Shown here: positions 1 to 64,000 of the stretch, piece after piece
How the letters are laid out: every line of letters starts with the position of its first letter
Numbering within the stretch: position 1 is the first letter of the stretch
Assembly: GCA_025056455.1 (NCBI GenBank)
Contig: JANWVY010000001.1
Coordinates: forward strand, 381,757 to 445,756
From: Bryobacteraceae bacterium
GTDB lineage: Bacteria; Acidobacteriota; Terriglobia; Bryobacterales; Bryobacteraceae
DNA: 64,000 bases
Direction of reading: 5' to 3'
Made by a program: the position numbers and the translations under genes
Notes under the pieces: model-generated
The model's database searches: none
Seen by the model: only the letters and a program-made list of their open reading frames with translations
What the model was told of the DNA's origin: nothing

Positions 1-1440
1 TTCCCCTGGGGTCGAGCGCTGTCGTGCCGCATGCTGGAGGGCCGCGTAGGCGCCGGCTTGCAACACTTCATCGGGTAGGGGCGGGTGGCTCTGACGGGCG
101 AAAAATTCCTCAATAAAACCGGTGTGCAGGCGGCCAGCGAGAAATTCCGTGTCAGCAAGGAGAGCTCGGAAAAAGGAGAGATTGGTCTGAATCCCCACAA
201 TGCGGTATTCATCCACGGCTCTTTGGAGGCGGGCAATGGCGGCGGGCCGGTCCTCCGCCCAAACCGCCAGCTTGGCAAGCAGAGGATCGTACTCCATCGG
301 CACGGTCCAGCCAGGATACACGCCAGAGTCCAGACGAACCCCTGGCCCGGACGGCTCTCGCAACTGAAGAATCTTGCCCGGCGAGGGAAAAAAATTTTGC
401 GAGGGATCTTCGGCATAGATGCGGCACTCAATGGCTGAGCCACGCCATTCGATGTCTTCCTGCCGCAAGGAAAGCCGCTGCCCGCTCGCAATCTTCAGCT
501 GCCAGTGGACAAGATCCAGGCCTGTGACTAACTCCGTGACCGGATGCTCGACTTGCAAGCGTGTGTTCATCTCTAAGAAGTAAAAATTGTGGTTGGCGTC
601 TACGAGAAATTCGCAGGTCCCGGCGTTATAGTAACCTGCAGCTCGAGCTAATTTGACCGCCGCCTGCCCCATGGCGTGACGCAGGGCGGGATTTTCGAGC
701 ATGAGCGGCGAAGGCGATTCTTCGACCACTTTTTGATGCCGGCGCTGGATAGAACACTCTCGTTCGCCCAAATGGATGAGGTTGCCATCCAGGTCGCCGA
801 GAACTTGAATTTCAACGTGGCGCGGCTTGACAACCAGCTTTTCGATGTAGACTTCTCTACTTTTAAAGGCTCGCTCTGCTTCGCTTGCCGCATCACGCAA
901 GGCTGCCTCGAGTTCCGTCTCCTGGTCGACCCGGCGCATTCCTTTGCCCCCGCCACCCGCGGCAGCTTTGAGAAGGACCGGGTAACCGATCTGGGATGCA
1001 ATCGCTCGGGCCTGTTCGAAGCTTTCGACCGCTTGCTTGGCTCCCGGCACCACCGCAACGCCTGCCTCGAGAGCAAGCTGCCGGGCCGCTGTCTTCGAGC
1101 CGAGCTTCGCAATGGCAGATGCCGGCGGCCCGATGAACACGAGTCCCGCCTCCTGGCAGGCGGCGGCGAATTCCGCGTTTTCGCTGAGGAAACCGTAGCC
1201 GGGATGGATAGCATCGGCACCCGTTTTCCGCGCCGCATCCAGGACACGCCCAATGTGAAGGTAGCTCTCTGTAGATGTTGCTGGCCCCAAATGCACAGCT
1301 TCGTCGGCCATGCGAACAGCGAGTGAGGCGCGGTCGACGTCGGAATAAACGGCGACGCTCGGAATCTTGGCTTCGCGGAGCGCGCGAATCACCCGGCAAG
1401 CGATTTCGCCGCGATTTGCCACAAGCACTTTGCGAAACAT
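1..1440 (-). CDS. accC: Biotin carboxylase / acyl-CoA carboxylase alpha subunit (3'-truncated by window edge)
   Basis: ATP-grasp enzyme that carboxylates biotin on a carrier protein, the first half-reaction of acetyl- or propionyl-CoA carboxylase. I translated 480 codons from the ATG at 1440 with no stop before the window edge. Visible are the N-terminal start MFRKVLVANRGEIACRVIRA, HPGYGFLSEN (79-88), the ATP-binding loop GGGGKGM (162-168), RHVEIQV (207-213), ERECSIQRRHQK (226-237) and the catalytic stretch FLEMNTRLQVEHPVTE (288-303). All key residues are intact. A stand-alone AccC is about 450 residues. This protein continues past 445 with a tail containing FFARQSHPP, so it may be a longer alpha subunit with a biotinyl domain outside the window. 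It is divergent from the enolase-superfamily gene, with only 31 bp between the starts. The acyl-CoA substrate cannot be told from this part. Confidence 0.93.
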   Translation of the reverse strand, partial: MFRKVLVANRGEIACRVIRALREAKIPSVAVYSDVDRASLAVRMADEAVHLGPATSTESYLHIGRVLDAARKTGADAIHPGYGFLSENAEFAAACQEAGLVFIGPPASAIAKLGSKTAARQLALEAGVAVVPGAKQAVESFEQARAIASQIGYPVLLKAAAGGGGKGMRRVDQETELEAALRDAASEAERAFKSREVYIEKLVVKPRHVEIQVLGDLDGNLIHLGERECSIQRRHQKVVEESPSPLMLENPALRHAMGQAAVKLARAAGYYNAGTCEFLVDANHNFYFLEMNTRLQVEHPVTELVTGLDLVHWQLKIASGQRLSLRQEDIEWRGSAIECRIYAEDPSQNFFPSPGKILQLREPSGPGVRLDSGVYPGWTVPMEYDPLLAKLAVWAEDRPAAIARLQRAVDEYRIVGIQTNLSFFRALLADTEFLAGRLHTGFIEEFFARQSHPPLPDEVLQAGAYAALQHAARQRSTPGE

Positions 1441-1459
1441 CGCAGGCTGATTGTAGCAG

Positions 1460-1465
1460 TAGAAT
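1460..1465 (+). promoter_or_regulatory. Possible -10 element (TAGAAT) of a leaderless gene
   Basis: TAGAAT sits 6 bp before the ATG at 1472, so a transcript starting about 7 bp downstream of it would begin at or next to the start codon. I see no convincing -35 hexamer and no Shine-Dalgarno sequence between it and the ATG. The same hexamer occurs upstream of other genes in the window (7101, 51446). Weak evidence. Confidence 0.3.
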
Positions 1466-1471
1466 ACACGC

Positions 1472-2731
1472 ATGCGCAGACGCAGCATGCTCTCCTTGCT
1501 CGGGTCCATGCCGTTGCTGGGCCGGCCTGCAAGGTTACTAATTCAAGATCTCGAGATCCTCCGGCTCGAAGGGCGAAGGCAAACCCCGCCCGGCGTCGTC
1601 GACCGCCAGCACCAGGTGCAGCCCAATCACATCTACGCCGAGCTGCGCCCGAAAGAATATCGCGATCAACCGCAACCAGGTCCCCTCACAACGGTCGCTG
1701 TGGCCGCTCTCTATTTGAAGATCCGTACCCAAGAGGGTCTGGAAGGAATTTACGGACCGGTGGACAAAGAGGCCGCCATCGTAGTGCTCGAACAACTTCG
1801 GCCGTTCCTCAAGGGCAAGGACGCGCTGGCGGGCGAGACTTTATGGGACCAGTTATACCGGCTCAACAGGCACTCGAGCCGCGGCCATTTCATGATGGCA
1901 ATTTCAGCCGTTGACAATGCGCTCTGGGACTTGCGAGCACGCTATTTCGAGGTCCCGGTCTATCGCTTACTGGGCGGCCCCACCCGCTCGAAAATCGAAG
2001 CCTACGGAAGTTGCTTGGGCTATTCCGTCCAGGCCGACGCTGTGCGCAACAAGTGCGTGGAGCTCAAGAATCTCGGCTTCCGCCATCAGAAGTGGTTTCT
2101 TGCTTATGGTCCGGGCGATGGCGCGGAAGGCATGGACAAGAACGTTGAGCTGGTCAGGACGCTGCGTGAGTCTCTCGGTGACGGCGTGGAAATCATGTTT
2201 GACGCCTTCATGGGCTGGCATCTGGACTATGCGATTGCGTGGGCCAAGCGCGTCGAACCGTACCGGCCTCGATGGATCGAGGAAGCTTTCGCGGTGGAAA
2301 AGATCGAAAGTTTTGTGGCTTTGCGACGCGCCACCAGTATTCCCGTCGCCTCTGGGGAACACTTCTACGGACGGTGGCATGCCCATGAGTACTTGAAGGC
2401 AGGCGCGATTAGCGTTGTACAAGCCGATCCGGAGTGGTGCGGCGGAGTCAGTGAGCTGGTGAAAATCTGTGCGCTCGCTTCGTTGTACGACGCCCAAGTG
2501 ATTCCGCACGGCCATAGCCTGCATGCCGCCTTGCATGTCGTCGCCAGCCAGTCGCCCATGATTTGCCCGCTGGTTGAGTATTTGATTCTCAAAATGCGGT
2601 ATTACTATCACTTTGAAAAATACGCCCTCGCGCCCGTTGACGGCATGATCGATTTGCCCGTCCGGCCAGGCTTCGGTATCGAATTCGACCCTAGCAAAAT
2701 CGAAAGGCAGACGCCCTTTCGCCTGAGCTGA
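1472..2731 (+). CDS. Enolase-superfamily dehydratase, L-rhamnonate-dehydratase-like
   Basis: Member of the mandelate racemase branch of the enolase superfamily, Mg-dependent enzymes that abstract a proton alpha to a carboxylate. The 419-residue protein keeps the three metal ligands as D244 (in FDAFMGW), E270/E271 (WIEEAF) and E296 (ASGEHF), and a catalytic His at 346 (IPHGHS). The blocks MGW..., EPYRPRWIEE, SGEH, QADPEWCGG and PHGHSLHA follow those I recall for L-rhamnonate dehydratase (RhmD), the best functional guess; other sugar-acid dehydratases are possible. The N-terminus MRRRSMLSLLGSMPLLG resembles a Tat-type signal, which would export the enzyme. That is unusual for a sugar-acid dehydratase but matches the second family member at 26783-28129. 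The start at 1472 is used; an ATG at 1487 is an alternative. A GH106 rhamnosidase lies at the other end of the window. Confidence 0.8.
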   Translation: MRRRSMLSLLGSMPLLGRPARLLIQDLEILRLEGRRQTPPGVVDRQHQVQPNHIYAELRPKEYRDQPQPGPLTTVAVAALYLKIRTQEGLEGIYGPVDKEAAIVVLEQLRPFLKGKDALAGETLWDQLYRLNRHSSRGHFMMAISAVDNALWDLRARYFEVPVYRLLGGPTRSKIEAYGSCLGYSVQADAVRNKCVELKNLGFRHQKWFLAYGPGDGAEGMDKNVELVRTLRESLGDGVEIMFDAFMGWHLDYAIAWAKRVEPYRPRWIEEAFAVEKIESFVALRRATSIPVASGEHFYGRWHAHEYLKAGAISVVQADPEWCGGVSELVKICALASLYDAQVIPHGHSLHAALHVVASQSPMICPLVEYLILKMRYYYHFEKYALAPVDGMIDLPVRPGFGIEFDPSKIERQTPFRLS

Positions 2732-2760
2732 ACGTGCGCTTCCAACAGAGCCGCTCGAAA

Positions 2761-3147
2761 CTAGGGCAAAGGCACTTCATCCAGTTCCCAGATGCGGAAA
2801 TGGTGCTGATGCGCAGTGAGGTCAACCCGTTTGCCTTGGAAGCGAACGCCCTCCAGTTCTAAGCGCAGCCTCTGTTCATAGGCTGCGGTTCCCTTGAGTT
2901 TGATCACTCCGCCGGCGCCAAGAACTCGATGCCAGGGAAGAGCGTCGCCGCTGTTGCGCAAGATGCGGACCACAAGACGATGATAGAGCGGATAACCCGC
3001 AGCAGCCGCGACCTGGCCGTAGCTGGCAACCTTCCCTGGCGGAATGGAGCGGATCACTTGTTGAATCCGCTCCTGGCGGCCGGCGACATCACGCTGGACG
3101 TCTTTTAAGATGCGAAGTTGGAGTTTTGCAGGAGGCTGGTGGCGCAT
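2761..3147 (-). CDS. Alkyltransferase-like protein (ATL), MGMT family without the acceptor cysteine
   Basis: The fold is that of the C-terminal DNA-binding domain of O6-alkylguanine-DNA alkyltransferase: IPPGKVASYGQVA (35-47), RILRNSGD (61-68), then the active-site block as PWHRV (71-75). In true alkyltransferases this block is PCHRV, and the Cys takes the alkyl group. Its replacement by Trp defines the ATL proteins, which bind O6-alkylguanine lesions without repairing them and pass them to nucleotide excision repair. At 128 residues it is slightly longer than typical ATLs because of an N-terminal stretch of about 30 residues; the true start may be downstream. It reads on the same strand as the anti-sigma gene upstream, but 301 bp separate them, so it probably has its own promoter. 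Confidence 0.88.
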   Translation of the reverse strand: MRHQPPAKLQLRILKDVQRDVAGRQERIQQVIRSIPPGKVASYGQVAAAAGYPLYHRLVVRILRNSGDALPWHRVLGAGGVIKLKGTAAYEQRLRLELEGVRFQGKRVDLTAHQHHFRIWELDEVPLP

Positions 3148-3448
3148 CGCTGTTCTCAGGGGCTGGGAGCAAACAACAACCGTCTGGCTGTTGACCGATT
3201 GCGGGCCGCTTGCGGTCGTGCTCCAGCTCTGCTGTCCCCTTCCTTCTATTTTGCTTGAGCCGCGTGGTCTAGGACTTGAACTTCGCAGTTAGGCTTCAGC
3301 ATCCATGCCGTGACTTCCGCCGCCTTGCACGTTCCGGCAAGGCGCCGCCCGGATCCGTTGTGCATTCAATCCAAGCCGGCCAGTCGGACTAGGCCCGCGT
3401 ATCGCGCTGCGTTCAAAAGTCTCCCGCTATCCATCAACCCAACCCGGC
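3148..3448. other. Intergenic stretch with one nested inverted repeat
   Basis: Between the anti-sigma gene and the ATL gene, both on the minus strand, I see no credible gene or tRNA. A nested inverted repeat lies at 3193-3217: outer arms GACCG/CGGTC enclose inner arms GCGG/CCGC. It has no T-run, so it is not an obvious intrinsic terminator; it would fall in the 5' leader of the ATL transcript. The ORFs crossing this region run antisense into the anti-sigma gene and have no recognisable features. Confidence 0.4.
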
Positions 3449-4348
3449 TCAACGCTTGGAGAGCTGGCAGGCCTTTTGCTGGTATCCACCGGACAATTTA
3501 CAGAGTTGCCGCAAAAGATCTCGGGCTTCGGCCCACTGCCCAGTCTGTTCTAGGGCGGCGGCGCGATACCAAAGTTGGTCGTCATACAAGGGGTGCGAGC
3601 GCACTAAAGGTTTTTTGGTCAACCATTCCAGTGCAAATAGGGCGTCTCCTGCAAGCAAATGGGAGACACCCGCATAAAACGGCGCTTCCACGGATTGGGG
3701 ATACTGGGAAGCAAGCGACTGCAAGCGAACGGCAGCTTCTCGATACCTGCCCTCGCGGTACGGCTTGAGCGCCTGGCCAAGTTCCACTAGATAGGCCTGA
3801 TCCGGCCCCCCGTCTTGGCTTCGCCAGGCCAAGGTGGAAGCCGGGGGCAGTTTTAACGGCGCCGGTTCGACAGGAATTCGAAACACAAGGCCAGGCGGCG
3901 CTGGAGGGCCAGGAGGCATGGGCGCCACGAATTGGGGAGAGATTGGACCACTGGACAGTGTGCGCACCGCGACGATGCTCAAAGCGGCCGTAACCAGTGT
4001 GAGGGCGATCAGGGCCAGCGTCTTCCAAGGGCGTTGGGGGGGACTCGGCATGGGCAAGCGCCGCCGGATTCGCGTAATCTCACCAAGCGTCGGGCAGGCC
4101 ACGTCAGGATCAAGCAAATCCTCAAGCAACCGGGTGCACGACGGGCACAGCTCGATATGGGAGGTCACCCGCTCGGCTAGGGGCTGCGGAAGCACATCTT
4201 CACGGCTGGCCACCAGCAGACTGGGCGGCGGGTGACCCTGCTCTCGCCACACTGCCGGATCAATGCCCGTTTCCACCATCAGCAGGCGCTCTTGGTGTTC
4301 CGGATCCTCATGAGGCATGTTGTTCGCCGCTCTTTTTGTCTCCTTCAT
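3449..4348 (-). CDS. Zinc-finger anti-sigma factor-like membrane protein with TPR-like C-terminus
   Basis: Likely the membrane-bound anti-sigma partner of the ECF sigma factor whose stop codon it overlaps (ATGA, 4345-4348). Residues 64-71 carry H-x3-C-x2-C (HIELCPSC), the zinc-binding signature of the HC2/ZAS anti-sigma domain. A single hydrophobic segment at about 108-128 predicts one membrane pass. A Pro-rich linker follows (MPPGPPAPPG). The last 120 residues look helical and TPR-like (GRYREAAVRLQSLASQYPQ, then PFYAGVSHLLAGDALFA), a plausible periplasmic sensing or docking part. The translational coupling supports the pairing. The signal sensed is unknown. No CDS lies directly downstream. 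Confidence 0.8.
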   Translation of the reverse strand: MKETKRAANNMPHEDPEHQERLLMVETGIDPAVWREQGHPPPSLLVASREDVLPQPLAERVTSHIELCPSCTRLLEDLLDPDVACPTLGEITRIRRRLPMPSPPQRPWKTLALIALTLVTAALSIVAVRTLSSGPISPQFVAPMPPGPPAPPGLVFRIPVEPAPLKLPPASTLAWRSQDGGPDQAYLVELGQALKPYREGRYREAAVRLQSLASQYPQSVEAPFYAGVSHLLAGDALFALEWLTKKPLVRSHPLYDDQLWYRAAALEQTGQWAEARDLLRQLCKLSGGYQQKACQLSKR

Positions 4349-4878
4349 GACGTCAGTTCGCGCCGTAGTAGCTCCAGGCCATATTGCAGAGCGCTTTTGA
4401 TTTGGTGTTCAGACAAGCCGGTTTGTCGCGCAATTTCCTGGCGGTCCATGCCGTACAGATAGCGTAGTGTCAAACAGATGCGATGAACCGGTTTCAATCC
4501 GGTAGCCCGGGAAAGCAAATCCACCAGCGAGGAGGAACCGTCCGGGCGAAGGAATGGAGCCGCCTCGCTAAGGGTCTGCTCCCGAGAAGCTCTGCGCCAA
4601 TACTCGATCGCCAGATTTCTCACTTCAGTAAACAGCCAAGCCGGCAGACGAGCGTCCTCAACTTGGTCGAGATTGCGGTGGAGGGCAAGAAAAGCCTCGC
4701 TTGTAAAGTCTTCCGCGAGATCCCGCCTTCCGGTTAGACGCCAGGCGTAGCGGAAAACCGCATGAACGTGCTGGTCATAAAGCCTCGCCAGCCGCTCTCG
4801 CCTATTTTTTTCCCGCTCTACGGAAGATACGAACACGTAATCCGCTCCGGAAGAACGATTTGTTTTGTCAGTCTCCAT
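4345..4878 (-). CDS. ECF-type RNA polymerase sigma factor
   Basis: A 177-residue sigma-70 family protein with only regions 2 and 4, the extracytoplasmic-function layout. Region 2: LYDQHVHAVFRYAWRLTG, then AEDFTSEAFLALHRNLD and RNLAIEYWRRASRE. Region 4: HRICLTLRYLYGMDRQEIAR followed by the helix-turn-helix QTGLSEHQIKSALQYGLELL. It would direct transcription of a regulon released when the downstream anti-sigma factor is inactivated. The ATG at 4878 gives the full family length. The ABC ATPase gene ends 67 bp upstream on the same strand, so it may be read from the mobA/ABC operon or its own promoter. I see no obvious autoregulated ECF promoter. Confidence 0.9.
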   Translation of the reverse strand: METDKTNRSSGADYVFVSSVEREKNRRERLARLYDQHVHAVFRYAWRLTGRRDLAEDFTSEAFLALHRNLDQVEDARLPAWLFTEVRNLAIEYWRRASREQTLSEAAPFLRPDGSSSLVDLLSRATGLKPVHRICLTLRYLYGMDRQEIARQTGLSEHQIKSALQYGLELLRRELTS

Positions 4879-4945
4879 CGGAATGTCTCGCTCGGAGAAA
4901 GACGGTGACTGCTACTCAAGTTCCCTGCCCCCGACAGAGCCCCTC

Positions 4946-5701
4946 TCAGCCCAGTTCAACACGGTCCATGGCAAGAAACTCCTTCAGATGGGGATGTTCA
5001 CATTCTTCAATGCTGGCAACCGGCCCGAAGTAGATCACCCTTCCTTCAAACAGCACCACGACGCGATCGGCTACCCGGCGCATCAGTTCCAGATCGTGCG
5101 TCACGACAACCGAAGTCAACTGAAGCTGGCTTTTTAATCGCAGCATTAACTCGGTAAGATGGTCCGACATAATCGGGTCCACCATCGTCGTGGGTTCGTC
5201 GTAAAGCACGCATTCAGGCTGAGCGGCAAGGGCTCGAGCGATGGCCACTGCCCGTTTGTGACCCACCGATAAATCCGTTGGAAAATAATGTTTGAAATCC
5301 TGGAGCTCCACTAAACGAAGCAGGCCATCCACGACCTCCTCCTTGTTCTCCTCGTTGTAGTCCTCACGCAACTCGAGGCTAAAAAGAATGTTTTCGGCTA
5401 CGGTCATGGAGTCGAATAAGGCGCCGTTCTGGAACACCATCGTCACCTTGCGCCGGATCTGACGCAGTTGCTGTTCATTGAAATCGGTGATGTCGGTATG
5501 GGCGACGATGACGCGTCCGCGGTCGGGCTTCAGGAAGCCCATGATATGGGCGAGACTCACGGATTTTCCCACGCCGCTTCGACCGATAATGGCCACCGTC
5601 TCGCCGGGATCAACATGAAAACAAGCGTCGACTAAAACGGGCCGGTCAAACGTCTTATAGACATGACGGAATTCGATATAGTGCGGGAACTGGTCAATCA
5701 T
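4946..5701 (-). CDS. ABC transporter ATP-binding protein, MlaF-like
   Basis: ATPase subunit of the type that drives lipid or toluene-resistance transporters (Mla/Ttg2 family) at the inner membrane. Visible motifs are Walker A GRSGVGKS (40-47), Q-loop FQNGALF (90-96), signature LSVGHKRAVAIARAL (144-158; the canonical LSGG is here LSVG), Walker B CVLYDEPTT (164-172) and H-loop THD (201-203). FQNGALF and DPIMSDH are close to MlaF. No permease or MCE-domain substrate-binding gene lies next to it, so it must pair with proteins encoded elsewhere. Its start overlaps the 3' end of mobA by 8 bp, which suggests translational coupling. Confidence 0.85.
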   Translation of the reverse strand: MIDQFPHYIEFRHVYKTFDRPVLVDACFHVDPGETVAIIGRSGVGKSVSLAHIMGFLKPDRGRVIVAHTDITDFNEQQLRQIRRKVTMVFQNGALFDSMTVAENILFSLELREDYNEENKEEVVDGLLRLVELQDFKHYFPTDLSVGHKRAVAIARALAAQPECVLYDEPTTMVDPIMSDHLTELMLRLKSQLQLTSVVVTHDLELMRRVADRVVVLFEGRVIYFGPVASIEECEHPHLKEFLAMDRVELG

Positions 5702-6278
5702 CGCTGCGCAAGACCACCTCGCGCCACTCAGAAGGAGTGTTAATGTTTGTCAGCAGGCGGGCATCAGAAACCGGAACCATCTGTATGCGAAGGCCGGACA
5801 GCATATCCACAACCTTACGTCGGCCAGCTAACAGCGCTGCCCCAGCCGTCGTGACGATCGTTTTTCGGTATACGCCACACAGCGGTTCGGGCCGAACGCC
5901 ATCGAGCGTGGCAAGGAAGACGTCTGTCTCCACTTCGGTTGCGGTAAATTTCAACATCCAGGATAAAAGATCCGGGCTCAGGTACGGCAAGTCGCAAGCC
6001 ACAATTACCGCCCAGTCGGCAGGACAATCCAGAAGAGCCCTATGGATTCCTGCGAGGGGGCCAAAACCCGGCCACTGGTCTTCAATCACGCGCAGTCCGA
6101 GGTGCGCGTATCGTTCGGCTGGGCCGACGAGGGTCACGTTGCCCACCGCTCGAGCCACCACTTGGGCTACGTGTTGCACGAGCGTTGTTCCGCGGAAGGG
6201 CAACAAAGCCTTGTCCCGGCCCATTCGGGAGCTCTTGCCCCCGGCTAGCACGTAGCCCGAATGTTGCACCACGAGCAT
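5694..6278 (-). CDS. mobA: Molybdenum cofactor guanylyltransferase
   Basis: Transfers GMP from GTP to Mo-molybdopterin to form the guanine dinucleotide cofactor used by DMSO-reductase-family enzymes. The 194-residue protein opens with the nucleotidyltransferase signature LAGGKSSRMGRDKALL (11-26), followed by PGFGPLAGI, the metal-binding VACDLPYLSP and INTPSEW near the end, in the order expected for MobA. I chose the ATG at 6278 because this puts the signature near residue 10, as in known MobA. The open frame continues upstream to 6668, but that part is antisense to the transglycosylase gene. A GTG at 6272 is an alternative start. The gene is divergent from the transglycosylase and overlaps the ABC ATPase. 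Confidence 0.87.
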   Translation of the reverse strand: MLVVQHSGYVLAGGKSSRMGRDKALLPFRGTTLVQHVAQVVARAVGNVTLVGPAERYAHLGLRVIEDQWPGFGPLAGIHRALLDCPADWAVIVACDLPYLSPDLLSWMLKFTATEVETDVFLATLDGVRPEPLCGVYRKTIVTTAGAALLAGRRKVVDMLSGLRIQMVPVSDARLLTNINTPSEWREVVLRSDD

Positions 6279-6387
6279 GATAGCATTGAACTTTTGGGTT
6301 CTGTTCGCTCGAACTCTCAGCTGCTGTAGGGCGTGGCCAGCCAGGCGAGCCTCGGCCGACAGGGCTAGATTTCTCAGAAAAGCTTGG

Positions 6388-7086
6388 ATGAGCTTGAGTC
6401 TTTTTCTTTTCGGTATCACGATTGCTGTAGCCAGCGAGGCTGCTGGCTCAGAGCCGCCACCCAGGCGCGTCTCCACTGTCAGCATCGACAAGTCCAGCGG
6501 CCGGCTGGTGAGGAGAATTGTTGTCCAGCCGCGTGTCATCGCTCCCCATGTGGTGAAGGAAACTGTGCCACGCTCCGATCCCACAGTGTTTTCTTTAGCC
6601 AAGGATGCCAACCTCAACGCGATCATCGAACAAGCCGCTAGCAAGCACAATGTGGATCCCCTTCTCATCCACTCGGTAATTCAGGTGGAAAGCGGCTACA
6701 ATCCTTACGCGCGTTCGCCGAAAGGCGCCCAGGGGTTGATGCAGCTAATTCCAAGCACGGCGCAACGGCTGGGAGTCAAAAATGTTTGGGATCCGAAAGA
6801 AAACATCGAGGCAGGAGTGCGGTATCTGAAAATGCTCCAGCAACAGTTTCAAGATGATCGCCTTGCCCTGGCCGCGTACAATGCCGGCGAAGCAGCCGTA
6901 GCACGATGGGGTTGGATCCCTCCCTATGCCGAAACCCAAAACTACGTCTATCAGGTCGGCAAGCGTTATGGCGATGCCAAGCGCGCCCGCGGCAGAGCGG
7001 CAACACAGCCTACTTCTGCGGGCGGGCCGCGGCCTGTCGAATACTTCACCGATGCCGAAGGGCGACTGCATTTGCGTAACCGTTGA
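6388..7086 (+). CDS. Exported lytic transglycosylase (SLT domain)
   Basis: Peptidoglycan-cleaving muramidase of the Slt/MltE type. Starting at the ATG at 6388 gives an N-terminal signal peptide (MSLSLFLFGITIAVASEAAG); the frame remains open to 6277 but the upstream part has no signal-like sequence. The SLT domain covers about residues 75-190: catalytic Glu101 in QVESGYNPYA, GLMQL (116-120), AYNAGE (163-168), and the Y-x-x-x-V segment YAETQNYVYQV. The last 18 residues (EYFTDAEGRLHLRNR) resemble the short DUF4124-type tail often found on such enzymes. An amidase gene follows 147 bp downstream, so the two wall enzymes may be co-expressed. A second SLT enzyme lies at 29182-29871. Confidence 0.9.
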   Translation: MSLSLFLFGITIAVASEAAGSEPPPRRVSTVSIDKSSGRLVRRIVVQPRVIAPHVVKETVPRSDPTVFSLAKDANLNAIIEQAASKHNVDPLLIHSVIQVESGYNPYARSPKGAQGLMQLIPSTAQRLGVKNVWDPKENIEAGVRYLKMLQQQFQDDRLALAAYNAGEAAVARWGWIPPYAETQNYVYQVGKRYGDAKRARGRAATQPTSAGGPRPVEYFTDAEGRLHLRNR

Positions 7087-7233
7087 ACGCTAACTTGAGG
7101 TAGAATCAAAGTTTAGTGCCGGGCAGTACCGCCGGCCAGTGGGTGCACTCACAACCAGCGACACGGCGCGAGACCCGTGAGCGCGGTTGGTGCGCCTACG
7201 CTCTTGGGGTCGAGACGAGTACTGGGAGCGAGC

Positions 7234-8886
7234 ATGGGTGGGAACGATTGTCAGTGGAAGCCCGCCGTAGCGCCAGGCTGGCTTGCGGCTCTAGCCGGTG
7301 CGCTGTTCATCGGTTTTTCTGCGGAAGCTAATTCTTTATCCATCACTGCCGTTCGATTCTGGTCGTTAGACGATCACACACGAATCGCAATCGAAACGAG
7401 TGCGGCCTTTACCTACCGGCAGGACCGCCTCGGGGATCCTCCCCGCATTTTTTTTGATCTCAACGCGTTGCGACCCCAATTCGTGAAGAAAGGGGTTCAC
7501 ACGATCCCTGTTGGCGACCCGCGCGTGAAGCAACTGCGGATTGCCGAGACGCAGCCTGGCGTCACGCGCGTTGTAATCGACCTGGAAGAGGGCGACTTCG
7601 AATACACAGCGTCGCAAACCGCCCGCCCCGACCAGTTGCTGATCGAAGTGCGAGCGAAAAGTTTGCCGCTCCATCCAGCGCCAAGTGTAACTCCTACGGG
7701 CAGCAAGCAGTTAGAAAGCCAGCCAGCGGCGCCGAGGGTAGTTGCTCGGCCGCCGGAGACCACTGCCGGGCAACCAATAGGCCCGCCGGTGGAAAAACCG
7801 GAGAGGGTGGTCCGGACTTTTGTGATGCCGAAGACATCGAAAGTGGGGGGACCACCATTTGCGCGTGCCCTGCCAGAGGCCCCACGAATCGTCACCGCTT
7901 ACCGCCCCCGTTACGCCCCCTATTGGGTGACGCCGGACCTTAGCCGTTTCCGCCCACCGGCTGTCCCTCCCCGAAACGAGTCTCTCACAAGAGCCTCGAT
8001 CCAACCCAAAGACGAAGCCGCAGTAGCCTCGGAAACCGGCCCAGAGACGGAGCTGGTATCTCAAGACAGCGCGACAGCGCCACCCCCCTCGAGTCCCGTC
8101 ATAGCCGCCAAACCCGCCACCCGGAACAGCAATGGCGACCGTTCGCTGACGCGCGCCTTGGGCCTGAAAGTTCGGCGCGTGGTGATTGATCCCGGCCATG
8201 GGGGCAGTGATTACGGCTCGACTGGGGTATCCGGCCTCTTGGAAAAAGATTTGGTGCTCGATGTGGCGAAGAGGTTAGGCGCTCTGATTGAAGAGCGGCT
8301 GGGTAGCGAAGTGATCTACACCCGTACGGCCGATGTGTTTGTTCCGTTGGAAGAAAGAACACGAATCGCGAACTCGAAGAAGGCCGATCTCTTCATCTCC
8401 GTGCACGCCAATTCCTCGCCCGTGAGTTCCGTGACGGGAGTGGAAACATACTATCTCAGCCTCACTACCCTAAAAAGCTCGTTGGATTTGGCGGCACGAG
8501 AAAACGCAACTTCTGAGCGCTCAATTCACGAGTTACGTGATTTGATTCAGAAGATTGCTCTCAAGGAAAAGGTTGACGAGTCACGAGAATTCGCCCTGCG
8601 TGTGCAGTCCGCTTTATCTCAGCTCAGCATCCAGCACGGCGCCAAAGGGAGTTCACGTCGCGACCGTGGAGTGAAGAAGGCTCCCTTTATCGTTTTGATC
8701 GGCGCGGCGATGCCCTCGATTTTGGCCGAGGTCGGGTTTTTAAGTAACCCCAAAGAAGAACAAAATTTGCGCAAAGGCGAATATCGCCAGAAGTTAGCCG
8801 AGGCGCTGTTTAAGGGAATATCCTCCTACGCCCAGTCGCTCAGCCACTTTCAAGTGGCGCAGGCCAAATCGCCGCGTAGCGAATAA
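7234..8886 (+). CDS. N-acetylmuramoyl-L-alanine amidase (AMIN + Amidase_3)
   Basis: Zinc amidase that cuts the bond between the glycan and the stem peptide, usually acting in daughter-cell separation. I prefer the ATG at 7234 because GGGAG lies 6 bp upstream and a signal peptide follows (WLAALAGALFIGFSAEANS). The frame is also open from a GTG at 7177. An AMIN-type targeting domain occupies about 34-130, then a Pro/Ala-rich linker to about 305. The amidase_3 domain begins at RRVVIDPGHGG (H322 ligand), with a second ligand Glu near 337 in GLLEKDLVLDVA, SVHANSS near 390, and the catalytic Glu near 499 in LAEVGFLSNP. The insert between HAN and EVG is long (about 100 residues), like the regulatory helix of AmiA/B/C enzymes that need an activator. 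No EnvC/NlpD-like gene is adjacent. Confidence 0.92.
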   Translation: MGGNDCQWKPAVAPGWLAALAGALFIGFSAEANSLSITAVRFWSLDDHTRIAIETSAAFTYRQDRLGDPPRIFFDLNALRPQFVKKGVHTIPVGDPRVKQLRIAETQPGVTRVVIDLEEGDFEYTASQTARPDQLLIEVRAKSLPLHPAPSVTPTGSKQLESQPAAPRVVARPPETTAGQPIGPPVEKPERVVRTFVMPKTSKVGGPPFARALPEAPRIVTAYRPRYAPYWVTPDLSRFRPPAVPPRNESLTRASIQPKDEAAVASETGPETELVSQDSATAPPPSSPVIAAKPATRNSNGDRSLTRALGLKVRRVVIDPGHGGSDYGSTGVSGLLEKDLVLDVAKRLGALIEERLGSEVIYTRTADVFVPLEERTRIANSKKADLFISVHANSSPVSSVTGVETYYLSLTTLKSSLDLAARENATSERSIHELRDLIQKIALKEKVDESREFALRVQSALSQLSIQHGAKGSSRRDRGVKKAPFIVLIGAAMPSILAEVGFLSNPKEEQNLRKGEYRQKLAEALFKGISSYAQSLSHFQVAQAKSPRSE

Positions 8887-9069
8887 CCGGCTCCAGCCTC
8901 TCTTCATCGGTGACCTAGTGGTAAGCGCCATGGAACGCAGCTGTGGTTACAGCCTGGCGCCCGCAGCGGAAATGTGGCTCGAGCGAGAGTTGTCCTGGCG
9001 AATGGAAGAGCGGAGGGGCAGCGTCGAAGCGGATCGATTCAGCGCCACCCCCGTTCCATTCGTCCTCAA

Positions 9070-12000
9070 TCAGAAGCGGATCTTCAATCCGAACTGCTGG
9101 ATTCGCATCGGCGTGCGGAGGGTGCGGATTTCCCCATCGCGGGTTCCGTTGGGTGTAATTTGCGACGGGCTCGAGAAACTGATTCCCAGCGGAGCGCCAA
9201 ACCAAGGTGTGTTGAAGAAATTGAAGGCTTCCCACCGGAATTGGAGCCCAAAACGCTCGGTCAAGCGGAAGTTCTTGTACATGGAGAAATCCACGTTGCG
9301 CTGGCCCGGTGATCGCAGCTGATTCACTCCGGCGCTGCCATACTTACAAAGTTCCGGACGGCCCGGAATTTGGCAAGTCACACGCTGGTAGGCTTGGGGG
9401 TTGTACCACAACCGGCGCGTTGGGTTATCGAGTTGCGCCTTGCCAACCAAATCCGGGCGTACCGGAGAGAGGAACAATCCAATATCGCCAGCGCTCTGTC
9501 CGATGGTGAAGGGGAAGCCGCTCGCAATGGTAATGATGCCATTCGTCTGCCAGCCTCCGAGAACCGCCCCTCGAAATCCTTTCCAGTTCGCGCCCGGAAG
9601 CTCCCAAACGAAGTTGATCGCGGTGCGGTGGGTTTGATCGAAGCTGACTAAGCCACGAGAACCCCGGCGGTCGCGCGGGTTTTGGAAGCTGGCGCCTTCC
9701 TGGCCGCCGTTATCCCCATCGCCGTGAGTCTTGGAGTAGGTGTAGGCCAGACCAAAGGTCAAACCCCGGTTGGAACGTTTGTCCACGCGGACTTGCATGG
9801 CGTGATAGAAGGATTCGCCATAGGAGTCGATATAGCGGATGCGGCCTAATCCCTGAACGCCGAGTTGCGACAGCGCCGGATCAAAGAACTGCGGGAAAGG
9901 CCGGTTTTGCTGCTGGGCGGCCGCACTCAAACGGATCGGATCGTTGTAGTTGATGACGGAGTTTCCGATGTTCGTGCTCTTGGAACCGACATAACCCACA
10001 GTAACTGCCGATTGCCACAACAGTTCGCGCTGGATATCAAAGCTCCACTTCCAAACGTTGCCATCCTTGTAATCCGGAGGTAAGAACAGAACGTCGATGG
10101 GGCGAATCACGCCCGCGCCTGCCGTCCGCGTGAGGAATGGATCATCTAGAGTGAGGATCGTGCTTCCTGGGGCATAGCGCTGCGGGGTGAAGTTAAAAGT
10201 TCCGCCCGGACCATCGCTGGGCAATTGCTGGGTCGGCAAGACCTGCATGGTCACGTTGTAGACTTGGCTGCCAGCTTTCGGCGGCATCAAGTTAAAAATC
10301 GTGAAGGTGTTGGTATGCTGGATGATGTCAAACCAGCCCGCACCGGTGCGAATCACCCACTTATCCGTCGGCCGGTAGGCAATGCCAATGCGGGGCATGA
10401 AAAACTTCACCCGCTGCTGGGCCAGCTTCACCGCGCCGGACTCATCCACGCGCTGCGGGAAAATCGTGGGAATCACCTGGTTGGTACCTGGAATCGTGTA
10501 TCCGTTGCCTCGGCCGATGTTAGTCCCGAAGCCGGGAAAATCGAGGGTGCGCCACAATCCTTTGGCATCTCTTGGGAAGCCATTGTAGTCAAAGCGCAGA
10601 CCCAAGTTCAGGGTGAGCTTCGGACTCACCTTCCAGTCATCGTGCCAGTAGGCGCCCACGCGGTTTGCGCGAGGGAACGTCAACGGGAGGCCTTCCGGTG
10701 TCTGCGTGGTGGAGGGTCGACCCAGTAAGAAACAAGCGAAAGCATAACCACAGACTGCGGCATTGAAGCCAAGCAAGCCCTCTTGGAGATTGGCCGCGCC
10801 GCGCTCCATCGACACCCGGTAATATTCAATGCCTGCCTTGAATGCGTGCTTGCCCTTAAACCACGAAATGTGATTCGAGGGTTGAATGGTGTCCATGTTG
10901 TCGTATCCGTTCCCGTTAGTTAGCTCTTGCAGAGGAAACGGCAGTCCCGTGAACTGGGGAATGCCATGCTCGCGCGTGGTGAGTTTGCGATTGCCATCGC
11001 CCGGAATGCGAAACTGCCCCACGCCCAAGGCGTCCTGATCAAACGACGGATTGTCGGTACGAGGGTTGGCGGTCAGATCGTCAGAAATATTAAACCCAAA
11101 ACGAAGTTCGTTGATTAACGAAGGACTGAAGGTGTGGATCCACTGTGTCGCGAGATTGGTGACCCAAGAATTGACGAACACCGGCAAATTGGGATTGATG
11201 TTGGTGCGCGTGAGATTCGAACGGTCTAGCGCCAGGCGGGCAAAAACACGGTCTGCCATGGAAAAATTGTGGTCCACCCGGAAGAAGTAGGTGTTCACGT
11301 TAACAGGCTGTGGCACAGCAGCGCGGGCGGTAAAGTCCAGAGGATCTTCTTGAACAAACTGCGCACGCGGAACGTATAGATCCAAAACCCGGCGCGCTCC
11401 AGGGTGAATCCGGGAGGCCGGAATCGTGTTGTTCGGGAATGGAATTCCCGTTTCCGGATCGTAAATGATAATGGGATTGACGAAGCGGTTATTGGCCGTG
11501 TAGCCTCGCTGCAGACGGGAAAAGTTGCCAGCCCGGAATTCATCAATTGGCCATGCGGCAGTCTGGACCACACCTTGACGAGTTCGCCGCGCCTCCCAGT
11601 TGGCAGCCCAGAAGGTTTTGTTTTTTCCGTTGTAGAGCTTTGGAATGAGCACCGGACCACTCAATACGAAGCCAAACTGGTTTTGGCGTAGCGTATTCTT
11701 CTTGGCGCGCGTTGCCCCCGGGGCGAGCTCAAAGTTGAGGAAATAGTTCTCCGCGTCAAAAATGTCGTTGCGCAGAAAGTTGAAGAACGTACCATGAAGG
11801 TTGTTGGTGCCGCTCTTCATGGTGATTGTCACTTGAGCTCCGCTGCCGAACCCATACTCCGCTGAGTAGGCATTCGTTTGGATCTTGAATTCTTCAATCG
11901 CCTCGATTGAGGGAACGAAATTGGCAATGTGAATGCGGGGGTCTTTGGCATCAACGCCATCCAGCGACACCACCTGGGAAGTTTCGCGCTGACCATTGGC

Positions 12001-12555
12001 AATGACCCCGAAACCTTGCCCGGGAATTGGGAACCCGCCGGATCCATCGGCCGTGCCGGTACGGATGCCATACTGTACGCCGGGGGTCAAGACCGCAAGA
12101 CTTTGCATGTTGCGGCCATTTAACGGTAGTTCGATAATGCGGCGGTTCTCGATGACGGCACCCACCGTAGCGTTCTCGGTCACCAGCAAGGCAGCGTTAG
12201 CCGCCACTTCAATCGATTCCGTCACGCTGCCCACATCCAGCCGGAAATCTTGTCGAACCTGGGCTGCCGTTTCGACGCGGACGTTGCGGGCAACCTCAGT
12301 CTTGAACCCTTGCATTTCGACGCGAACGTCATAGTTGCCCACAAGCACCAGAGGGAACGAATAAAAACCAGCCTCATTCGTCGTGGTGGTCGTAGACACA
12401 TTTGTCGCGAGATTGGTGAGCGTCACCTTGGCGCCCATAATGACGGCGCCCGTCGTGTCGGTCACTAATCCCAAAACGGTTTGCGTCGTGGACTGCGCCG
12501 CGCATATGCCAACAGCCACGATCCACAAAGCAAGCCACTTACGCGCAGTTGCCAT
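9070..12555 (-). CDS. Oar-like TonB-dependent receptor with carboxypeptidase-regulatory N-domain
   Basis: Outer-membrane protein of 1161 residues, of the family expanded in Solibacter-like acidobacteria and thought to import large substrates or act in envelope functions. The ATG at 12555 has GGAGG 6 bp upstream and starts a signal peptide (WLALWIVAVGICAAQS). Residues about 24-105 form the Ig-like carboxypeptidase-regulatory domain (VTDTTGAVIMGAKVTLTN, then NEAGFYSFPLVLVGNYDV). A plug region follows (NRRIIELPLNGRNMQSLAVL, EFKIQTNAYSAEYG), then a long barrel ending in a C-terminal Phe (GLKIRF). I see no clear TonB box. The substrate cannot be told. A promoter and an inverted repeat lie about 170 bp upstream. 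No SusD-like partner is present. Confidence 0.9.
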   Translation of the reverse strand: MATARKWLALWIVAVGICAAQSTTQTVLGLVTDTTGAVIMGAKVTLTNLATNVSTTTTTNEAGFYSFPLVLVGNYDVRVEMQGFKTEVARNVRVETAAQVRQDFRLDVGSVTESIEVAANAALLVTENATVGAVIENRRIIELPLNGRNMQSLAVLTPGVQYGIRTGTADGSGGFPIPGQGFGVIANGQRETSQVVSLDGVDAKDPRIHIANFVPSIEAIEEFKIQTNAYSAEYGFGSGAQVTITMKSGTNNLHGTFFNFLRNDIFDAENYFLNFELAPGATRAKKNTLRQNQFGFVLSGPVLIPKLYNGKNKTFWAANWEARRTRQGVVQTAAWPIDEFRAGNFSRLQRGYTANNRFVNPIIIYDPETGIPFPNNTIPASRIHPGARRVLDLYVPRAQFVQEDPLDFTARAAVPQPVNVNTYFFRVDHNFSMADRVFARLALDRSNLTRTNINPNLPVFVNSWVTNLATQWIHTFSPSLINELRFGFNISDDLTANPRTDNPSFDQDALGVGQFRIPGDGNRKLTTREHGIPQFTGLPFPLQELTNGNGYDNMDTIQPSNHISWFKGKHAFKAGIEYYRVSMERGAANLQEGLLGFNAAVCGYAFACFLLGRPSTTQTPEGLPLTFPRANRVGAYWHDDWKVSPKLTLNLGLRFDYNGFPRDAKGLWRTLDFPGFGTNIGRGNGYTIPGTNQVIPTIFPQRVDESGAVKLAQQRVKFFMPRIGIAYRPTDKWVIRTGAGWFDIIQHTNTFTIFNLMPPKAGSQVYNVTMQVLPTQQLPSDGPGGTFNFTPQRYAPGSTILTLDDPFLTRTAGAGVIRPIDVLFLPPDYKDGNVWKWSFDIQRELLWQSAVTVGYVGSKSTNIGNSVINYNDPIRLSAAAQQQNRPFPQFFDPALSQLGVQGLGRIRYIDSYGESFYHAMQVRVDKRSNRGLTFGLAYTYSKTHGDGDNGGQEGASFQNPRDRRGSRGLVSFDQTHRTAINFVWELPGANWKGFRGAVLGGWQTNGIITIASGFPFTIGQSAGDIGLFLSPVRPDLVGKAQLDNPTRRLWYNPQAYQRVTCQIPGRPELCKYGSAGVNQLRSPGQRNVDFSMYKNFRLTERFGLQFRWEAFNFFNTPWFGAPLGISFSSPSQITPNGTRDGEIRTLRTPMRIQQFGLKIRF

Positions 12556-12723
12556 TGTCAACCTCCAAATTCTTACCTCTCTGCCGCCGCCAATCGGCCT
12601 TACCTGCCGGCAAGCGTTTTTTCCACCGGATTCATCGGAAGCCTGAAACAATGCGACTTGGCGTTCTGGCTATACCACCCGAACGGAGGATGAAAGACCC
12701 AAGCCCCGATTCCCGTAGCGCTG

Positions 12724-12752
12724 AGTATACATCTTTGGAACAGAATTTTCAA
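12724..12752 (-). promoter_or_regulatory. Sigma-70 type promoter for the TonB receptor gene
   Basis: Read on the minus strand: TTGAAA (12752-12747), a 17-bp spacer, then TATACT (12729-12724), preceded by TG one base before the -10. This is the best sigma-70 match I found in the window. It predicts a 5' leader of about 160 nt before the ATG at 12555. I did not recognise a known riboswitch in that leader. Confidence 0.62.
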
Positions 12753-12757
12753 AGATG
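12730..12757. repeat. 8-bp inverted repeat overlapping the promoter
   Basis: CATCTTTG at 12730-12737 and its exact complement CAAAGATG at 12750-12757 are separated by 12 bp. The repeat covers the promoter spacer and the -35 hexamer of the TonB-receptor promoter, the position expected for a repressor operator. It could also be a DNA palindrome without function. Confidence 0.45.
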
Positions 12758-12873
12758 AACCGGACCCTCGTCTGGCCGACTGGATGTTTTTTGGAGGGCG
12801 CGATTTGTGAAGCTCATAACTTCGTTGCCTCTTGGCCGCAGCGGCGTTCTGCAACAGCTAGTCCGGGGCGTGC

Positions 12874-12879
12874 TAGCAT
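12874..12879 (+). promoter_or_regulatory. Extended -10 element for the SRP RNA
   Basis: TAGCAT preceded by TGC gives an extended -10 (TGnTAGCAT) about 9 bp before the predicted 5' end of the SRP RNA. The -35 position 17 bp upstream (GCAACA) matches the consensus poorly, which fits an extended -10 promoter. Confidence 0.45.
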
Positions 12880-12887
12880 GAAGGGTT

Positions 12888-12994
12888 GTCAGGCTCCGGG
12901 CTCCGTGCAACGGGCGGCCGCAAACCCCGCCAGGTCCGGAAGGAAGCAACGGTAGCGGTGACGTGCGTGTGCCGCGGATCACCCGGGGTCTGGC
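12888..12994 (+). ncRNA. ffs: Small bacterial signal recognition particle RNA (4.5S RNA)
   Basis: Contains the invariant SRP RNA apical loop and Ffh-binding motif CAGGTCCGGAAGGAAGCAAC (12931-12950), followed by GTGACGTGCGTG, as in 4.5S RNA. The ends pair: 11 nt at 12890-12900 are complementary, with two G-U pairs, to 12982-12992, giving the long hairpin of the small SRP RNA. Position supports it too, since ffs immediately upstream of dnaX-ybaB-recR is a common bacterial arrangement. The exact ends are inferred from pairing. FtsY, the SRP receptor that this particle docks to, is encoded at 18961-19917. Confidence 0.93.
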
Positions 12995-13001
12995 CAGACC
13001 C
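12986..13001 (+). terminator. 16-nt perfect palindrome at the SRP RNA 3' end, possible terminator
   Basis: GGGTCTGGCCAGACCC is self-complementary and is followed by CGCAAG and a short TTTT at 13007-13010. It overlaps the 3' strand of the SRP RNA stem, so forming it competes with the last pairs of that stem. It could end the SRP transcript just before the dnaX ATG at 13019. The short T-run and lack of a loop make it a weak intrinsic terminator. Confidence 0.3.
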
Positions 13002-13018
13002 GCAAGTTTTCGCCTCTC

Positions 13019-14695
13019 ATGTATCAGGTCATTGCCCGCAAGTACCGCCCCCAAAATTTTCGTGAACTGGTCGGCCAGGAACACGTACGTACGACGCTCG
13101 AGAATGCAATTAGCCAGAGGCGGATCGCGCACGGCTATATCTTTTCCGGTCAACGCGGTACGGGCAAAACGACCGTCGCCCGGATTCTGGCCCGATGCCT
13201 GAATTGCGAAAAAGGACCAACGCTGGCCCCTTGCGGGGAATGCGCCAGCTGCCGCGAAATCGGGCTTGGCAGTTCTCCCGACGTGATCGAAATCGACGCC
13301 GCCTCCAATCGCGGCATCAATGAAATGCGGGAGCTTCGCGAAAGCGTGCGCTACCGGCCCGCGCGCGACCGCTTCAAAGTCTTCATCATTGACGAAGCGC
13401 ATCAGATTACCAATGAGGCTTTCAACGCGCTCCTGAAGACCCTCGAGGAACCCCCGGAATGGGTGGTGTTCGTGCTCTGCACCACCGAGGCTCACAAGAT
13501 TCCCAACACCATCGCTTCGCGCTGTCAACACTTCAGTTTCCGCTCCGTGGACTACGAGGCAGTGGTCGGCCTACTTGAGCAAGTTTGCCGGGCTGAGAGC
13601 ATCGATGCCGAAGCCGAGGCTTTGTCCTGGATCGCGCTCGCGGGAGAAGGTAGCGTGCGGGATTCGTTATCGGCGCTTGATCAAGCCATTGCTTGTTGCG
13701 GGCCCAAGATTTCGGCTTCGGAGGTGCGACAGCTACTGGGCCGGTTCTCCCTCCAGACCCTGGAACAAGTAGCGGAGGCTTTGCTTGCGGGCGACTCCGG
13801 CCGGATGCTGGACATTGTCCAAGAGCTCGAAAGCGCTGGACAAAACCTGCAGCACTTTTGCCGCGAACTGTGTCGTTTCTTCAGGAATTTGCTAGTGGCG
13901 CGCATCGCTGGTGCGGATACACGCTTGATTCCCGCCGCCAAGGCCGAGCGGGAGCGGCTGGGCGAGATCGCCCAACAGTTTAGCGAAGAGGATCTCACGC
14001 GATACCTGAATCTGACCCTGGATCTCTTCAGCAGTCTCCAGCATTCCTTGCAGCCACGGATGCATTTGGAACTCGGTCTAGTCCGCCTGGTCCATGCAGG
14101 CCGTTTGCGATCGATTGAAGAGATTCTCGCCGCCTCAGCTCCGGGGCTTGCTTTGCAGTCAAAAGGCGAAAGGACTCGTGGAGGAGCGCCGGCTCAAGCC
14201 AAACCAGCGGCAGAGTCTGTCGGGCCCGCACGCCAGTTCGTACCAGTCTCCTCCGCTGCGGAAAACACGGCTCTGAGCTCCAGGACGGCAGCCGCCAAAG
14301 CCCCCCGCAGCGAAAGTCCAGGCAGCGATCTGCGCTCTCGCCTCCTGACTAAGCTACAGCAGCAAGGCATGGCGTTCTTAGCAGACGCCGTCGAGCACTC
14401 GGTGGTGGAAGAAAAGCCGGGAGAGGTAGGGTTCACCGCCGCCAAAGAATTTGGCCTAGCGCTGCGCTCCACAGACCTGGCCAAAGTGGTGGAAAGCATA
14501 CTCGGGCGCCCGGTCAAGATCACCGTACAGTTCAAGGACGCGGCACAAGCTCGCCCGGCGGCAACCGGCAATTCCCTTCCCCAGCAAGATGAAACCACGC
14601 GGCGCGCCCTTGAGAATCCCGAGGTGCGGCGTTATCGTGAGTTGTTTCCAGGCAGCGAAGTGCGCGCCGTCCAAAACTTGAAGGAGTCGTCATGA
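13019..14695 (+). CDS. dnaX: DNA polymerase III subunit gamma/tau
   Basis: AAA+ subunit of the clamp loader that loads the sliding clamp and holds the replicase together. The 558-residue protein shows RKYRPQNFRELVGQEHV near the start, Walker A GQRGTGKTT (44-52), the four zinc cysteines C63, C72, C75 and C78, Walker B with DEAH (125-128), and the sensor region LCTTEAHKIPNTIASRCQ with the SRC motif. Residues after about 370 form a low-complexity linker and a tau-like C-terminal domain. I see no A-rich slippery heptamer, so production of a separate gamma form by frameshifting is not supported here. The ATG lies only about 25 bp after the SRP RNA. The stop overlaps the ybaB start (ATGA). Confidence 0.96.
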   Translation: MYQVIARKYRPQNFRELVGQEHVRTTLENAISQRRIAHGYIFSGQRGTGKTTVARILARCLNCEKGPTLAPCGECASCREIGLGSSPDVIEIDAASNRGINEMRELRESVRYRPARDRFKVFIIDEAHQITNEAFNALLKTLEEPPEWVVFVLCTTEAHKIPNTIASRCQHFSFRSVDYEAVVGLLEQVCRAESIDAEAEALSWIALAGEGSVRDSLSALDQAIACCGPKISASEVRQLLGRFSLQTLEQVAEALLAGDSGRMLDIVQELESAGQNLQHFCRELCRFFRNLLVARIAGADTRLIPAAKAERERLGEIAQQFSEEDLTRYLNLTLDLFSSLQHSLQPRMHLELGLVRLVHAGRLRSIEEILAASAPGLALQSKGERTRGGAPAQAKPAAESVGPARQFVPVSSAAENTALSSRTAAAKAPRSESPGSDLRSRLLTKLQQQGMAFLADAVEHSVVEEKPGEVGFTAAKEFGLALRSTDLAKVVESILGRPVKITVQFKDAAQARPAATGNSLPQQDETTRRALENPEVRRYRELFPGSEVRAVQNLKESS

Positions 14696-14997
14696 AATTT
14701 CCTGGTGGCATGGCCAATATGCAGGCCATGATGAAGCAAGCGCAACAAATGCAGCAAAAGTTGCAGGAGGAGATTGCCAAGATTCGAGTCGAGGGATCGG
14801 CGGGCGGCGGAATGGTGGTGATTACCATGGACGGCCAGAAACACGTCACTGGCGTGAAGATCGACCAGGAAGCCGCTGGCGACGCCGAAATGCTTCAAGA
14901 TCTGGTTCTAGCCGCTTGCAACGAAGCAGCCCGCAAGGTGGATGAAGAAGTGAAGCGTTCCTTGGGCGGGTTGGGCTTACCCCCAGGGCTGTTCTAA
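14692..14997 (+). CDS. ybaB: YbaB/EbfC family nucleoid-associated protein
   Basis: Small DNA-binding protein (101 residues) of the YbaB/EbfC family, homodimeric and nucleoid-associated. The typical order is present: a Met/Gln-rich N-terminal helix ([20 protein letters not shown]), a beta-sheet core ([20 protein letters not shown]), and a C-terminal helix ending in GLGLPPGLF. Translation is coupled to dnaX by a 4-bp ATGA overlap, and recR follows 13 bp downstream, the conserved dnaX-ybaB-recR order. Confidence 0.94.
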
Positions 14998-15010
14998 ATT
15001 CAACGAAACC

Positions 15011-15610
15011 ATGTCCGATCTTGCCGAGCCTTTGGCCCGCCTCATCCAGGAATTCCGCCGGCTTCCGGGAATTGGTCAGAAATCGGCGCAGCGGCTAGCG
15101 TTTCACATCCTGCGCGCCAAGCGGGAAGACGTGGAGCGTCTTTCGCAAGCCGTGCTTGACGTTAAAGACAAACTGAGCCTTTGCGTGGAATGCAACAACA
15201 TTGCCGACGCCGAGCTGTGCAATTATTGCCGGGATGAATCGCGCGACCCGAAGTTGATCTGTGTTGTTGAGGAGCCACCGAACATCCTTCCGGTCGAGAT
15301 GACACGCCAGTTCCATGGCCGCTACCACGTGCTGCACGGGGCGATCAGTCCGTTGCGGGGAATTGGCCCCGAACAGCTGCGGATCAAAAATTTGCTCACG
15401 CGCCTGCAGCGGGGCCCGGTAGAAGAAGTGATCCTGGCCACCAACCCGACCGTTGAGGGAGAAGCGACTGCGGTTTACTTGTCGCGCTTGCTCAAGCCGC
15501 TTGGGGTGCGCGTCACCCGGATTGCCATGGGAATTCCCGTCGGCAGTGATCTGGACTTTGCCGATGAAGTCACCATGACCAAATCGCTTGAAAACCGGCG
15601 AGAACTTTAA
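15011..15610 (+). CDS. recR: Recombination mediator RecR
   Basis: Helps RecF and RecO load RecA at single-stranded gaps. The 199-residue length is normal. Helix-hairpin-helix at [19 protein letters not shown] (17-35), a Cys4 zinc finger with C58, C61, C70 and C73, then a Toprim domain ([10 protein letters not shown]... [15 protein letters not shown] ... [17 protein letters not shown]) and the C-terminal Walker-B-like [19 protein letters not shown]. Last gene of the ffs-dnaX-ybaB-recR block; it converges with the JAMM-like gene on the other strand 91 bp away. Confidence 0.96.
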
Positions 15611-15701
15611 TGCTCGGGCCGGGGCCTCCAGGTGAGCTTCGAGGCAAGCACGCCAGCTGAGAAAGCTGTTTCGGAGCGATTTTTTGGCGCCAGGTGGGCG
15701 T

Positions 15702-16910
15702 CTAACGGCGGGGCTGGCTCAACAGTCCGCTCAGCCTCTCGAGCTGCCGCTCGAGGTCCCGCTCCTCGGCCCTGGCTTTTTCGATCGCCTGCTTGAGACT
15801 CGCGACTTCGGCCTCCAGCTTGGCGCAGCTTTCCTCGATTTGGGTCAATTCTGGATTCTGGCGAAATTTGGAAGCCACGCCCAGCCACCGCGCCAAGTCA
15901 CGGCCAATCACCTCGCGGCCTCGCTTGAGGGTGAGGCGGACCATCACATCGCCAGACTGGTGGGCGTAGGCCAGCGTGCCCGTTTGCAAAAGGCTGGCAT
16001 CGAGCCCAATCGGGGTTAAACGAAAACCGTCGGTAATTTCGAACTCCGCTTGGTCGGCCTCACGAACCAGGCGGCTATGCCGGTTCCACTCGATGTGCAA
16101 ATGTCCGCCCTCGGCGAGGACTTTTAGGCCGACCTGGTCTTTACTCCCGGGCGCAGCCTCGCGGCTGGCAAACTGCGGAATCCCAAAAACCACAAAAAAT
16201 ATAACTAAAAGCGCTGCGGCAAGGATGGGAATTTTAGGCGTTGCTTTCACGGGCGCTCGCGCAGGCCGTGCGAGCTGTTCGCTCGAAATACCGCTAGGCG
16301 GTTCGGGCTCTGAAGCAGATCCCAACGAAACTGATGGATTCGGCTCGAGCATCTTCTCCGCCGGGCGCGCGCCTTCGATAATGAACTCCCGGTACGATGT
16401 CTCCGTCCGCACCAAGCCGCCGTCTTCGCGAACGAAAAAGCCAGCCTGCGTTGGGCGGCCTTTCACCGGGTGCAACACCAAGACGACTTGCCAGGGCTCA
16501 GGAAAAAAGCGATTGTAGATTTCTAAATCTTCCTCGCTCAGACAAACGCCCCTTTTGGTATGGGAAACAAAGAATCCCAGCAGGACCAGCGCGTTGAGCT
16601 GTGGATCGCGTTCCGCTTGTTCTAGCTGCTGAACCAGCAGGTCGCGGTCGCGGCCGGAGAGGAGGAATCCAGGACCGCGCGCGTGTTCGCACTCCACCTG
16701 CCGCCAATCCAAAATTCGAAGCCGCGTTTCCTCACGCTCGCCAAAAAGCAGGCCACCAACTTCCAGGCCTCCGCGGCTGAGACGGCGGAAGGCGGAAAGC
16801 GCCAGCCCGTTCAATTGTTCGAGAAGCGCCGCTGGGATCTCGATTGAATAACGGCTTTCTGGGGCGCTCCAGAGCAAGATCGGCTGATTGTGTGAGCTGT
16901 CAGCCGGCAA
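15702..16910 (-). CDS. Membrane protein with degenerate JAMM/MPN-like domain and C-terminal coiled coil
   Basis: No family recognised for the whole protein. With the TTG start at 16910, which has AGGAGG just upstream, it has 402 residues; the frame is open to a TTG at 16991. The N-terminal 165 residues follow the JAMM metalloprotease pattern: Glu50 in GLEVGGLLFGE, then GFFVSH-T with V115, S116 and H117, then L-S125-E-E-D128. In active JAMM enzymes the block is H-x-H...S-x-x-D, so the first His ligand is Val here while Glu, second His, Ser and Asp remain; activity is doubtful. One membrane segment at about 226-243 (LAAALLVIFFVVFGIP), then a beta-rich segment and a coiled coil (LEAEVASLKQAIEKARAEER). 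It follows the PEGA kinase gene on the same strand, so the two may share an operon. Confidence 0.6.
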   Translation of the reverse strand: MPADSSHNQPILLWSAPESRYSIEIPAALLEQLNGLALSAFRRLSRGGLEVGGLLFGEREETRLRILDWRQVECEHARGPGFLLSGRDRDLLVQQLEQAERDPQLNALVLLGFFVSHTKRGVCLSEEDLEIYNRFFPEPWQVVLVLHPVKGRPTQAGFFVREDGGLVRTETSYREFIIEGARPAEKMLEPNPSVSLGSASEPEPPSGISSEQLARPARAPVKATPKIPILAAALLVIFFVVFGIPQFASREAAPGSKDQVGLKVLAEGGHLHIEWNRHSRLVREADQAEFEITDGFRLTPIGLDASLLQTGTLAYAHQSGDVMVRLTLKRGREVIGRDLARWLGVASKFRQNPELTQIEESCAKLEAEVASLKQAIEKARAEERDLERQLERLSGLLSQPRR

Positions 16911-17034
16911 TCTCCCTCCTCTGGATGAACAAGCGCGTTTCTTTGAGGTAGGAAGTCGTCCAGCGCCGCCACTTAGCTGCCCTTCGGTCAATCTGAGCGA
17001 TCCGGAATCTCATGGGAATTGATTTTCCGCTAGC

Positions 17035-18885
17035 TTATTGTGTCCACGCGACGTCAATATTTGAGACCACGCCGTCTTTGATTTCAATATCGTACTGCTC
17101 CTTGCGCTGGCCTTCTTTGACGAGCTCAAGATGATAGCGACCGGTGGGCAGAGTGAAGCTCGCTGGGGTTTTCTCCCGTCGCTCCTGGCCGTTCAAAATG
17201 ATGGTGGCTCCCGGAGGAGTGGTGCGAATGGTCAACGTTCCAAGCGCTCGTTCCATGGTGATGAGAATTTCGCGATCCTGCGGAATCTGAAAGATCCGAG
17301 ACTGCAAGCGATAACCCTCGAGAGAGGCCGTTAGGGTGTGGCGCCCAGAGCTGAGCGTCATCTGGCAAGGCGCCGTACAGCTCCGGCTGGCCAGTCCATC
17401 GAAAATGATTTTGGCGCCTGGAGGCACAGTCGCCACAAAATATGTGGCTTCCTCCATCACTTTCTCGCTGGGCTTAACTTTCTCGACGGCTTTGACTGGA
17501 GCAGTAACCGCTGGCGAGGGGGCAGGCGTGGAAACCGGCTTTGTTTCCGGGGACGGGATCGCCTCAGAAGGGGACGCTGCGGCGGTTGGCTCGGCTTCTG
17601 GAGCAGAGGAAGATTCTTGCGCTGGAATGATTGAGGGAGGGGGTGGGGGAACGGAAGAGGGTACGGAGGCAGCTGCGGGCCCGATGGGAGAGGGCTTGGT
17701 GCTTTCCATCGCCCCTTGCTCCACGGCGGCCGGCTGGGCTGGTGCGACCGGCTGGTCGTTATGAAATAACAGGAAACGGCCCAGTAAGGCCAGCACACCA
17801 AGACTGAAGGAACCCGCGATAAAAGCCAGAACAACGCGCCGCCGTTTGGATTTCGATGGAGCTTCCGCCCTCGTTTCTTCCGCAAGGAGAGGGGGCCGGT
17901 CGCTTTGAGGGAGCCTGGGTAGCGGTTTCAGTCCCTGCGATGGCGCGGCCACTGGCTGCGACTGGCCTGGGTTCGGAAACCGTAACTCCCGAGAAAGCGC
18001 CACCGGAACTTCCTCAGCCACGGTTTCTTGTGTCTCGACAGCCCCGCTCTGCATGGGCTCCCAGTTGGGTTTCGCCTGGCAGGCGTTCGCAAGCGCGCGA
18101 GCAAAATCCCCACAGCTGGGATAGCGCTGGTGCGGATCTTTGTGCAGCGCACGCCGCAACACGACGTCCACGCCAGCGCCCAAGGTCGGATTGAGCCGGT
18201 GGGCAGGAATGAATTCCTCGTTCACAATTTTGAACATCAAGGAAGGCAGCGTGCTTCCAGCAAAGGGTTTCTCCCCGGTGAGCATTTGATAGGCGATCAC
18301 GGCGAGAGCGAATTGATCGGTGCGGCCGTCGGTCGGCCGGTCCGTAATTTGCTCCGGCGACATGTAGCTCGGAGTTCCGAGTACGAAGCCCGATTGCGTA
18401 GCTTGGTGAGAGAGGAATTTGGCTACGCCGAAATCGGTGATCTTCACCCGGTTACCAGGGGCGATCAGCAAGTTGCCAGGCTTGATGTCGCGGTGTACGA
18501 TGCCTTTGCTATGGGCGTAGTCGAGCGCCGCTGCGGTTTGTTCGATGATGCTAAGCAACTGGTCCTTGCCGATGCGGCCCTGGCTCAGCAAAGCTTCAAG
18601 CGAAGGGCCGTCGACAAACTCCATGAACACATAGCCCACGCCATCCTGTTCCTGCACGTCGTAAATGGTGACGATCCCAGGATGGGACAACACGCCAGCC
18701 GACCGCGCCTCCCGCACTAAGCGCTGGCGGAGAAACTCGCGTTCTTTCGGGTCGTCGACGTCTTTGAGCCGGATCGTTTTGATCGCTACCGTCCGGCCAA
18801 TCGCCGGATCCTCGGCCCGATACACCACGCCCATCGCTCCGCGCCCCAGCTCGCCCGTTACGCGGTAGCGGCCAATTTGTTGCAT
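17035..18885 (-). CDS. Membrane serine/threonine protein kinase with C-terminal PEGA repeats
   Basis: Hanks-type kinase (616 residues). Kinase domain about 6-270: glycine loop GELGRGAMGVVY, the lysine in VAIKTIRL, catalytic loop HRDIKPGNLLI, DFG in ITDFGVAKFL, activation segment GTPSYMSPEQI, all intact. A long Pro/Ala/Ser-rich linker with a transmembrane helix (FIAGSFSLGVLALLGRFLLF, about 345-370) separates it from two PEGA beta-domains outside the cell (VPPGAKIIFDG and TPPGATIILNG), which are thought to contact surface components. A Cys pair in the first PEGA domain (SCTAPC) could form a disulfide. The architecture is common in acidobacteria and myxobacteria. It reads into the pseudo-JAMM gene 124 bp downstream, which may encode a partner or substrate (inference). 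Confidence 0.92.
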   Translation of the reverse strand: MQQIGRYRVTGELGRGAMGVVYRAEDPAIGRTVAIKTIRLKDVDDPKEREFLRQRLVREARSAGVLSHPGIVTIYDVQEQDGVGYVFMEFVDGPSLEALLSQGRIGKDQLLSIIEQTAAALDYAHSKGIVHRDIKPGNLLIAPGNRVKITDFGVAKFLSHQATQSGFVLGTPSYMSPEQITDRPTDGRTDQFALAVIAYQMLTGEKPFAGSTLPSLMFKIVNEEFIPAHRLNPTLGAGVDVVLRRALHKDPHQRYPSCGDFARALANACQAKPNWEPMQSGAVETQETVAEEVPVALSRELRFPNPGQSQPVAAPSQGLKPLPRLPQSDRPPLLAEETRAEAPSKSKRRRVVLAFIAGSFSLGVLALLGRFLLFHNDQPVAPAQPAAVEQGAMESTKPSPIGPAAASVPSSVPPPPPSIIPAQESSSAPEAEPTAAASPSEAIPSPETKPVSTPAPSPAVTAPVKAVEKVKPSEKVMEEATYFVATVPPGAKIIFDGLASRSCTAPCQMTLSSGRHTLTASLEGYRLQSRIFQIPQDREILITMERALGTLTIRTTPPGATIILNGQERREKTPASFTLPTGRYHLELVKEGQRKEQYDIEIKDGVVSNIDVAWTQ

Positions 18886-18930
18886 CCTTCGACCCTTCCA
18901 TTCTAGCGCCGCCCGTCGCGCTGCCGTTGC

Positions 18931-18936
18931 TACAAT
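18931..18936 (+). promoter_or_regulatory. Extended -10 element upstream of ftsY
   Basis: TACAAT preceded by TGC (TGnTACAAT) 24 bp before the ftsY ATG. No good -35 hexamer is visible. GAGGA follows directly but is too far from the ATG to act as ribosome binding site. Confidence 0.42.
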
Positions 18937-18960
18937 GAGGATTCAACTCCGCATCATTCC

Positions 18961-19917
18961 ATGTTTCGATCCCTCTTCGGCTCTACCACCGAAAACGAAC
19001 CGAACCTTCTCGAACGGCTCAAGCAAGGCATCCAGAAGACGCGAGCGGGTTTCGTTTCCATGCTGGACGATGCCCTGCACGGCAAGAAGGTCATTGACGC
19101 TGACTTGCTGGAGGAGCTCGAATACTCCCTGATTACGGCCGACATTGGCGTCCGTACGGCCAGTGAAGTAATTGAAAGCGTGCGCCAGCGCGTAGACCGC
19201 CACTTGGTGAATGACGCCAGCGAGATCCGATCACTCATTCGCCAGCACTTGATTGAGGTGTTGCAGGCCTCGGAAACTCCCACACCTCTCGTGACGGAGC
19301 CTCCCGCTGTCGTGATGGTGGTTGGCGTCAACGGCGCTGGGAAGACAACTACCATTGGCAAGCTCGCCCACCGCTTCAAGGCCGAAGGACGGAGCGTTCT
19401 GCTATGCGCAGCCGACACTTTCCGCGCCGCAGCGATCGAACAGCTCGAAGTATGGGGCCAGCGCACCGGAGCCGAAGTGGTCCGCCAGCGGCAAGGATCC
19501 GATCCAAGCGCGGTTCTTTTTGACGCTCTGCAATCAGCCAAGGCGCGTCGCATCGACTACGTCATTGTGGACACTGCCGGCAGACTTCACACCAAGGCCA
19601 ACTTGATGGCCGAACTTGAGAAGATGACGCGAACTGCAAAGCGAGTGGTTCCTGGCGCACCCCATGAAGTTCTGCTTGTCCTGGACGCAACCACAGGACA
19701 GAACGGCTTAGAACAGGCAAAACACTTTACCGAATCAAGCGGAGTGACGGGCATCGTGCTCACGAAACTCGATGGTACGGCCAAGGGCGGCGTTGTGATT
19801 GCCATTGCGCGGGAATTGAATTTGCCAATTCGCTACATCGGTGTAGGAGAACAAGTGAACGACCTTTTGCCGTTTGAGCCAGAACGCTTCGTCGAATCCT
19901 TGTTTGAAACTTCATGA
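18961..19917 (+). CDS. ftsY: Signal recognition particle receptor FtsY
   Basis: SRP GTPase receptor that docks ribosome-SRP complexes at the membrane. The 318-residue protein is the short form: an NG domain with only a brief N-terminal extension, without the long acidic A domain of E. coli FtsY. N domain helices about 15-100. G domain: [14 protein letters not shown] (122-135), [11 protein letters not shown] with the family-specific insertion, [16 protein letters not shown] and the closing [21 protein letters not shown]. The gene stop overlaps the ribD start by 4 bp (ATGA), so an SRP receptor gene is translationally coupled to riboflavin biosynthesis genes. The SRP RNA is at 12888-12994; ffh is not in the window. 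Confidence 0.96.
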
Positions 19918-21014
19918 AGGTGGACTATCTGGGGCAAGCCCTGGAACTGGCGCGCCAGGGAGAAGGGCAAACGAGTCCCAATCCCATGGTGGGCGCGGTT
20001 GTGGTCCGGGAAGGTGAAGTCGTCGGCCGCGGCTACCACGTCTGGGCGCGGCGAAAACATGCGGAGATTCTGGCCCTGGAAGAAGCGGGCGAGCGAGCGC
20101 GTGGCGCCACGCTGTATGTCTCACTGGAGCCTTGTTCGCACCAGGGACGAACGCCGCCCTGCACTCAGGCCATCATTGCCGCGGGCGTTTCCAAAGTCGT
20201 CGCCCCCCTTGCCGACCCCAATCCGCTAGTTTGCGGTCGGGGATTTGAACAATTGCGCCAGGCCGGCGTCGCGGTGGAGATCGACGAGCGCTGGGCGGCT
20301 CAAGCGCGGAAACTCAACGAGGCTTTTTTTCATTTTCAAAAAACACGCCGGCCCCTAGTGACACTGAAATCCGCTTTAACGCTAGATGGAAAGATCGCCG
20401 CGCCTATGGATAACGACGGCTGGATCACCAGCGAGCGGGCGCGCGCCCATGTACAATCCCTGCGCCATGCCTCCGACTGTATTCTCACCGGTATTGGCAC
20501 GGTTTTAAGCGACGACTGTCTACTGACCGACCGCACGGGTCTACCACGCAGCCGGCCCTTGATGCGCCTGGTCGTCGATTCTCAGCTGCGCATTCCGCTG
20601 AACTCGAAGATGGTGGCCAGCGCGGCCGGCGATCTGACGGTAGTGACTACCTCTGCGGCTAGCCCTGAGCGGCGGGCTGCGCTCCAGGACAAGGGGGTGG
20701 GAGTGATCGTCTTCGATGGCAAAGACGGCAGGACGGATCTGGCAGCCCTCGTAGAGTGGCTCGGCGCGCAACAGTATTTGTCGTTAATGATCGAAGCAGG
20801 AAGCATGGTGAACTGGGCGGCGCTTGAGGCGGGTATTGTGGATCGCATTTTTTTCTACTACGCTCCGAAAATTCTTGGCGGTACAAAATCGCTGCCGGTC
20901 GCTGGCGGTACGGGAAAACGCAGCCGCAAGGAAGCCATTCAATTAGAGAACCTCAGCGTCCACTTGATTCCGCCGGATGAATTCGCCGTGGAATGTTATC
21001 TGCGAAAGGATTAG
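19914..21014 (+). CDS. ribD: Bifunctional riboflavin biosynthesis protein RibD (deaminase/reductase)
   Basis: Catalyses the deamination and the following side-chain reduction of the pyrimidine intermediate in riboflavin synthesis. The N-terminal deaminase domain has the zinc motif HAEILAL and [11 protein letters not shown] with the expected Cys residues; NPMVGAVVV precedes it. The C-terminal reductase domain starts at [17 protein letters not shown] and includes [14 protein letters not shown] and ILGG near the end. 366 residues is the usual length. Start and stop codons are coupled: ATGA overlap with ftsY, and ribE begins 3 bp after the ribD stop. No FMN riboswitch precedes it, since ftsY is directly upstream. 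Confidence 0.95.
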
Positions 21015-21017
21015 ACG

Positions 21018-21659
21018 GTGTTTACAGGCATCATCGAGGAAGTAGGCCGCCTCGTAGGGCTCGAGCAGCAAGCGGCTGGAGCACGAATTCGAATCGCTTG
21101 TAGTAGGATTCTCGAGGACGCCGCGCTGGGTTGCAGCGTCGCGGTGAACGGCGTATGCCTGACGGCAGTCGAGCTTTCCTCCACTCATTTTGTTGCCGAT
21201 TTGGCGCCCGAAACGCTCCGGCGCACCAACTTGGGAGATCTCGAGGGGGGCGATGCGGTGAACTTGGAGCGAGCCCTCAAAGCCGGAGCTCGCATGGACG
21301 GGCACATCGTGCAGGGCCACGTCGACGCTACTGGCGAGCTGCTCTCGCTCGAAGAGCTCGGGGCTGGAAACTGGTGGCTGCGCATTCGCGTTCCTGCCGA
21401 GGTTGAGCGCTATCTCGTGTATAAAGGCTCGGTTGCCGTTGATGGTATCAGCCTCACTGTCGCGGCCATCGAAGGGGACATTCTTTCCATCGCAATCGTT
21501 CCGCATACCTATCGCAACACAGCCTTGGCGGCGCGCCGTCCGGGTGGGCGTCTGAATTTGGAATGTGACGTCCTCGCCAAGTATGTGGAAAAATTGCTGA
21601 GCCGCATGGACCGCCGCGAGGCTCTGAGTTTGCAGAAACTCGAAGAGATGGGCTATTGA
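21018..21659 (+). CDS. ribE: Riboflavin synthase alpha chain
   Basis: Joins two lumazine molecules to give riboflavin. Two tandem lumazine-binding domains are visible: MFTGIIEEVGRL at the start with SVAVNGVCLTAVEL, then GHIVQGHVDATG and GSVAVDGISLTVAAI in the second half, ending with VDVLAKYVEKLL-like sequence (CDVLAKYVEKLL). 213 residues is typical. The start is GTG at 21018. The lumazine synthase and GTP cyclohydrolase/DHBP synthase genes do not follow; the next gene converges from the other strand. Confidence 0.95.
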   Translation: MFTGIIEEVGRLVGLEQQAAGARIRIACSRILEDAALGCSVAVNGVCLTAVELSSTHFVADLAPETLRRTNLGDLEGGDAVNLERALKAGARMDGHIVQGHVDATGELLSLEELGAGNWWLRIRVPAEVERYLVYKGSVAVDGISLTVAAIEGDILSIAIVPHTYRNTALAARRPGGRLNLECDVLAKYVEKLLSRMDRREALSLQKLEEMGY

Positions 21660-21782
21660 CGGGCTGTTGAGCTGCCTGCAGGCCGCCATTGGAGATTCGA
21701 GCAAGGGAAACTCACGACGCTAGTATTTCGGTCCGTTCCACGCCCCCGGACGCACCCTGCCAGATTCTGGACTCGGGAAAAG

Positions 21783-22736
21783 CTAGGACCTCAGTTCTTC
21801 GGCGATTTCCGCCGCCACTCGGCGGGCCTCCTCCACTTGGTGCGTTTCAAAACTGATGGCTCCCACTCGAGGATGACCCCCGCCGCCGTAGCGCTCGCAA
21901 ATTGTCGCCAAGTTGTGCGTCACAGGGCGGGGAGCCCAAGGATTGGAACCGACAGAAACTTTCGCCCGAAAGCTCGACACACTCACCGACACCGTGTAGA
22001 CCGATTCCGGAAACAAGTAGTAGGGGATGAATTTGTTATAGCCATCCAAACCTTCTTCCACAAGGTCAAAAAACAACACCCCATCGCGGTAGACCGACTT
22101 GCGCTGGATGATACCAATCGATCGCAGATGGCGTTCGTAGAGAGGTTTGTAGACTTCCTGCACCTCGGGCCGGGAAATGATCTGTTCTAGACTCTCCGAC
22201 ATCATGTGACGGATGATCTGCTGGACGAGATCCGAGCCCTTGGAGCCTTCAATGGTGAGAGTTAGCTTCATGGCAGGCGCACCGAGCTCAACGGCTTCTT
22301 TCGCGCTGGCATATTGCGCGCCGTCGATGATGTCCGCCCATTTCACGAGTTCTTCAAGATCTGCGGCGTGATAGCCCCACCGCTGACGGACGACGTCGGC
22401 AATAAACTTGGTACACGAGCGATATTCGGGATCGTAGAATTTTTTGCCGCTCGTATCCCGGCGGAAGTGCTCTCCGTCTTCGGGCCGCAAAAACGCGCTC
22501 TGGTGGTGGTCGAACCACCAAGTGAGGTTGGGATGCGGGGAGTATTTAAAATCCACAATGGCGTTCTCGTCGCCGTCAAACATGCTGTCATCAAACAGCT
22601 GCGATGCCTTGTGCGCCATGCCCGTGTAGAGAAACTCGGCGTCAGGTGCAAAAGTATCCCGATAAAAGCGGCTGAAGTAGGCCGCCGACGCCGCCCCATC
22701 AAAACAGTGGTCATGGTGTAGGACGCGGATGCGCAT
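21783..22736 (-). CDS. DHH-family phosphoesterase
   Basis: Predicted manganese phosphoesterase of the DHH superfamily (RecJ, pyrophosphatase, NrnA and exopolyphosphatase relatives), 317 residues. Motifs: LHHDHCFDGAAS with D9 and D13 near the start, D62 in AIVDF, the signature DHH at 76-78 (WWFDHHQS), and GGGHPRVGAISF near residue 280 as in the C-terminal DHHA1-type nucleic-acid or substrate-binding part. Substrate unknown; short oligonucleotides or nucleotide phosphates are possible. I chose the ATG at 22736. The frame stays open to 22916, but that region is a low-complexity purine-rich repeat and codes for an improbable charged tail. Downstream of the aminotransferase gene on the same strand. 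Confidence 0.82.
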   Translation of the reverse strand: MRIRVLHHDHCFDGAASAAYFSRFYRDTFAPDAEFLYTGMAHKASQLFDDSMFDGDENAIVDFKYSPHPNLTWWFDHHQSAFLRPEDGEHFRRDTSGKKFYDPEYRSCTKFIADVVRQRWGYHAADLEELVKWADIIDGAQYASAKEAVELGAPAMKLTLTIEGSKGSDLVQQIIRHMMSESLEQIISRPEVQEVYKPLYERHLRSIGIIQRKSVYRDGVLFFDLVEEGLDGYNKFIPYYLFPESVYTVSVSVSSFRAKVSVGSNPWAPRPVTHNLATICERYGGGGHPRVGAISFETHQVEEARRVAAEIAEELRS

Positions 22737-22799
22737 GTCGCTCTCGGAAGCGGAAAACCCACTAGATTGCCTCAAAAGGCTAGCCGAACGCAAGCATCC

Positions 22800-22925
22800 C
22801 CACTGGCCGAACCTGGCCGCCTCCCTGGCCTCATCCCCCGCCTTGTCGCCTACCTTGCCCCTCTTGCCCCACCTTGGCCCGCTTGCCTCCCTCGCCATTC
22901 TGGCGCCCCCTGCCACCTCACCTCT
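22800..22925. repeat. Purine-rich degenerate tandem repeat, about 9-nt period
   Basis: On the minus (transcribed) strand this tract is strongly G and A rich and consists of units such as GGCGAGGGA, GGCAAGCGG, GGCAAGAGG, GGCAAGGTA and GGCCAGGGA. Several GG/GGG runs are spaced closely enough to allow G-quadruplexes. It separates the aminotransferase gene from the DHH gene. It is open in the DHH frame but I think it is untranslated. Confidence 0.55.
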
Positions 22926-22948
22926 TCACTTGAGGCGCTGACATAAGG

Positions 22949-24259
22949 CTAGGCCAATACGGCCGCTTGTTTTGTCACCTGCGCCAAGGCGCGATCAAGG
23001 AGCCGCGCAAACTCATCGACATCCGATTTCGAAATGTTTAAGGGCGGGGCGATACGCAACAGATTGCCCCAAAGTCCGCCCTTGCCGATCAAAAGTCCCT
23101 CTTGGCGAGCAGCCTCGAGCACGAGATTGGTTTCGCTTCCAGCCGGTTGCTTGGTCTGCCGGTCGCGCACCAGTTCCACCCCCTGCATCAAACCCATGCC
23201 CCGAACATCGCCAATGAGCGGGTATTTCTCGGCCAGCTCTTCCAGACGCGAACGCAAATACTGCCCGACCTCGGCTGCGTTTTTCCGCAGGTCTTGCTGC
23301 TCGATGAAATCGAGAACGGCCTTTGCGGCAGTGGTGGAGAGAGGATTGCCGCCGAAGGTAGACAGCGTGATGCCAACCACCGAATCAGCGATCTCGGGCT
23401 TGGCCGCCGTGAGCCCGATCGGCAAGCCATTGGCCAGGCCTTTCGCCGATGTGATCACATCGGGCTCAACGCCATAGTGCTCGATACCAAACCATTTGTC
23501 ACCGGTACGGCCCCACCCCGTCTGGACCTCATCACTAATGAAAATGCCGCCATACTGGCGCACAATGTCAGCCACAATGCGGAAGTATTCCCGCGGCGGC
23601 GTGATGAAGCCGCCCGCGCCTTGAATTGGCTCTGCAATCAAGGCAGCGATGCGCCCGCTTGTCGTCGTTTGAATGGTCTCTTCGAGGTTTTTCGCGCAGC
23701 GTAGCTCACACTCCGGATACTTGAGACCGAACGGACAGCGGTAGCAATAGGCGTTATGCGCAAATACCACGCCTGCCTGCGGCGCTCCAGGCAACCTCCA
23801 ATTGGACTGACCCGTTAGGCCCATGGCTTGCGCCGTGCGCCCGTGATAGGAAAAACGGAGGGCGACAATCTCGCTCGAACCGGTGTAACAGCGCGCGGCG
23901 AGAATGGCCGTTTCATTGGCCTCCGTGCCGCTGTTGGTGAAGAAACATTTCCTCAGCGCACCTGCCGGGGAGATCTCGGCGATCTTCTTGGCAAGAGCGA
24001 CTTGCGGTTCGGTGGCATAAAGTGTGGAAACATGAATGAGCCTGTCCAGCTGCGCGTGCAGACGTTCGTTAACAAAGCTGTTTGAGTGGCCGACGCTCAC
24101 GGTCAGGATTCCAGCGAAAAAATCTAAGTACTGCTTGCCGTCATGATCCCAAACGTACTGGTCTTTGGCGTGGCTGATGAGAAGCGGCTCTTTGTAGTAG
24201 TGAAAGACAGCGGGGAACAAGTGCTCTTTGTGGGCGAGCAAAATCTCAGTTTTCGTCAT
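22949..24259 (-). CDS. Class III PLP-dependent aminotransferase
   Basis: Fold-type I aminotransferase (436 residues) of the omega-amino acid / alanine-glyoxylate (AGXT2-like) group. PLP-binding features: TNSGTEANE (108-116), YHGRT (138-142), DEVQTGWGRTG with D243, and the Schiff-base Lys273 in SAKGLANG. A cysteine-rich insertion YCYRCPFGLKYPECELRC (C172, C175, C184, C188) matches a segment I recall in several bacterial members and might bind metal. Substrate could be beta-alanine, 4-aminobutyrate or glyoxylate/alanine; sequence alone does not decide. A promoter lies about 100 bp upstream. The DHH phosphoesterase gene follows after a repeat tract. Confidence 0.88.
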   Translation of the reverse strand: MTKTEILLAHKEHLFPAVFHYYKEPLLISHAKDQYVWDHDGKQYLDFFAGILTVSVGHSNSFVNERLHAQLDRLIHVSTLYATEPQVALAKKIAEISPAGALRKCFFTNSGTEANETAILAARCYTGSSEIVALRFSYHGRTAQAMGLTGQSNWRLPGAPQAGVVFAHNAYCYRCPFGLKYPECELRCAKNLEETIQTTTSGRIAALIAEPIQGAGGFITPPREYFRIVADIVRQYGGIFISDEVQTGWGRTGDKWFGIEHYGVEPDVITSAKGLANGLPIGLTAAKPEIADSVVGITLSTFGGNPLSTTAAKAVLDFIEQQDLRKNAAEVGQYLRSRLEELAEKYPLIGDVRGMGLMQGVELVRDRQTKQPAGSETNLVLEAARQEGLLIGKGGLWGNLLRIAPPLNISKSDVDEFARLLDRALAQVTKQAAVLA

Positions 24260-24356
24260 CGTGAATGGGCCCTCCGGTTGGCCGCTGGCGGCGGTTCAGG
24301 CGTTTTTCTGGCTGTTTCTCAGGTGTTCGCTGCAACCCTAACGACAGCTTGACTTT

Positions 24357-24385
24357 ATTATCACCAAGGCGTCAGACTTTTACAA
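24357..24385 (-). promoter_or_regulatory. Sigma-70 type promoter for the aminotransferase gene
   Basis: On the minus strand: TTGTAA (24385-24380), a 17-bp spacer, GATAAT (24362-24357). Predicted leader of about 90 nt to the ATG at 24259. Confidence 0.5.
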
Positions 24386-24431
24386 AGAAAGCCGATTTTG
24401 TTTGTGAAGTTCCGGCAAGCTCGGAGGTCGC

Positions 24432-25754
24432 TTGACATTTGTTTTTCTCTTTCTTTTCGCCGTGGCAGGCTGCTCAGGCCAAACAGGCATGCCTGGGTAC
24501 GGGGGCCCGGCCGTTGCCAGTCGCGGTTTACGGAGCGCGGGAGTCCGGGGTTCGGAGTCGGTGAGCATCCGCCCTTTTGCGAGCGTAGCAGGCATTTATG
24601 ACAACGGCTTAATCGCTGTGGGCCGGGACCGCGAGGGGCGGATCACCAATCCGGGAGCCTTGTACGGCATCGAAGGCATGGTGGGCGCCTACGGAGCAAA
24701 AGAGTGGCGCCGTACGCACGTTGGCCTGGACTACATGGGGCTCTACCGGCACTACAATGCCAACACTTTTTTCAACGGCAGCGACCATCTGCTGGGGCTG
24801 GATCTTGCGCGCCAGTTAACGCGCCGGACCGGCTTCACCCTCCGAACCATCGCGGGAACGACCTCGCGAGCTGTGGGTGGTGTCTTCAGTTACTCCACGG
24901 TCGACCCGCTGTTCCTTGGCGTCCCAGCCAACGAAATTTTTGACAACCGCACCTACTTTCTGGAGTCCATTGGAAGCTACTTGATGCAGTTTGGCTCGCG
25001 CAATACGCTTTCGATGTCCGGCAGCGGATTTGCCGTGCGGCGGCAGTCAAGGGCGCTGGTTGGTATCAATGGCTACCGGGCGACTGCGGACTTCACGCGC
25101 CGAGTGACCCGCAACACCACGGTCGGCGGCGCGTATCAATACTTTCACGTGGATTTCCCCCGCGTGCTGGGCGAAGCCGACGTACACGTTTTTCTGGGGC
25201 AGTACAGCCGGAGAATCGCCCGGGTCTGGGATTTGAGCCTTGCCGGCGGGCTTGCTCACCTCGATTTTACAGGCGTTCGCCAAGTGACGCTGGACCCGGT
25301 TGTGGCGGAGCTCCTCGGCTACACCACCGGGCGGGAAGCGTTTAACTCGATCAATCGCGTTCCTACGGTGCTGGCAGGTTTGGGTCGGTCTTTCCGGCGC
25401 GCCTTATTTAGCGTCGTCTATCAAAGAGGCGTCTCGCCTGGCAATGGCGTCTTGCTGCTGTCGCGCCAGGAATCGCTGTCGTTCAACTACACTTACAACA
25501 CGGGGCGGAGATGGTCGGTCAATGGCGGTGGTGGATATTTCAGTATGACAGGCACCGGGGCTTATGCTGGCACCTTCGAAACTTATAACGCGGGCATGAG
25601 CGCCAATTACCGCTTCTGGGAAGATCTGCACTTCTCCTTTGGTGTGGACGTGCGCCGGCTGTTGGTGACAAACTCGGCTTTTGGCCGCACAGGCACACGC
25701 GTTTTCGCCGGATTGACCTATAGCCCCGGGCCGATTCCCGTGTCCATCCGTTGA
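24432..25754 (+). CDS. Predicted outer-membrane beta-barrel lipoprotein, function unknown
   Basis: 440 residues, no family recognised. The TTG at 24432 is preceded by GGAGG 4 bp upstream. The N-terminus is hydrophobic and ends in a lipobox-like AVAGC (C at about 14), so a lipoprotein signal is likely. The rest alternates polar and aromatic residues with short turns (RRTHVGLDYMGLYRHY, GRRWSVNGGGGYFSMTG), typical of a membrane beta-barrel, and ends in SIR rather than an aromatic residue. No ATG exists near the start. A lone receiver-domain gene follows with a few-base overlap or gap, so the two may be co-transcribed. This barrel type is common in acidobacteria without known role. Confidence 0.7.
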   Translation: MTFVFLFLFAVAGCSGQTGMPGYGGPAVASRGLRSAGVRGSESVSIRPFASVAGIYDNGLIAVGRDREGRITNPGALYGIEGMVGAYGAKEWRRTHVGLDYMGLYRHYNANTFFNGSDHLLGLDLARQLTRRTGFTLRTIAGTTSRAVGGVFSYSTVDPLFLGVPANEIFDNRTYFLESIGSYLMQFGSRNTLSMSGSGFAVRRQSRALVGINGYRATADFTRRVTRNTTVGGAYQYFHVDFPRVLGEADVHVFLGQYSRRIARVWDLSLAGGLAHLDFTGVRQVTLDPVVAELLGYTTGREAFNSINRVPTVLAGLGRSFRRALFSVVYQRGVSPGNGVLLLSRQESLSFNYTYNTGRRWSVNGGGGYFSMTGTGAYAGTFETYNAGMSANYRFWEDLHFSFGVDVRRLLVTNSAFGRTGTRVFAGLTYSPGPIPVSIR

Positions 25755-25768
25755 TTGCGCTCGCTCCG

Positions 25769-26134
25769 ATGGCTGCCAAGCGCATCTTAATCGTGGATGA
25801 TGAGGCCGCTTTGAGGCGCCTCCTCGATACGTGTCTGCGGCGCGCCGGCCACCAGGCCTTCTGTTGCGCATCGGCGGCAGAAGTGAACGCAATGGAAAGC
25901 GGGGATTGGGATGCGGCGATCGTCGATCTCAGCTTGCCGGATTGCGATGGCCCTGCACTCATTTGCGAACTGCTTGAACGATCTCCCCGTCTTTGCGTGC
26001 TGGCGTCCAGTGGCAGCCCGTTTGACCTTAGTTCGATCCCCGCAGCCGACCGTCATCGCGTCGCCTTCTTGGCCAAACCCTATCTGCCTCAGGATTTGCT
26101 TCGGGCGCTCGACAGCTTGCTTTGCGGGCCCTAG
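25769..26134 (+). CDS. Single-domain response regulator (receiver only)
   Basis: A stand-alone CheY-like receiver domain of 121 residues with no output domain. Acidic pocket D10-D11 (LIVDDE), phospho-acceptor D53 (AIVDLSLPDCDG), S80/S81 in place of the usual Thr, and Lys103 in LAKPY. All phosphorylation residues are present. No histidine kinase is in the window, so its partner is unknown. The ATG at 25769 is used; a TTG at 25751 would overlap the barrel gene. The gene ends 4 bp inside the 3' end of the convergent gene at 26131. Confidence 0.85.
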   Translation: MAAKRILIVDDEAALRRLLDTCLRRAGHQAFCCASAAEVNAMESGDWDAAIVDLSLPDCDGPALICELLERSPRLCVLASSGSPFDLSSIPAADRHRVAFLAKPYLPQDLLRALDSLLCGP

Positions 26135-26727
26135 TGGAATTTCACCTTCTCAGCCGACATCCAGCGCGCGATTTTTTCCGCGAAATTCTCGCCACTCTCG
26201 GACCAAAGCAAGCGTTTTTCCACCGGGACCTGCGCCTCAATGTCCTGCACCAGCTTCATCAAACTGCGCAAATTGGTTTGGGCCACACGAACGCTGACGG
26301 GCTCATTGCGCGCCGGTAGGAAAGGGTCCTCCGGACCAAACTCAATCCGGACATGATCGCCAGTGTCGTTTTCGTATTCCGGGCCAAAGCACCACAGCGA
26401 AAGGCGGGCTGGACTCAGTTTCCAGTCCCGGTCAAACAGCATCAAGTCCCAGGCGCACTCTAACTGGTAGGCGCAATCTGCTTGTTGAAACTCGCGCGCC
26501 AGTTGAACGGCTGGCTCCGGATCAAAGGGTGGAGGGTAAGCTTGTTCGCAGAGGATGGGCTCGGCCGGCGAGACAGCGCGCACGCTGACGGTAACCAAGC
26601 CTTGATGGAGTTTCGAAAACGGGAACAACCTCAACAGCTTTTCCCAATAATCCACCATCCGGAGGGTCGCGGCTGCGGGGTTGTCATATCCCCGCAGCCA
26701 GAAAGAGAGCGTTAAACGGTCAGCCAT
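26131..26727 (-). CDS. Hypothetical cytoplasmic protein
   Basis: 198 residues from the ATG at 26727, which begins MADRLTLSFWLRGYD; the frame is open to 26802 but that part overlaps the upstream gene. No family recognised. The composition is rich in acidic and aromatic residues with no signal peptide or membrane segment. Stretches such as LVTVSVRAVSPAEP, ADCAYQLECAWDLM and RDWKLSPARLSLWCFGPEY look like a mixed alpha/beta domain, and the predicted charge suggests a soluble protein. It is the last gene of a minus-strand run and converges with the response regulator gene with a 4-bp overlap. Confidence 0.6.
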   Translation of the reverse strand: MADRLTLSFWLRGYDNPAAATLRMVDYWEKLLRLFPFSKLHQGLVTVSVRAVSPAEPILCEQAYPPPFDPEPAVQLAREFQQADCAYQLECAWDLMLFDRDWKLSPARLSLWCFGPEYENDTGDHVRIEFGPEDPFLPARNEPVSVRVAQTNLRSLMKLVQDIEAQVPVEKRLLWSESGENFAEKIARWMSAEKVKFH

Positions 26728-26782
26728 GGCTGCGATTTCACTATCCCGTATTTTCAGAAACTCGGCTCCCGCCAATTCGAGG

Positions 26783-28129
26783 CTAACTCCAAAGACGGTC
26801 ATTCGAGCGCTGCTGGTCCCACTGCGGGGTTGGCTCGAAGTAGCCCGGTTCGAGCAAATGCTGTTTGACTACTTCGTCATTCAGGGTGACGCCCAAACCC
26901 GGCTTGTCTGGCACCTTGGCGAAACCTTTTTCAACCAGGGGTTTGTCGCCATGGACCAAATCTTCCCACCAAGGGATGTCCACCGAGTGGTGCTCCAGCA
27001 CGAGAAAGTTTTCAGTGGCCGCAGCACAATGGACGTTGGCCATGAAGCTGATGGGAGTACCTGCAAAATGCATCGCCATGGGCACGCCGTAATCCTGGCA
27101 GAGATCGCCGATTTTCTTGGTTTCAAGAATTCCCCCCGAGGTAGCTAAATCGGGATGGACAATGTCCACTGCGTGCATACGGGCTAGCTTCACAAAATCC
27201 TCTTTCAGGTAAATGTCTTCCCCGGTCAAAATCGGAATGTCCACGGCATCAGTGATTTTCTTGAGTAGCTCGGCGTACTGCCAGGGAATCATGTCTTCCA
27301 GCCAGGCCATGTTGTACTTCTCTAATGCCTTGCCGAGACGGATGCAGGAGTTGACCCCGATGTGTCCGAAGTGGTCAGCAGCGAGCGGGACTTCCATGCC
27401 GATGACTTCGCGCACCTGGGCGACGTAGTCGGCCATGGCAGCGACGCCCTTTTCGGTCAGCTCCATCCCTGTAAACATGTGCTGCGTGTTATAGAAGTCT
27501 CGCGAGGAGGTTCCGAGCGGGCGGCTCACCGTGCCGGGAATATGCTCCACTAAACTGACGCCTAAATCCATCTTGAGAAAGGTAAAGCCGTTCTTAACGA
27601 CCCGGTCCTTTAAGCGCTGGGCAAACTCCTTGGGGTCTTTTGACTGGGTTGTATCAGCATAGAGCCGGATGCGATCGCGGAACTTACCTCCGAGCATCTG
27701 ATAAACGGGAACGTTATAGGCCTTGCCGGCCAGGTCCCAAAGCGCCATCTCGACGCCGCAAACGCCTCCACCCTGGCGCGCGTGGCCGCCGAATTGTTTA
27801 ATCTTGCGAAAGATCTTGTCAACGTTACAAGGATTTTCGCCGAGTAACCGGCTCTTGAGCATCAAGGCGTAATTTTTGTGCGCTCCGTCCCGCACCTCGC
27901 CGAAACCAGAAATCCCTTGATTGGTATCGATCCGGATGAGCGGACAGGTCATAGGCGCTTTGGTCACCACGGCTACACGCAGGTCCGTGATCTTCAAGTC
28001 CGAAGGGCGCGACATCTGGTTGACACGCTGCATGGCCGCTTCGAGATCTTGATCGGCCCAAAAGCTCGCTGCGAGCGCACCTGTCGCCGCGCCGAAAAAG
28101 CTTCTGCGGGAAAAGGTTCTTGGTTTCAT
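26783..28129 (-). CDS. Tat-exported enolase-superfamily (mandelate racemase-like) enzyme
   Basis: 448 residues from the ATG at 28129. It opens with a Tat signal (FSRRSFFGAATGALAAS), so the folded enzyme would be exported. The core is that of the mandelate racemase group: KMD in FTFLKMDLG (catalytic Lys region), metal ligands D in AADHFGH, E in AWLEDMIPW and E in LTGEDIY, and a His in AMHFAGTP. These match acid-sugar dehydratases such as galactonate or gluconate dehydratases. A 35-residue insert (EHIPGTVSRPLGTSSRDFY...) follows KMDLG. The substrate is unknown. A TATAAT sits 6 bp before the ATG, implying a leaderless transcript. The next gene upstream encodes a secreted repeat protein. Confidence 0.83.
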   Translation of the reverse strand: MKPRTFSRRSFFGAATGALAASFWADQDLEAAMQRVNQMSRPSDLKITDLRVAVVTKAPMTCPLIRIDTNQGISGFGEVRDGAHKNYALMLKSRLLGENPCNVDKIFRKIKQFGGHARQGGGVCGVEMALWDLAGKAYNVPVYQMLGGKFRDRIRLYADTTQSKDPKEFAQRLKDRVVKNGFTFLKMDLGVSLVEHIPGTVSRPLGTSSRDFYNTQHMFTGMELTEKGVAAMADYVAQVREVIGMEVPLAADHFGHIGVNSCIRLGKALEKYNMAWLEDMIPWQYAELLKKITDAVDIPILTGEDIYLKEDFVKLARMHAVDIVHPDLATSGGILETKKIGDLCQDYGVPMAMHFAGTPISFMANVHCAAATENFLVLEHHSVDIPWWEDLVHGDKPLVEKGFAKVPDKPGLGVTLNDEVVKQHLLEPGYFEPTPQWDQQRSNDRLWS

Positions 28130-28135
28130 GGTCGG

Positions 28136-28141
28136 ATTATA
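28136..28141 (-). promoter_or_regulatory. Consensus -10 (TATAAT) of a probably leaderless gene
   Basis: On the minus strand TATAAT lies 6 bp before the ATG at 28129, so transcription would begin at or beside the start codon. No Shine-Dalgarno sequence fits in between. The -35 position (TCCTTC) is poor. Confidence 0.35.
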
Positions 28142-28196
28142 TCGATCGGGGTGAGCGCGAAGGAACTCAAAAGCCCTACTCGGCTGGCGCAACAAT

Positions 28197-29126
28197 CTAC
28201 TTGCAGTTTGTCCCGCTGCAAACGCGTTCGGCAATCTTCTGCGGCGCACCCAGACGCTTCGGGTCGCTAACGGTCGGCCTCTGTACGGATGTCGTTTCGA
28301 TCAGTTTCTCGCCTTGCCGCCGCTGCTCGATCAACTGGCGCTCATAGAGAACGGGCTTACCCGTCGTGTTCACTACGCCGGGCACCGCGCGGTAGATATC
28401 AACTTCCCGCGACTCGGTGCCATCGGGATTTTTGCGAGCACGGACTACGGTCTGCGCCGCCAGATTTAACTTCCCGCTGTCGGTCAACTCATACTGCGCG
28501 ATGTTCTCTAGGCGCTGCCCATCCTGCTCCTCCTGAGTGGTCACCACGCGAAAGGCTTCTGAGAAACGGCCGGTGGAATCTTTGCGAAATACTGTGAAAT
28601 CACTGTGAGATTTTCCGCCGTCGTCACGAACGACGAGCGTCTGGCGCTCGGCGACATCGAAAGCGCCGTTAATGCCCGGCCTTTCCACCACCGTGGTGGT
28701 TGTTTGCTGGGAGCCAGATTTGCGGCCTTCCGATGTTGTCCGCTCTGCTAGTTGAAATCGCCCGTTCAGGTCTCCGCGATAAATACTCGTGACGGAAGTT
28801 ACCGAACCATCCGCATTCTTCTTCTCGTCGATGATTTGCCTTTCCAGGGGCCCGGGATTCCCTGTTGCGTCGTACCGCCGGATGATACGCTCAACAACAC
28901 GGCCCGCGGAGTCCTCCCGAATGACCCGCTCTTCTACCGACTGAAGGGGAACCGTACGTCCGTTGATGGACTGCGTCAGCTCGGTCACCGTCAGGGTGTT
29001 CCCGCTTTTGGTGACAGTCACGTTTCCCCAGGGCACGCTGCGTCCGTTGAGATCGGAAATGTAGGTGGACTGGGTTTGTTGAGCGAACAGCGGTAGGCAG
29101 AAAGCGAGCGGGATCAAGCGCTTCAT
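28197..29126 (-). CDS. Secreted beta-repeat protein, function unknown
   Basis: 309 residues. A signal peptide (MKRLIPLAFCLPLFAQQ) is followed by a Thr/Val/Arg-rich chain with repeats of about 33-35 residues. Each repeat begins with a D-x-x-G-R/K turn and continues with AER-like and charged strands: SINGRTVPL, EDSAGRVVER, GDLNGRFQLAER, GINGAFDVAER, KDSTGRFSEAF, LTDSGKLNLAA. The pattern suggests a beta-solenoid or a row of beta hairpins outside the cytoplasm. A Cys pair at the very end (RVCSGTNCK) may form a disulfide. I know similar secreted proteins only from acidobacteria, without assigned role. Its neighbours are an exported enzyme and a transglycosylase. Confidence 0.68.
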   Translation of the reverse strand: MKRLIPLAFCLPLFAQQTQSTYISDLNGRSVPWGNVTVTKSGNTLTVTELTQSINGRTVPLQSVEERVIREDSAGRVVERIIRRYDATGNPGPLERQIIDEKKNADGSVTSVTSIYRGDLNGRFQLAERTTSEGRKSGSQQTTTTVVERPGINGAFDVAERQTLVVRDDGGKSHSDFTVFRKDSTGRFSEAFRVVTTQEEQDGQRLENIAQYELTDSGKLNLAAQTVVRARKNPDGTESREVDIYRAVPGVVNTTGKPVLYERQLIEQRRQGEKLIETTSVQRPTVSDPKRLGAPQKIAERVCSGTNCK

Positions 29127-29181
29127 AGTCTCAGACTAAGGGGTTAGAGGGAGAGGATCAATCCCTGAAAAACCTTACAAC

Positions 29182-29871
29182 TTACCGCTCGCGCCGCAGC
29201 GGAAAGAGGCTTCTGCGATAGGCTTCGACAATCCGTTCCACATAACGTTGCGTCTCGCGGTAGGGTGGCACTCCGCCATATCTTTTCACCGCGCCAGGAC
29301 CAGCGTTGTAGGCGGCAAGCGCCAAACGCAACTGATCCGGATGGTTTTTGTATTGAAGAAGCAACTGCCGCAAGAAGCGTGCGCCAGCCTCAACGTTTTG
29401 CTGCGGGTCGTGCGGGTCGGCCTCGAGAGCGGCGGCCGTCGCCGGCATCAACTGCATAATCCCAATCGCACCTTTCGCCGAAACTGCGTACGGGTTATAG
29501 CCCGACTCGAGCTGAGCCACTAGGTGCAAGAGCGAGGGAGGAAGCCCGTACTGCTCCGCTGCCTCACGGACCAGAGCCTTGGCCTCGGAAGGGGTCATGG
29601 CTACGGCAGCTGCGGCTCGAGGGGCATGACTGCCGTCGCTGGCAGACGGCGGTGAAGGAGGCGGCACAAACTCTTCGATTTCAATCGCCGCCAAGTACGA
29701 GGCTGGAAACTCGATATAGGCATCTTTGGACGTGAATAACCGGACTTGCGAGCCAGCGAGCTCGTGACGCTCGATGCGCATGCGAAAACCGGTCTCAAAA
29801 ACGGCCACTTCCCCAGCCCAGAGCGCCGGTATTTTCGAAATCAAAAAAACAGCGGTCAGCTCGCGGAGCAT
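29182..29871 (-). CDS. Exported lytic transglycosylase (SLT domain), second copy
   Basis: Peptidoglycan lytic transglycosylase of 229 residues from the ATG at 29871 (a GTG at 29880 is an alternative). It has a short signal sequence (LTAVFLISKIPALWAG). The N-terminal 80 residues hold a small beta segment about a cell-surface attribute (FETGFRMRIERHEL). SLT domain in the last 130 residues: LVAQLESGYNPYA with the catalytic Glu, GIMQLMP, ALAAYNAGPGAV, PYRETQRYVERI. It shares these blocks with the enzyme at 6388-7086, but the N-terminal parts differ. Confidence 0.88.
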   Translation of the reverse strand: MLRELTAVFLISKIPALWAGEVAVFETGFRMRIERHELAGSQVRLFTSKDAYIEFPASYLAAIEIEEFVPPPSPPSASDGSHAPRAAAAVAMTPSEAKALVREAAEQYGLPPSLLHLVAQLESGYNPYAVSAKGAIGIMQLMPATAAALEADPHDPQQNVEAGARFLRQLLLQYKNHPDQLRLALAAYNAGPGAVKRYGGVPPYRETQRYVERIVEAYRRSLFPLRRER

Positions 29872-29935
29872 CGACAACACACACCTGACGTTAGAAACTC
29901 AGAAAGCGTGCAACTAAAAGCGTTCTGTGCTTCCA

Positions 29936-30844
29936 TTATCTCAACAAGCCTCGCACGCGCAGCCAGTCCGCCAGGCGTGCTGGCCAGGAAGACAAAGTGG
30001 CATCGGTCGCGGCCAGGCCAAGCCCGTGCCGCCCTTTTTCATAAATGTGCAGTTCCGCCGGGACGCCCGCCTTGCGCAAAGCCAGGTAAAACAAGACGCT
30101 GTTTTCGGGCGGTACACTCTGATCCTCGTGGGTGTGGAAGAGAAATGTGGGTGGAGTTCGAGCGCTTACCTGAAGCTCATTTGATAAAAGTCTGAGTTGT
30201 TGATCGTCGGGATTCTCTCCGAGCAAATGGCGCTTGGAGCCCGCGTGCGCATATTCGGTCACCAAAGAAATCACCGGATACGCCAAGATAGCGAAATCCG
30301 GTCGAGAACTGAAGCGTTCAACCGGGTCTGGCGACGCTGGATTCCCATCATCGAAGTGTGTCGCTGCCGTAGAGGCAAGATGACCTCCGGCTGAAAAACC
30401 CCAAATCCCGATTCGGTCGGGGGCTAGACCGAGCTGGCTGGCCTGCGAGCGCACCATCCGGATGGCGCGCTGCGCGTCCCGGAGCATGGCTGGGTGGCGG
30501 TAGCGGGGCCCGAGACGATACTTCAACACAAAGGCCGAAATGCCGAGCGAATTCAACCACTCGGCAATCTGGTTGCCTTCATGCTCTAGGGCCAGAGTCC
30601 GGTACCCTCCCCCCGGGCAGACGATGACGCCGGTAGCCACTTTCCGATCAGCAAGGAAATAGGTCAGCGAGGGCTTATCGATCTCCTCCTGGCCAACGGC
30701 GTCTGGGGCGCCTTGCGGATACAACAATTCTATGCGGGGTGGCATTCGATGGCCGGAATGCTGAGCCGGTAATAGCGCTGCCGCGGCTATCAGAATCATC
30801 CAGGGCGACCAGTGGGACATCCAGAAACGAATCATCGCCGCCAT
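29936..30844 (-). CDS. Exported alpha/beta-hydrolase, acetylesterase-like
   Basis: Serine esterase of the BD-FAE/acetyl-xylan-esterase-like group, 302 residues. The oxyanion loop GVIVCPGGGY, the nucleophile elbow GFSAGGH with Ser, an Asp in HTHEDQSVPPENS and a His in YEKGRHGLGLA form the expected triad. The start at 30844 has GGAGGG about 8 bp upstream; the hydrophobic stretch WMILIAAAALLPAQ (about 16-29) is a signal peptide or anchor. Substrates of related enzymes are acetylated sugars. It is divergent from the aspartoacylase-like gene at 30924. Confidence 0.83.
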   Translation of the reverse strand: MAAMIRFWMSHWSPWMILIAAAALLPAQHSGHRMPPRIELLYPQGAPDAVGQEEIDKPSLTYFLADRKVATGVIVCPGGGYRTLALEHEGNQIAEWLNSLGISAFVLKYRLGPRYRHPAMLRDAQRAIRMVRSQASQLGLAPDRIGIWGFSAGGHLASTAATHFDDGNPASPDPVERFSSRPDFAILAYPVISLVTEYAHAGSKRHLLGENPDDQQLRLLSNELQVSARTPPTFLFHTHEDQSVPPENSVLFYLALRKAGVPAELHIYEKGRHGLGLAATDATLSSWPARLADWLRVRGLLR

Positions 30845-30923
30845 TTTATCTTCCCTCCGTCTCTCACCGCGGACTCATTCGTCCAGCCACTTTCTCGTCG
30901 GCTGTCGCACAATGAGGAGTGTC

Positions 30924-31646
30924 ATGTTGCTCCGCCGCCAGTTCTTGGCAAGCCCTCTGCTCCTCGTTCCCTACCCGGCTTGGGCACGATCGCTCAAAGC
31001 GGGCCCAATTGAGTTCGAAGTGATCCGGCGCGGAAGGTCTTCGCGGCGCTATCTCCACATCCACGGCAACGAGAGCACAGCCGGCGAAGTCTTACGCAAG
31101 CACATGGAAACGCATTTAGGCGTCGCCTTTCTCATTCGCAATTCAGAGCGAAATATCCGGTTTGAGGGCGGCGAGCTGGACCCCAACCGAATGTTCTCGG
31201 AAGAGGGTGCGCAGCGTAACTTAAAACTGCTGAATGGATCTTGGAGCCCAGAGAAATTGAACAAAGCTCTCGTCCGGTTGCGCCAGCACCGCGAAAAAAT
31301 TTTGCGTCAAATTTTGCCCCCAGCCGGGGGATTACTCGTGGCTCTGCACAACAATTCGCGTGGCTATTCGGTGAAATCCGAACTGGCCGACAGCGACGAG
31401 GTGGCGCTGAATGATGAGTCCAACCCGCACGAATTTTTTCTCGCGACCCAGGTGCAAGATTTCCGAATTCTAGCGCGCTCGCCTTACAACGCGGTTCTGC
31501 AAAACCGGCGTCCGCAAGTCGATGACGGCTCGCTTTCCCGGCTGGCCTCGGCCCGGGCTGTCCGTTATGTCAATCTAGAGGCTGGGCTTGGACAGTTCGC
31601 ACGACAAAGGGAAATGCTAGATTGGCTGGAAAGGAACTTGCCATGA
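30924..31646 (+). CDS. Exported aspartoacylase/AstE-like (M14-type) putative zinc hydrolase
   Basis: Not a family I can name with certainty. From the ATG at 30924 (AGGAG 4 bp upstream) it has 240 residues with a Tat-like signal (LLRRQFLASPLLLVP). Four elements fit the succinylglutamate desuccinylase/aspartoacylase branch of zinc carboxypeptidases, in order: HGNE (47-50) as the H-x-x-E zinc motif, DPNRMF (86-91) as the substrate-binding D-x-N-R-x-F, LHNN (141-144) as the third zinc ligand, and NLEAG (Glu219) as catalytic base. Known members cut amide bonds in small N-acyl amino acids. The stop overlaps the DinB-like gene by 4 bp (ATGA). A conserved acidobacterial hypothetical is the fallback reading. 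Confidence 0.6.
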   Translation: MLLRRQFLASPLLLVPYPAWARSLKAGPIEFEVIRRGRSSRRYLHIHGNESTAGEVLRKHMETHLGVAFLIRNSERNIRFEGGELDPNRMFSEEGAQRNLKLLNGSWSPEKLNKALVRLRQHREKILRQILPPAGGLLVALHNNSRGYSVKSELADSDEVALNDESNPHEFFLATQVQDFRILARSPYNAVLQNRRPQVDDGSLSRLASARAVRYVNLEAGLGQFARQREMLDWLERNLP

Positions 31647-32257
31647 GGTTCATCGCGTGCTCGCTTGTGTGGTTGGGCGCCCTAGTTGCGCAATCTGGAC
31701 CCGTTCCCCTCACCCAGGGCGAACGAGATCGGGCGCTGAGTCACCTGCATGCTACGCGGAAAATGTTTCTGGATGCGGTTGCTGGGTTAACCCCAGCACA
31801 GTGGGAGTTCAAGCCTGCACCGGAAGTGTGGTCTATTGCCGAGGTGGCCGAGCACATAACCTTGAGCGAGGATATGTTGTTTGAAATCGCCACGCAACGG
31901 GCTTTGAAAGCGCCCACGGAACCTTTAAGCGACTTTGCCCCGCGAGGCTTCCGCGACGACGAAAAATTATTGGCGGCTGTCTTGGACCGTTCCACGAAGG
32001 TAAAGGCGCCCGAGGCTCTGACGCCAAGGCGCAGCTTTCCAACTCCAGCTGATCTGATTTCGGAGTTCAAAAGGCGCCGCGACCGGACCCTCGAATACGT
32101 GCGGACCACTGAGGCCGCGCTGCGCGCACACCGTTTTCCACATCCCGTTCTCGGTCCCCTGGACGCCTACCAGTGGTTGTTGCTCGTCTCGGCCCATTGC
32201 GAGCGCCACATCTTGCAATTGAACGAGGTGAAGCAGCATCCCGGTTTTCCCAAATAG
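31643..32257 (+). CDS. Exported DinB-like four-helix protein
   Basis: 204 residues from the ATG at 31643. DinB/YfiT-type proteins are metal-binding four-helix bundles, normally cytoplasmic, some acting as thiol transferases. Here a signal peptide (MRFIACSLVWLGALVAQ) precedes the bundle. Metal ligands are likely H71 (VAEHITLSED), H185 and H189 (SAHCERHILQL), the usual three-His arrangement. The hallmark WSIAEVAEHI is also present. Co-translation with the upstream aspartoacylase-like gene (ATGA) and a 8-bp gap to the ankyrin gene make a three-gene unit of exported proteins. Confidence 0.78.
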   Translation: MRFIACSLVWLGALVAQSGPVPLTQGERDRALSHLHATRKMFLDAVAGLTPAQWEFKPAPEVWSIAEVAEHITLSEDMLFEIATQRALKAPTEPLSDFAPRGFRDDEKLLAAVLDRSTKVKAPEALTPRRSFPTPADLISEFKRRRDRTLEYVRTTEAALRAHRFPHPVLGPLDAYQWLLLVSAHCERHILQLNEVKQHPGFPK

Positions 32258-32265
32258 CGCCTGGT

Positions 32266-33441
32266 ATGCGTGTGGTTGCTTTGCTGGCGCTTTTTCGCTT
32301 GGTCCTTCTGTCGGGAGATCTCCACTCGGCCGTGCGGGCGGGGGATCGCAAACAAGTGGAAGCCTTGCTCGCTTCGGGTCAAGCCGTCAACGAGCCGGAT
32401 GCCCTGGGCGGTACAGCCCTGCATGAAGCCTGCTGGGCAGGAGACGTCGAGATGGTGAAGCTGTTGATTCGCTACGGAGCCAATCCCAATGCCAGGCACC
32501 GCGAGGCTGGCAGCACACCTTTGCATTACGCCATCATCACCAATCAGAAAAGCATCGTAGAACTGTTGCTGGCTAGCGGAGCCGATTTCAAGGCAACCGA
32601 CCAGTCCGGCTCCACGCCACTGCACCTGGCGGCGAATCGCGGCTACCTAGAAATCGCCGAGTTGCTGTTAGCCAAGGGCAGCAATCCCAACCAGCTTGAT
32701 GCCTCAAAGGTGTCTCCGCTCGAGGAAGCGGCCTGGAAGGGGCAGACGGACATGGTGAAGTTGTTACTGGCCCGCGGCGCAAAAGCCACTCAGGCGGCGC
32801 TGGAGATGGCCATTCAAAAGGGGCATACAGCGGTAGTGCAGTTGCTGTTTGAGGCGGGCATCACTCTCCAGCCCGCAGCAGCTGCGGAACAATTAGAGAC
32901 GGCAATCCGCTACCGGCAGAAAGAAACCGCCTCGTTGTTGATGCGCCGGGGCGCAAAACTCAAAGCCGAAGCTCTGCACCGGGCGCTCAAGAATGCTGTC
33001 TTACGGGGAGAGACCGAAATGGTGGACCTACTGCTGGCTCAAGATCGCAACCGTCAAGCCGAACTAGCAAACTCGGTCCTGGGCGATGCGGCGCTGAAGG
33101 GCCACCGCGAGGTTGTGGCCCTCTTGCTGGAACGCGGGGCAAACGCTCGCGCCCCGCTGGCCAGCGGTTTGTTCCCGCTCCACGAAGCAGCCCTGGGCGG
33201 CAGCTCGCCAGTTGTTGACTTGCTGCTCAATCAGGGCGCTGATGTGAATGCCGTCGATTCTCAGTCAGGGAATACAGCTTTGCATCTTGCCGCCAGTTAT
33301 GGCCGCCACTCGGTCGTTGTGCTCTTGCTCGAACGCGGCGCTGAAACTCAGCGCAAGAACAAAGCCGGAAAAACACCTTTCGATCTCGCGCAAGAAAACG
33401 AGCAGCGGGAAATTGTCGAGCTGTTCCAGGCCCTCAAGTAA
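32266..33441 (+). CDS. Exported ankyrin-repeat protein
   Basis: 391 residues from the ATG at 32266; the open frame extends upstream to 32173 but overlaps the DinB-like gene. A signal peptide (MRVVALLALFRLVLLSG) is followed by about eleven ankyrin repeats filling the rest of the protein, for example GGTALHEACWAGDVEMVKLL, GSTPLHLAANRGYLEIAELL and GNTALHLAASYGRHSVVVLL. Middle repeats (about 170-260) are degenerate. There is no other domain, so it is a pure protein-binding scaffold, probably periplasmic or secreted. It ends 9 bp before the convergent hydroxylase gene. Confidence 0.85.
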   Translation: MRVVALLALFRLVLLSGDLHSAVRAGDRKQVEALLASGQAVNEPDALGGTALHEACWAGDVEMVKLLIRYGANPNARHREAGSTPLHYAIITNQKSIVELLLASGADFKATDQSGSTPLHLAANRGYLEIAELLLAKGSNPNQLDASKVSPLEEAAWKGQTDMVKLLLARGAKATQAALEMAIQKGHTAVVQLLFEAGITLQPAAAAEQLETAIRYRQKETASLLMRRGAKLKAEALHRALKNAVLRGETEMVDLLLAQDRNRQAELANSVLGDAALKGHREVVALLLERGANARAPLASGLFPLHEAALGGSSPVVDLLLNQGADVNAVDSQSGNTALHLAASYGRHSVVVLLLERGAETQRKNKAGKTPFDLAQENEQREIVELFQALK

Positions 33442-33450
33442 AACCGAGCG

Positions 33451-34380
33451 TTAATTCTCAAACATGCGGCGCAATCCAAGCCACTGTTGCGCCCAAAATC
33501 CCTCACCGTAATCGCGCCCGCGGAGCTGATCGGCAATGCCCGTGGGCCGGTAGGTGGGGTCGAAGTTCGCCGTTCCGAAGATCACGTCCCAGAAAGCGAA
33601 GACCTGCGCAAAGTTGCTTCCGTAGCGGCCCTGATCCATGGCGTGATGCGTGCGATGAAAGCGGGGGCTGACGAGAATCCGGTCACCGAGAGGTCCGAAA
33701 CTCAACCGCACGTTGGCATGCGAGAGAGCTTCTAAAGCGCCGCTCACCAACGTCACGGTGAGAAATTGTACAGGTGGTACGCCAAGAGCCAGTCCGATAA
33801 CGGCCCGGAACAAGGCTGAGATCATTTGGTCAAGCAGGTGCTCGCGATCATCGGTCCAAAACGTCATCTGGCGCTGGCTGTGGTGCACGGCGTGAAGCGC
33901 CCACCAAATTCGGAAGCGGTGCTGCCAGCGGTGCCGCCAGTAATCTGCAAAGTCTAAGATCAGCAGGTAGAGTAAGGCGCTTACGACTGGCGCTGTTTGC
34001 AAAGGGGGCACCAGATCTTCGAGATTCGGCGGGATCACTCCTGCGAGGCGCAAGTTCGCGTTGACCCAGTCCACCGCCGGCGTCAGAATGAAAAAAAAGA
34101 AGAGGGGAAACACGCCTAGTTTTGCCAGCAGCGCATAGACAAAGTCGCGATTGGCTGCTTTGCGATCCGCCCAAGGCTCGGCCGGGGCAATCTGTTCGAG
34201 GGGGCGGAAGAGAGCCCACAAAATAACGAGTTCAAGGGCACCGATGAGAAACAGCTCCGTGCCCTCAAACGCCTGCTCGGCCCAGGCCATGAGGCCCGCC
34301 CGGTAGAGCACGGGCTGTACCAAGGTTTCAAACACCCAGGCATGGAGCGCGGCAAAGCTGGAACTCAGAAACTCCCACAT
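33451..34380 (-). CDS. Sterol desaturase / fatty-acid hydroxylase family membrane enzyme
   Basis: Integral membrane di-iron oxygenase of 309 residues. The His-box pattern is complete: HRWQH (H-x3-H), HAVHHS (H-x2-H-H) and HRTHH (H-x2-H-H), with additional His residues in between (DREHLLDQ, LSHANVRL). About four membrane segments are visible, for example FLIGALELVILWALF and FFFFILTPAV. Family members hydroxylate or desaturate lipids, sterols or carotenoids; the substrate here is unknown. It is the last gene of a four-gene minus-strand run and follows the polysaccharide deacetylase by 15 bp. Confidence 0.87.
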   Translation of the reverse strand: MWEFLSSSFAALHAWVFETLVQPVLYRAGLMAWAEQAFEGTELFLIGALELVILWALFRPLEQIAPAEPWADRKAANRDFVYALLAKLGVFPLFFFFILTPAVDWVNANLRLAGVIPPNLEDLVPPLQTAPVVSALLYLLILDFADYWRHRWQHRFRIWWALHAVHHSQRQMTFWTDDREHLLDQMISALFRAVIGLALGVPPVQFLTVTLVSGALEALSHANVRLSFGPLGDRILVSPRFHRTHHAMDQGRYGSNFAQVFAFWDVIFGTANFDPTYRPTGIADQLRGRDYGEGFWAQQWLGLRRMFEN

Positions 34381-34395
34381 CGATTCGGTCCTTTT

Positions 34396-35145
34396 CTATT
34401 TTCGCCGTTCTGCTAGCGTGGCAAAGCAAAAACCTTTTTTCTTAAGGCCTGCTAGCAGCGGATCGAGTACTGGCCAGAAGGGTTCTTTGCGCGAGCGGAT
34501 GCCGAGATGCATCATCAGAATATCTCCGTCACGCAGATTGGCAAGCGCGCGAGCGAGCAACTTCTCGTTGGGATACGTCTCGCTTGGCAGCTCATCTCCC
34601 AGAAAACCAGCTGGGCTCCAGCCAACATGCTCATAACCACAGGCGCGGGCAAACGCTAGCGACAGTGGTGTGTGCCTTCCTCCGGGCGCGCGCCAGATGG
34701 GATCCATTTTGCGACCTGTCAGCATCTGAAAGCGTTCATCCGGCCGTTTGATTTCGTCACACAGCTGCTCCTGAGTAAGCTGCTGGCGCTGCCCGTTAGG
34801 CCCCCGGTAAGTGACCCTGCGGTCAGGCCTGTCCGGCCCTAAATACCAGTGTCGCCAGGTGTGCGAGCCAAAGGCATGGCCATCGCGCACCAAGCCCTGA
34901 TAGAAAGTCTTCCAGCTGTCATCGAGCGCATGGTCGCCGCGCCAGGTTCTCTCATTCGAGAGAAAAAACGTGGCTCGCACGCCGTGTTTGCGGAGGATGG
35001 CTGCGATTTCCTCGGCAGGCTTCATGCTACCCGTGTCAATCGTCAGATACAACGTACCGCGGCAGCTCTCTACACCCTCGAGGCTCCGCGCTAGCCAGCC
35101 AAGCGAGAACGCAAGAAGCCAAAGAAAACTAGCGCCGCGGTGCAT
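34396..35145 (-). CDS. Exported polysaccharide deacetylase-like protein (NodB fold)
   Basis: 249 residues from the ATG at 35145, with a signal peptide (FLWLLAFSLGWLARSLEG). NodB-fold motifs: LYLTIDTGSM in place of TFDDG, so the first Asp remains but the second is Thr; SHTWRHW supplies the two metal His residues; RAPGGRHTP; and the last block ILMMHLGIRSR with a His. Metal binding may still work but with an altered site. Members remove acetyl groups from peptidoglycan or other N-acetyl glycans. The 5' end overlaps the 3' end of the beta-propeller gene by 17 bp, so expression is coupled. Confidence 0.8.
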   Translation of the reverse strand: MHRGASFLWLLAFSLGWLARSLEGVESCRGTLYLTIDTGSMKPAEEIAAILRKHGVRATFFLSNERTWRGDHALDDSWKTFYQGLVRDGHAFGSHTWRHWYLGPDRPDRRVTYRGPNGQRQQLTQEQLCDEIKRPDERFQMLTGRKMDPIWRAPGGRHTPLSLAFARACGYEHVGWSPAGFLGDELPSETYPNEKLLARALANLRDGDILMMHLGIRSRKEPFWPVLDPLLAGLKKKGFCFATLAERRK

Positions 35146-36097
35146 GATCCCGCAAGTAGATCCCGTGAGGAGATTTGCCAACAGGGATCTGTTTCACAAT
35201 CTTTTTGGAGGCCAAGTCGACGACGGTCACTTTGCGGATCCATCGCGAGGTCATCCACAGCTGTTTACCGTCGGCCGTAACATCCATGCAGTCCGGACCA
35301 CCCGGTCCGGGCAGCTCATCTACAACCGTGAGCGTCTGCTGGTCGATTTTTGAGATCTTGTTCGCCGTGCGGTTGGAGAGAAACACATGGCGGCCATCGC
35401 CTGCGGGGATAAAATTGTGGGCCCCTGCTCCAGTCACGATCTTTTTGACACGTTTGCGGGCGCGCCAGTCGATCACCTCGACGTAGTCCTCACCCAGAAT
35501 ACCGATCAATAAATACTTGTTATCAGGCGTCATCCAGATGCCTGAGGGCTGTTTGCCGATGGGAACTGTCCACGCCAGCTCCTGCCTGGCGAGATCAATC
35601 GCCCCCAGCTGGTTGGTGTCTTGCAGCGTCACGAAAACGTATTTCGATTCCTGATCAAAGATCAAATGGCTTGGCGCCTTGGGTGTTGCAATGCGCTTGA
35701 GAAGCTTGAAATCGGACCCCGAATACGAATAGATGTCGCAACGGTCCAAGCGCAAGGACGCTGTGACGAAGTACTTTTTGTCTGGGCTAAATCCAATTTG
35801 ATACGGATCGCTGATGCGGGCGAGACGCCGTTTGATGTCTCCCGTCGCTGGGTCAAGAAAGACCAAATCGTTGGAGACGGCGTTAGCCACAATGAGAAAG
35901 GCATCGTCGGGAGTGGACATGAGATGATGGGGTTCTTTGCCCACACGAAAAGTTCGAGTGACAGCTCCTAATTTGGTGTCGATAATCGATACGGTCTCAT
36001 CGCCCGAGTTGAGGACGATGGCAATGCGCGCCTGGCTCGAATCGAACGGGAATCCGAAGCAGAACGCAACCACAAGAGATTTCCACGGCCACGACAT
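35129..36097 (-). CDS. Exported YVTN-type beta-propeller protein
   Basis: 322 residues from the ATG at 36097 (GGAAAG 8 bp upstream). Signal peptide SLVVAFCFGFPFDSSQA. The chain holds about seven blades with the pattern of surface-layer/nitrite-reductase-like propellers: VLNSGDETVSIIDTKLG, TPDDAFLIVANAVSND, SPDKKYFVTASLRLDR and TADGKQLWMTSRW. No heme motif is present. Such proteins act as binding or scaffold domains outside the cytoplasm. The gene overlaps the polysaccharide deacetylase gene downstream and follows the coiled-coil membrane protein gene on the same strand. Confidence 0.82.
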   Translation of the reverse strand: MSWPWKSLVVAFCFGFPFDSSQARIAIVLNSGDETVSIIDTKLGAVTRTFRVGKEPHHLMSTPDDAFLIVANAVSNDLVFLDPATGDIKRRLARISDPYQIGFSPDKKYFVTASLRLDRCDIYSYSGSDFKLLKRIATPKAPSHLIFDQESKYVFVTLQDTNQLGAIDLARQELAWTVPIGKQPSGIWMTPDNKYLLIGILGEDYVEVIDWRARKRVKKIVTGAGAHNFIPAGDGRHVFLSNRTANKISKIDQQTLTVVDELPGPGGPDCMDVTADGKQLWMTSRWIRKVTVVDLASKKIVKQIPVGKSPHGIYLRDHAPRR

Positions 36098-36192
36098 GGG
36101 TTTTACTTTCCAGAATCGCACTGTGGGAGTTGACGCTCAAGCCAGACACTGGGCTGCCCCGTCCCTGCCGCCCGGTCGGGCCCGTTCGAGCT

Positions 36193-37116
36193 TCATTTCA
36201 GCTTGGCGCTATCTTTCAGCTTCGGCGCGGCCAGATAGCCAACCACCAGATCTTTTCGGATCTCGTTGACCACAATTTCATATGGGATGTGAGATCGCGA
36301 GCGGTAAAACTGTACAGGCTCATTGAGGCCACGATCTTTCTTCTCCACTTTCAGATCGTTGGAGACCACTTCAATCGTATAGCGGTTGCGCTTGGGATCG
36401 GCTTTTTTCAGCAACACCGAAACTTCCCCGATGCGCTGGGGGAGTTTTGTTTTGGGCAATTCGAACTCGACATACTCCCTTTCACCAAGCGCCTTGAGAG
36501 CCGCCAGCTCGCGGCTATTGGTGGCGATTAACCCGCTCTGCACACCCAGATCCCCTCGGACGGACCGCATCTCCGAAAGAATTCGCTCGAGATCCGATTT
36601 CGCGCCGGCAACCTCTTTTTTCACCGAAGCCACTTCTGCGGCTACCCCGCTCAGCTGGCTGCTGGTTTGAGTAGCTGTTTGTTTGACGTCGCCAATTTGC
36701 GCTGAGAGCTGCTGTTGAAGGTTTAGGCTAGTTTGCTCGAACTGCTTGCTAGCGTTGTGAAGCAGAGCCAGCTGTTGATCGGCAACTTTCTTAGCGAGGG
36801 ACTCGGAGTAGCGGCGGGCGTGCGCCGCGGCCCGTGCTGCCGCTTGTTGCGATTCGGCCTCAACTGCCTCCACCAGTTTGCGCATTTCGGCGACGGCTTG
36901 TTCCCGCTCCGATTTCGCCTGCTTGTTTTCGTTGCGCAAGGCTGTGAGTTCTTCTCGAGTAGAGGTTTGCAGGGCAACGAGACGCCGCTCGAGGTCGTGC
37001 GTCTTCATCGCAAAATAAATCATGGCACCGAACAGCAACAGCAAGGCCGCCGCCTGAACGAGCGCTTGCTTGGCTGCCCAAGAATTGCCCTCGGTTGAAG
37101 GTTGGTGGTTAAACAT
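36193..37116 (-). CDS. Single-pass membrane protein with long periplasmic coiled coil
   Basis: 307 residues, no family recognised. The ATG at 37116 has GAGAGG 7 bp upstream; an in-frame ATG at 37143 has no such site. One membrane helix (ALVQAAALLLLFGAMIYFAM, about 17-37) is followed by about 180 residues of heptad-rich coiled coil (LERRLVALQTSTREELTAL and onward), then a C-terminal globular beta-rich segment (EYVEFELPKTKLPQRIGEV, then KRNRYTIEVVSNDL). The layout resembles envelope-spanning or division-linked proteins, but the role is unknown. First gene of the minus-strand run through 33451. Confidence 0.72.
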   Translation of the reverse strand: MFNHQPSTEGNSWAAKQALVQAAALLLLFGAMIYFAMKTHDLERRLVALQTSTREELTALRNENKQAKSEREQAVAEMRKLVEAVEAESQQAAARAAAHARRYSESLAKKVADQQLALLHNASKQFEQTSLNLQQQLSAQIGDVKQTATQTSSQLSGVAAEVASVKKEVAGAKSDLERILSEMRSVRGDLGVQSGLIATNSRELAALKALGEREYVEFELPKTKLPQRIGEVSVLLKKADPKRNRYTIEVVSNDLKVEKKDRGLNEPVQFYRSRSHIPYEIVVNEIRKDLVVGYLAAPKLKDSAKLK

Positions 37117-37266
37117 GTGCGAACCTCTCAGAAAGTTGGACAAGATGCTTTAGGCCGCTCGCTGCTCCAGGCGCCTGACTGACCGGCATCTCACCTCTTG
37201 TCGATAGTGTGGCTTGCCGCCCGGCTGCCGGTCAAACCACTTCGATGAAGAATTTTTCATCGGAAT

Positions 37267-39258
37267 ATGATAAGGTTAGGCTGGGTTATGGCGCTGGGCT
37301 CGCGGGGTCAAATCAGGATTCTTTGCTCCTGGCTCGGGGTATCCATTGGCCTGGCGGCACCCTCTTCAGAAGAATTCTCACGCTGGAAGATCTTCCTGCA
37401 GCAATACTGCGAAAAGTGTCACTCTGCGAAGGCGACCGCTGGGGGCTTCCAGCTCGAGCAGCTGGCAAGCCTCGAAAGCTTCGGGCAGCAGGCAGCGGCT
37501 TGGAATAAGGCGGCGCGGCGAGTACGCCAGGGTGAAATGCCGCCGAAGGGAGCTCCCGCACCCAGTCTGGACCAGCGCGAGCAATTTGCCCGCTGGGTCG
37601 AAGATTCGCTCCGCCAAAAAGCTTGCGAAGCGGGAATTGCGCCAGGGCCCGCCGTCACGCGACGCCTCAACCGCGAGGAGCTTACTGCCACGCTGCGCGA
37701 TCTTTTGGACATCCATCTGGAAATCGGCGGCGTGCTGCCTGCCGAAGGTGCGGGCGGAGAGGGTTTTGATAATGCAGCCGAGACCTTGTTTCTTTCGCCC
37801 TTGCACGCCGAAAAATACCTCGAGATTGCGAAGTTTGCCACCGACTTTGCACAAAAGGAATACAAATCGCGGTTGAAGATTTTCGTTGCCTTACCAGGAC
37901 CCGGTCAGACCGAGACGCAAGCTGCGCGTGCCATCCTTTCACAGATTCTTCCACAGGCCTTCCGACGTCCCATCGACTCGTCTACGCTGCGCGAGTATTT
38001 CGACTTGTTTCAAGCGGCGCGAAAGCAAGGCCAGCCATTTGAAAACGCTATTTTCTTCGCCCTGCGGGCTGCCTTGGTCTCGCCCCGTTTTCTGTTTCGC
38101 ATCGAACCTCCGCAGTACGGTTCCGGGCCGCAACCTTTGGACGGGTACACGCTTGCCAGCCGGATTTCTTATTTTCTGTGGGGCAGCATGCCCGATGAAT
38201 TCTTGTTCGACGTGGCGGCCTCCGGTAAATTGCACGAGCCGGCAGTCTTAAAAGAGATCGTTGGGCGGATGCTCCGCCATGACCGCTCCTTGAATTTTGC
38301 GCAGCGTTTTGTCGAACAGTGGCTGCGGACACGGGATTTGGAGCGCGACAAAGCGCCTGACGCAAAGCTTTTCCCTCAATACGCCGTTGACGAAGAACTC
38401 CGCTCGGATATTCGCAATCAACCCGTACTGTTTTTCCGCGAATTGCTGGTTCGCGACCTGTCGCTGTTGAACCTCATTGAGTCCTCTCAGACGATTGCAA
38501 CCAGCAACCTGGCCAAGCATTACAACGTGAACTTCCCGATTGATAAAAGCCGTTCCAAGCAGCCGCAGTGGGTGGATGTGCCGGAAGGAAGTCACCGCGG
38601 CGGACTGCTCGGCATGGCGGCCTGCTTGATCGTTTCCTCATATCCCTACCGCACCAGTCCCGTCTTGCGCGGCGCCTGGATCCTAGATTCGATTTTGGGA
38701 ACCCCACCGCCGCCGCCTCCGGAAAATGTTCCGCCGCTCGAGGAGGCCAAGCCAGGTGCCGCCTTCAAATCCGTGCGAGAACGGCTTTTTGAGCACCGTC
38801 GCAACGCCGCCTGTGCGAGTTGTCACAGCCGCATTGACGGCCTCGGCTTTGCACTGGAAAACTTTGACGCCGTGGGCCGCTGGCGCGAAGAAGAGGGCGG
38901 CAGGCCGGTGGACGCTTCAGGCGAACTTCCCGACGGAACACCGTTACGCGGGCCGGCTGGTCTCAAAGCGGCGTTGATCGAGCGCAAGGACCAGTTCTTA
39001 CGCAATCTGACAGCGAAGATGTTAGGCTATGCGCTAGGCCGCAGCTTGACGTGGAAGGATGCCTGCGCCGTCGATGAGATCGTGACCCAGGTGAAGGCAG
39101 AGAACTATCGCGCCCGAGGGCTTGTGGAAGCAATCGTTATGAGCATTCCGTTTCGCTTTCAGGCGCCGACTGGAGGAGCGATCCCAGCGCCAGCCCCAAG
39201 CCGGGCCGGGCGCCTCGCAAAAACAACAGTTGTTGACAAAGAGGAACGCCAACCATGA
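37267..39258 (+). CDS. DUF1592-type multidomain protein with two cytochrome c heme motifs
   Basis: 663 residues, exported. Order of recognisable blocks: N-terminal signal region, first CxxCH (CEKCH, about residue 49), RQGEMPPKG, DUF1587 (RRLNREELTATLRDLL, about 132), DUF1595 (LPQAFRRPIDSSTLREYF), DUF1592 (GYTLASRISYFLWGSMPD), DUF1588 (HRGGLLGMAACLIVSSYP), then DUF1585 with the second CxxCH (CASCH) in a segment DGLGFALENFDAVGRWR. This set is typical of planctomycetes and Solibacter-like acidobacteria; its biochemical role is not known. The two heme motifs suggest electron transfer. An in-frame ATG at 37288 is an alternative start. It overlaps the DUF1552 gene (ATGA). Confidence 0.88.
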   Translation: MIRLGWVMALGSRGQIRILCSWLGVSIGLAAPSSEEFSRWKIFLQQYCEKCHSAKATAGGFQLEQLASLESFGQQAAAWNKAARRVRQGEMPPKGAPAPSLDQREQFARWVEDSLRQKACEAGIAPGPAVTRRLNREELTATLRDLLDIHLEIGGVLPAEGAGGEGFDNAAETLFLSPLHAEKYLEIAKFATDFAQKEYKSRLKIFVALPGPGQTETQAARAILSQILPQAFRRPIDSSTLREYFDLFQAARKQGQPFENAIFFALRAALVSPRFLFRIEPPQYGSGPQPLDGYTLASRISYFLWGSMPDEFLFDVAASGKLHEPAVLKEIVGRMLRHDRSLNFAQRFVEQWLRTRDLERDKAPDAKLFPQYAVDEELRSDIRNQPVLFFRELLVRDLSLLNLIESSQTIATSNLAKHYNVNFPIDKSRSKQPQWVDVPEGSHRGGLLGMAACLIVSSYPYRTSPVLRGAWILDSILGTPPPPPPENVPPLEEAKPGAAFKSVRERLFEHRRNAACASCHSRIDGLGFALENFDAVGRWREEEGGRPVDASGELPDGTPLRGPAGLKAALIERKDQFLRNLTAKMLGYALGRSLTWKDACAVDEIVTQVKAENYRARGLVEAIVMSIPFRFQAPTGGAIPAPAPSRAGRLAKTTVVDKEERQP

Positions 39259-40601
39259 CGCTGCTATCTCGTAAAAGACTTTCCCGGAGAGCGATGCTGC
39301 GCGGTGCAGGCGTGGCGCTGGGATTGCCCTGGCTGGAGGCCATGGCCGCACCAGGTTCGAAGCAGCCCAAACCGCCAGTGCGTTTCGCAGTGCTTTATTT
39401 GCCTAATGGCGTCAACGTGCCCGCCTGGACCCCAAAAGGCAGAGGCCGTGACTTTGAATTGTCTCCCTCGCTTGCGCCCTTGGAGGACTTGAAGTCTCAG
39501 ATCGCCGTCTTCAGTAATCTCTGGAATGCGAATTCCAAGGGCGGCGATGGCCATTATGTAAAAGAGGCCGCCATTCTCACTTGCGCCACCATCCGCAAGA
39601 CACAAGGGGCGGATCTGGCCAACGGCGTCTCTGTCGATCAGCTAGCAGCGCAGCGCCGGGGCGGAGAGACTCCCCTTCCATCACTCGAGCTTGGCGTGGC
39701 GCCCGTGGCTGTTGGCGTGGACGCCGTCGTCGGTTACACCCGCGTCTATGGATCGCACATCGCTTGGCGCAACGCCACCACTCCGCTTGCCCGGGAAATC
39801 AACCCGCGCTCGGTTTATGAACGTTTATTCCGTGCGGCAAGCGCACCGCACTCCAACACGTCGAAACTCGACGGGCTTTTGCTGGACCGCGTGCTAGCCG
39901 ACGCCAAAAAGATGCGCTCGCAGCTGGCCTCTGCCGATCAGCTCCGCTTGGACGAGTATCTTTCCGTCATGCGCGGCGTGGAACAACGGCTCGAGCGCGT
40001 TTCGCCGCCCGCGCGGCGCAACTGGAAACCGCGCGCCCGGCTCGATCCCAAAGCAGCGCCCACCGAGCGCCCTCAGGATCATGCCGAACACGTGCAGTTG
40101 ATGCTCGACATGATGGCCCTGGCTTTTCAGACGGACACCACACGCATCGCGACCTTTATGTTCGGCAACGCGGTGAGCAACGTCAGCTTCCGTTTTCTTG
40201 AGGGCGTCAGCGCCGGCCATCATGACGTCTCGCATCATCAGAATGATGCCGACAAATTGAGGCAGTATGAGATCATCACGCGCTGGCACGTCGCCCAGTT
40301 CGCCGGTCTGCTGAGGAAACTCCGTTCGATGAGAGAAGGCGAATCGACTGTGCTCGACAGCTCGATGGTGTTGTTTGCCTCGGCCCTGAGCGATGGCAAT
40401 AAGCATGACCCGCACAACTTGCCCGTTGTGGTTGGCGGAGGTGGAGGTGGTCGTCTCGAGACGGGACAATACCTTGCCTACCCGGAGGATACGCCTCTGG
40501 CCAATCTCTATGTGTGCTTGCTCGATGCCTTCGGTGCTCCGGTGGAACGCTTTGCTGATAGCACAGGGCCTCTGCCAGGTTTCTTGAAGGATCCCGCTTG
40601 A
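39255..40601 (+). CDS. DUF1552 family exported protein
   Basis: 448 residues. It begins with a Tat signal (LSRRAMLRGAGVALGLPWLE), so it is exported folded. The remainder fits DUF1552: RFAVLYLPNGVNVPAWTPKG, SLAPLEDLKSQIAVFSNLWN, GGDGHYVKEAAILTC, a long central helix region, and SSMVLFASALSDGNKHDPHN near the end, where His and Asp residues could bind metal. The family is nearly always encoded next to a DUF1592 protein, as here, suggesting that the two form a complex or pathway. No function is established. It shares ATGA overlaps with both neighbours. Confidence 0.9.
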   Translation: MTLLSRKRLSRRAMLRGAGVALGLPWLEAMAAPGSKQPKPPVRFAVLYLPNGVNVPAWTPKGRGRDFELSPSLAPLEDLKSQIAVFSNLWNANSKGGDGHYVKEAAILTCATIRKTQGADLANGVSVDQLAAQRRGGETPLPSLELGVAPVAVGVDAVVGYTRVYGSHIAWRNATTPLAREINPRSVYERLFRAASAPHSNTSKLDGLLLDRVLADAKKMRSQLASADQLRLDEYLSVMRGVEQRLERVSPPARRNWKPRARLDPKAAPTERPQDHAEHVQLMLDMMALAFQTDTTRIATFMFGNAVSNVSFRFLEGVSAGHHDVSHHQNDADKLRQYEIITRWHVAQFAGLLRKLRSMREGESTVLDSSMVLFASALSDGNKHDPHNLPVVVGGGGGGRLETGQYLAYPEDTPLANLYVCLLDAFGAPVERFADSTGPLPGFLKDPA

Positions 40602-41017
40602 TGCGCGCAGTTTTTATCCTTGCCTTTGGTCTGCTGCGCGAGCCTGTCGAGGGAGCCGACCTATCCGGCATCTGGACCGGTCAGATAGCCACTCGAAACA
40701 ACGAAAAAGTGGACATCGCTTTTCAGTTCCAACAACACGGAGATCGCCTGCAAGGGAAGCTGTATGGCGATTATCGAAGTTCTCCCATTGTGGAAGGAAA
40801 GGTCGAGGGCGACCGCGTGACTTTCGTTGTCATCGTGCACGAGCAGGCAGGAAACCAGATCAACGAGACGCGGCTTCGCTTCACCGGCGCACTGAAGAAT
40901 GGCGAACTGGAACTAGTACGGGAGCGCGAGCAATCCACCAATGCTGGAAATCGCGGTGCGGCACAATCGCGATCTAGTTCAGCGCCTGTGAGCTTTCGCC
41001 TCAAAAAGCTGATCTGA
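40601..41017 (+). CDS. Small exported lipocalin-like beta protein
   Basis: 138 residues. The ATG at 40601 shares its A with the stop codon of the DUF1552 gene. A signal-like N-terminus (MRAVFILAFGLLREPVEGA) is followed by LSGIWTGQIATRN and alternating strands (QFQQHGDRLQGKLYGDYRSS, GALKNGELELVRER), as in small calycin-like proteins. No family is certain. It closes the DUF1592-DUF1552 operon and may bind a ligand of that system (inference). The S9 peptidase gene follows 19 bp later. Confidence 0.7.
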   Translation: MRAVFILAFGLLREPVEGADLSGIWTGQIATRNNEKVDIAFQFQQHGDRLQGKLYGDYRSSPIVEGKVEGDRVTFVVIVHEQAGNQINETRLRFTGALKNGELELVREREQSTNAGNRGAAQSRSSSAPVSFRLKKLI

Positions 41018-41036
41018 GCGCGCTACACTGCGAAAC

Positions 41037-43676
41037 ATGCAAGCTGCCCGCCTTTGGATTCTCTGCTTCTTGGCCGCGGATTTCTTGAAAGCGGCCGCGA
41101 AATGGACGGTGGATGACATCCTCCTGGCAGAAACGGTTTCGCAAGCGCGGTTGTCTCGCGACGGCAAGCTCTTGGTTTATGTCAAATCCCAGATGGACGT
41201 GGAGAAGGGCGTCTCCATTTCCAATCTTTATTTGCGAAATCTGGCGGAAGACTTCGAAGTGCAGCTCACCCGGGGCAAGGACAACCATGCCAGCCCGCAG
41301 TTTTCGCCCGATGGCCGCCGGATTGCGTTCCTCAGCTCCCGCAAGCCCTCCGATTCGGCTTCCGAAACAGGCCCGGCTGGAGAACCGCGGACGGGGATGC
41401 AAGTGTGGATGATCGACACTCGTGGTGGCGAGGCCTATGCCGTCACGAAATTCGAAAAAGGAGTACGGGGTTTTGGATGGCTTGACAACGACTCCCTGTT
41501 GCTTCTTGCTGAGGAAGACGCCAGCTGGCACGAACAGCAGTTGAAAGAACGCAAGGACACCTCGCAGGTGGTGGAGGATGAGCGCCACGCAGCTGCCGTT
41601 CGACTGTTCCGCTTCAACCTCAAGTCGCGCCAGTCCTCACGGCTAACCAACAACAACGATCGCATTTCCCGCGTGTCGGTGAGTCCGAACGGGACCTGGG
41701 CAGTGACAGTTCACGACCAGAGCCTCAGCTACGTTTGGGATCAAACGGTGCCGCCTGTTACTTACTTGCAGGATTTGAAAAACGGCTCCTCAAAACAGTT
41801 ATTCGCCGGCCAGCGCTTGCTGCCGCGGCAGATTGAATGGCGCATGGATGAAAAAGCCTTCTACTTCTCCGCGCCCTACTCCTCACACCCCCGCTATCTT
41901 CACGCTTCCATCGAGAAGCTCTATCAGTACGAGGTGGCCACTGGGCAGACGACCGAGATTGCGTTGGACTGGGAGCGGGGCCTTGGTCCTGGTATTGCGG
42001 TCACCGCCGATGGCTTTCTTGCCGCACTCGCCGATGGCGTGCGTCCGAAGCTAGCCCGATACCGCTGGGTGAATGGCGCCTGGCGGCGCGAGTTTTTGCA
42101 AGGGGAACACGTCTCAAACATCTTCAGCTTGGAGCTGGCTGGCGATCAGCTGGTTTATCGCTACTCCACGGCAAGCACGCCAGATCAATGGTATGCGGCC
42201 AAGCTCAACGGAGCAGTGATCGAGGCCCCCAAACAAATCATCACTCTCAATAGCAGCTGGAAGAAAAAGCCCATCGCCCGCTCGGAAATCATCCGCTGGA
42301 AAGGGGCCAAAGATGAAGAAGTCGAGGGGCTGCTCTATTATCCCCACAACTTTCAACCGGGAACGAAATATCCGCTGGTGGTGATGATTCACGGCGGGCC
42401 ACACGGAGCAGACTTCGATCTCTTCGCGGACCGTTGGACTTATCCTGTCCAGTTGTTTGCCCAGCGCGGCGCCTTCATCCTCAAGCCGAACTACCATGGC
42501 AGTTCGAACTATGGCCTAAAGTGGGGCGAGTCCATTAGCGGCGGAAACTATAACGAGCTGGAGTGGATCGATGTTGAAACGGGGGTTGACTCTCTCATTG
42601 CCCGGGGATTGGTAGATCGTGAGAAGTTGGGGGTAATGGGCTGGTCCAACGGTTCCATCATCACGATTGAACTCACCACGCGGACCACGCGGTATCGCGC
42701 TGCCTCAGCCGGAGCGGGCGATGTGAACTGGATCAGCGATTGGGGCAACTGCGAATTCGGCCACTCATTTGACGATTACTATTTGGGCAAGACTCCGCTT
42801 GAAGATCCTCAGCTTTACATCAAAAAGTCACCCCTGTTCCGCATGGACCGGGTGCGTACTCCCACCATCATCTTTTTCGGAACCGAGGACCGACAAGTGC
42901 CAACCGAACAAGGCTGGCAACACTACCGGGCGCTCAAACACCTGGGCAAGACCGATGTGCGGTTCATTCTTTTTCCCGGTGAAGCCCATGGTCCCCGGAA
43001 GTACGTTCACCAGCGGCGAAAGGTGGAGGAGGAGCTGGCCTGGTTTGACAAATATTTGTTTGGCGCGCCGGCGGACAGCAATGAATTTCTGCGCCAAGAA
43101 TCTCCCCTCTCGGCCTTGCTCAAACGGCGCCTGCTGAGCGAGATCCCAGATACGGTAGCGCGCGGAGACATCGAAATTGGACGGTTTGAGGTAACGCGAG
43201 CCCAATTCCGAGCGTTTGATCCGAGCTATCCGGTCGCCCCGGGCGCTGAACAATATCCAGCGAACGGAATTAGCTTTGAGCAAGCAAAAAAATACTGTGA
43301 GTGGTTGTCTGCCAAAACGGGGAAAAAGTATCGCCTCGGGACCGAAGAGGAATTGGGACCTCTTCTGGCGGCGAGAAAAGAAGAGAATACCCTCGATCAC
43401 TGGGCTGGCTACACGGTCAACCCCGATGACGCAATCCGTTTGGCTTCTCTGCTGGAAAGTCTTGGGCCTGGTGCTTTGTTAAAACCGGTCGGCTCGTTCC
43501 CAGGAACAGGTCAAGAGCCAGCGTTTGACCTTGGGGGTAACGTTGCCGAGTGGGTGGTTGGAGCCGACGGGACGGGCAAGGTGCTCGGGGGCTCAGCGGA
43601 CCGGCCCGCGGATGCCAAATCCGGTCTACGCCCGCGGCCTGACTACACCGGCTTCCGCGTAGTGCGAGAGCCCTGA
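41037..43676 (+). CDS. S9 (prolyl oligopeptidase-like) peptidase fused to an FGE-sulfatase-like domain
   Basis: 879 residues, exported (signal MQAARLWILCFLAADFLKAA). Residues about 25-400 form the S9 beta-propeller (DFEVQLTRGKDNHASPQFSP). The catalytic alpha/beta-hydrolase domain at about 420-680 contains HGGPHGAD, the nucleophile Ser537 in GWSNGS, Asp in FGTEDRQVP and His in GEAHGP, so the peptidase should be active. After a linker, residues about 708-879 match the FGE/SUMF1 fold: EIGRFEVTRAQFRAF, NGISFEQAKKYCEWLSAKTG, YRLGTEEELGPLL, FDLGGNVAEWV and a final TGFRVV. The two Cys residues that let true FGEs oxidise sulfatases are missing, so this domain probably binds something instead. I know no such fusion as standard. 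Confidence 0.87.
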   Translation: MQAARLWILCFLAADFLKAAAKWTVDDILLAETVSQARLSRDGKLLVYVKSQMDVEKGVSISNLYLRNLAEDFEVQLTRGKDNHASPQFSPDGRRIAFLSSRKPSDSASETGPAGEPRTGMQVWMIDTRGGEAYAVTKFEKGVRGFGWLDNDSLLLLAEEDASWHEQQLKERKDTSQVVEDERHAAAVRLFRFNLKSRQSSRLTNNNDRISRVSVSPNGTWAVTVHDQSLSYVWDQTVPPVTYLQDLKNGSSKQLFAGQRLLPRQIEWRMDEKAFYFSAPYSSHPRYLHASIEKLYQYEVATGQTTEIALDWERGLGPGIAVTADGFLAALADGVRPKLARYRWVNGAWRREFLQGEHVSNIFSLELAGDQLVYRYSTASTPDQWYAAKLNGAVIEAPKQIITLNSSWKKKPIARSEIIRWKGAKDEEVEGLLYYPHNFQPGTKYPLVVMIHGGPHGADFDLFADRWTYPVQLFAQRGAFILKPNYHGSSNYGLKWGESISGGNYNELEWIDVETGVDSLIARGLVDREKLGVMGWSNGSIITIELTTRTTRYRAASAGAGDVNWISDWGNCEFGHSFDDYYLGKTPLEDPQLYIKKSPLFRMDRVRTPTIIFFGTEDRQVPTEQGWQHYRALKHLGKTDVRFILFPGEAHGPRKYVHQRRKVEEELAWFDKYLFGAPADSNEFLRQESPLSALLKRRLLSEIPDTVARGDIEIGRFEVTRAQFRAFDPSYPVAPGAEQYPANGISFEQAKKYCEWLSAKTGKKYRLGTEEELGPLLAARKEENTLDHWAGYTVNPDDAIRLASLLESLGPGALLKPVGSFPGTGQEPAFDLGGNVAEWVVGADGTGKVLGGSADRPADAKSGLRPRPDYTGFRVVREP

Positions 43677-43697
43677 TTCCAAGCTCGGAGCAGATGT

Positions 43698-43703
43698 CAT
43701 AAT
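43698..43703 (+). promoter_or_regulatory. Extended -10 element upstream of the methyltransferase gene
   Basis: CATAAT preceded by TGT (TGnCATAAT), 20 bp before the ATG at 43724. No convincing -35. It may allow separate expression from the peptidase gene upstream. Confidence 0.35.
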
Positions 43704-43723
43704 GGTGAATTGATCCACCCGGC

Positions 43724-45595
43724 ATGTCCGTAATCACAGCTGCCTCCCGCGCTGCGGAATTTCGAAAACTCTTCCAGGAAAGGGTGTTTGTGGCCGATGG
43801 CGCCATGGGCACCATGCTATACAGCAAGGGCGTCTTCATCAACCGTTGTTTTGATGAATTGAACCTTTCTCAGCCCAATCTGGTAAGAGAGGTGCACCAG
43901 GAATACATCAAAGCTGGGGCCCAAATTCTGGAAACCAATACGTTTGGGGCGACGCGCATCCGGCTCGGGGCTTTCGGCATCGCGGAAAAGTGCCGGCTGA
44001 TCAACGAGGCGGGCGTGCGCTTGGCGCGAGAAGCGGCTCAGGAACGAGCGTTTGTCGCAGGCGCCGTCGGCCCGCTCGGCATTCGAATTGAGCCTCTCGG
44101 CCCCACTTCCTTTGCCGAGGCGCGAGCTAGTTTCCGCGAGCAAATTGAATATCTCTGCGCCGCTGGCGTGGATCTCTTGATCCTTGAAACTTTCGGAGAC
44201 TTGAACGAGCTGCGCGAGGCAATCCTCGCCGCGCGCGAAGTGGCTGGTCCGGAGATGGTGATTGCGGCCCACGTCACCATCGATGATTTCGGCCACATGC
44301 CAGATGGCAAAGACGTCGAAACCTACACGCGCCAGCTTGATGCCTGGCCCGTGGACGTCATCGGCATTAACTGTTCGGTCGGACCCAAGACAACCTTCGA
44401 AACGCTCGAAAAAATGATGCAGTATTCGAGCAAGCCGACCAGTGCGATGCCCAATGCCGGCCTGCCAGCGCGAGTCGAGGGCCGACAGATTTATCTCTGC
44501 TCACCGGAGTATATGGCACAATATGCGCGCCGGATGTTGTGGGCGGGGGCGAAAATCGTGGGCGGCTGTTGCGGCACAACCCCCGAACACATCCGGGAGG
44601 TCGTCTCGGAAGCGCGCTCCTTGCAACCTAGCCAGCGTAAACTTTCCGTCACGGTCGAGCAGGTGGAAGTGCGGGCCAAAGCGATGCCGGCTGTCCCCTC
44701 CGCCGCGAAATCGCAGCTAGGTAAAAAGCTGGCAGAAGGGAAATTCGTGGCCTTCGTCGAGATTCTGCCGCCGCGCGGTGTCGATGCTACGAAGGAGATT
44801 GCTGGCGCCAGGCTTTGCAAGGATGCAGGCATCGATGCCATTAATGTGCCGGATGGGCCGCGGGCGAGCGCGCGCATGAGCGCCCAGGTTTGCTGCCAGC
44901 TCATTCAACGCGAAGCAGGCATCGAAACGGTTTTGCATTTCTGCTGTCGCGACCGGAATATTCTCGGCATTCAATCCGAGCTGCTCGGCGCCCATTCGGT
45001 AGGCATCAGAAACCTGATTTGCATCACTGGTGATCCTCCGCGCATGGGCTCTTATCCCAGCGCCACCGCGGTTTTCGACGTGGACTCCATTGGTTTGGCC
45101 AACATCGTGACGAACCTGAATCATGGGCTGGACATCGGCGGCAACCCCATCGGCTCGCAAACAGCACTTCTCCTCGGAGTTGGCGCCAATCCAGGAGCCG
45201 TTAACCTCGAAGAAGAATTGCGACGCTTTGACTGGAAGGTGCAAGCGGGAGCCGAATATGTAGTGACTCAGCCAGTCTTCGATTTGCGATTGCTCGAAGC
45301 CTGGCTCAAGGCAACCGAGCGCTATCGTATTCCCTTAATCGCGGGTATTTGGCCTTTGACCAGCTACCGGAATGCCGAATTCATGCTCAATGAGCTGCGC
45401 GTGCCCGTTCCGGAGGAGTATCTGGCGCGGATGCGTCGCGCCGACAGTGCAGAAAAGGCACGGGCCGAAGGCATCGCCATAGCCCAAGAAATGGTTCAGC
45501 GCGTTCGGCCCCTGGTACAAGGCGTGCAACTGAGTGCTCCTTTCGGCCGCTACGAAATGGCGATTGAAGTGGCTCAGGCCATTGGCCCCCGCTAA
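43724..45595 (+). CDS. Bifunctional homocysteine S-methyltransferase / methylenetetrahydrofolate reductase
   Basis: 623 residues with two enzymes of the folate-methionine cycle in one chain. The N-terminal domain (about 15-295) is the zinc-dependent homocysteine methyltransferase: VADGAMGTMLY, the zinc Cys in GINCSVGP and the pair of Cys in GGCCGTTPEHI. The C-terminal domain (about 325-620) is the MTHFR-type TIM barrel: VAFVEILPPRG, INVPDGPRAS, CITGDPPRMG, YVVTQPVFD and AGIWPLTSYRNAEFM, which makes 5-methyl-THF. The combination is known from several bacterial lineages, in which the first domain acts on a methyl donor such as S-methylmethionine or on the product of the second. Confidence 0.92.
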   Translation: MSVITAASRAAEFRKLFQERVFVADGAMGTMLYSKGVFINRCFDELNLSQPNLVREVHQEYIKAGAQILETNTFGATRIRLGAFGIAEKCRLINEAGVRLAREAAQERAFVAGAVGPLGIRIEPLGPTSFAEARASFREQIEYLCAAGVDLLILETFGDLNELREAILAAREVAGPEMVIAAHVTIDDFGHMPDGKDVETYTRQLDAWPVDVIGINCSVGPKTTFETLEKMMQYSSKPTSAMPNAGLPARVEGRQIYLCSPEYMAQYARRMLWAGAKIVGGCCGTTPEHIREVVSEARSLQPSQRKLSVTVEQVEVRAKAMPAVPSAAKSQLGKKLAEGKFVAFVEILPPRGVDATKEIAGARLCKDAGIDAINVPDGPRASARMSAQVCCQLIQREAGIETVLHFCCRDRNILGIQSELLGAHSVGIRNLICITGDPPRMGSYPSATAVFDVDSIGLANIVTNLNHGLDIGGNPIGSQTALLLGVGANPGAVNLEEELRRFDWKVQAGAEYVVTQPVFDLRLLEAWLKATERYRIPLIAGIWPLTSYRNAEFMLNELRVPVPEEYLARMRRADSAEKARAEGIAIAQEMVQRVRPLVQGVQLSAPFGRYEMAIEVAQAIGPR

Positions 45596-45623
45596 ACTCA
45601 CTCCTTGATTCGGATTCTCCACC

Positions 45624-46262
45624 GTGGCTACTGACTTGATTGAAATTGACCCCGAAAATCCCAGCCAAGAAAGCATCGCACGAGCGGCGGAGGCAATCCG
45701 TCGGGGTGAGGTGGTAGCCATTCCCACCGATTCGCTCTACGCGCTCGTGGCGGACCCCTTTAGCCTGCGGGCCGTGGGACGCGTTTTCGAGGCCAAGGGT
45801 CGCGAGTATACGCGCTCGCTACCGATGTTCGTTTCCGGAATCCTCATGGCGGAAGATCTCGCCGCGGAAACGAACTCCCGGTTTTATGTTTTGGCCCGGC
45901 GCTTCTGGCCCGGGCCGCTGTCCATCATCGTTCCGGCTTCGGCAAAGGTACCCCTGAAGGCAACGGGCAACACAGGGCGGCTGTCCATGCGGCAATCGAA
46001 GTCTCCCGTTGTCCAAGCTTTGTTGGAGATTCTTGAGCAGCCGCTCATTGGGACCAGTGCCAATATTTCTGGCCAGCCCACTTGTCGCAGCGGGATTGAA
46101 ACTTTCGCAGTGATGGATGGCCGGGTGGACTTAGTCCTCGATGGCGGACTGTGCACGGGCGCTGGCAGCACGACCGTCGATATTACAGAACCCTACTGGC
46201 GAATGATCAAAGAGGGCGTCATCTCCGAAAGGGAGATCGCTGAGGCGCTCAAGCCGGGCTAG
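45624..46262 (+). CDS. Sua5/YciO/TsaC-family protein, probable L-threonylcarbamoyladenylate synthase
   Basis: The family makes threonylcarbamoyl-AMP for the t6A modification of tRNA. At 212 residues from the GTG at 45624, the core is present: AIRRGEVVAIPTDSLYALVAD, EAKGREYTRSLPMFV, RRFWPGPLSIIV, RLSMRQSKSPVVQALL and GTSANISGQPTC. The canonical KxR-S-K substrate motif near K-R is written here as AKGREYTRSLP, which fits. There is no C-terminal Sua5 domain, so it is the short TsaC/YciO form. The gene follows the methyltransferase gene by 28 bp and could be co-transcribed. Confidence 0.85.
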   Translation: MATDLIEIDPENPSQESIARAAEAIRRGEVVAIPTDSLYALVADPFSLRAVGRVFEAKGREYTRSLPMFVSGILMAEDLAAETNSRFYVLARRFWPGPLSIIVPASAKVPLKATGNTGRLSMRQSKSPVVQALLEILEQPLIGTSANISGQPTCRSGIETFAVMDGRVDLVLDGGLCTGAGSTTVDITEPYWRMIKEGVISEREIAEALKPG

Positions 46263-46296
46263 AACTCAAGACACGCAGCGGAATCCGCCGCTCGCT

Positions 46297-46315
46297 GTAC
46301 CAATCGTACTGGTAC
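46297..46315. repeat. Short inverted repeat in the gap after the Sua5/YciO gene
   Basis: GTACCA (46297-46302) and TGGTAC (46310-46315) flank a 7-nt loop, with GTAC motifs repeated nearby (46307-46310, 46313-46316, 46324-46327). There is no T-run. It might be a binding site or part of the leader of the GGDEF-EAL gene; I cannot assign it. Confidence 0.3.
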
Positions 46316-46369
46316 GTATGGTCGTACGGTCGGCTAGCTTGTCGCCGGGGAAATGTTCGACACTAGAGT

Positions 46370-49207
46370 TTGCCGATCCGAGTGCCAGAACAAGTTTCCA
46401 AAGCTCCAAGTTCCCTCGCGCCAGCGGAAGAACTCGATCGCCGCGCAAAAAGAAATCTGGACCGCCTCCTCCGGCTTGCTTCGCAAATCATGGAAACGCC
46501 ACTGGCCTTCCTCGTAGCCGTACCGGACTATAGGCAGTGGGCCAGCTCCGGACCCGGCGGAGAGTTTGAAGCCGAGCTGCGGCAGATCTTCGAACGGTGG
46601 GAGCCAGGCTCAAAGGGAGCGGAATGGATCGAGGATGCGAGGTCCGATCGGCGCTTTTCCCAACTGGGTGGCAGTCTTCGCTTTCTCGCCGCTGCCCCCG
46701 TGCAAGATGACGCTGGTCACTGCTGGGCGGTGCTGGTTGTCGCGCATCCCAACCCGCGTCTGCTCGATGCGCGGCGGCTCGAACAACTGTCAGATCTTGC
46801 CGCACTGAGTTTCTCGCTTCGAGACACCGGCCAGCAGCAAGCTTTTTCAAGCGTTGCAGGGGGACCGGAGCACCTGCTGCTGGAAAAATCGATTGAGCTC
46901 GCGAAATTTGGCGACGATCTGCTCCAGATTCACCGTTTGACAACAACGGAATACGAATCCTTCGAGCGCCTGCTCGAGGATTATCTGGCAACTGGATGCA
47001 CCATTTTCGATCTTGGCTTTGGCGCGGTGATCCAAGTCCGCGGCCGTTACGCCGTGCTGCGAGCCGTTTGTTCGAACTCTGCCTCTCCGCGCGCGGGCAT
47101 GACCTTTGATCTGAGTCGCGTTTTCTGTGGTGCGGTCGTCGAGCAACAGCGCACCATCGCCCACACGGGCCTGAAAGCACAGGCGGATGTTTTCGACAGG
47201 CCGCATTATGGACCGGCGCGACCGGATTGCTACATCGGCGCGCCAGTTCTTCTTGATGGCGAAGTTTGGGGAGTGCTGAGTTTCTGTTCTCCGAGTTCGC
47301 GGCGGCGGGAATTCTCCCGGCACGAAATTGAGCTGGTTGAGCTGATGGCCAATGGAATCGCACGCGCGGTACTTGAAGGGAAAATGAAAGCCGCACGCGA
47401 GCGCGCCGACGCGCTGGAGCGTGACCGCAGTGAAATTCTTGAGATGGTCGCCAAGAACCGCTCGCTCGGGATGGTGCTGAGCAAGATTGCCCAAATGGTG
47501 GAGCGGCAGGAGCCGGCGCTTGCCGTTGCGGTGCTGGTCATGCAGGAAGGCAAGCTGCACTGCATGGCGGCGCCTAGCCTTCCCGAACAATACTTCCGGA
47601 GGATGCAAAACTTGCTTCTGCCCCGGCAGATGGGTTGTTGTCTCAGCGCGGCCTACACCTGTCGAACCGAGATCCTCGAACCGCAGACGTCGCTTCCTCC
47701 CGCCAGTTGCTGCAAGAAATTCTGTATGCCTGAGTTTTGCTGGCAGGCTTGCGGGGCAAGTCCCATCCTTTCGGCCTCTGGCGAGTTGCTCGGTCTCGTG
47801 GCGGCCTACTGGCGGCTGGCTGTCCGGCCCTGGCATCTCGATCCCGCTCTGCTGGAGATGGCCTGCCGCCTCGCCGCGCTGGCCCTGGAACACCGCGCCT
47901 TAACTGACCGGCTGGCCTATCAGGCCCAACACGATTCACTCACCGGGCTGGTGAACCGCGCTGTTCTTGCGCGTACCCTTGAGCAGCGGCTTTCCAAAAG
48001 AGCAACAACGGCCGTAGCCTTCGTGGACATTGATCGCTTTAAAAAGATCAATGATCATCTCGGACACCGCGCCGGAGACCAGGTGCTTTGCTCGGTTGCC
48101 GCGCGGCTGGCTGCAAGCCTGCGTGGCGATGAGGTAGTGGCGCGTTTTGGTGGCGACGAGTTCGTTGTCCTGTTACACCACTTCGCGGACGAGCAGGAAG
48201 CCTACCGCCGGGTCTTAGCCATGCTCGAGGATTTGAGGAAGCCCATTGTGTTTGGAGAGCACAAAATTTGGGTGACAGCGAGCGTTGGCTTGAGCTTTTA
48301 TCCCCAGGCTGGAGTCACCGCGGAAGCGCTGCTGGGCGGTGCCGATATGGCGATGTACCGCGTCAAAAACAGTGGCCGCAACAATGTGAAATTGTTTGCC
48401 CCAGGGCTCGATGATCAGCACCTGGCAAAGCTCGAGCTCGAACATTCCATGCGGCAAGCCATCGAACGCAACGAATTTCAAACGCTCTTCCAACCCATCT
48501 TTCGAATCTCTTCTTTCGGGCCGCAGACGAGCGAACAATTGGTGGGCTTCGAGGTCTTGTTGGAGTGGCAGCGCCCAAAACTGGGTCGCGTCCCAGCAGC
48601 CCAGTTCATCCCCATTGCTGAGGAGTCGGGTATGATCGACGCCCTAGGAGCTTGGGCCTTGCGCCGCGCCTGCCGTCAAGCCGCCGTGTGGCGCAAGGAG
48701 GGCCTGCCACCCATCTGCGTCTCAGTGAACGTCTCGGCTTTACAGTTCGCCCGGCCGGACTTCGTTGAAACAGTTCTCCGCACGCTCCAGGAACACGAGA
48801 TTCCCGGCACGTGGCTCCAGCTTGAGTTAACCGAGAGCGCCCTGGTTCGCGATGCAACAGAGGCACGCACCAAGCTTGAGCGACTGCGGGCTTCCGGTGT
48901 GCGAATTGCCTTGGATGACTTTGGTACGGGCTATTCCTCGCTCGGCTATTTGCGCTCCCTGCCCGTTGACTGCGTGAAAATTGACCGCTCCTTCCTCATG
49001 GAAGTGGAAACTTCGCCTCATGCTTTAAGCATGATCGAGATGATCGTGACCCTAGCCCACAACATGGGCCTGACCGTCGTGGCCGAAGGCGTTGAGACCG
49101 AACGGCAGCTAGCCCTGCTGAAGAAAGCGCGCTGCGACATGGCGCAAGGGCACTACCTCAGCCGCGCCCTAGATGTGGAGGGCGCCCGCCAACGAATTAC
49201 CAGCTGA
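46370..49207 (+). CDS. GAF-GAF-GAF-GGDEF-EAL cyclic di-GMP signalling protein
   Basis: 945 residues, cytoplasmic, no membrane segment. Up to three GAF-like sensor domains (about 20-160, 175-335, 370-515) precede a GGDEF domain (about 540-700) and an EAL domain (about 710-940). The GGDEF motif is intact (VARFGGDEFVVLL), so cyclase activity is possible; the RxxD inhibition site is RGDE, hence degenerate. The EAL domain reads EVL in GFEVLLEW and keeps the other catalytic residues: NVSALQF, ELTES, ALDDFGTGYSSL, KIDRSF and AEGVET, so phosphodiesterase activity is likely. A Cys-rich stretch in the third GAF (CCLSAAYTCRTE, then CCKKFCMPEFCWQACG, about 424-462) might bind metal or sense redox. The TTG at 46370 is an uncertain start; a GTG at 46382 is an alternative. 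Confidence 0.88.
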   Translation: MPIRVPEQVSKAPSSLAPAEELDRRAKRNLDRLLRLASQIMETPLAFLVAVPDYRQWASSGPGGEFEAELRQIFERWEPGSKGAEWIEDARSDRRFSQLGGSLRFLAAAPVQDDAGHCWAVLVVAHPNPRLLDARRLEQLSDLAALSFSLRDTGQQQAFSSVAGGPEHLLLEKSIELAKFGDDLLQIHRLTTTEYESFERLLEDYLATGCTIFDLGFGAVIQVRGRYAVLRAVCSNSASPRAGMTFDLSRVFCGAVVEQQRTIAHTGLKAQADVFDRPHYGPARPDCYIGAPVLLDGEVWGVLSFCSPSSRRREFSRHEIELVELMANGIARAVLEGKMKAARERADALERDRSEILEMVAKNRSLGMVLSKIAQMVERQEPALAVAVLVMQEGKLHCMAAPSLPEQYFRRMQNLLLPRQMGCCLSAAYTCRTEILEPQTSLPPASCCKKFCMPEFCWQACGASPILSASGELLGLVAAYWRLAVRPWHLDPALLEMACRLAALALEHRALTDRLAYQAQHDSLTGLVNRAVLARTLEQRLSKRATTAVAFVDIDRFKKINDHLGHRAGDQVLCSVAARLAASLRGDEVVARFGGDEFVVLLHHFADEQEAYRRVLAMLEDLRKPIVFGEHKIWVTASVGLSFYPQAGVTAEALLGGADMAMYRVKNSGRNNVKLFAPGLDDQHLAKLELEHSMRQAIERNEFQTLFQPIFRISSFGPQTSEQLVGFEVLLEWQRPKLGRVPAAQFIPIAEESGMIDALGAWALRRACRQAAVWRKEGLPPICVSVNVSALQFARPDFVETVLRTLQEHEIPGTWLQLELTESALVRDATEARTKLERLRASGVRIALDDFGTGYSSLGYLRSLPVDCVKIDRSFLMEVETSPHALSMIEMIVTLAHNMGLTVVAEGVETERQLALLKKARCDMAQGHYLSRALDVEGARQRITS

Positions 49208-49247
49208 GCGGTAGCGCTCACTGGCTGCACAGACCCTGCCAACGCGC

Positions 49248-50078
49248 TCAAGCGACGCCGTGTTTCTTAAACCATGCCGTGAGGCGGTTCCAGGCATCCT
49301 CGGCATCTGCTTTCCGGTAGCTCTCGCGGTAGTCTGCATGAAAACCGTGTGGCGCATCGGGATACACAATAATTTGCGATCCGCTGCTTCCCTTGGCAAG
49401 CGCCTCTTTCATCTTTTCCACGGTATCAAGCGGGATGCCCCGGTCCTGGCCGCCGTAAAGCCCGAGGACAGGCGCCTTCAACTGAGGGGCGATATCTAAG
49501 GGGTGTTTGGGCTGCAGCGGACTGGTGGGGCGAGTCAATACGCCATACCAAGCTCCGCCGGCCTTCACCTTCGGCTGGTGCGCCGCATAGAGCCAGGTGA
49601 TGCGGCCACCCCAACAATAGCCTGTGACCGCAAGCTTATTGGTATCGCCCCGATTTTTTGCGGCCCACTCAAACGTCGCATCGAGATCGCTCATCACCTG
49701 TTCATCGGGCACCTTAGAAACGACCTTGGCGATGATTTCTGAAATCTCCTTGATTTGGGTCACATCACCCTGGCGCATGAACAGATCGGGGGCCACGGCC
49801 AAATAGCCTAGTTTGGCCCAGCGCCGGCAAATGTCTTTGATGTATTCATGAATGCCGAAGATCTCTTCCACTACGAGCACAATTGGAAACTTCGAGCCCC
49901 GGGCCGGCATGGCGCGATAAGCTGGCATCGATTTCCCATCTTTGGTGGGAATTTGCACCTCGCCTGCTGTCAGGCCGGCCGTATCCGTCGTGATGACAGT
50001 TTGCGCAGCAATGGGTTGAACCGCCAGCGCGAAACCCACAGGAAGATGAAGTTTCAAGAAATCTCTTCGGGCGTCCAT
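49248..50078 (-). CDS. Tat-exported dienelactone hydrolase-family protein
   Basis: 276 residues. The N-terminus carries RRDFLKL, a strong Tat motif, so it is exported. The dienelactone hydrolase fold has the Cys nucleophile in GYCWGG, Asp in GGQDRGIP and His in PHGFHAD, plus [12 protein letters not shown]. The classic reaction opens dienelactones in chloroaromatic breakdown, but exported relatives act on other esters or lactones, so the substrate is unknown. The gene follows ackA by 38 bp on the same strand. Confidence 0.87.
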
Positions 50079-50116
50079 AATTAGATCTCAAATTAGACTA
50101 TCGCACGGCTCCAATT

Positions 50117-51364
50117 CTAGGGCAGAGGCAGTCCTTCGATACAGCGTAGCGTGTCGCGCGCGATGAGTAGTTCTTCATTGGTTGGAATCACCCAGACGGG
50201 GAGCCGGGAGTCGTCAGCTGAAATCCGTCCCTCGATGCCGATGGTTTGGGCGTTGCGCTCAGCATCCAGACGGATGCCTAACCCTGCCAAACCATCACAG
50301 ATCATTTGGCGGACCTGGACCGCGTTTTCGCCAATGCCGCCTGCGAAAATGATGGCGTCGCAGCGGTCGAGAATCGCCAGATAAGCGCCGATGTATTTGC
50401 GCACCCGGTGACAGAAGGTGTCTACGGCCAGCTTGGCGCGGGCATTGCCTTTGGCCATTTCTTCCAGCAGAACGCGCATATCGCTAGAAATGCCCGAAAT
50501 TCCGTATAAGCCACCGAGACGGTTCAGCATGGATTCAACGCCCTGAGCATCCATTTCCTCATGCACAATGACCCGTAGCACAGCCACGGGATCAATATCG
50601 CCGCATCGCGTTCCCATGAGCAACCCTTCAACGGGCGTAAATCCCATGGAGGTATCGACGGACCGGCCCCGGTCGATGGCGCAAACCGAGCAGCCGTTGC
50701 CCAAGTGGCAAGTAATGACATTGAATTGATCGCGTGTCGCGCCGTGAATTTGCGCATGACGGTAACTGACATACCGGTGCGAGGTACCGTGAAAACCGTA
50801 GCGGCGGATCTGATAGCGCTCGTAATAAAGATAGGGCAAGCCGTAGAGGTAGGCGTGAGGCGGAATTGTGTGGTGAAACGAGGTGTCGAACACGGCTACA
50901 TGTTGAGCCCGGGGCAGGGCAGCGGCAGCAGCGTAATAGCCCTTGAGATTGTGCGGATTGTGCAGCGGTGCGAGATCGACGCTTTCTTCAATGTCATCCA
51001 CAACCTCTGGCGTCATCAGCACAGAGTGCTTGAATCGCTCTCCGCCATGCACCACGCGGTGGCCCACGCCCTCAATTTCCTCCGCGCTTTGCAGCGACTG
51101 CCCTCCGAGATGGGTCAAATAGGCTTCGATAATTGCCGCAAACGCTTCTTCCGCCTTATACACTGGTTTCGAGATTTTAATCCGCTTCTTACCCGAAGTG
51201 CGGCCGGGAAGGTCCACGTTGATTACGGAAAAGGGAGTTCCCATGCGTTCAATGGTGACTTTGCCCAGCAAACGATCAGCGTTGGCGGCGATCATGCTGG
51301 CGCTGGTTTCAATCAATTGGCTCTTCACCGAGGAGCTGCCAAAGTTAAGGACGAGAACTTTCAT
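50117..51364 (-). CDS. ackA: Acetate kinase
   Basis: Interconverts acetate plus ATP and acetyl phosphate. From the ATG at 51364 (GGAAG upstream) the protein has 415 residues, normal for the family; the frame is open upstream to 51532 but that stretch lacks family features. Visible: NFGSSSVKSQLI at the start, GHRVVHGGERF, FDTSFHHTIP, YGFHGTSHRYV, CHLGNGCSVCAI, STMGFTPVEGL-like sequence (TSMGFTPVEGLLMGTRCGD), and FAGGIGENA near the end. No phosphotransacetylase gene is next to it. It is divergent from the glutamylation operon. Confidence 0.95.
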   Translation of the reverse strand: MKVLVLNFGSSSVKSQLIETSASMIAANADRLLGKVTIERMGTPFSVINVDLPGRTSGKKRIKISKPVYKAEEAFAAIIEAYLTHLGGQSLQSAEEIEGVGHRVVHGGERFKHSVLMTPEVVDDIEESVDLAPLHNPHNLKGYYAAAAALPRAQHVAVFDTSFHHTIPPHAYLYGLPYLYYERYQIRRYGFHGTSHRYVSYRHAQIHGATRDQFNVITCHLGNGCSVCAIDRGRSVDTSMGFTPVEGLLMGTRCGDIDPVAVLRVIVHEEMDAQGVESMLNRLGGLYGISGISSDMRVLLEEMAKGNARAKLAVDTFCHRVRKYIGAYLAILDRCDAIIFAGGIGENAVQVRQMICDGLAGLGIRLDAERNAQTIGIEGRISADDSRLPVWVIPTNEELLIARDTLRCIEGLPLP

Positions 51365-51509
51365 GACACTTCCATCGTAATGGCATTGGCAGCTGCTGCC
51401 GGTTGGCGAAATCGTCCGTGTTACTCTCAAGTTTTTGTCCTTGCCTAGAATCGGACCTGCTTTCTCGCCTGCGAGGCGGTTGCGGGCGATTGGCTGGACG
51501 TGAGGATCG

Positions 51510-52910
51510 ATGGCCAGAGGTTCCAAGACCACGAAACAAAATTCTGGTAGGTTGTCGCTGCGCAGCCTGGCACAACAGGTTCAGGCGGGGAACGTGGACA
51601 CCGTCGTAGCGGGATTTTCTGACCACTATGGCCGGTTGATGGGGAAACGTTTTGATGCAGAGTTTTTCCTCAAGAAAGTCGCCTCGCAGGGGACCCACGC
51701 CTGTGATTACTTGCTGACCACAGACGTGGAAATGAACCCTACCCCTGGTTACCGCTTTGCGAACTGGGAGCGTGGCTACGGGGATTTTCATCTGGTGCCA
51801 GACCTGAGCACGCTGCGCCGGCTGAGCTGGCTTGAACGCACGGCTTTTGTACACTGCGACGTTCTCGATGAAAGCAGAGGTAGGTTTGTGGCCGTCGCGC
51901 CCCGGTCTCTTCTCCGGGCGCAAGTCGAGGCGGCTGCGTCGCTCGGTTATCAGGTTCTGGCCGCCTCTGAGCTCGAATTTTTTGCCTACCGCCACTCTTA
52001 CCGGCAAGCGGCGCAAATGGGTTATTCCGGTTTGGAGGCTCTCAGCTGGTATCTCGAGGACTACCATCTGTTTCAAGGCTCACGGGAGGAATTTTTTCTC
52101 GCCCCTTTGCGCCGTCACTTAAAAGCCTCTGGCATTCCCGTAGAGAACTCCAAGGGCGAGTGGGGTCTGGGCCAACACGAAATTAACGTGTGCTACGACA
52201 CAGTGCTGGAGATGGCCGACAATCATGTCCTGCTGAAGCAAGCAGTCAAAGAAATCGCCGAGCAGCTCGGTGTCTCCGTCACCTTCATGGCCAAACCAGC
52301 CCAGGGGCAAGCAGGATCGGGCTGCCATCTCCATTTGAGCCTGCGCAAACAGGGTCAAAATGCCTTTGTGCACAGGGGACAAGGCCTCTCGAACGCCGAA
52401 TCGGATATTTTCCGCTGGTTTCTGGGAGGATGGATGGCGCATGTCGGAGAGTTCATGGTGTTTTATGCGCCAACGGTAAACTCTTACAAACGCTATGAAG
52501 ATCTTTCCTGGGCTCCAACGCGAATTGCTTGGAGCCGCGACAACCGAACGGCAGGCTTCCGCGTGGTAGGCCGGGGCGAGAGTCTTCGCATTGAATGCCG
52601 GATTCCGGGCGCGGACGTCAACCCCTACCTGGCCTACGCTGCCGCGTTAGCCTCAGGCTTGGATGGCATCCGGAATCGGATCGAGCCTCCTGCCGCCTTT
52701 GAAGGCGATGTTTATTCAGCCAAGGAGTTGCCGCGGGCGCCCCGCACGCTGGAGCAGGCTGTAGCTTTGTTTGAATCGAGCGAGTTCGTCAAACAAGCCT
52801 TGGGCGAAGACGTACAGCAGCACTATGCGCATTTCTACCGCTGCGAACAAAGAGCCTTTGAGCAAGCCGTCACGGATTGGGAGCGCAAGCGATACTTCGA
52901 AAGGATTTAA
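51510..52910 (+). CDS. Glutamine synthetase-like gamma-glutamyl-amine ligase
   Basis: 466 residues, glutamine synthetase fold, of the subgroup that joins glutamate to an amine rather than ammonia (PuuA, IpuC, GlnA4-type). N-terminal beta-grasp: VDTVVAGFSDHYGRLMGKRF. Catalytic core: ASELEFFAYR (metal Glu), ENSKGEWGLGQHEIN, NHVLLKQAVKEIAEQ, PAQGQAGSGCHLHLSL (the HxH at the ATP/metal site), NSYKRYEDLSWAPTRIAW and the Arg in CRIPGADVNPYLAYA. The adenylation loop of true glutamine synthetase is not evident. It heads an operon with an SDR, an aldehyde dehydrogenase and a class I amidotransferase. The promoter likely lies between 51365 and 51509, where TAGAAT at 51446 is a weak candidate. Confidence 0.85.
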   Translation: MARGSKTTKQNSGRLSLRSLAQQVQAGNVDTVVAGFSDHYGRLMGKRFDAEFFLKKVASQGTHACDYLLTTDVEMNPTPGYRFANWERGYGDFHLVPDLSTLRRLSWLERTAFVHCDVLDESRGRFVAVAPRSLLRAQVEAAASLGYQVLAASELEFFAYRHSYRQAAQMGYSGLEALSWYLEDYHLFQGSREEFFLAPLRRHLKASGIPVENSKGEWGLGQHEINVCYDTVLEMADNHVLLKQAVKEIAEQLGVSVTFMAKPAQGQAGSGCHLHLSLRKQGQNAFVHRGQGLSNAESDIFRWFLGGWMAHVGEFMVFYAPTVNSYKRYEDLSWAPTRIAWSRDNRTAGFRVVGRGESLRIECRIPGADVNPYLAYAAALASGLDGIRNRIEPPAAFEGDVYSAKELPRAPRTLEQAVALFESSEFVKQALGEDVQQHYAHFYRCEQRAFEQAVTDWERKRYFERI

Positions 52911-52919
52911 GTTCAGCCC

Positions 52920-53693
52920 ATGATGCGTTTGAAGGAAAAAGTGGCTCTCATCACGGGAGCCGGAAGTGGAATTGGTCGAGAAACGGCCCGTTTGTTTGCG
53001 GCTGAGGGAGCACAAGTCGTTGTCGTCGACATCAACGAGGAAGCGGCGCGGGAGGTAACCGCTGCCATTCACCACCAGGGAGGCTCGGCCATCGCAGTGA
53101 AGGCGGATGTATCGAAGGCGGCGGATTGCCAGGCAATGGTGGCGGCTGCGGAGAAACAGTACGGAAAACTAAACGTGCTGATGAACAACGCCGGCATTTC
53201 TCACGCCGAAGATAACGATGCCATCTCGACGACGGAAGAAGTGTGGGATTTGACCTTTGCAGTCAATGTCAAAGGCGTCTTCTTCGGCTGTAAGTATGGC
53301 ATTCCAGCGCTGTTGCGCGCCGGGGGCGGCAGCATTATTAATGTCGCGTCCTTTGTGGCACGGCTGGGTGCAGCCACGCCCCAGCTTGCCTACACGGCGA
53401 GCAAAGGAGCCGTGCTGAGCATGACGCGTGAACTAGCGGCCATTCACGCGCGTCAGAACATCCGCGTGAACGCTTTGTGTCCTGGCCCGCTGCAAACTGA
53501 GTTGCTCATGAAGTACTTGGACACTGAGGAAAAAAGGCAGCGGCGGCTTGTCCATATCCCCATGGGCCGCTTTGGCCAGGCCAAGGAAATCGCCTACGCC
53601 GCACTTTATCTGGCTTGCGATGAATCCTCCTATGTAACCGGCAGCGAGTTTCTTGTCGACGGAGGTATCACAGCCGCTTACACGACACCATGA
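52920..53693 (+). CDS. Short-chain dehydrogenase/reductase
   Basis: NAD(P)-dependent oxidoreductase of 257 residues, classical SDR. The cofactor loop TGAGSGIG (12-19), an acidic residue after the second strand (VVVVDIN, favouring NAD), NNAG in LMNNAGIS, a Ser in NVASF, and the catalytic Y158 and K162 (AYTASKGA). In the context of the operon it would oxidise the alcohol of a glutamylated amino alcohol to an aldehyde (inference). The gene starts 9 bp after the ligase gene and overlaps the aldehyde dehydrogenase start by 4 bp (ATGA). Confidence 0.88.
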   Translation: MMRLKEKVALITGAGSGIGRETARLFAAEGAQVVVVDINEEAAREVTAAIHHQGGSAIAVKADVSKAADCQAMVAAAEKQYGKLNVLMNNAGISHAEDNDAISTTEEVWDLTFAVNVKGVFFGCKYGIPALLRAGGGSIINVASFVARLGAATPQLAYTASKGAVLSMTRELAAIHARQNIRVNALCPGPLQTELLMKYLDTEEKRQRRLVHIPMGRFGQAKEIAYAALYLACDESSYVTGSEFLVDGGITAAYTTP

Positions 53694-55087
53694 TGAGAAT
53701 CCAAAAGACCATTTCGCCGGTGGACGGCCGCGTCTACGTGGAGCGGGAACTAGCTCGAGGCGAGCAGATCGAGGAAGCTTTAAACAAGGCCGTTCAGGCG
53801 CAGGCCGCCTGGCGGAAGACACCTCTGGAAGAGAGAATGCAGATTTGCAACCGGATGGTTGCCTGGATGGAGGCACGCGCCGAGCAATTGGGCGAGGAGC
53901 TCAGCTGGCAGATGGGACGCCCTGTGCGTTATGCAGCGAACGAAATCCGGCGAGGCTTTGCCGAGCGAGCGCACTATATGATTTCCATCGCTCCACGGGC
54001 ACTGGCGGATCTTTCAACTTCGCCCAAAGCTGGTTTTCAGCGCTTCATCCGCCGGGAGCCAGTTGGTGTGGTGTTTACCTTGGCGCCCTGGAACTATCCC
54101 TATCTCACGTCGGTGAATTCCATCGTACCGGCCTTACTGGCGGGCAACGCCGTCATCCTAAAGCATTCGGCGCAAACGCCGCTGTGCGCCGAGCGATACG
54201 CCGAGGCCTTTGCAGCAGCAGGCTTACCGGAGGGAGTCTTCCAGTATCTCCATCTCTCGCATAAAGACGCCGAGGGCGTGATTAGTGACTCACGGATCTC
54301 GTTCGTAGCTTTCACTGGTTCGGTGGCTGGCGGCCGTGCTGTGCAGAAGGCAGCTTGTGAGCGCTTCACCGGCCTGGGCCTTGAGCTGGGCGGAAAAGAC
54401 GCTGCCTACGTGCGCAATGACGCAAATTTGGAGGACGCAGTCGAGAATCTGGTTGACGGCGCCATGTTCAACTCCGGGCAATCCTGTTGTGGGATCGAAC
54501 GCATCTACGTGCACCGAGCCGTCTACGCAGAATTTGTGGAGCGCGCCGTCGAGCTGACACGCCGCTACGTTCTTGGTGATCCGCTCAAAAGGGAAACCAC
54601 GCTGGGCCCGATGGTGCGGACCTCGGCCGCCGAATTCGTCCGTTCGCAAATTGCCGAGGCCGTTTCACTTGGAGCAACTGCGCGAATTGACCCTCGCGAA
54701 TTTCCTGCTGACCGCCCGGGGACACCCTACTTAGCCCCTCAAATCCTCACCGAAGTCGACCATTCGATGCGCGTCATGTGGGAAGAAAGCTTTGGCCCTG
54801 TGGTGGGGATCACGCCAGTAGCTTCCGATGAAGAGGCAGTGGCGCGGATCAATGACAGCCGCTACGGACTCACTGCTGCCATTTGGACCACGAACCTCGA
54901 TGCGGCCATCCGCTTGGGAGACCAGGTACAGGTGGGGACGTGGTTTATGAACCGCTGCGATTATCTCGATCCAGAGTTAGCTTGGACGGGCGTGAAAGAT
55001 TCTGGACGCGGTTGCTCGCTTAGCATCTTGGGCTATGAGCAGCTCACACGTCCGAAATCGTTTCACTTGCGTTGCGGCGACCTATGA
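53690..55087 (+). CDS. Aldehyde dehydrogenase family protein
   Basis: 465 residues, NAD(P)-dependent aldehyde dehydrogenase. Motifs: cofactor site LAPWNYPYL (131-139), SFVAFTGSVAGGRAV with the hydride-region turn, the general base Glu232 in LELGGKD, and the catalytic Cys266 in NSGQSCCG. EESFGPVVGI comes near the end. The length is slightly short of the usual 480-500, with the N-terminus trimmed. Expected to oxidise the aldehyde made by the SDR to a carboxylic acid. Both ends overlap neighbouring genes by 4 bp, a sign of tight translational coupling. Confidence 0.9.
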   Translation: MMRIQKTISPVDGRVYVERELARGEQIEEALNKAVQAQAAWRKTPLEERMQICNRMVAWMEARAEQLGEELSWQMGRPVRYAANEIRRGFAERAHYMISIAPRALADLSTSPKAGFQRFIRREPVGVVFTLAPWNYPYLTSVNSIVPALLAGNAVILKHSAQTPLCAERYAEAFAAAGLPEGVFQYLHLSHKDAEGVISDSRISFVAFTGSVAGGRAVQKAACERFTGLGLELGGKDAAYVRNDANLEDAVENLVDGAMFNSGQSCCGIERIYVHRAVYAEFVERAVELTRRYVLGDPLKRETTLGPMVRTSAAEFVRSQIAEAVSLGATARIDPREFPADRPGTPYLAPQILTEVDHSMRVMWEESFGPVVGITPVASDEEAVARINDSRYGLTAAIWTTNLDAAIRLGDQVQVGTWFMNRCDYLDPELAWTGVKDSGRGCSLSILGYEQLTRPKSFHLRCGDL

Positions 55088-55788
55088 GAATCGGTTTACT
55101 GCTTTGCGACCACGTGGTTGAGCCGTTGCGTTCACGCGAAGGCGACTACAGCGATATGTTCCGCCTCTGGCTTGGTCCCGCTTTTCCATCTGCCGACTGG
55201 CAGGACTATGACTTGACTTCCGGCGAGCTACCGGCTGATCCGGGCGAGTGTGATCTATGGTTAGCCAGCGGCTCCAAGGCTTCGGTGTATGAGGACGAAG
55301 CGTGGATTCTCGCCTTTGCCGAGTTCGTTCGAGCTCTCTGGCAGGCAGAGCAGCCGTTTGTCGGGGTCTGTTTTGGCCATCAAATGATTGCCCACGCGCT
55401 GGGCGGAGTCACCGCGAAAAATCCCGGCGGCTGGTGCGTCGGCGTACATTCCTTCGAGCTCGTCGCGACACGGCCCTGGATGTCTCCTGCTCAAAAAAAA
55501 CTGTTTCTTCCCATGAGCTGCCAGGATCAAGTTCAACGACTGCCCCCCGGAGCCCACGTCCTAGCCACTAGCGCGCGCTGTCCGGTGGCGATGTTTGAAG
55601 TCGGAAAGATGATGGGAATTCAAGGCCACCCCGAGTGGAAGCCATCGTATGCCGAAGGACTGCTCAAATTGCGGCCCGAACTCCTTGGCGTCGAAGCGTT
55701 GAATTCCGCGCTCGATACTCTTTCGCAGCCTTTAGACGGCGCGTTGCTCGCCCAGTGGATTGCACAGTGGTGGCTGAGTCTCTCGTAG
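55084..55788 (+). CDS. Class I glutamine amidotransferase-like amidohydrolase
   Basis: 234 residues from the ATG at 55084 (ATGA overlap with the dehydrogenase). GATase class I fold, closest in pattern to GMP-synthase-type stand-alone domains: nucleophile Cys96 in FVGVCFGHQMIAHALGG, and the His182-x-Glu184 pair in GIQGHPEW. In the neighbourhood of a gamma-glutamyl ligase it is best read as the hydrolase that removes the gamma-glutamyl group at the end of the route, as PuuD does in putrescine breakdown. Amidotransferase use of glutamine for another purpose is the alternative. Confidence 0.82.
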   Translation: MRIGLLLCDHVVEPLRSREGDYSDMFRLWLGPAFPSADWQDYDLTSGELPADPGECDLWLASGSKASVYEDEAWILAFAEFVRALWQAEQPFVGVCFGHQMIAHALGGVTAKNPGGWCVGVHSFELVATRPWMSPAQKKLFLPMSCQDQVQRLPPGAHVLATSARCPVAMFEVGKMMGIQGHPEWKPSYAEGLLKLRPELLGVEALNSALDTLSQPLDGALLAQWIAQWWLSLS

Positions 55789-55854
55789 GTAACTCACACC
55801 AATCACATCAAAATGTAACGAGAAAGAAGGAAAGCGAGCGTACACTCTGACATC

Positions 55855-58800
55855 ATGCACAAATCTAGAGTTGCGTTCTCCCTCGTCTTTTTTTGCTGGA
55901 CGATCCTGTTTTCTTGTGGAAATCTTGCCTGGGCGCAGTCCACGCTAGGGGTAGTTCTCGGTACAGTCCGCGACGCCACCGGTGCAACCGTATCAGGCGC
56001 AGTCGTAAAACTCACAAATACGGGCGAGAACACGAGCTTCGTAACAACCACGGATTCGGCTGGAGATTATGCCTTCCGCGCGGTAAAAGCCGGAACCTAC
56101 ATGGTGAGCATCTCCCTCGCCGGTTTTAAAACATTCACGGCGAGTGGACTCTCGCTCGCTGCGCGTGAGACGTTGCGTGTGGACGCGACGCTTCAGGTCG
56201 GGGAGCTCTCGCAGGCGGTGGAAGTAAAGGGTGTTAGCGCCGCGATTGCCACCGACACGCCGGTCATCCAATCTACGTTGACGCCGGAGTCCGTGCTCAG
56301 CTTGCCGGCGAATGTTCGAGGCGGCGGCTCGACCAGTCCCTACGCTTTGATCGCCACTTTGCCCGGCGTCCAGCCAGACAATGGCGGCGCTTACTCGATT
56401 CAGGGCGGTCTTCCAGCGCAATCAGAGTCTTCTGTGGATGGCATTTCGATTACGCAAGTCACGGGAAACAGCCCCAATCGCAATCTTTTTCCCTCCGTGG
56501 AATCGATCTCCGAAATTAAGGTGCAAGGTGTCGGCAATACCGCCGAATACGGCGCCCCGGGTGACATCACGACGATTTCCAAAAGCGGGACGAATTTCTA
56601 TCACGGTGCCGCGTTTTGGTATCACCAAAACAAGGCTTTTGATTCGCGCGCCTTCAACCAGGTGCGGCTGCCCTCAAAGATTGGCAACACGTTCGGGCTG
56701 ACGCTCGGCGGACCAGTTCTCTTACCCAAACTCTACACCGGGCGCAACAAAACATTTTTCTACTTCACCTGGGAAAGTTTTCGCTTCCCGCGCCAAGCCA
56801 CGGTGATCAACTCCGTGCCAACCGTGGCCATGAAGAACGGGAATTTTACGGCCGAAGGCGTGACGGTTCGCGATCCGTTCACCAATGTTCCATTTCCAGG
56901 AAACACCATTCCGCAAAGCCGGTTCGTGGACGCCGCCCGGAAGATCATCCCCTTCTACCCCGATCCGAATTTTGGGACGGGCGAGCGGGCCGTGGGAGGA
57001 AACTTCGTCGAGAATCGAGCGGCCAACATCGAGAGCGATCAATGGGATATCCGGCTGGACCACCAGTTCTCGCAATCTCACACCATTTTTGGTCGCTACA
57101 GCTGGAAAAACGGCTCGCAAATTAGCCCGAACAATCTCCGGCTGCCATCTGACACGGGTTTCAACAACTACAGGCAAGCAGTCGTCAACTATCGCTGGGT
57201 GTTACGGCCGACGTTATTAAACGAGTTTTTGGGCGGGATATCCTACGCCCCTGCGGGAGCACAGTTTCCTTTCGACGGGCGGGCCTTTATGAATAGCCTG
57301 AACTTCCAGGACATCCAGCGGGATATTTTCTTTAACGCTCTGCCCAATTTCACGATCGACCGGCTGCAAAGCTTCGCCAAGTCGCGCCCTGGGCGCAGCG
57401 TCAGCTGGAATACGCAGTTCATTGACAATCTCAGTTGGACGCGCGGCTCGCATACCTTTAAGTTTGGCTTCGACATCCGACGCCTGCGCGCAGAAACCAA
57501 TCTTGGCTTTACGACCGGGGACAACTATGGGGACTACATCTTCCGCGGCACGTTCACGGGAGCACCTTGGGCCGACTTCTTACTCGGAGTTCCCGCAGAA
57601 ACGAGCGTAGCTGTCGTACAGCTGGACAATGATGGTCGAGCCGTGCACTATAAAGGCTACGCCCAGGACAGCTGGCGCGTGAATGACCGCTTCACCCTGG
57701 AGTTTGGCGTTCGCTATGAGTTTCATCCGGGCTACACCGATGCAGGGTTCAATATCGCCAACTTCGACCGGAACATTCCGCGGACGGGTCGCGTCATCAT
57801 CCCGAGCAATCCGAAAGCTCGGCAATTTGTAGCGCCAGCGGTGTTAGTTTCTGTGAACGCCTGCCCGGGGGCTCCGATCGGAGGCATTGGATGCACTCCG
57901 TTTGTCACCGCGGCGGAAGCAGGAATTCCCGAAAGCCTGCGTGAAAACTACTATACGCAATTTCTGCCCCGCTTCGGCTTTGCCTACCGCTGGAATCGCA
58001 AGACTACCCTGCGGGGCAGCTACGGACTCTACAACATGGTGCTTTTGGGAAGCATTTTCTTCTCCCTGACAGGCACCGTGCAATCGGACGTGCGTTCGTT
58101 CAATAACGTTGGGCCGGACGGCAGGCCCATCTTCGTGTTGCCGCAAACACGTCCGCCCAACGCGACGGGAGTGCGCGCGGGATCTGTCGGGACGTTTGAA
58201 TTTCGCACTGCCAACCAGATCAACTTCCACCCCCCGCAGATGCAGCAGTGGAGCTTGACGCTTGACCGGGAGATTTTTTCAAACACGGGTCTACGCTTGA
58301 GCTACATCGGCAATAAGAGCACGCATCTGCCCTGGGCGCCAGATTTGAATCAAGCCCAGCCCTCCACGACCTTCTTTAGCCAGCGTCCGCTCACTGACCG
58401 ACCCTTTCCCAACTGGGGCTTGATCTACTCCCGCGATGCAGGAGCAAACGCTTTGTACAACTCGTTTCAAGCCGAGCTAACTCGGCGCTTTGACAAAGGA
58501 CTGACCTTTAACGCTGCCTACACCTTGGCCAAGAACCTCGCCGACAACGCTGGTCCCGCCCCCACCAGTTTTGCTGGGGAAACGGGAGGAGGTCGTGTGA
58601 CAAACTCCCTCAACCGGAGAGGTGATCGCGGTGATGTCTATGCCACGCGCCGCCACCGATTCTTGAACACGCTGGTTTATGATTTTCCTTTTGGGCGAGG
58701 ACGCAAATTCCTCTCCAATTCCAACCGCGTTGTGGACTTGCTGTTTGGCGGCTGGAGCCTCAGTTCGATTCTCATCTTGCAGTCTGGTCCTTTTCTCACG

Positions 58801-59286
58801 CCTACGATGTCGATTGGCGATCCTTCAGGAACGAACGCGCCGCGCCGCGGCACGCAGCGGCCGGATCGCGCCGGAGCACCAACTGGTGAAGTATCCAATC
58901 CAGACCGGAACCGCTGGGTGGACCGCACGGCTTTCATGGCGCCAGGTCGCGCCCCAGGCTCGCCCGATCAGTTCAATTTCAATGTTGGCGTGCGACCGGG
59001 ACAGGACCTGCCTCCGATTGGGCGCTTCGGCAACGCCGGAGTAGGTATCATCCAGGGGCCGGGTACATTTACCTGGAACGCAGGATTGCGGAAAAGTTTT
59101 GTTCTTGCCGAATCCATCCGCCTGCAGCTTGAAGGAAGCTGGACCAATCTCCCCAACTGGACGAACCTGGGTGATCCAAATATGAACGTGGCGGACGATG
59201 TCAATTTTGGACGCATCTTCGGCATTCGCGGCTCGGACTTTGGCGGCAACCGCACCGGTCAAGTCTCGTTGCGCCTCATGTTCTGA
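55855..59286 (+). CDS. Oar-like TonB-dependent receptor, second copy
   Basis: 1143 residues. Signal peptide at 1-27 (LVFFCWTILFSCGNLAWAQ), carboxypeptidase-regulatory domain about 30-110 (VRDATGATVSGAVVKLTN, TDSAGDYAFRAVKAGTYMV), plug with LPANVRGGGSTSPYAL and SISEIKVQGVGNTAEYG, then a long barrel ending in SLRLMF with a C-terminal Phe. It is related to the receptor at 9070-12555 but diverges strongly in the barrel, so the substrate is likely to be different. It lies 66 bp after the glutamylation operon and converges with the sulfatase gene, with which it may form a polysaccharide-use locus (inference). I see no SusD-like partner. Confidence 0.9.
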   Translation: MHKSRVAFSLVFFCWTILFSCGNLAWAQSTLGVVLGTVRDATGATVSGAVVKLTNTGENTSFVTTTDSAGDYAFRAVKAGTYMVSISLAGFKTFTASGLSLAARETLRVDATLQVGELSQAVEVKGVSAAIATDTPVIQSTLTPESVLSLPANVRGGGSTSPYALIATLPGVQPDNGGAYSIQGGLPAQSESSVDGISITQVTGNSPNRNLFPSVESISEIKVQGVGNTAEYGAPGDITTISKSGTNFYHGAAFWYHQNKAFDSRAFNQVRLPSKIGNTFGLTLGGPVLLPKLYTGRNKTFFYFTWESFRFPRQATVINSVPTVAMKNGNFTAEGVTVRDPFTNVPFPGNTIPQSRFVDAARKIIPFYPDPNFGTGERAVGGNFVENRAANIESDQWDIRLDHQFSQSHTIFGRYSWKNGSQISPNNLRLPSDTGFNNYRQAVVNYRWVLRPTLLNEFLGGISYAPAGAQFPFDGRAFMNSLNFQDIQRDIFFNALPNFTIDRLQSFAKSRPGRSVSWNTQFIDNLSWTRGSHTFKFGFDIRRLRAETNLGFTTGDNYGDYIFRGTFTGAPWADFLLGVPAETSVAVVQLDNDGRAVHYKGYAQDSWRVNDRFTLEFGVRYEFHPGYTDAGFNIANFDRNIPRTGRVIIPSNPKARQFVAPAVLVSVNACPGAPIGGIGCTPFVTAAEAGIPESLRENYYTQFLPRFGFAYRWNRKTTLRGSYGLYNMVLLGSIFFSLTGTVQSDVRSFNNVGPDGRPIFVLPQTRPPNATGVRAGSVGTFEFRTANQINFHPPQMQQWSLTLDREIFSNTGLRLSYIGNKSTHLPWAPDLNQAQPSTTFFSQRPLTDRPFPNWGLIYSRDAGANALYNSFQAELTRRFDKGLTFNAAYTLAKNLADNAGPAPTSFAGETGGGRVTNSLNRRGDRGDVYATRRHRFLNTLVYDFPFGRGRKFLSNSNRVVDLLFGGWSLSSILILQSGPFLTPTMSIGDPSGTNAPRRGTQRPDRAGAPTGEVSNPDRNRWVDRTAFMAPGRAPGSPDQFNFNVGVRPGQDLPPIGRFGNAGVGIIQGPGTFTWNAGLRKSFVLAESIRLQLEGSWTNLPNWTNLGDPNMNVADDVNFGRIFGIRGSDFGGNRTGQVSLRLMF

Positions 59287-59371
59287 GCATCCGTCGGGAG
59301 GTGGGGGCCAGCTCGCATCTCGCCACCAGGGAAGCTTTCTCGGTGGGGCGTGGCCAAGGGGAGAACCCGGC

Positions 59372-60715
59372 CTAAGAGCTCGCCTCCACGCTCGCTTTTA
59401 AGCGGAGAAATTCTTGCCGGATTCGGTCCAATGGCGCAGCGCCGGACGAGCGAGCTAAGTTTCGCAGTTCGTAGGGATCGCGAACCAGATCATAAAGCTC
59501 CTCGCTATCGGCCAGGCCAGGCGCCGTAATGTACTTCCAGCGCAAGGTCCGCATGGCTTCCAGTGTCGGCGTCTCCTTGAATCCCGGCTCCTGATAGTAT
59601 TCGTAGAAAAAGCGATCGCGTAGCTGCTGGCGCGGATTGCGAAATAAAGGCAGCAGTGATTTGCCTTGCATGGAAGGAGGAACTGGCAGACCAGCGAGAC
59701 TCAGTATGGTCGGAGCGATATCGAGATTGAGCACCATGGAGGGAGAGACCGTACCCGCCCGGATCAGTCGTGGATAGCGCACGAGGAGCGGAATGCGGAT
59801 CGATTCCTCATAGGCGGCTCGTTTGTTGGTGAAATAATGCTCGCCGTGAAAAAACCCGTTGTCGCTGGCAAAAATGAGCACTGTGTCCTGAAGCTGCCCG
59901 GCGGCCTCCAGCGCCTGATAGATGCGTCCTAGGCTGTCGTCGACAGCCGGAAGAGTCTGTAGATACTTACGGTAAACCTGAACATAATCGGGCGTACGGC
60001 GCATGCCGCCAGTCTTGGAATCGGCACGCAAGCTCACCCAAGCTGGCTTCTGCCCGAGGTCATCACGGGCGTTGGGGGGCGAAGGCAACACAACATCCGC
60101 GCAAACGCTCTCATGACGGGGAGCAGGAATGGTGGGCAGATGCGGCGCCTTGTGTCCCAGAAACAGTAAGAAGGGTGCACGGCGCGGCCGGCGGATCCAC
60201 TCCACAGCGAAATCCGTCAAAATGTCGGTCAAATAACCCGGAACTTTTTGCAATTTGCCGTCGATGGTGAGCTCTGGGTCGTTATACACACCTTGTCCTG
60301 GAAACGTGACCGTGTAGGCAAATCCAGGCCGCTGACTCGATTGGCCCATATGCCATTTCCCAATCTGCGCCGTTTCATAGCCCGCGCGCTGCAAAACCGT
60401 CGCAAAGGACTCTAGGTGAGTGACCTCAGTGGTGTTGTCTTTGACACCGTGACGCCGGGCGTACTGACCAGTGAGAAAACTGGCCCGGCTAGGCGAGCAA
60501 AGCGAGGTCGTGACAAAAGCGTTGGCAAACCGGATGCCTTCCTGCGCCACCCGGTCGAGCCACGGAGTCTTTAAGCAGGGGTGCCCCATGAACCCAAGAG
60601 CGTCCCACCTTTGGTCGTCTGTCAGAATAAACACGAAATTCGGCCGCTTCGATCCCGACTGGGCGAAAACCGGCGCAGCCGCGACCGAGCTCAAAAACCG
60701 ACGCCTAGTCCACAC
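59372..60715 (-). CDS. Tat-exported type I sulfatase
   Basis: Alkaline-phosphatase-superfamily sulfatase of 447 residues. I place the start at the GTG at 60715, which overlaps the end of the GH106 gene by 11 bp; the frame stays open upstream to 60787 but there it overlaps the GH106 coding sequence. A Tat signal follows (WTRRRFLSSVAAAPVFAQSG). Metal ligands D33-D34 (FILTDDQR) and the active-site motif CSPSR (73-77), in which Cys is converted to formylglycine by an FGE. Further on are HMGQSSQRPGF, FLGHKAPHLP and FASDNGFFHGEH. The substrate cannot be told. It is translationally coupled to a GH106 glycosidase, pointing to a sulfated glycan. Confidence 0.9.
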   Translation of the reverse strand: MWTRRRFLSSVAAAPVFAQSGSKRPNFVFILTDDQRWDALGFMGHPCLKTPWLDRVAQEGIRFANAFVTTSLCSPSRASFLTGQYARRHGVKDNTTEVTHLESFATVLQRAGYETAQIGKWHMGQSSQRPGFAYTVTFPGQGVYNDPELTIDGKLQKVPGYLTDILTDFAVEWIRRPRRAPFLLFLGHKAPHLPTIPAPRHESVCADVVLPSPPNARDDLGQKPAWVSLRADSKTGGMRRTPDYVQVYRKYLQTLPAVDDSLGRIYQALEAAGQLQDTVLIFASDNGFFHGEHYFTNKRAAYEESIRIPLLVRYPRLIRAGTVSPSMVLNLDIAPTILSLAGLPVPPSMQGKSLLPLFRNPRQQLRDRFFYEYYQEPGFKETPTLEAMRTLRWKYITAPGLADSEELYDLVRDPYELRNLARSSGAAPLDRIRQEFLRLKASVEASS

Positions 60716-63700
60716 GGGTGGCCCTCCTTTTCTTCGGACTCGGAGCTGTTTGAACCGGCGAAGCTGTACCCGTGCTAGGCTCAGCAATCAACGTGACGGG
60801 ACCAAACAGACCAGAGTCGCGTAACGGCCAGTCTTTCCATGCGACGTTGTCCGAGACAAGGATGTTGGTGGCCGTCTGGCGCCGGTCTGGGGGAAGTTGG
60901 GCATCACCAACCAAACGGTTGTGCCAGGTGTTGGCGACTTCAATCTCGAGTTCGTTCTTGCCAGCACGAAGAGCGCGCGAAGCATCGACTTGAAACGGTT
61001 CCGTCCAGACGACACCCAGCTCCTGACCATTCATACGCACGGAAGCAATCGCCCAAAGCCGGCCAAGATCAAGAACAGAAACCTGACCCGCGCGCAGCCA
61101 GCTAGCGGGCACATCAAAGCTTGTACGGTAGCGCACAATACCCGAGAAATAGCGATGTTGCTCCTTCTCAAGCTGAGTCCAGGAAACTAGATCTCTCATT
61201 TCCAGGCTCGGTAAGGGCGCAGGAAACTCAACCTGCCACGGACCTGGAATTCTGAAGCTCTGCTCAGCGGTCGAAACTCGCAATCGTTGAGCGGGAGTGG
61301 GTTCGCGAGGTGGTAGAGCGGAAATCTGGCGGAAAAGGACGAAAGTCGATCCCAACGGGGCGAGTCGCAAGGAAACCGCCGTACGGTCTGCTTCACTGCG
61401 CCAGGGGACAGCTTTCTCGATGCGGCCCGTCACGGGATCCCAAATTTCTGGCCGCCGTCCGGCCACGCGAAACAGGAGTTCGCCCGCCAGTTCGCTTCGC
61501 GTTCGGTTGCGGATGAAGTAGATTTCCGCCTGAGGGGTGCGGCGGTGAGTAAAATCAAAGCCGCTTGCGGCTTCCACATCGGGGAGCAGTTTGCGCTCCC
61601 GGAAAACCTGACCAACGGATTTGCCCCACACCACCGCGCCTTGACCAACGCGGCGTTCGGTGCGGGTCTTGCCGTCCAGATTTGCCCACAGGCGCTCAGC
61701 CAACTCCCGGACTCGCGCATCGGCTTGGGGAAAACCGGATAGCCCAGGAGCACGCCTCGGAGGTGGACCCAAAATCGTCGCGCCCGCTTGAACTAGGGAT
61801 TCCAGCCGTGCTAGCACCTCTGGGTCCATCGCGTCCCCATCAGGCAAGACGAGGGCTGCATAGGATGCTCCATCTGGCGTAACCAGGCGTTGATCGCGCA
61901 CTGACAGTCGCGTGAGGATGGCGTCGGAGTTGATTGCGTCGTAGTCATAGCCAGGCCCGAGATCAGCGGGAACCCGTCGCGGGGGCACGAATTTGTAGCC
62001 GCCATCGCCGTAGTAGTACAGAACATCCCCCACAAAAACCCCTTGCTGCAGCAGGTAGGAAACGCGCGACAGATAATCAAGAAAAGGCTTGACGAAGGGC
62101 CACCAGGTCACATTTCGATTCAGGTGGCTGCCCGCCGAGTACACCCAGCCGGGCTTTGGCGAATTCCGGGGCACATGGGACCAGGTATGCCAGACCACAT
62201 GGTTCATGCCTTCGCAAAAAGCGCGATCTGCGCTTTCTTTCAAATCCTGGGGAGCCTCATACCAATGATGGAAGGAAGTGAAGGCCTCCATGTGCACGCG
62301 ACGCTTGCCGTAGAGGTGAGCGGCGGAGGCCGTCTCTTTGACCACCCAAAGAGCGTCCGCAGTGGGACGGAAGGGCCAGAATTCGCCTTGTACGGAATCA
62401 ACCTGGGAGTTGGCGAGAAGCGAGTCTACGGGAACATTATGCACAGGGGGACCTGGTCCACCGGCTTCGGACTTCACCGCTAAGCCAGCTTTCCGCGCTT
62501 GCTCACGGGCTGTCGTGTAGTAGGCATGAATGAGCACATCGCTGAGCGTCTTTTCGTAGTCAAAACGGACGCGCTCAGTACGCTCACCGTCCCCAGCGGT
62601 TGAGCCGAACACAACGGGCAAATAAGGCGCAAAATCGTAGCCGCGAAGGCGCCGGAAATCGGCCAGAAAGCCTGGTGACCAAATGTGTCCGACGACCTCG
62701 TAACTGGGCAGATAGAGATGGCGCAGGCCACTGGCGCGCAAATCGGGAAACACCGTGCGAAGCCGGCCCAGTACGTGCTCTAAGTGAGCTCGCGTCGCCT
62801 CCGGATTGAGGTGGTCTGTCGCCCATCCGTCTGAGTTGGGAGAGGGCACTTTCAAACGCTCGCCCGTATTCATGGCTACGTAGCGAAGAATGGTCCACTG
62901 GCCTGGAGGAGCATCCCACCGCAGGCGGTCTTGGGAACCGACAAAAGAATCAAGAACCAGCGCCCCTTGGGTTGGCAAATCAAAAGGAGGCAATCCGCCA
63001 GTGGCGAAGACACCGCGCCCGCCCACGCGGTCTCCGTCATGAATGTTCTCCGTGTTCCACAATGCGCCGGTGCTGTAGGCCAGCGGCGCGGCAAGGATTT
63101 TCGCCCCGCCGCGGATTTGTCCCGGCAAATGCAGGGCGGCAAGATTCTCGCCATGGGCGTTTAGAACTTGGAATTCGCCCAGCGTCCAGTGGGGAATGTT
63201 TGGATCCCAGGCATCGATCAGACGCAGGCGCAGCCAGCCGCCTTTGACGTCGGGCGCGAGCGGGAAGGATTGCGGTTGGTTGGACCTTTGCAACTCTCCG
63301 CGGAGTACTGGGCGGAACTTGCTTCCATCTTCAGAGACAGCGATCTCAAAACGGCGAACCTGGCTCATGGGCACGGGCGTTGAGCCTGCTGGTACGTCGC
63401 CCGGATCGAGAATCACGGTACGCAACGGGCCGGGTGTGCGTCCTGGAAGAAGCCGAAAAATAAAGTCGTGGCCAGGCTTCCGGTTCTGGCTCGGAACGGC
63501 CAGTAGGGCAACGTGTTTCCAATGTGCTGCTTTGCCATCGGGACCTTTGGGCGCGCCGCGAGGTACGTCGGGATAGGGCAGTTCGAGTTCTACGGTCCGC
63601 CCTCCGGTAACGGAGGTTTCGGCAACCGCGAGGGCCATGCTAGCGTGTTCCGGCCGGGTCCAGGCGCCGCCTAAATCCCAGCTGCTGATCACGGAAAAAT

Positions 63701-64000
63701 CCACTTCGAGGTCGAGCTTTTTGGCTTCGGTGACTAGCTCACGAAAGTTTCGTAACCAGTCGTTGCTGAGAAAGGCAGGTCCGGCGGGCGGCTGTTGGGA
63801 CGCGTCGCCACGAGCTCCCATATCGAACAACAACACGCCGCCAATGCCGGCGTCCTTCATGGCGCGTAGCTCTTCCCGGGCTGCCGCCACGTCGACCCAT
63901 CCGTTCAGCCAGAGCCAGTACACATGCGGCCGCGCGGGCCGGGGCGGATTTCGCCATCCGGATTCCAAGTCCTCTGAGAAACTGGTGCCCGCCCACAAGA
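60705..64000 (-). CDS. GH106-type alpha-L-rhamnosidase (5'-truncated by window edge)
   Basis: At least 1097 residues; the true start and signal peptide lie beyond the right edge, and the TTG at 63998 is not a convincing start. The N-terminal part fits glycoside hydrolase family 106: WRNPPRPARPHVYWLWLNGW, AREELRAMKDAGIGGVLLFD, SSWDLGGAWTRPEHASMAL. Middle blocks: SYEVVGHIWSPGFLADFRRL, KSEAGGPGPPVHNVPVDSLL, and YGKRRVHMEAFTSFHHWYEA. The C-terminal beta-sandwich has VRYRTSFDVPASWLRAGQVS and VANTWHNRLVGDAQ. GH106 enzymes remove alpha-linked L-rhamnose, although some relatives act on other sugars. The gene is followed by the sulfatase in an overlapping arrangement. Confidence 0.87.
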   Translation of the reverse strand, partial: LWAGTSFSEDLESGWRNPPRPARPHVYWLWLNGWVDVAAAREELRAMKDAGIGGVLLFDMGARGDASQQPPAGPAFLSNDWLRNFRELVTEAKKLDLEVDFSVISSWDLGGAWTRPEHASMALAVAETSVTGGRTVELELPYPDVPRGAPKGPDGKAAHWKHVALLAVPSQNRKPGHDFIFRLLPGRTPGPLRTVILDPGDVPAGSTPVPMSQVRRFEIAVSEDGSKFRPVLRGELQRSNQPQSFPLAPDVKGGWLRLRLIDAWDPNIPHWTLGEFQVLNAHGENLAALHLPGQIRGGAKILAAPLAYSTGALWNTENIHDGDRVGGRGVFATGGLPPFDLPTQGALVLDSFVGSQDRLRWDAPPGQWTILRYVAMNTGERLKVPSPNSDGWATDHLNPEATRAHLEHVLGRLRTVFPDLRASGLRHLYLPSYEVVGHIWSPGFLADFRRLRGYDFAPYLPVVFGSTAGDGERTERVRFDYEKTLSDVLIHAYYTTAREQARKAGLAVKSEAGGPGPPVHNVPVDSLLANSQVDSVQGEFWPFRPTADALWVVKETASAAHLYGKRRVHMEAFTSFHHWYEAPQDLKESADRAFCEGMNHVVWHTWSHVPRNSPKPGWVYSAGSHLNRNVTWWPFVKPFLDYLSRVSYLLQQGVFVGDVLYYYGDGGYKFVPPRRVPADLGPGYDYDAINSDAILTRLSVRDQRLVTPDGASYAALVLPDGDAMDPEVLARLESLVQAGATILGPPPRRAPGLSGFPQADARVRELAERLWANLDGKTRTERRVGQGAVVWGKSVGQVFRERKLLPDVEAASGFDFTHRRTPQAEIYFIRNRTRSELAGELLFRVAGRRPEIWDPVTGRIEKAVPWRSEADRTAVSLRLAPLGSTFVLFRQISALPPREPTPAQRLRVSTAEQSFRIPGPWQVEFPAPLPSLEMRDLVSWTQLEKEQHRYFSGIVRYRTSFDVPASWLRAGQVSVLDLGRLWAIASVRMNGQELGVVWTEPFQVDASRALRAGKNELEIEVANTWHNRLVGDAQLPPDRRQTATNILVSDNVAWKDWPLRDSGLFGPVTLIAEPSTGTASPVQTAPSPKKRRATRVD

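Follow-up and report, generated by a model that had tools for sequence, protein, structure and literature searches.

The catalytic domain of AstE and aspartoacylase (PF24827, PF04952), cytoplasmic enzymes, belongs to a non-classical branch of MEROPS family M14; HxxE...H and NR-type residues are common to this superfamily, and an HN at the third-ligand histidine is also seen in aspartoacylase. The DinB_2 and YfiT-BstA (S-transferase-like) proteins form a second superfamily, represented by BstA with its triad H67/H160/H164 (PMC5815605). The locus described here contains three consecutive genes, A, B and C, of which A is compared with the first of these groups, B with the second and C with the ankyrin-repeat proteins. 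We consider it probable that A encodes a small, single-domain, Tat-exported zinc amidohydrolase or exopeptidase-like enzyme, distant kin of AstE and aspartoacylase, and that B and C are separately conserved.

The three genes are encoded on one strand of the window, the whole 64,000-nucleotide stretch of DNA that was analyzed (Table 1). For A, an alternative in-frame ATG is present at 30912; the start at 30924 is favored because of the GAGGAG that precedes it. An ATGA at 31643-31646 contains the start codon of B and overlaps the stop codon of A, and an 8-bp gap (32258-32265) separates B from C; the coordinates thus confirm both junctions as they had been read in an earlier note on this DNA. An AAGGA-like sequence precedes the ATG of B, and the sequence before the start of C contains no obvious ribosome site. 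Since the upstream neighbor is divergent and the downstream neighbor convergent, A, B and C form an isolated same-strand unit. They are probably cotranscribed in this genome; a scan for promoters and terminators found nothing above chance. The downstream hydroxylase resembles OlsE, an ornithine lipid hydroxylase, only distantly: its 85 bits fall far short of the NCBIfam cut-off of 475.

Table 1. Positions in the window of the three genes, their predicted functional sites and their neighbors, with the loci at which A adjoins a divergent dehydrogenase gene
Feature	Position	Strand	Remark
Upstream neighbor	29936-30844		PaeX-like esterase, divergent
Probable Shine-Dalgarno sequence of A, GAGGAG	30914-30919	+	4 nt before ATG 30924
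Gene A	30924-31646	+	AstE/aspartoacylase-like probable zinc amidohydrolase, compact, 240 aa, twin-arginine N terminus
Putative Tat-type signal of A, MLLRRQFLASPLLLVPYPAWA	30924-30986	+	cleavage suggested after AWA, from reading the sequence
HGNE of A, residues 47-50	31062-31073	+	predicted zinc ligands H47, E50
DPNRMF of A, residues 86-91	31179-31196	+	predicted substrate-carboxylate site N88-R89, with R76
LHNN of A, residues 141-144	31344-31355	+	predicted third zinc ligand H142
NLEAG of A, residues 217-221	31572-31586	+	predicted general base E219
Gene B	31643-32257	+	DinB_2-family four-helix protein of 204 aa, probably exported
DinB metal triad of B	H71 31853-31855; H185 32195-32197; H189 32207-32209	+	invariant in homologues
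Gene C	32266-33441	+	ankyrin-repeat protein, 391 aa, hydrophobic N terminus
Downstream neighbor	33451-34380	-	OlsE-like fatty-acid hydroxylase, convergent
A with divergent dehydrogenase			L058, L059, L063, L065, L068, L070-L072
A with divergent dehydrogenase, continued			L074, L076, L079, L081, L082, L086, L088, L092

All four motifs that the earlier note had quoted for A (HGNE, DPNRMF, LHNN and NLEAG) are there, in the quoted order. Their conservation in 58 homologues, drawn from roughly half the genomes sampled for the window's bacterial family, and in more distant homologues shows that they are not a chance occurrence. In an alignment of 63 members, R76, D86, P87, R89, G95, N189, L192, D201, G202, S203, E219 and Q228 are invariant; H47, E50, N88, H142, N143 and N144 are each present in 62 of the 63. 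A single protein (L093:4950-5687) accounts for the exceptions at H47, E50 and H142: all three positions are replaced, while R76 and E219 are kept. Judged by its residues, this homologue is likely a pseudoenzyme. Because it has lost all three predicted metal ligands together, H47, E50 and H142 behave as one unit; such a pattern would be expected if a metal site were lost, and it is an independent hint that the ligands may work as one.

The N termini of A, B and C are all hydrophobic and signal-like, a pattern common to their homologues and in agreement with the earlier reading. For A, that reading had gone as far as a signal-bearing protein; its signal would be of the twin-arginine (Tat) type. 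A twin-arginine lies near the N terminus in 60/60 members from the same bacterial family, mostly as (S/T/N)RRxFL; the starts of members were chosen partly by the RR motif, the presence of RR being independent of that choice. The protein in the window has LRRQFLAS and a stretch of 15 uncharged residues ending in AWA, and its genome encodes a TatC (204.8 bits). These features point to export by Tat rather than Sec, as far as sequence can tell. Two homologues (L002 and L003) may be lipoproteins. Across the members, the uncharged stretch after RRx has a median of 12 residues and in some is as short as 6 to 8 (L081, L086, L035 and L073). Many leaders are thus very short, so some members may be nonexported or tethered.

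The same short stretches, together with the cytoplasmic location of AstE and aspartoacylase, speak for another reading, in which A is AstE/aspartoacylase-like and acts in the cytoplasm or at the inner-membrane face, with RRxFL as a conserved basic and hydrophobic N terminus or a decayed Tat signal. We regard this as unlikely, given the match of (S/T/N)-RR-x-F-L to the Tat consensus in most members, the longer stretch with its terminal AWA in the window's protein and the signal-like N terminus of a distant Legionella homologue, which has no RR.

The kinship of A was assessed by profile-profile comparison. A profile of 63 A sequences aligned with 14 acidobacterial AstE_AspA_cat proteins in hhalign with an E-value of 2.5e-5, a score of 43.7 and a probability of 75%; 100 column shuffles reached 21.4 at most, and reversing the profile gave 14.2. 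The alignment spans most of the domain with the catalytic positions in register, pairing HGNE with HGDE, DPNR with DLNR, HNN with the third-ligand His and LEAG with EAG. A thus shares with the AstE/aspartoacylase domain the order and identity of HxxE, R, D-x-N-R-x-F, third-ligand His and E-x-G. Unlike that domain, it has no Pfam match, LHNN in place of DLH, an exported-type N terminus, conserved motifs of its own (DDGSLS and SPYN-V-LQ) and a mature protein of ∼220 residues with no evident C-terminal domain.

A Pfam scan of A returned no family, an NCBIfam scan a chance-level match only and a PDB search with the A sequence no match; among 61 homologues, the Pfam scan gave one subthreshold AstE_AspA_cat (PF24827) match (E 0.0095), and PF04952 has no match in the window's genome. 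Laccases, which came up as PDB relatives in a profile search, were set aside as chance matches. The AlphaFold2 model of A, built from a two-sequence alignment, is poor (pLDDT 39.8), and the case for a zinc fold therefore rests on the profile evidence. The AstE/aspartoacylase resemblance proposed in the earlier note is borne out at the level of profiles, with the amendment that no catalogued AstE/AspA family includes A. Outside the window, the same genome also has a gene for an AstE_AspA_cat protein of the conventional kind (L104, G000:C11:754995-755546; 99 bits).

The HxxE...H and NR-type residues, being common to the superfamily, would also suit an N-formylglutamate amidohydrolase (FGase) or a carboxypeptidase of the classical M14 type. 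Such an assignment is improbable: against Peptidase_M14, the A profile scores 22.7, which is null level (shuffle maximum 21.7), whereas AstE_AspA itself detects M14 in the identical set-up (56.1). On this score, classical M14 was rejected as the nearest relative; the comparison with FGase was underpowered, as it used two FGase sequences only and its positive control failed. Based on the AstE_AspA_cat match and the null-level Peptidase_M14 score, we place A near AstE/AspA, outside every catalogued family.

Within the M14 superfamily, A would be a distant relative of the AstE/aspartoacylase branch, single-domain and zinc-dependent. Its one zinc ion would have H47, E50 and H142 as ligands; R76 and N88-R89 would anchor the substrate by its free carboxylate, either that of an N-acyl-amino acid or that of the terminal residue in a short peptide, and E219 would activate a water molecule for cleavage of the amide. 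With its twin-arginine leader, the protein would reach the envelope by the Tat route, already folded and with its metal bound. Our guess for the substrate is an N-acylated amino acid or a cell-wall or other short peptide. B, as a DinB-fold metalloprotein, and C, as an ankyrin protein, would be separately conserved exported proteins with no obligatory function shared with A. A more far-reaching proposal is that compact M14-like amidohydrolases such as A make up a new subfamily, exported by Tat folded and with zinc, some of them tethered because their leader is unusually short. Their substrates would be N-acyl-amino acids or peptide fragments within the envelope in these acidobacteria, and in this genus an exported DinB metalloprotein would accompany them; in this full form, the proposal is speculative.

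Homologues of A occur in 103 of 200 genomes of the window's bacterial family (106 at E ≤ 0.1, less three weak matches that were discarded). Searches of the wider phylum, both with single proteins and with a profile, turned up a few distant relatives only, and viral contigs and phages contained none. Two distant relatives are encoded on plasmids of Legionella adelaidensis (L162:3061-3705) and Piscirickettsia salmonis (L163:2857-3639), both annotated as hypothetical proteins. Roughly every second genome sampled from an abundant family of soil bacteria thus carries a protein family unnamed in Pfam or NCBIfam, with a catalytic pattern clear enough for direct testing. If the proposed function is correct, AstE/aspartoacylase-type chemistry would extend to a single-domain enzyme exported by Tat. 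The main interest of the locus is this uncatalogued, probably Tat-exported family; the operon itself would matter little, as its arrangement is not conserved.

B passes the Pfam DinB_2 threshold (PF12867, 79.1 bits; cut-off 24.8), one of six DinB_2 matches in the genome. Like BstA (PMC5815605), it has a histidine triad with an HxxxH, and this triad (H71/H185/H189) is intact in 30/30 homologues. It differs from the DinB_2 and YfiT-BstA superfamily in its probable signal peptide: the N terminus is hydrophobic (MRFIACSLVWLGALVAQS), and most homologues from the same bacterial family (∼27 of 30) have a signal-like one too; the starts of the remaining ∼3 may have been wrongly chosen. The earlier note had considered an exported DinB-like protein unusual; these counts reverse that view, since signal-like N termini are the norm in this subfamily and exported DinB-fold proteins are therefore usual in this bacterial family. 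At E ≤ 1e-20, 118 of the 150 genomes from the family have a relative of B. The paper on OCTIN, considered for exported DinB-like proteins, deals with FGE-domain proteins and is unrelated.

C gives a strong repeat match along its entire length (Pfam Ank_2, 231 bits, six Ank_2 stretches). What sets it apart from the usual ankyrin-repeat proteins is a hydrophobic N terminus (MRVVALLALFRLVLLSG), also present in orthologues, which would suggest export; its signal is the weakest of the three, owing to an internal Arg and the lack of a good cleavage site. Relatives at E ≤ 1e-40 occur in 40 of 61 sampled genomes; the best 20 cover most of the length of C, and 19 of these have the hydrophobic N terminus.

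Co-occurrence of the three genes, which the earlier note had put forward as a check, was followed in some 60 fetched A loci. The complete trio was found in none of the relatives, all three genes adjoining in the window alone. Adjacency of A and B is confined to the window's genus, where it is seen in the window and in five of seven relatives with an intact fetched locus (L035, L036, L038, L043 and L064); L035 and L036 retain the ATGA overlap, and in the other three the two genes stand 15 to 34 bp apart. L042 and L047, of the same genus, have A without B. In G436, which belongs to the same genus and has A next to B, the C orthologue lies on a different contig, and in other genera the homologues of A, B and C lie at separate loci, those of B with no A nearby. 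The operon is therefore a local grouping of three genes that are each conserved separately, and a conserved envelope module is not supported. That A, B and C nevertheless form such a module, as the earlier note had suggested, with the ankyrin protein as scaffold and a pathway shared by the amidohydrolase and the exported DinB protein, is very improbable: the single strand with its tight junctions, the recurrence of the A-B pair in six genomes of the genus (window included) and the signal-like N termini of all three are outweighed by the adjacency of C in the window alone, the genus relatives with A and no B, and the independent occurrence of A and B in other genera.

A different neighbor recurs beside A more than B or C does: a Glu/Leu/Phe/Val dehydrogenase gene lies divergent from A at 16 loci in 9 genera (Table 1), a weak hint of amino-acid chemistry for A. 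The two starts are mostly ∼90 bp apart or less, and a large mutS-like gene often follows behind the dehydrogenase. Directly 3' of A, a gene for a major intrinsic protein (aquaporin-like) is present at five loci (L053, L055, L070, L072 and L092).
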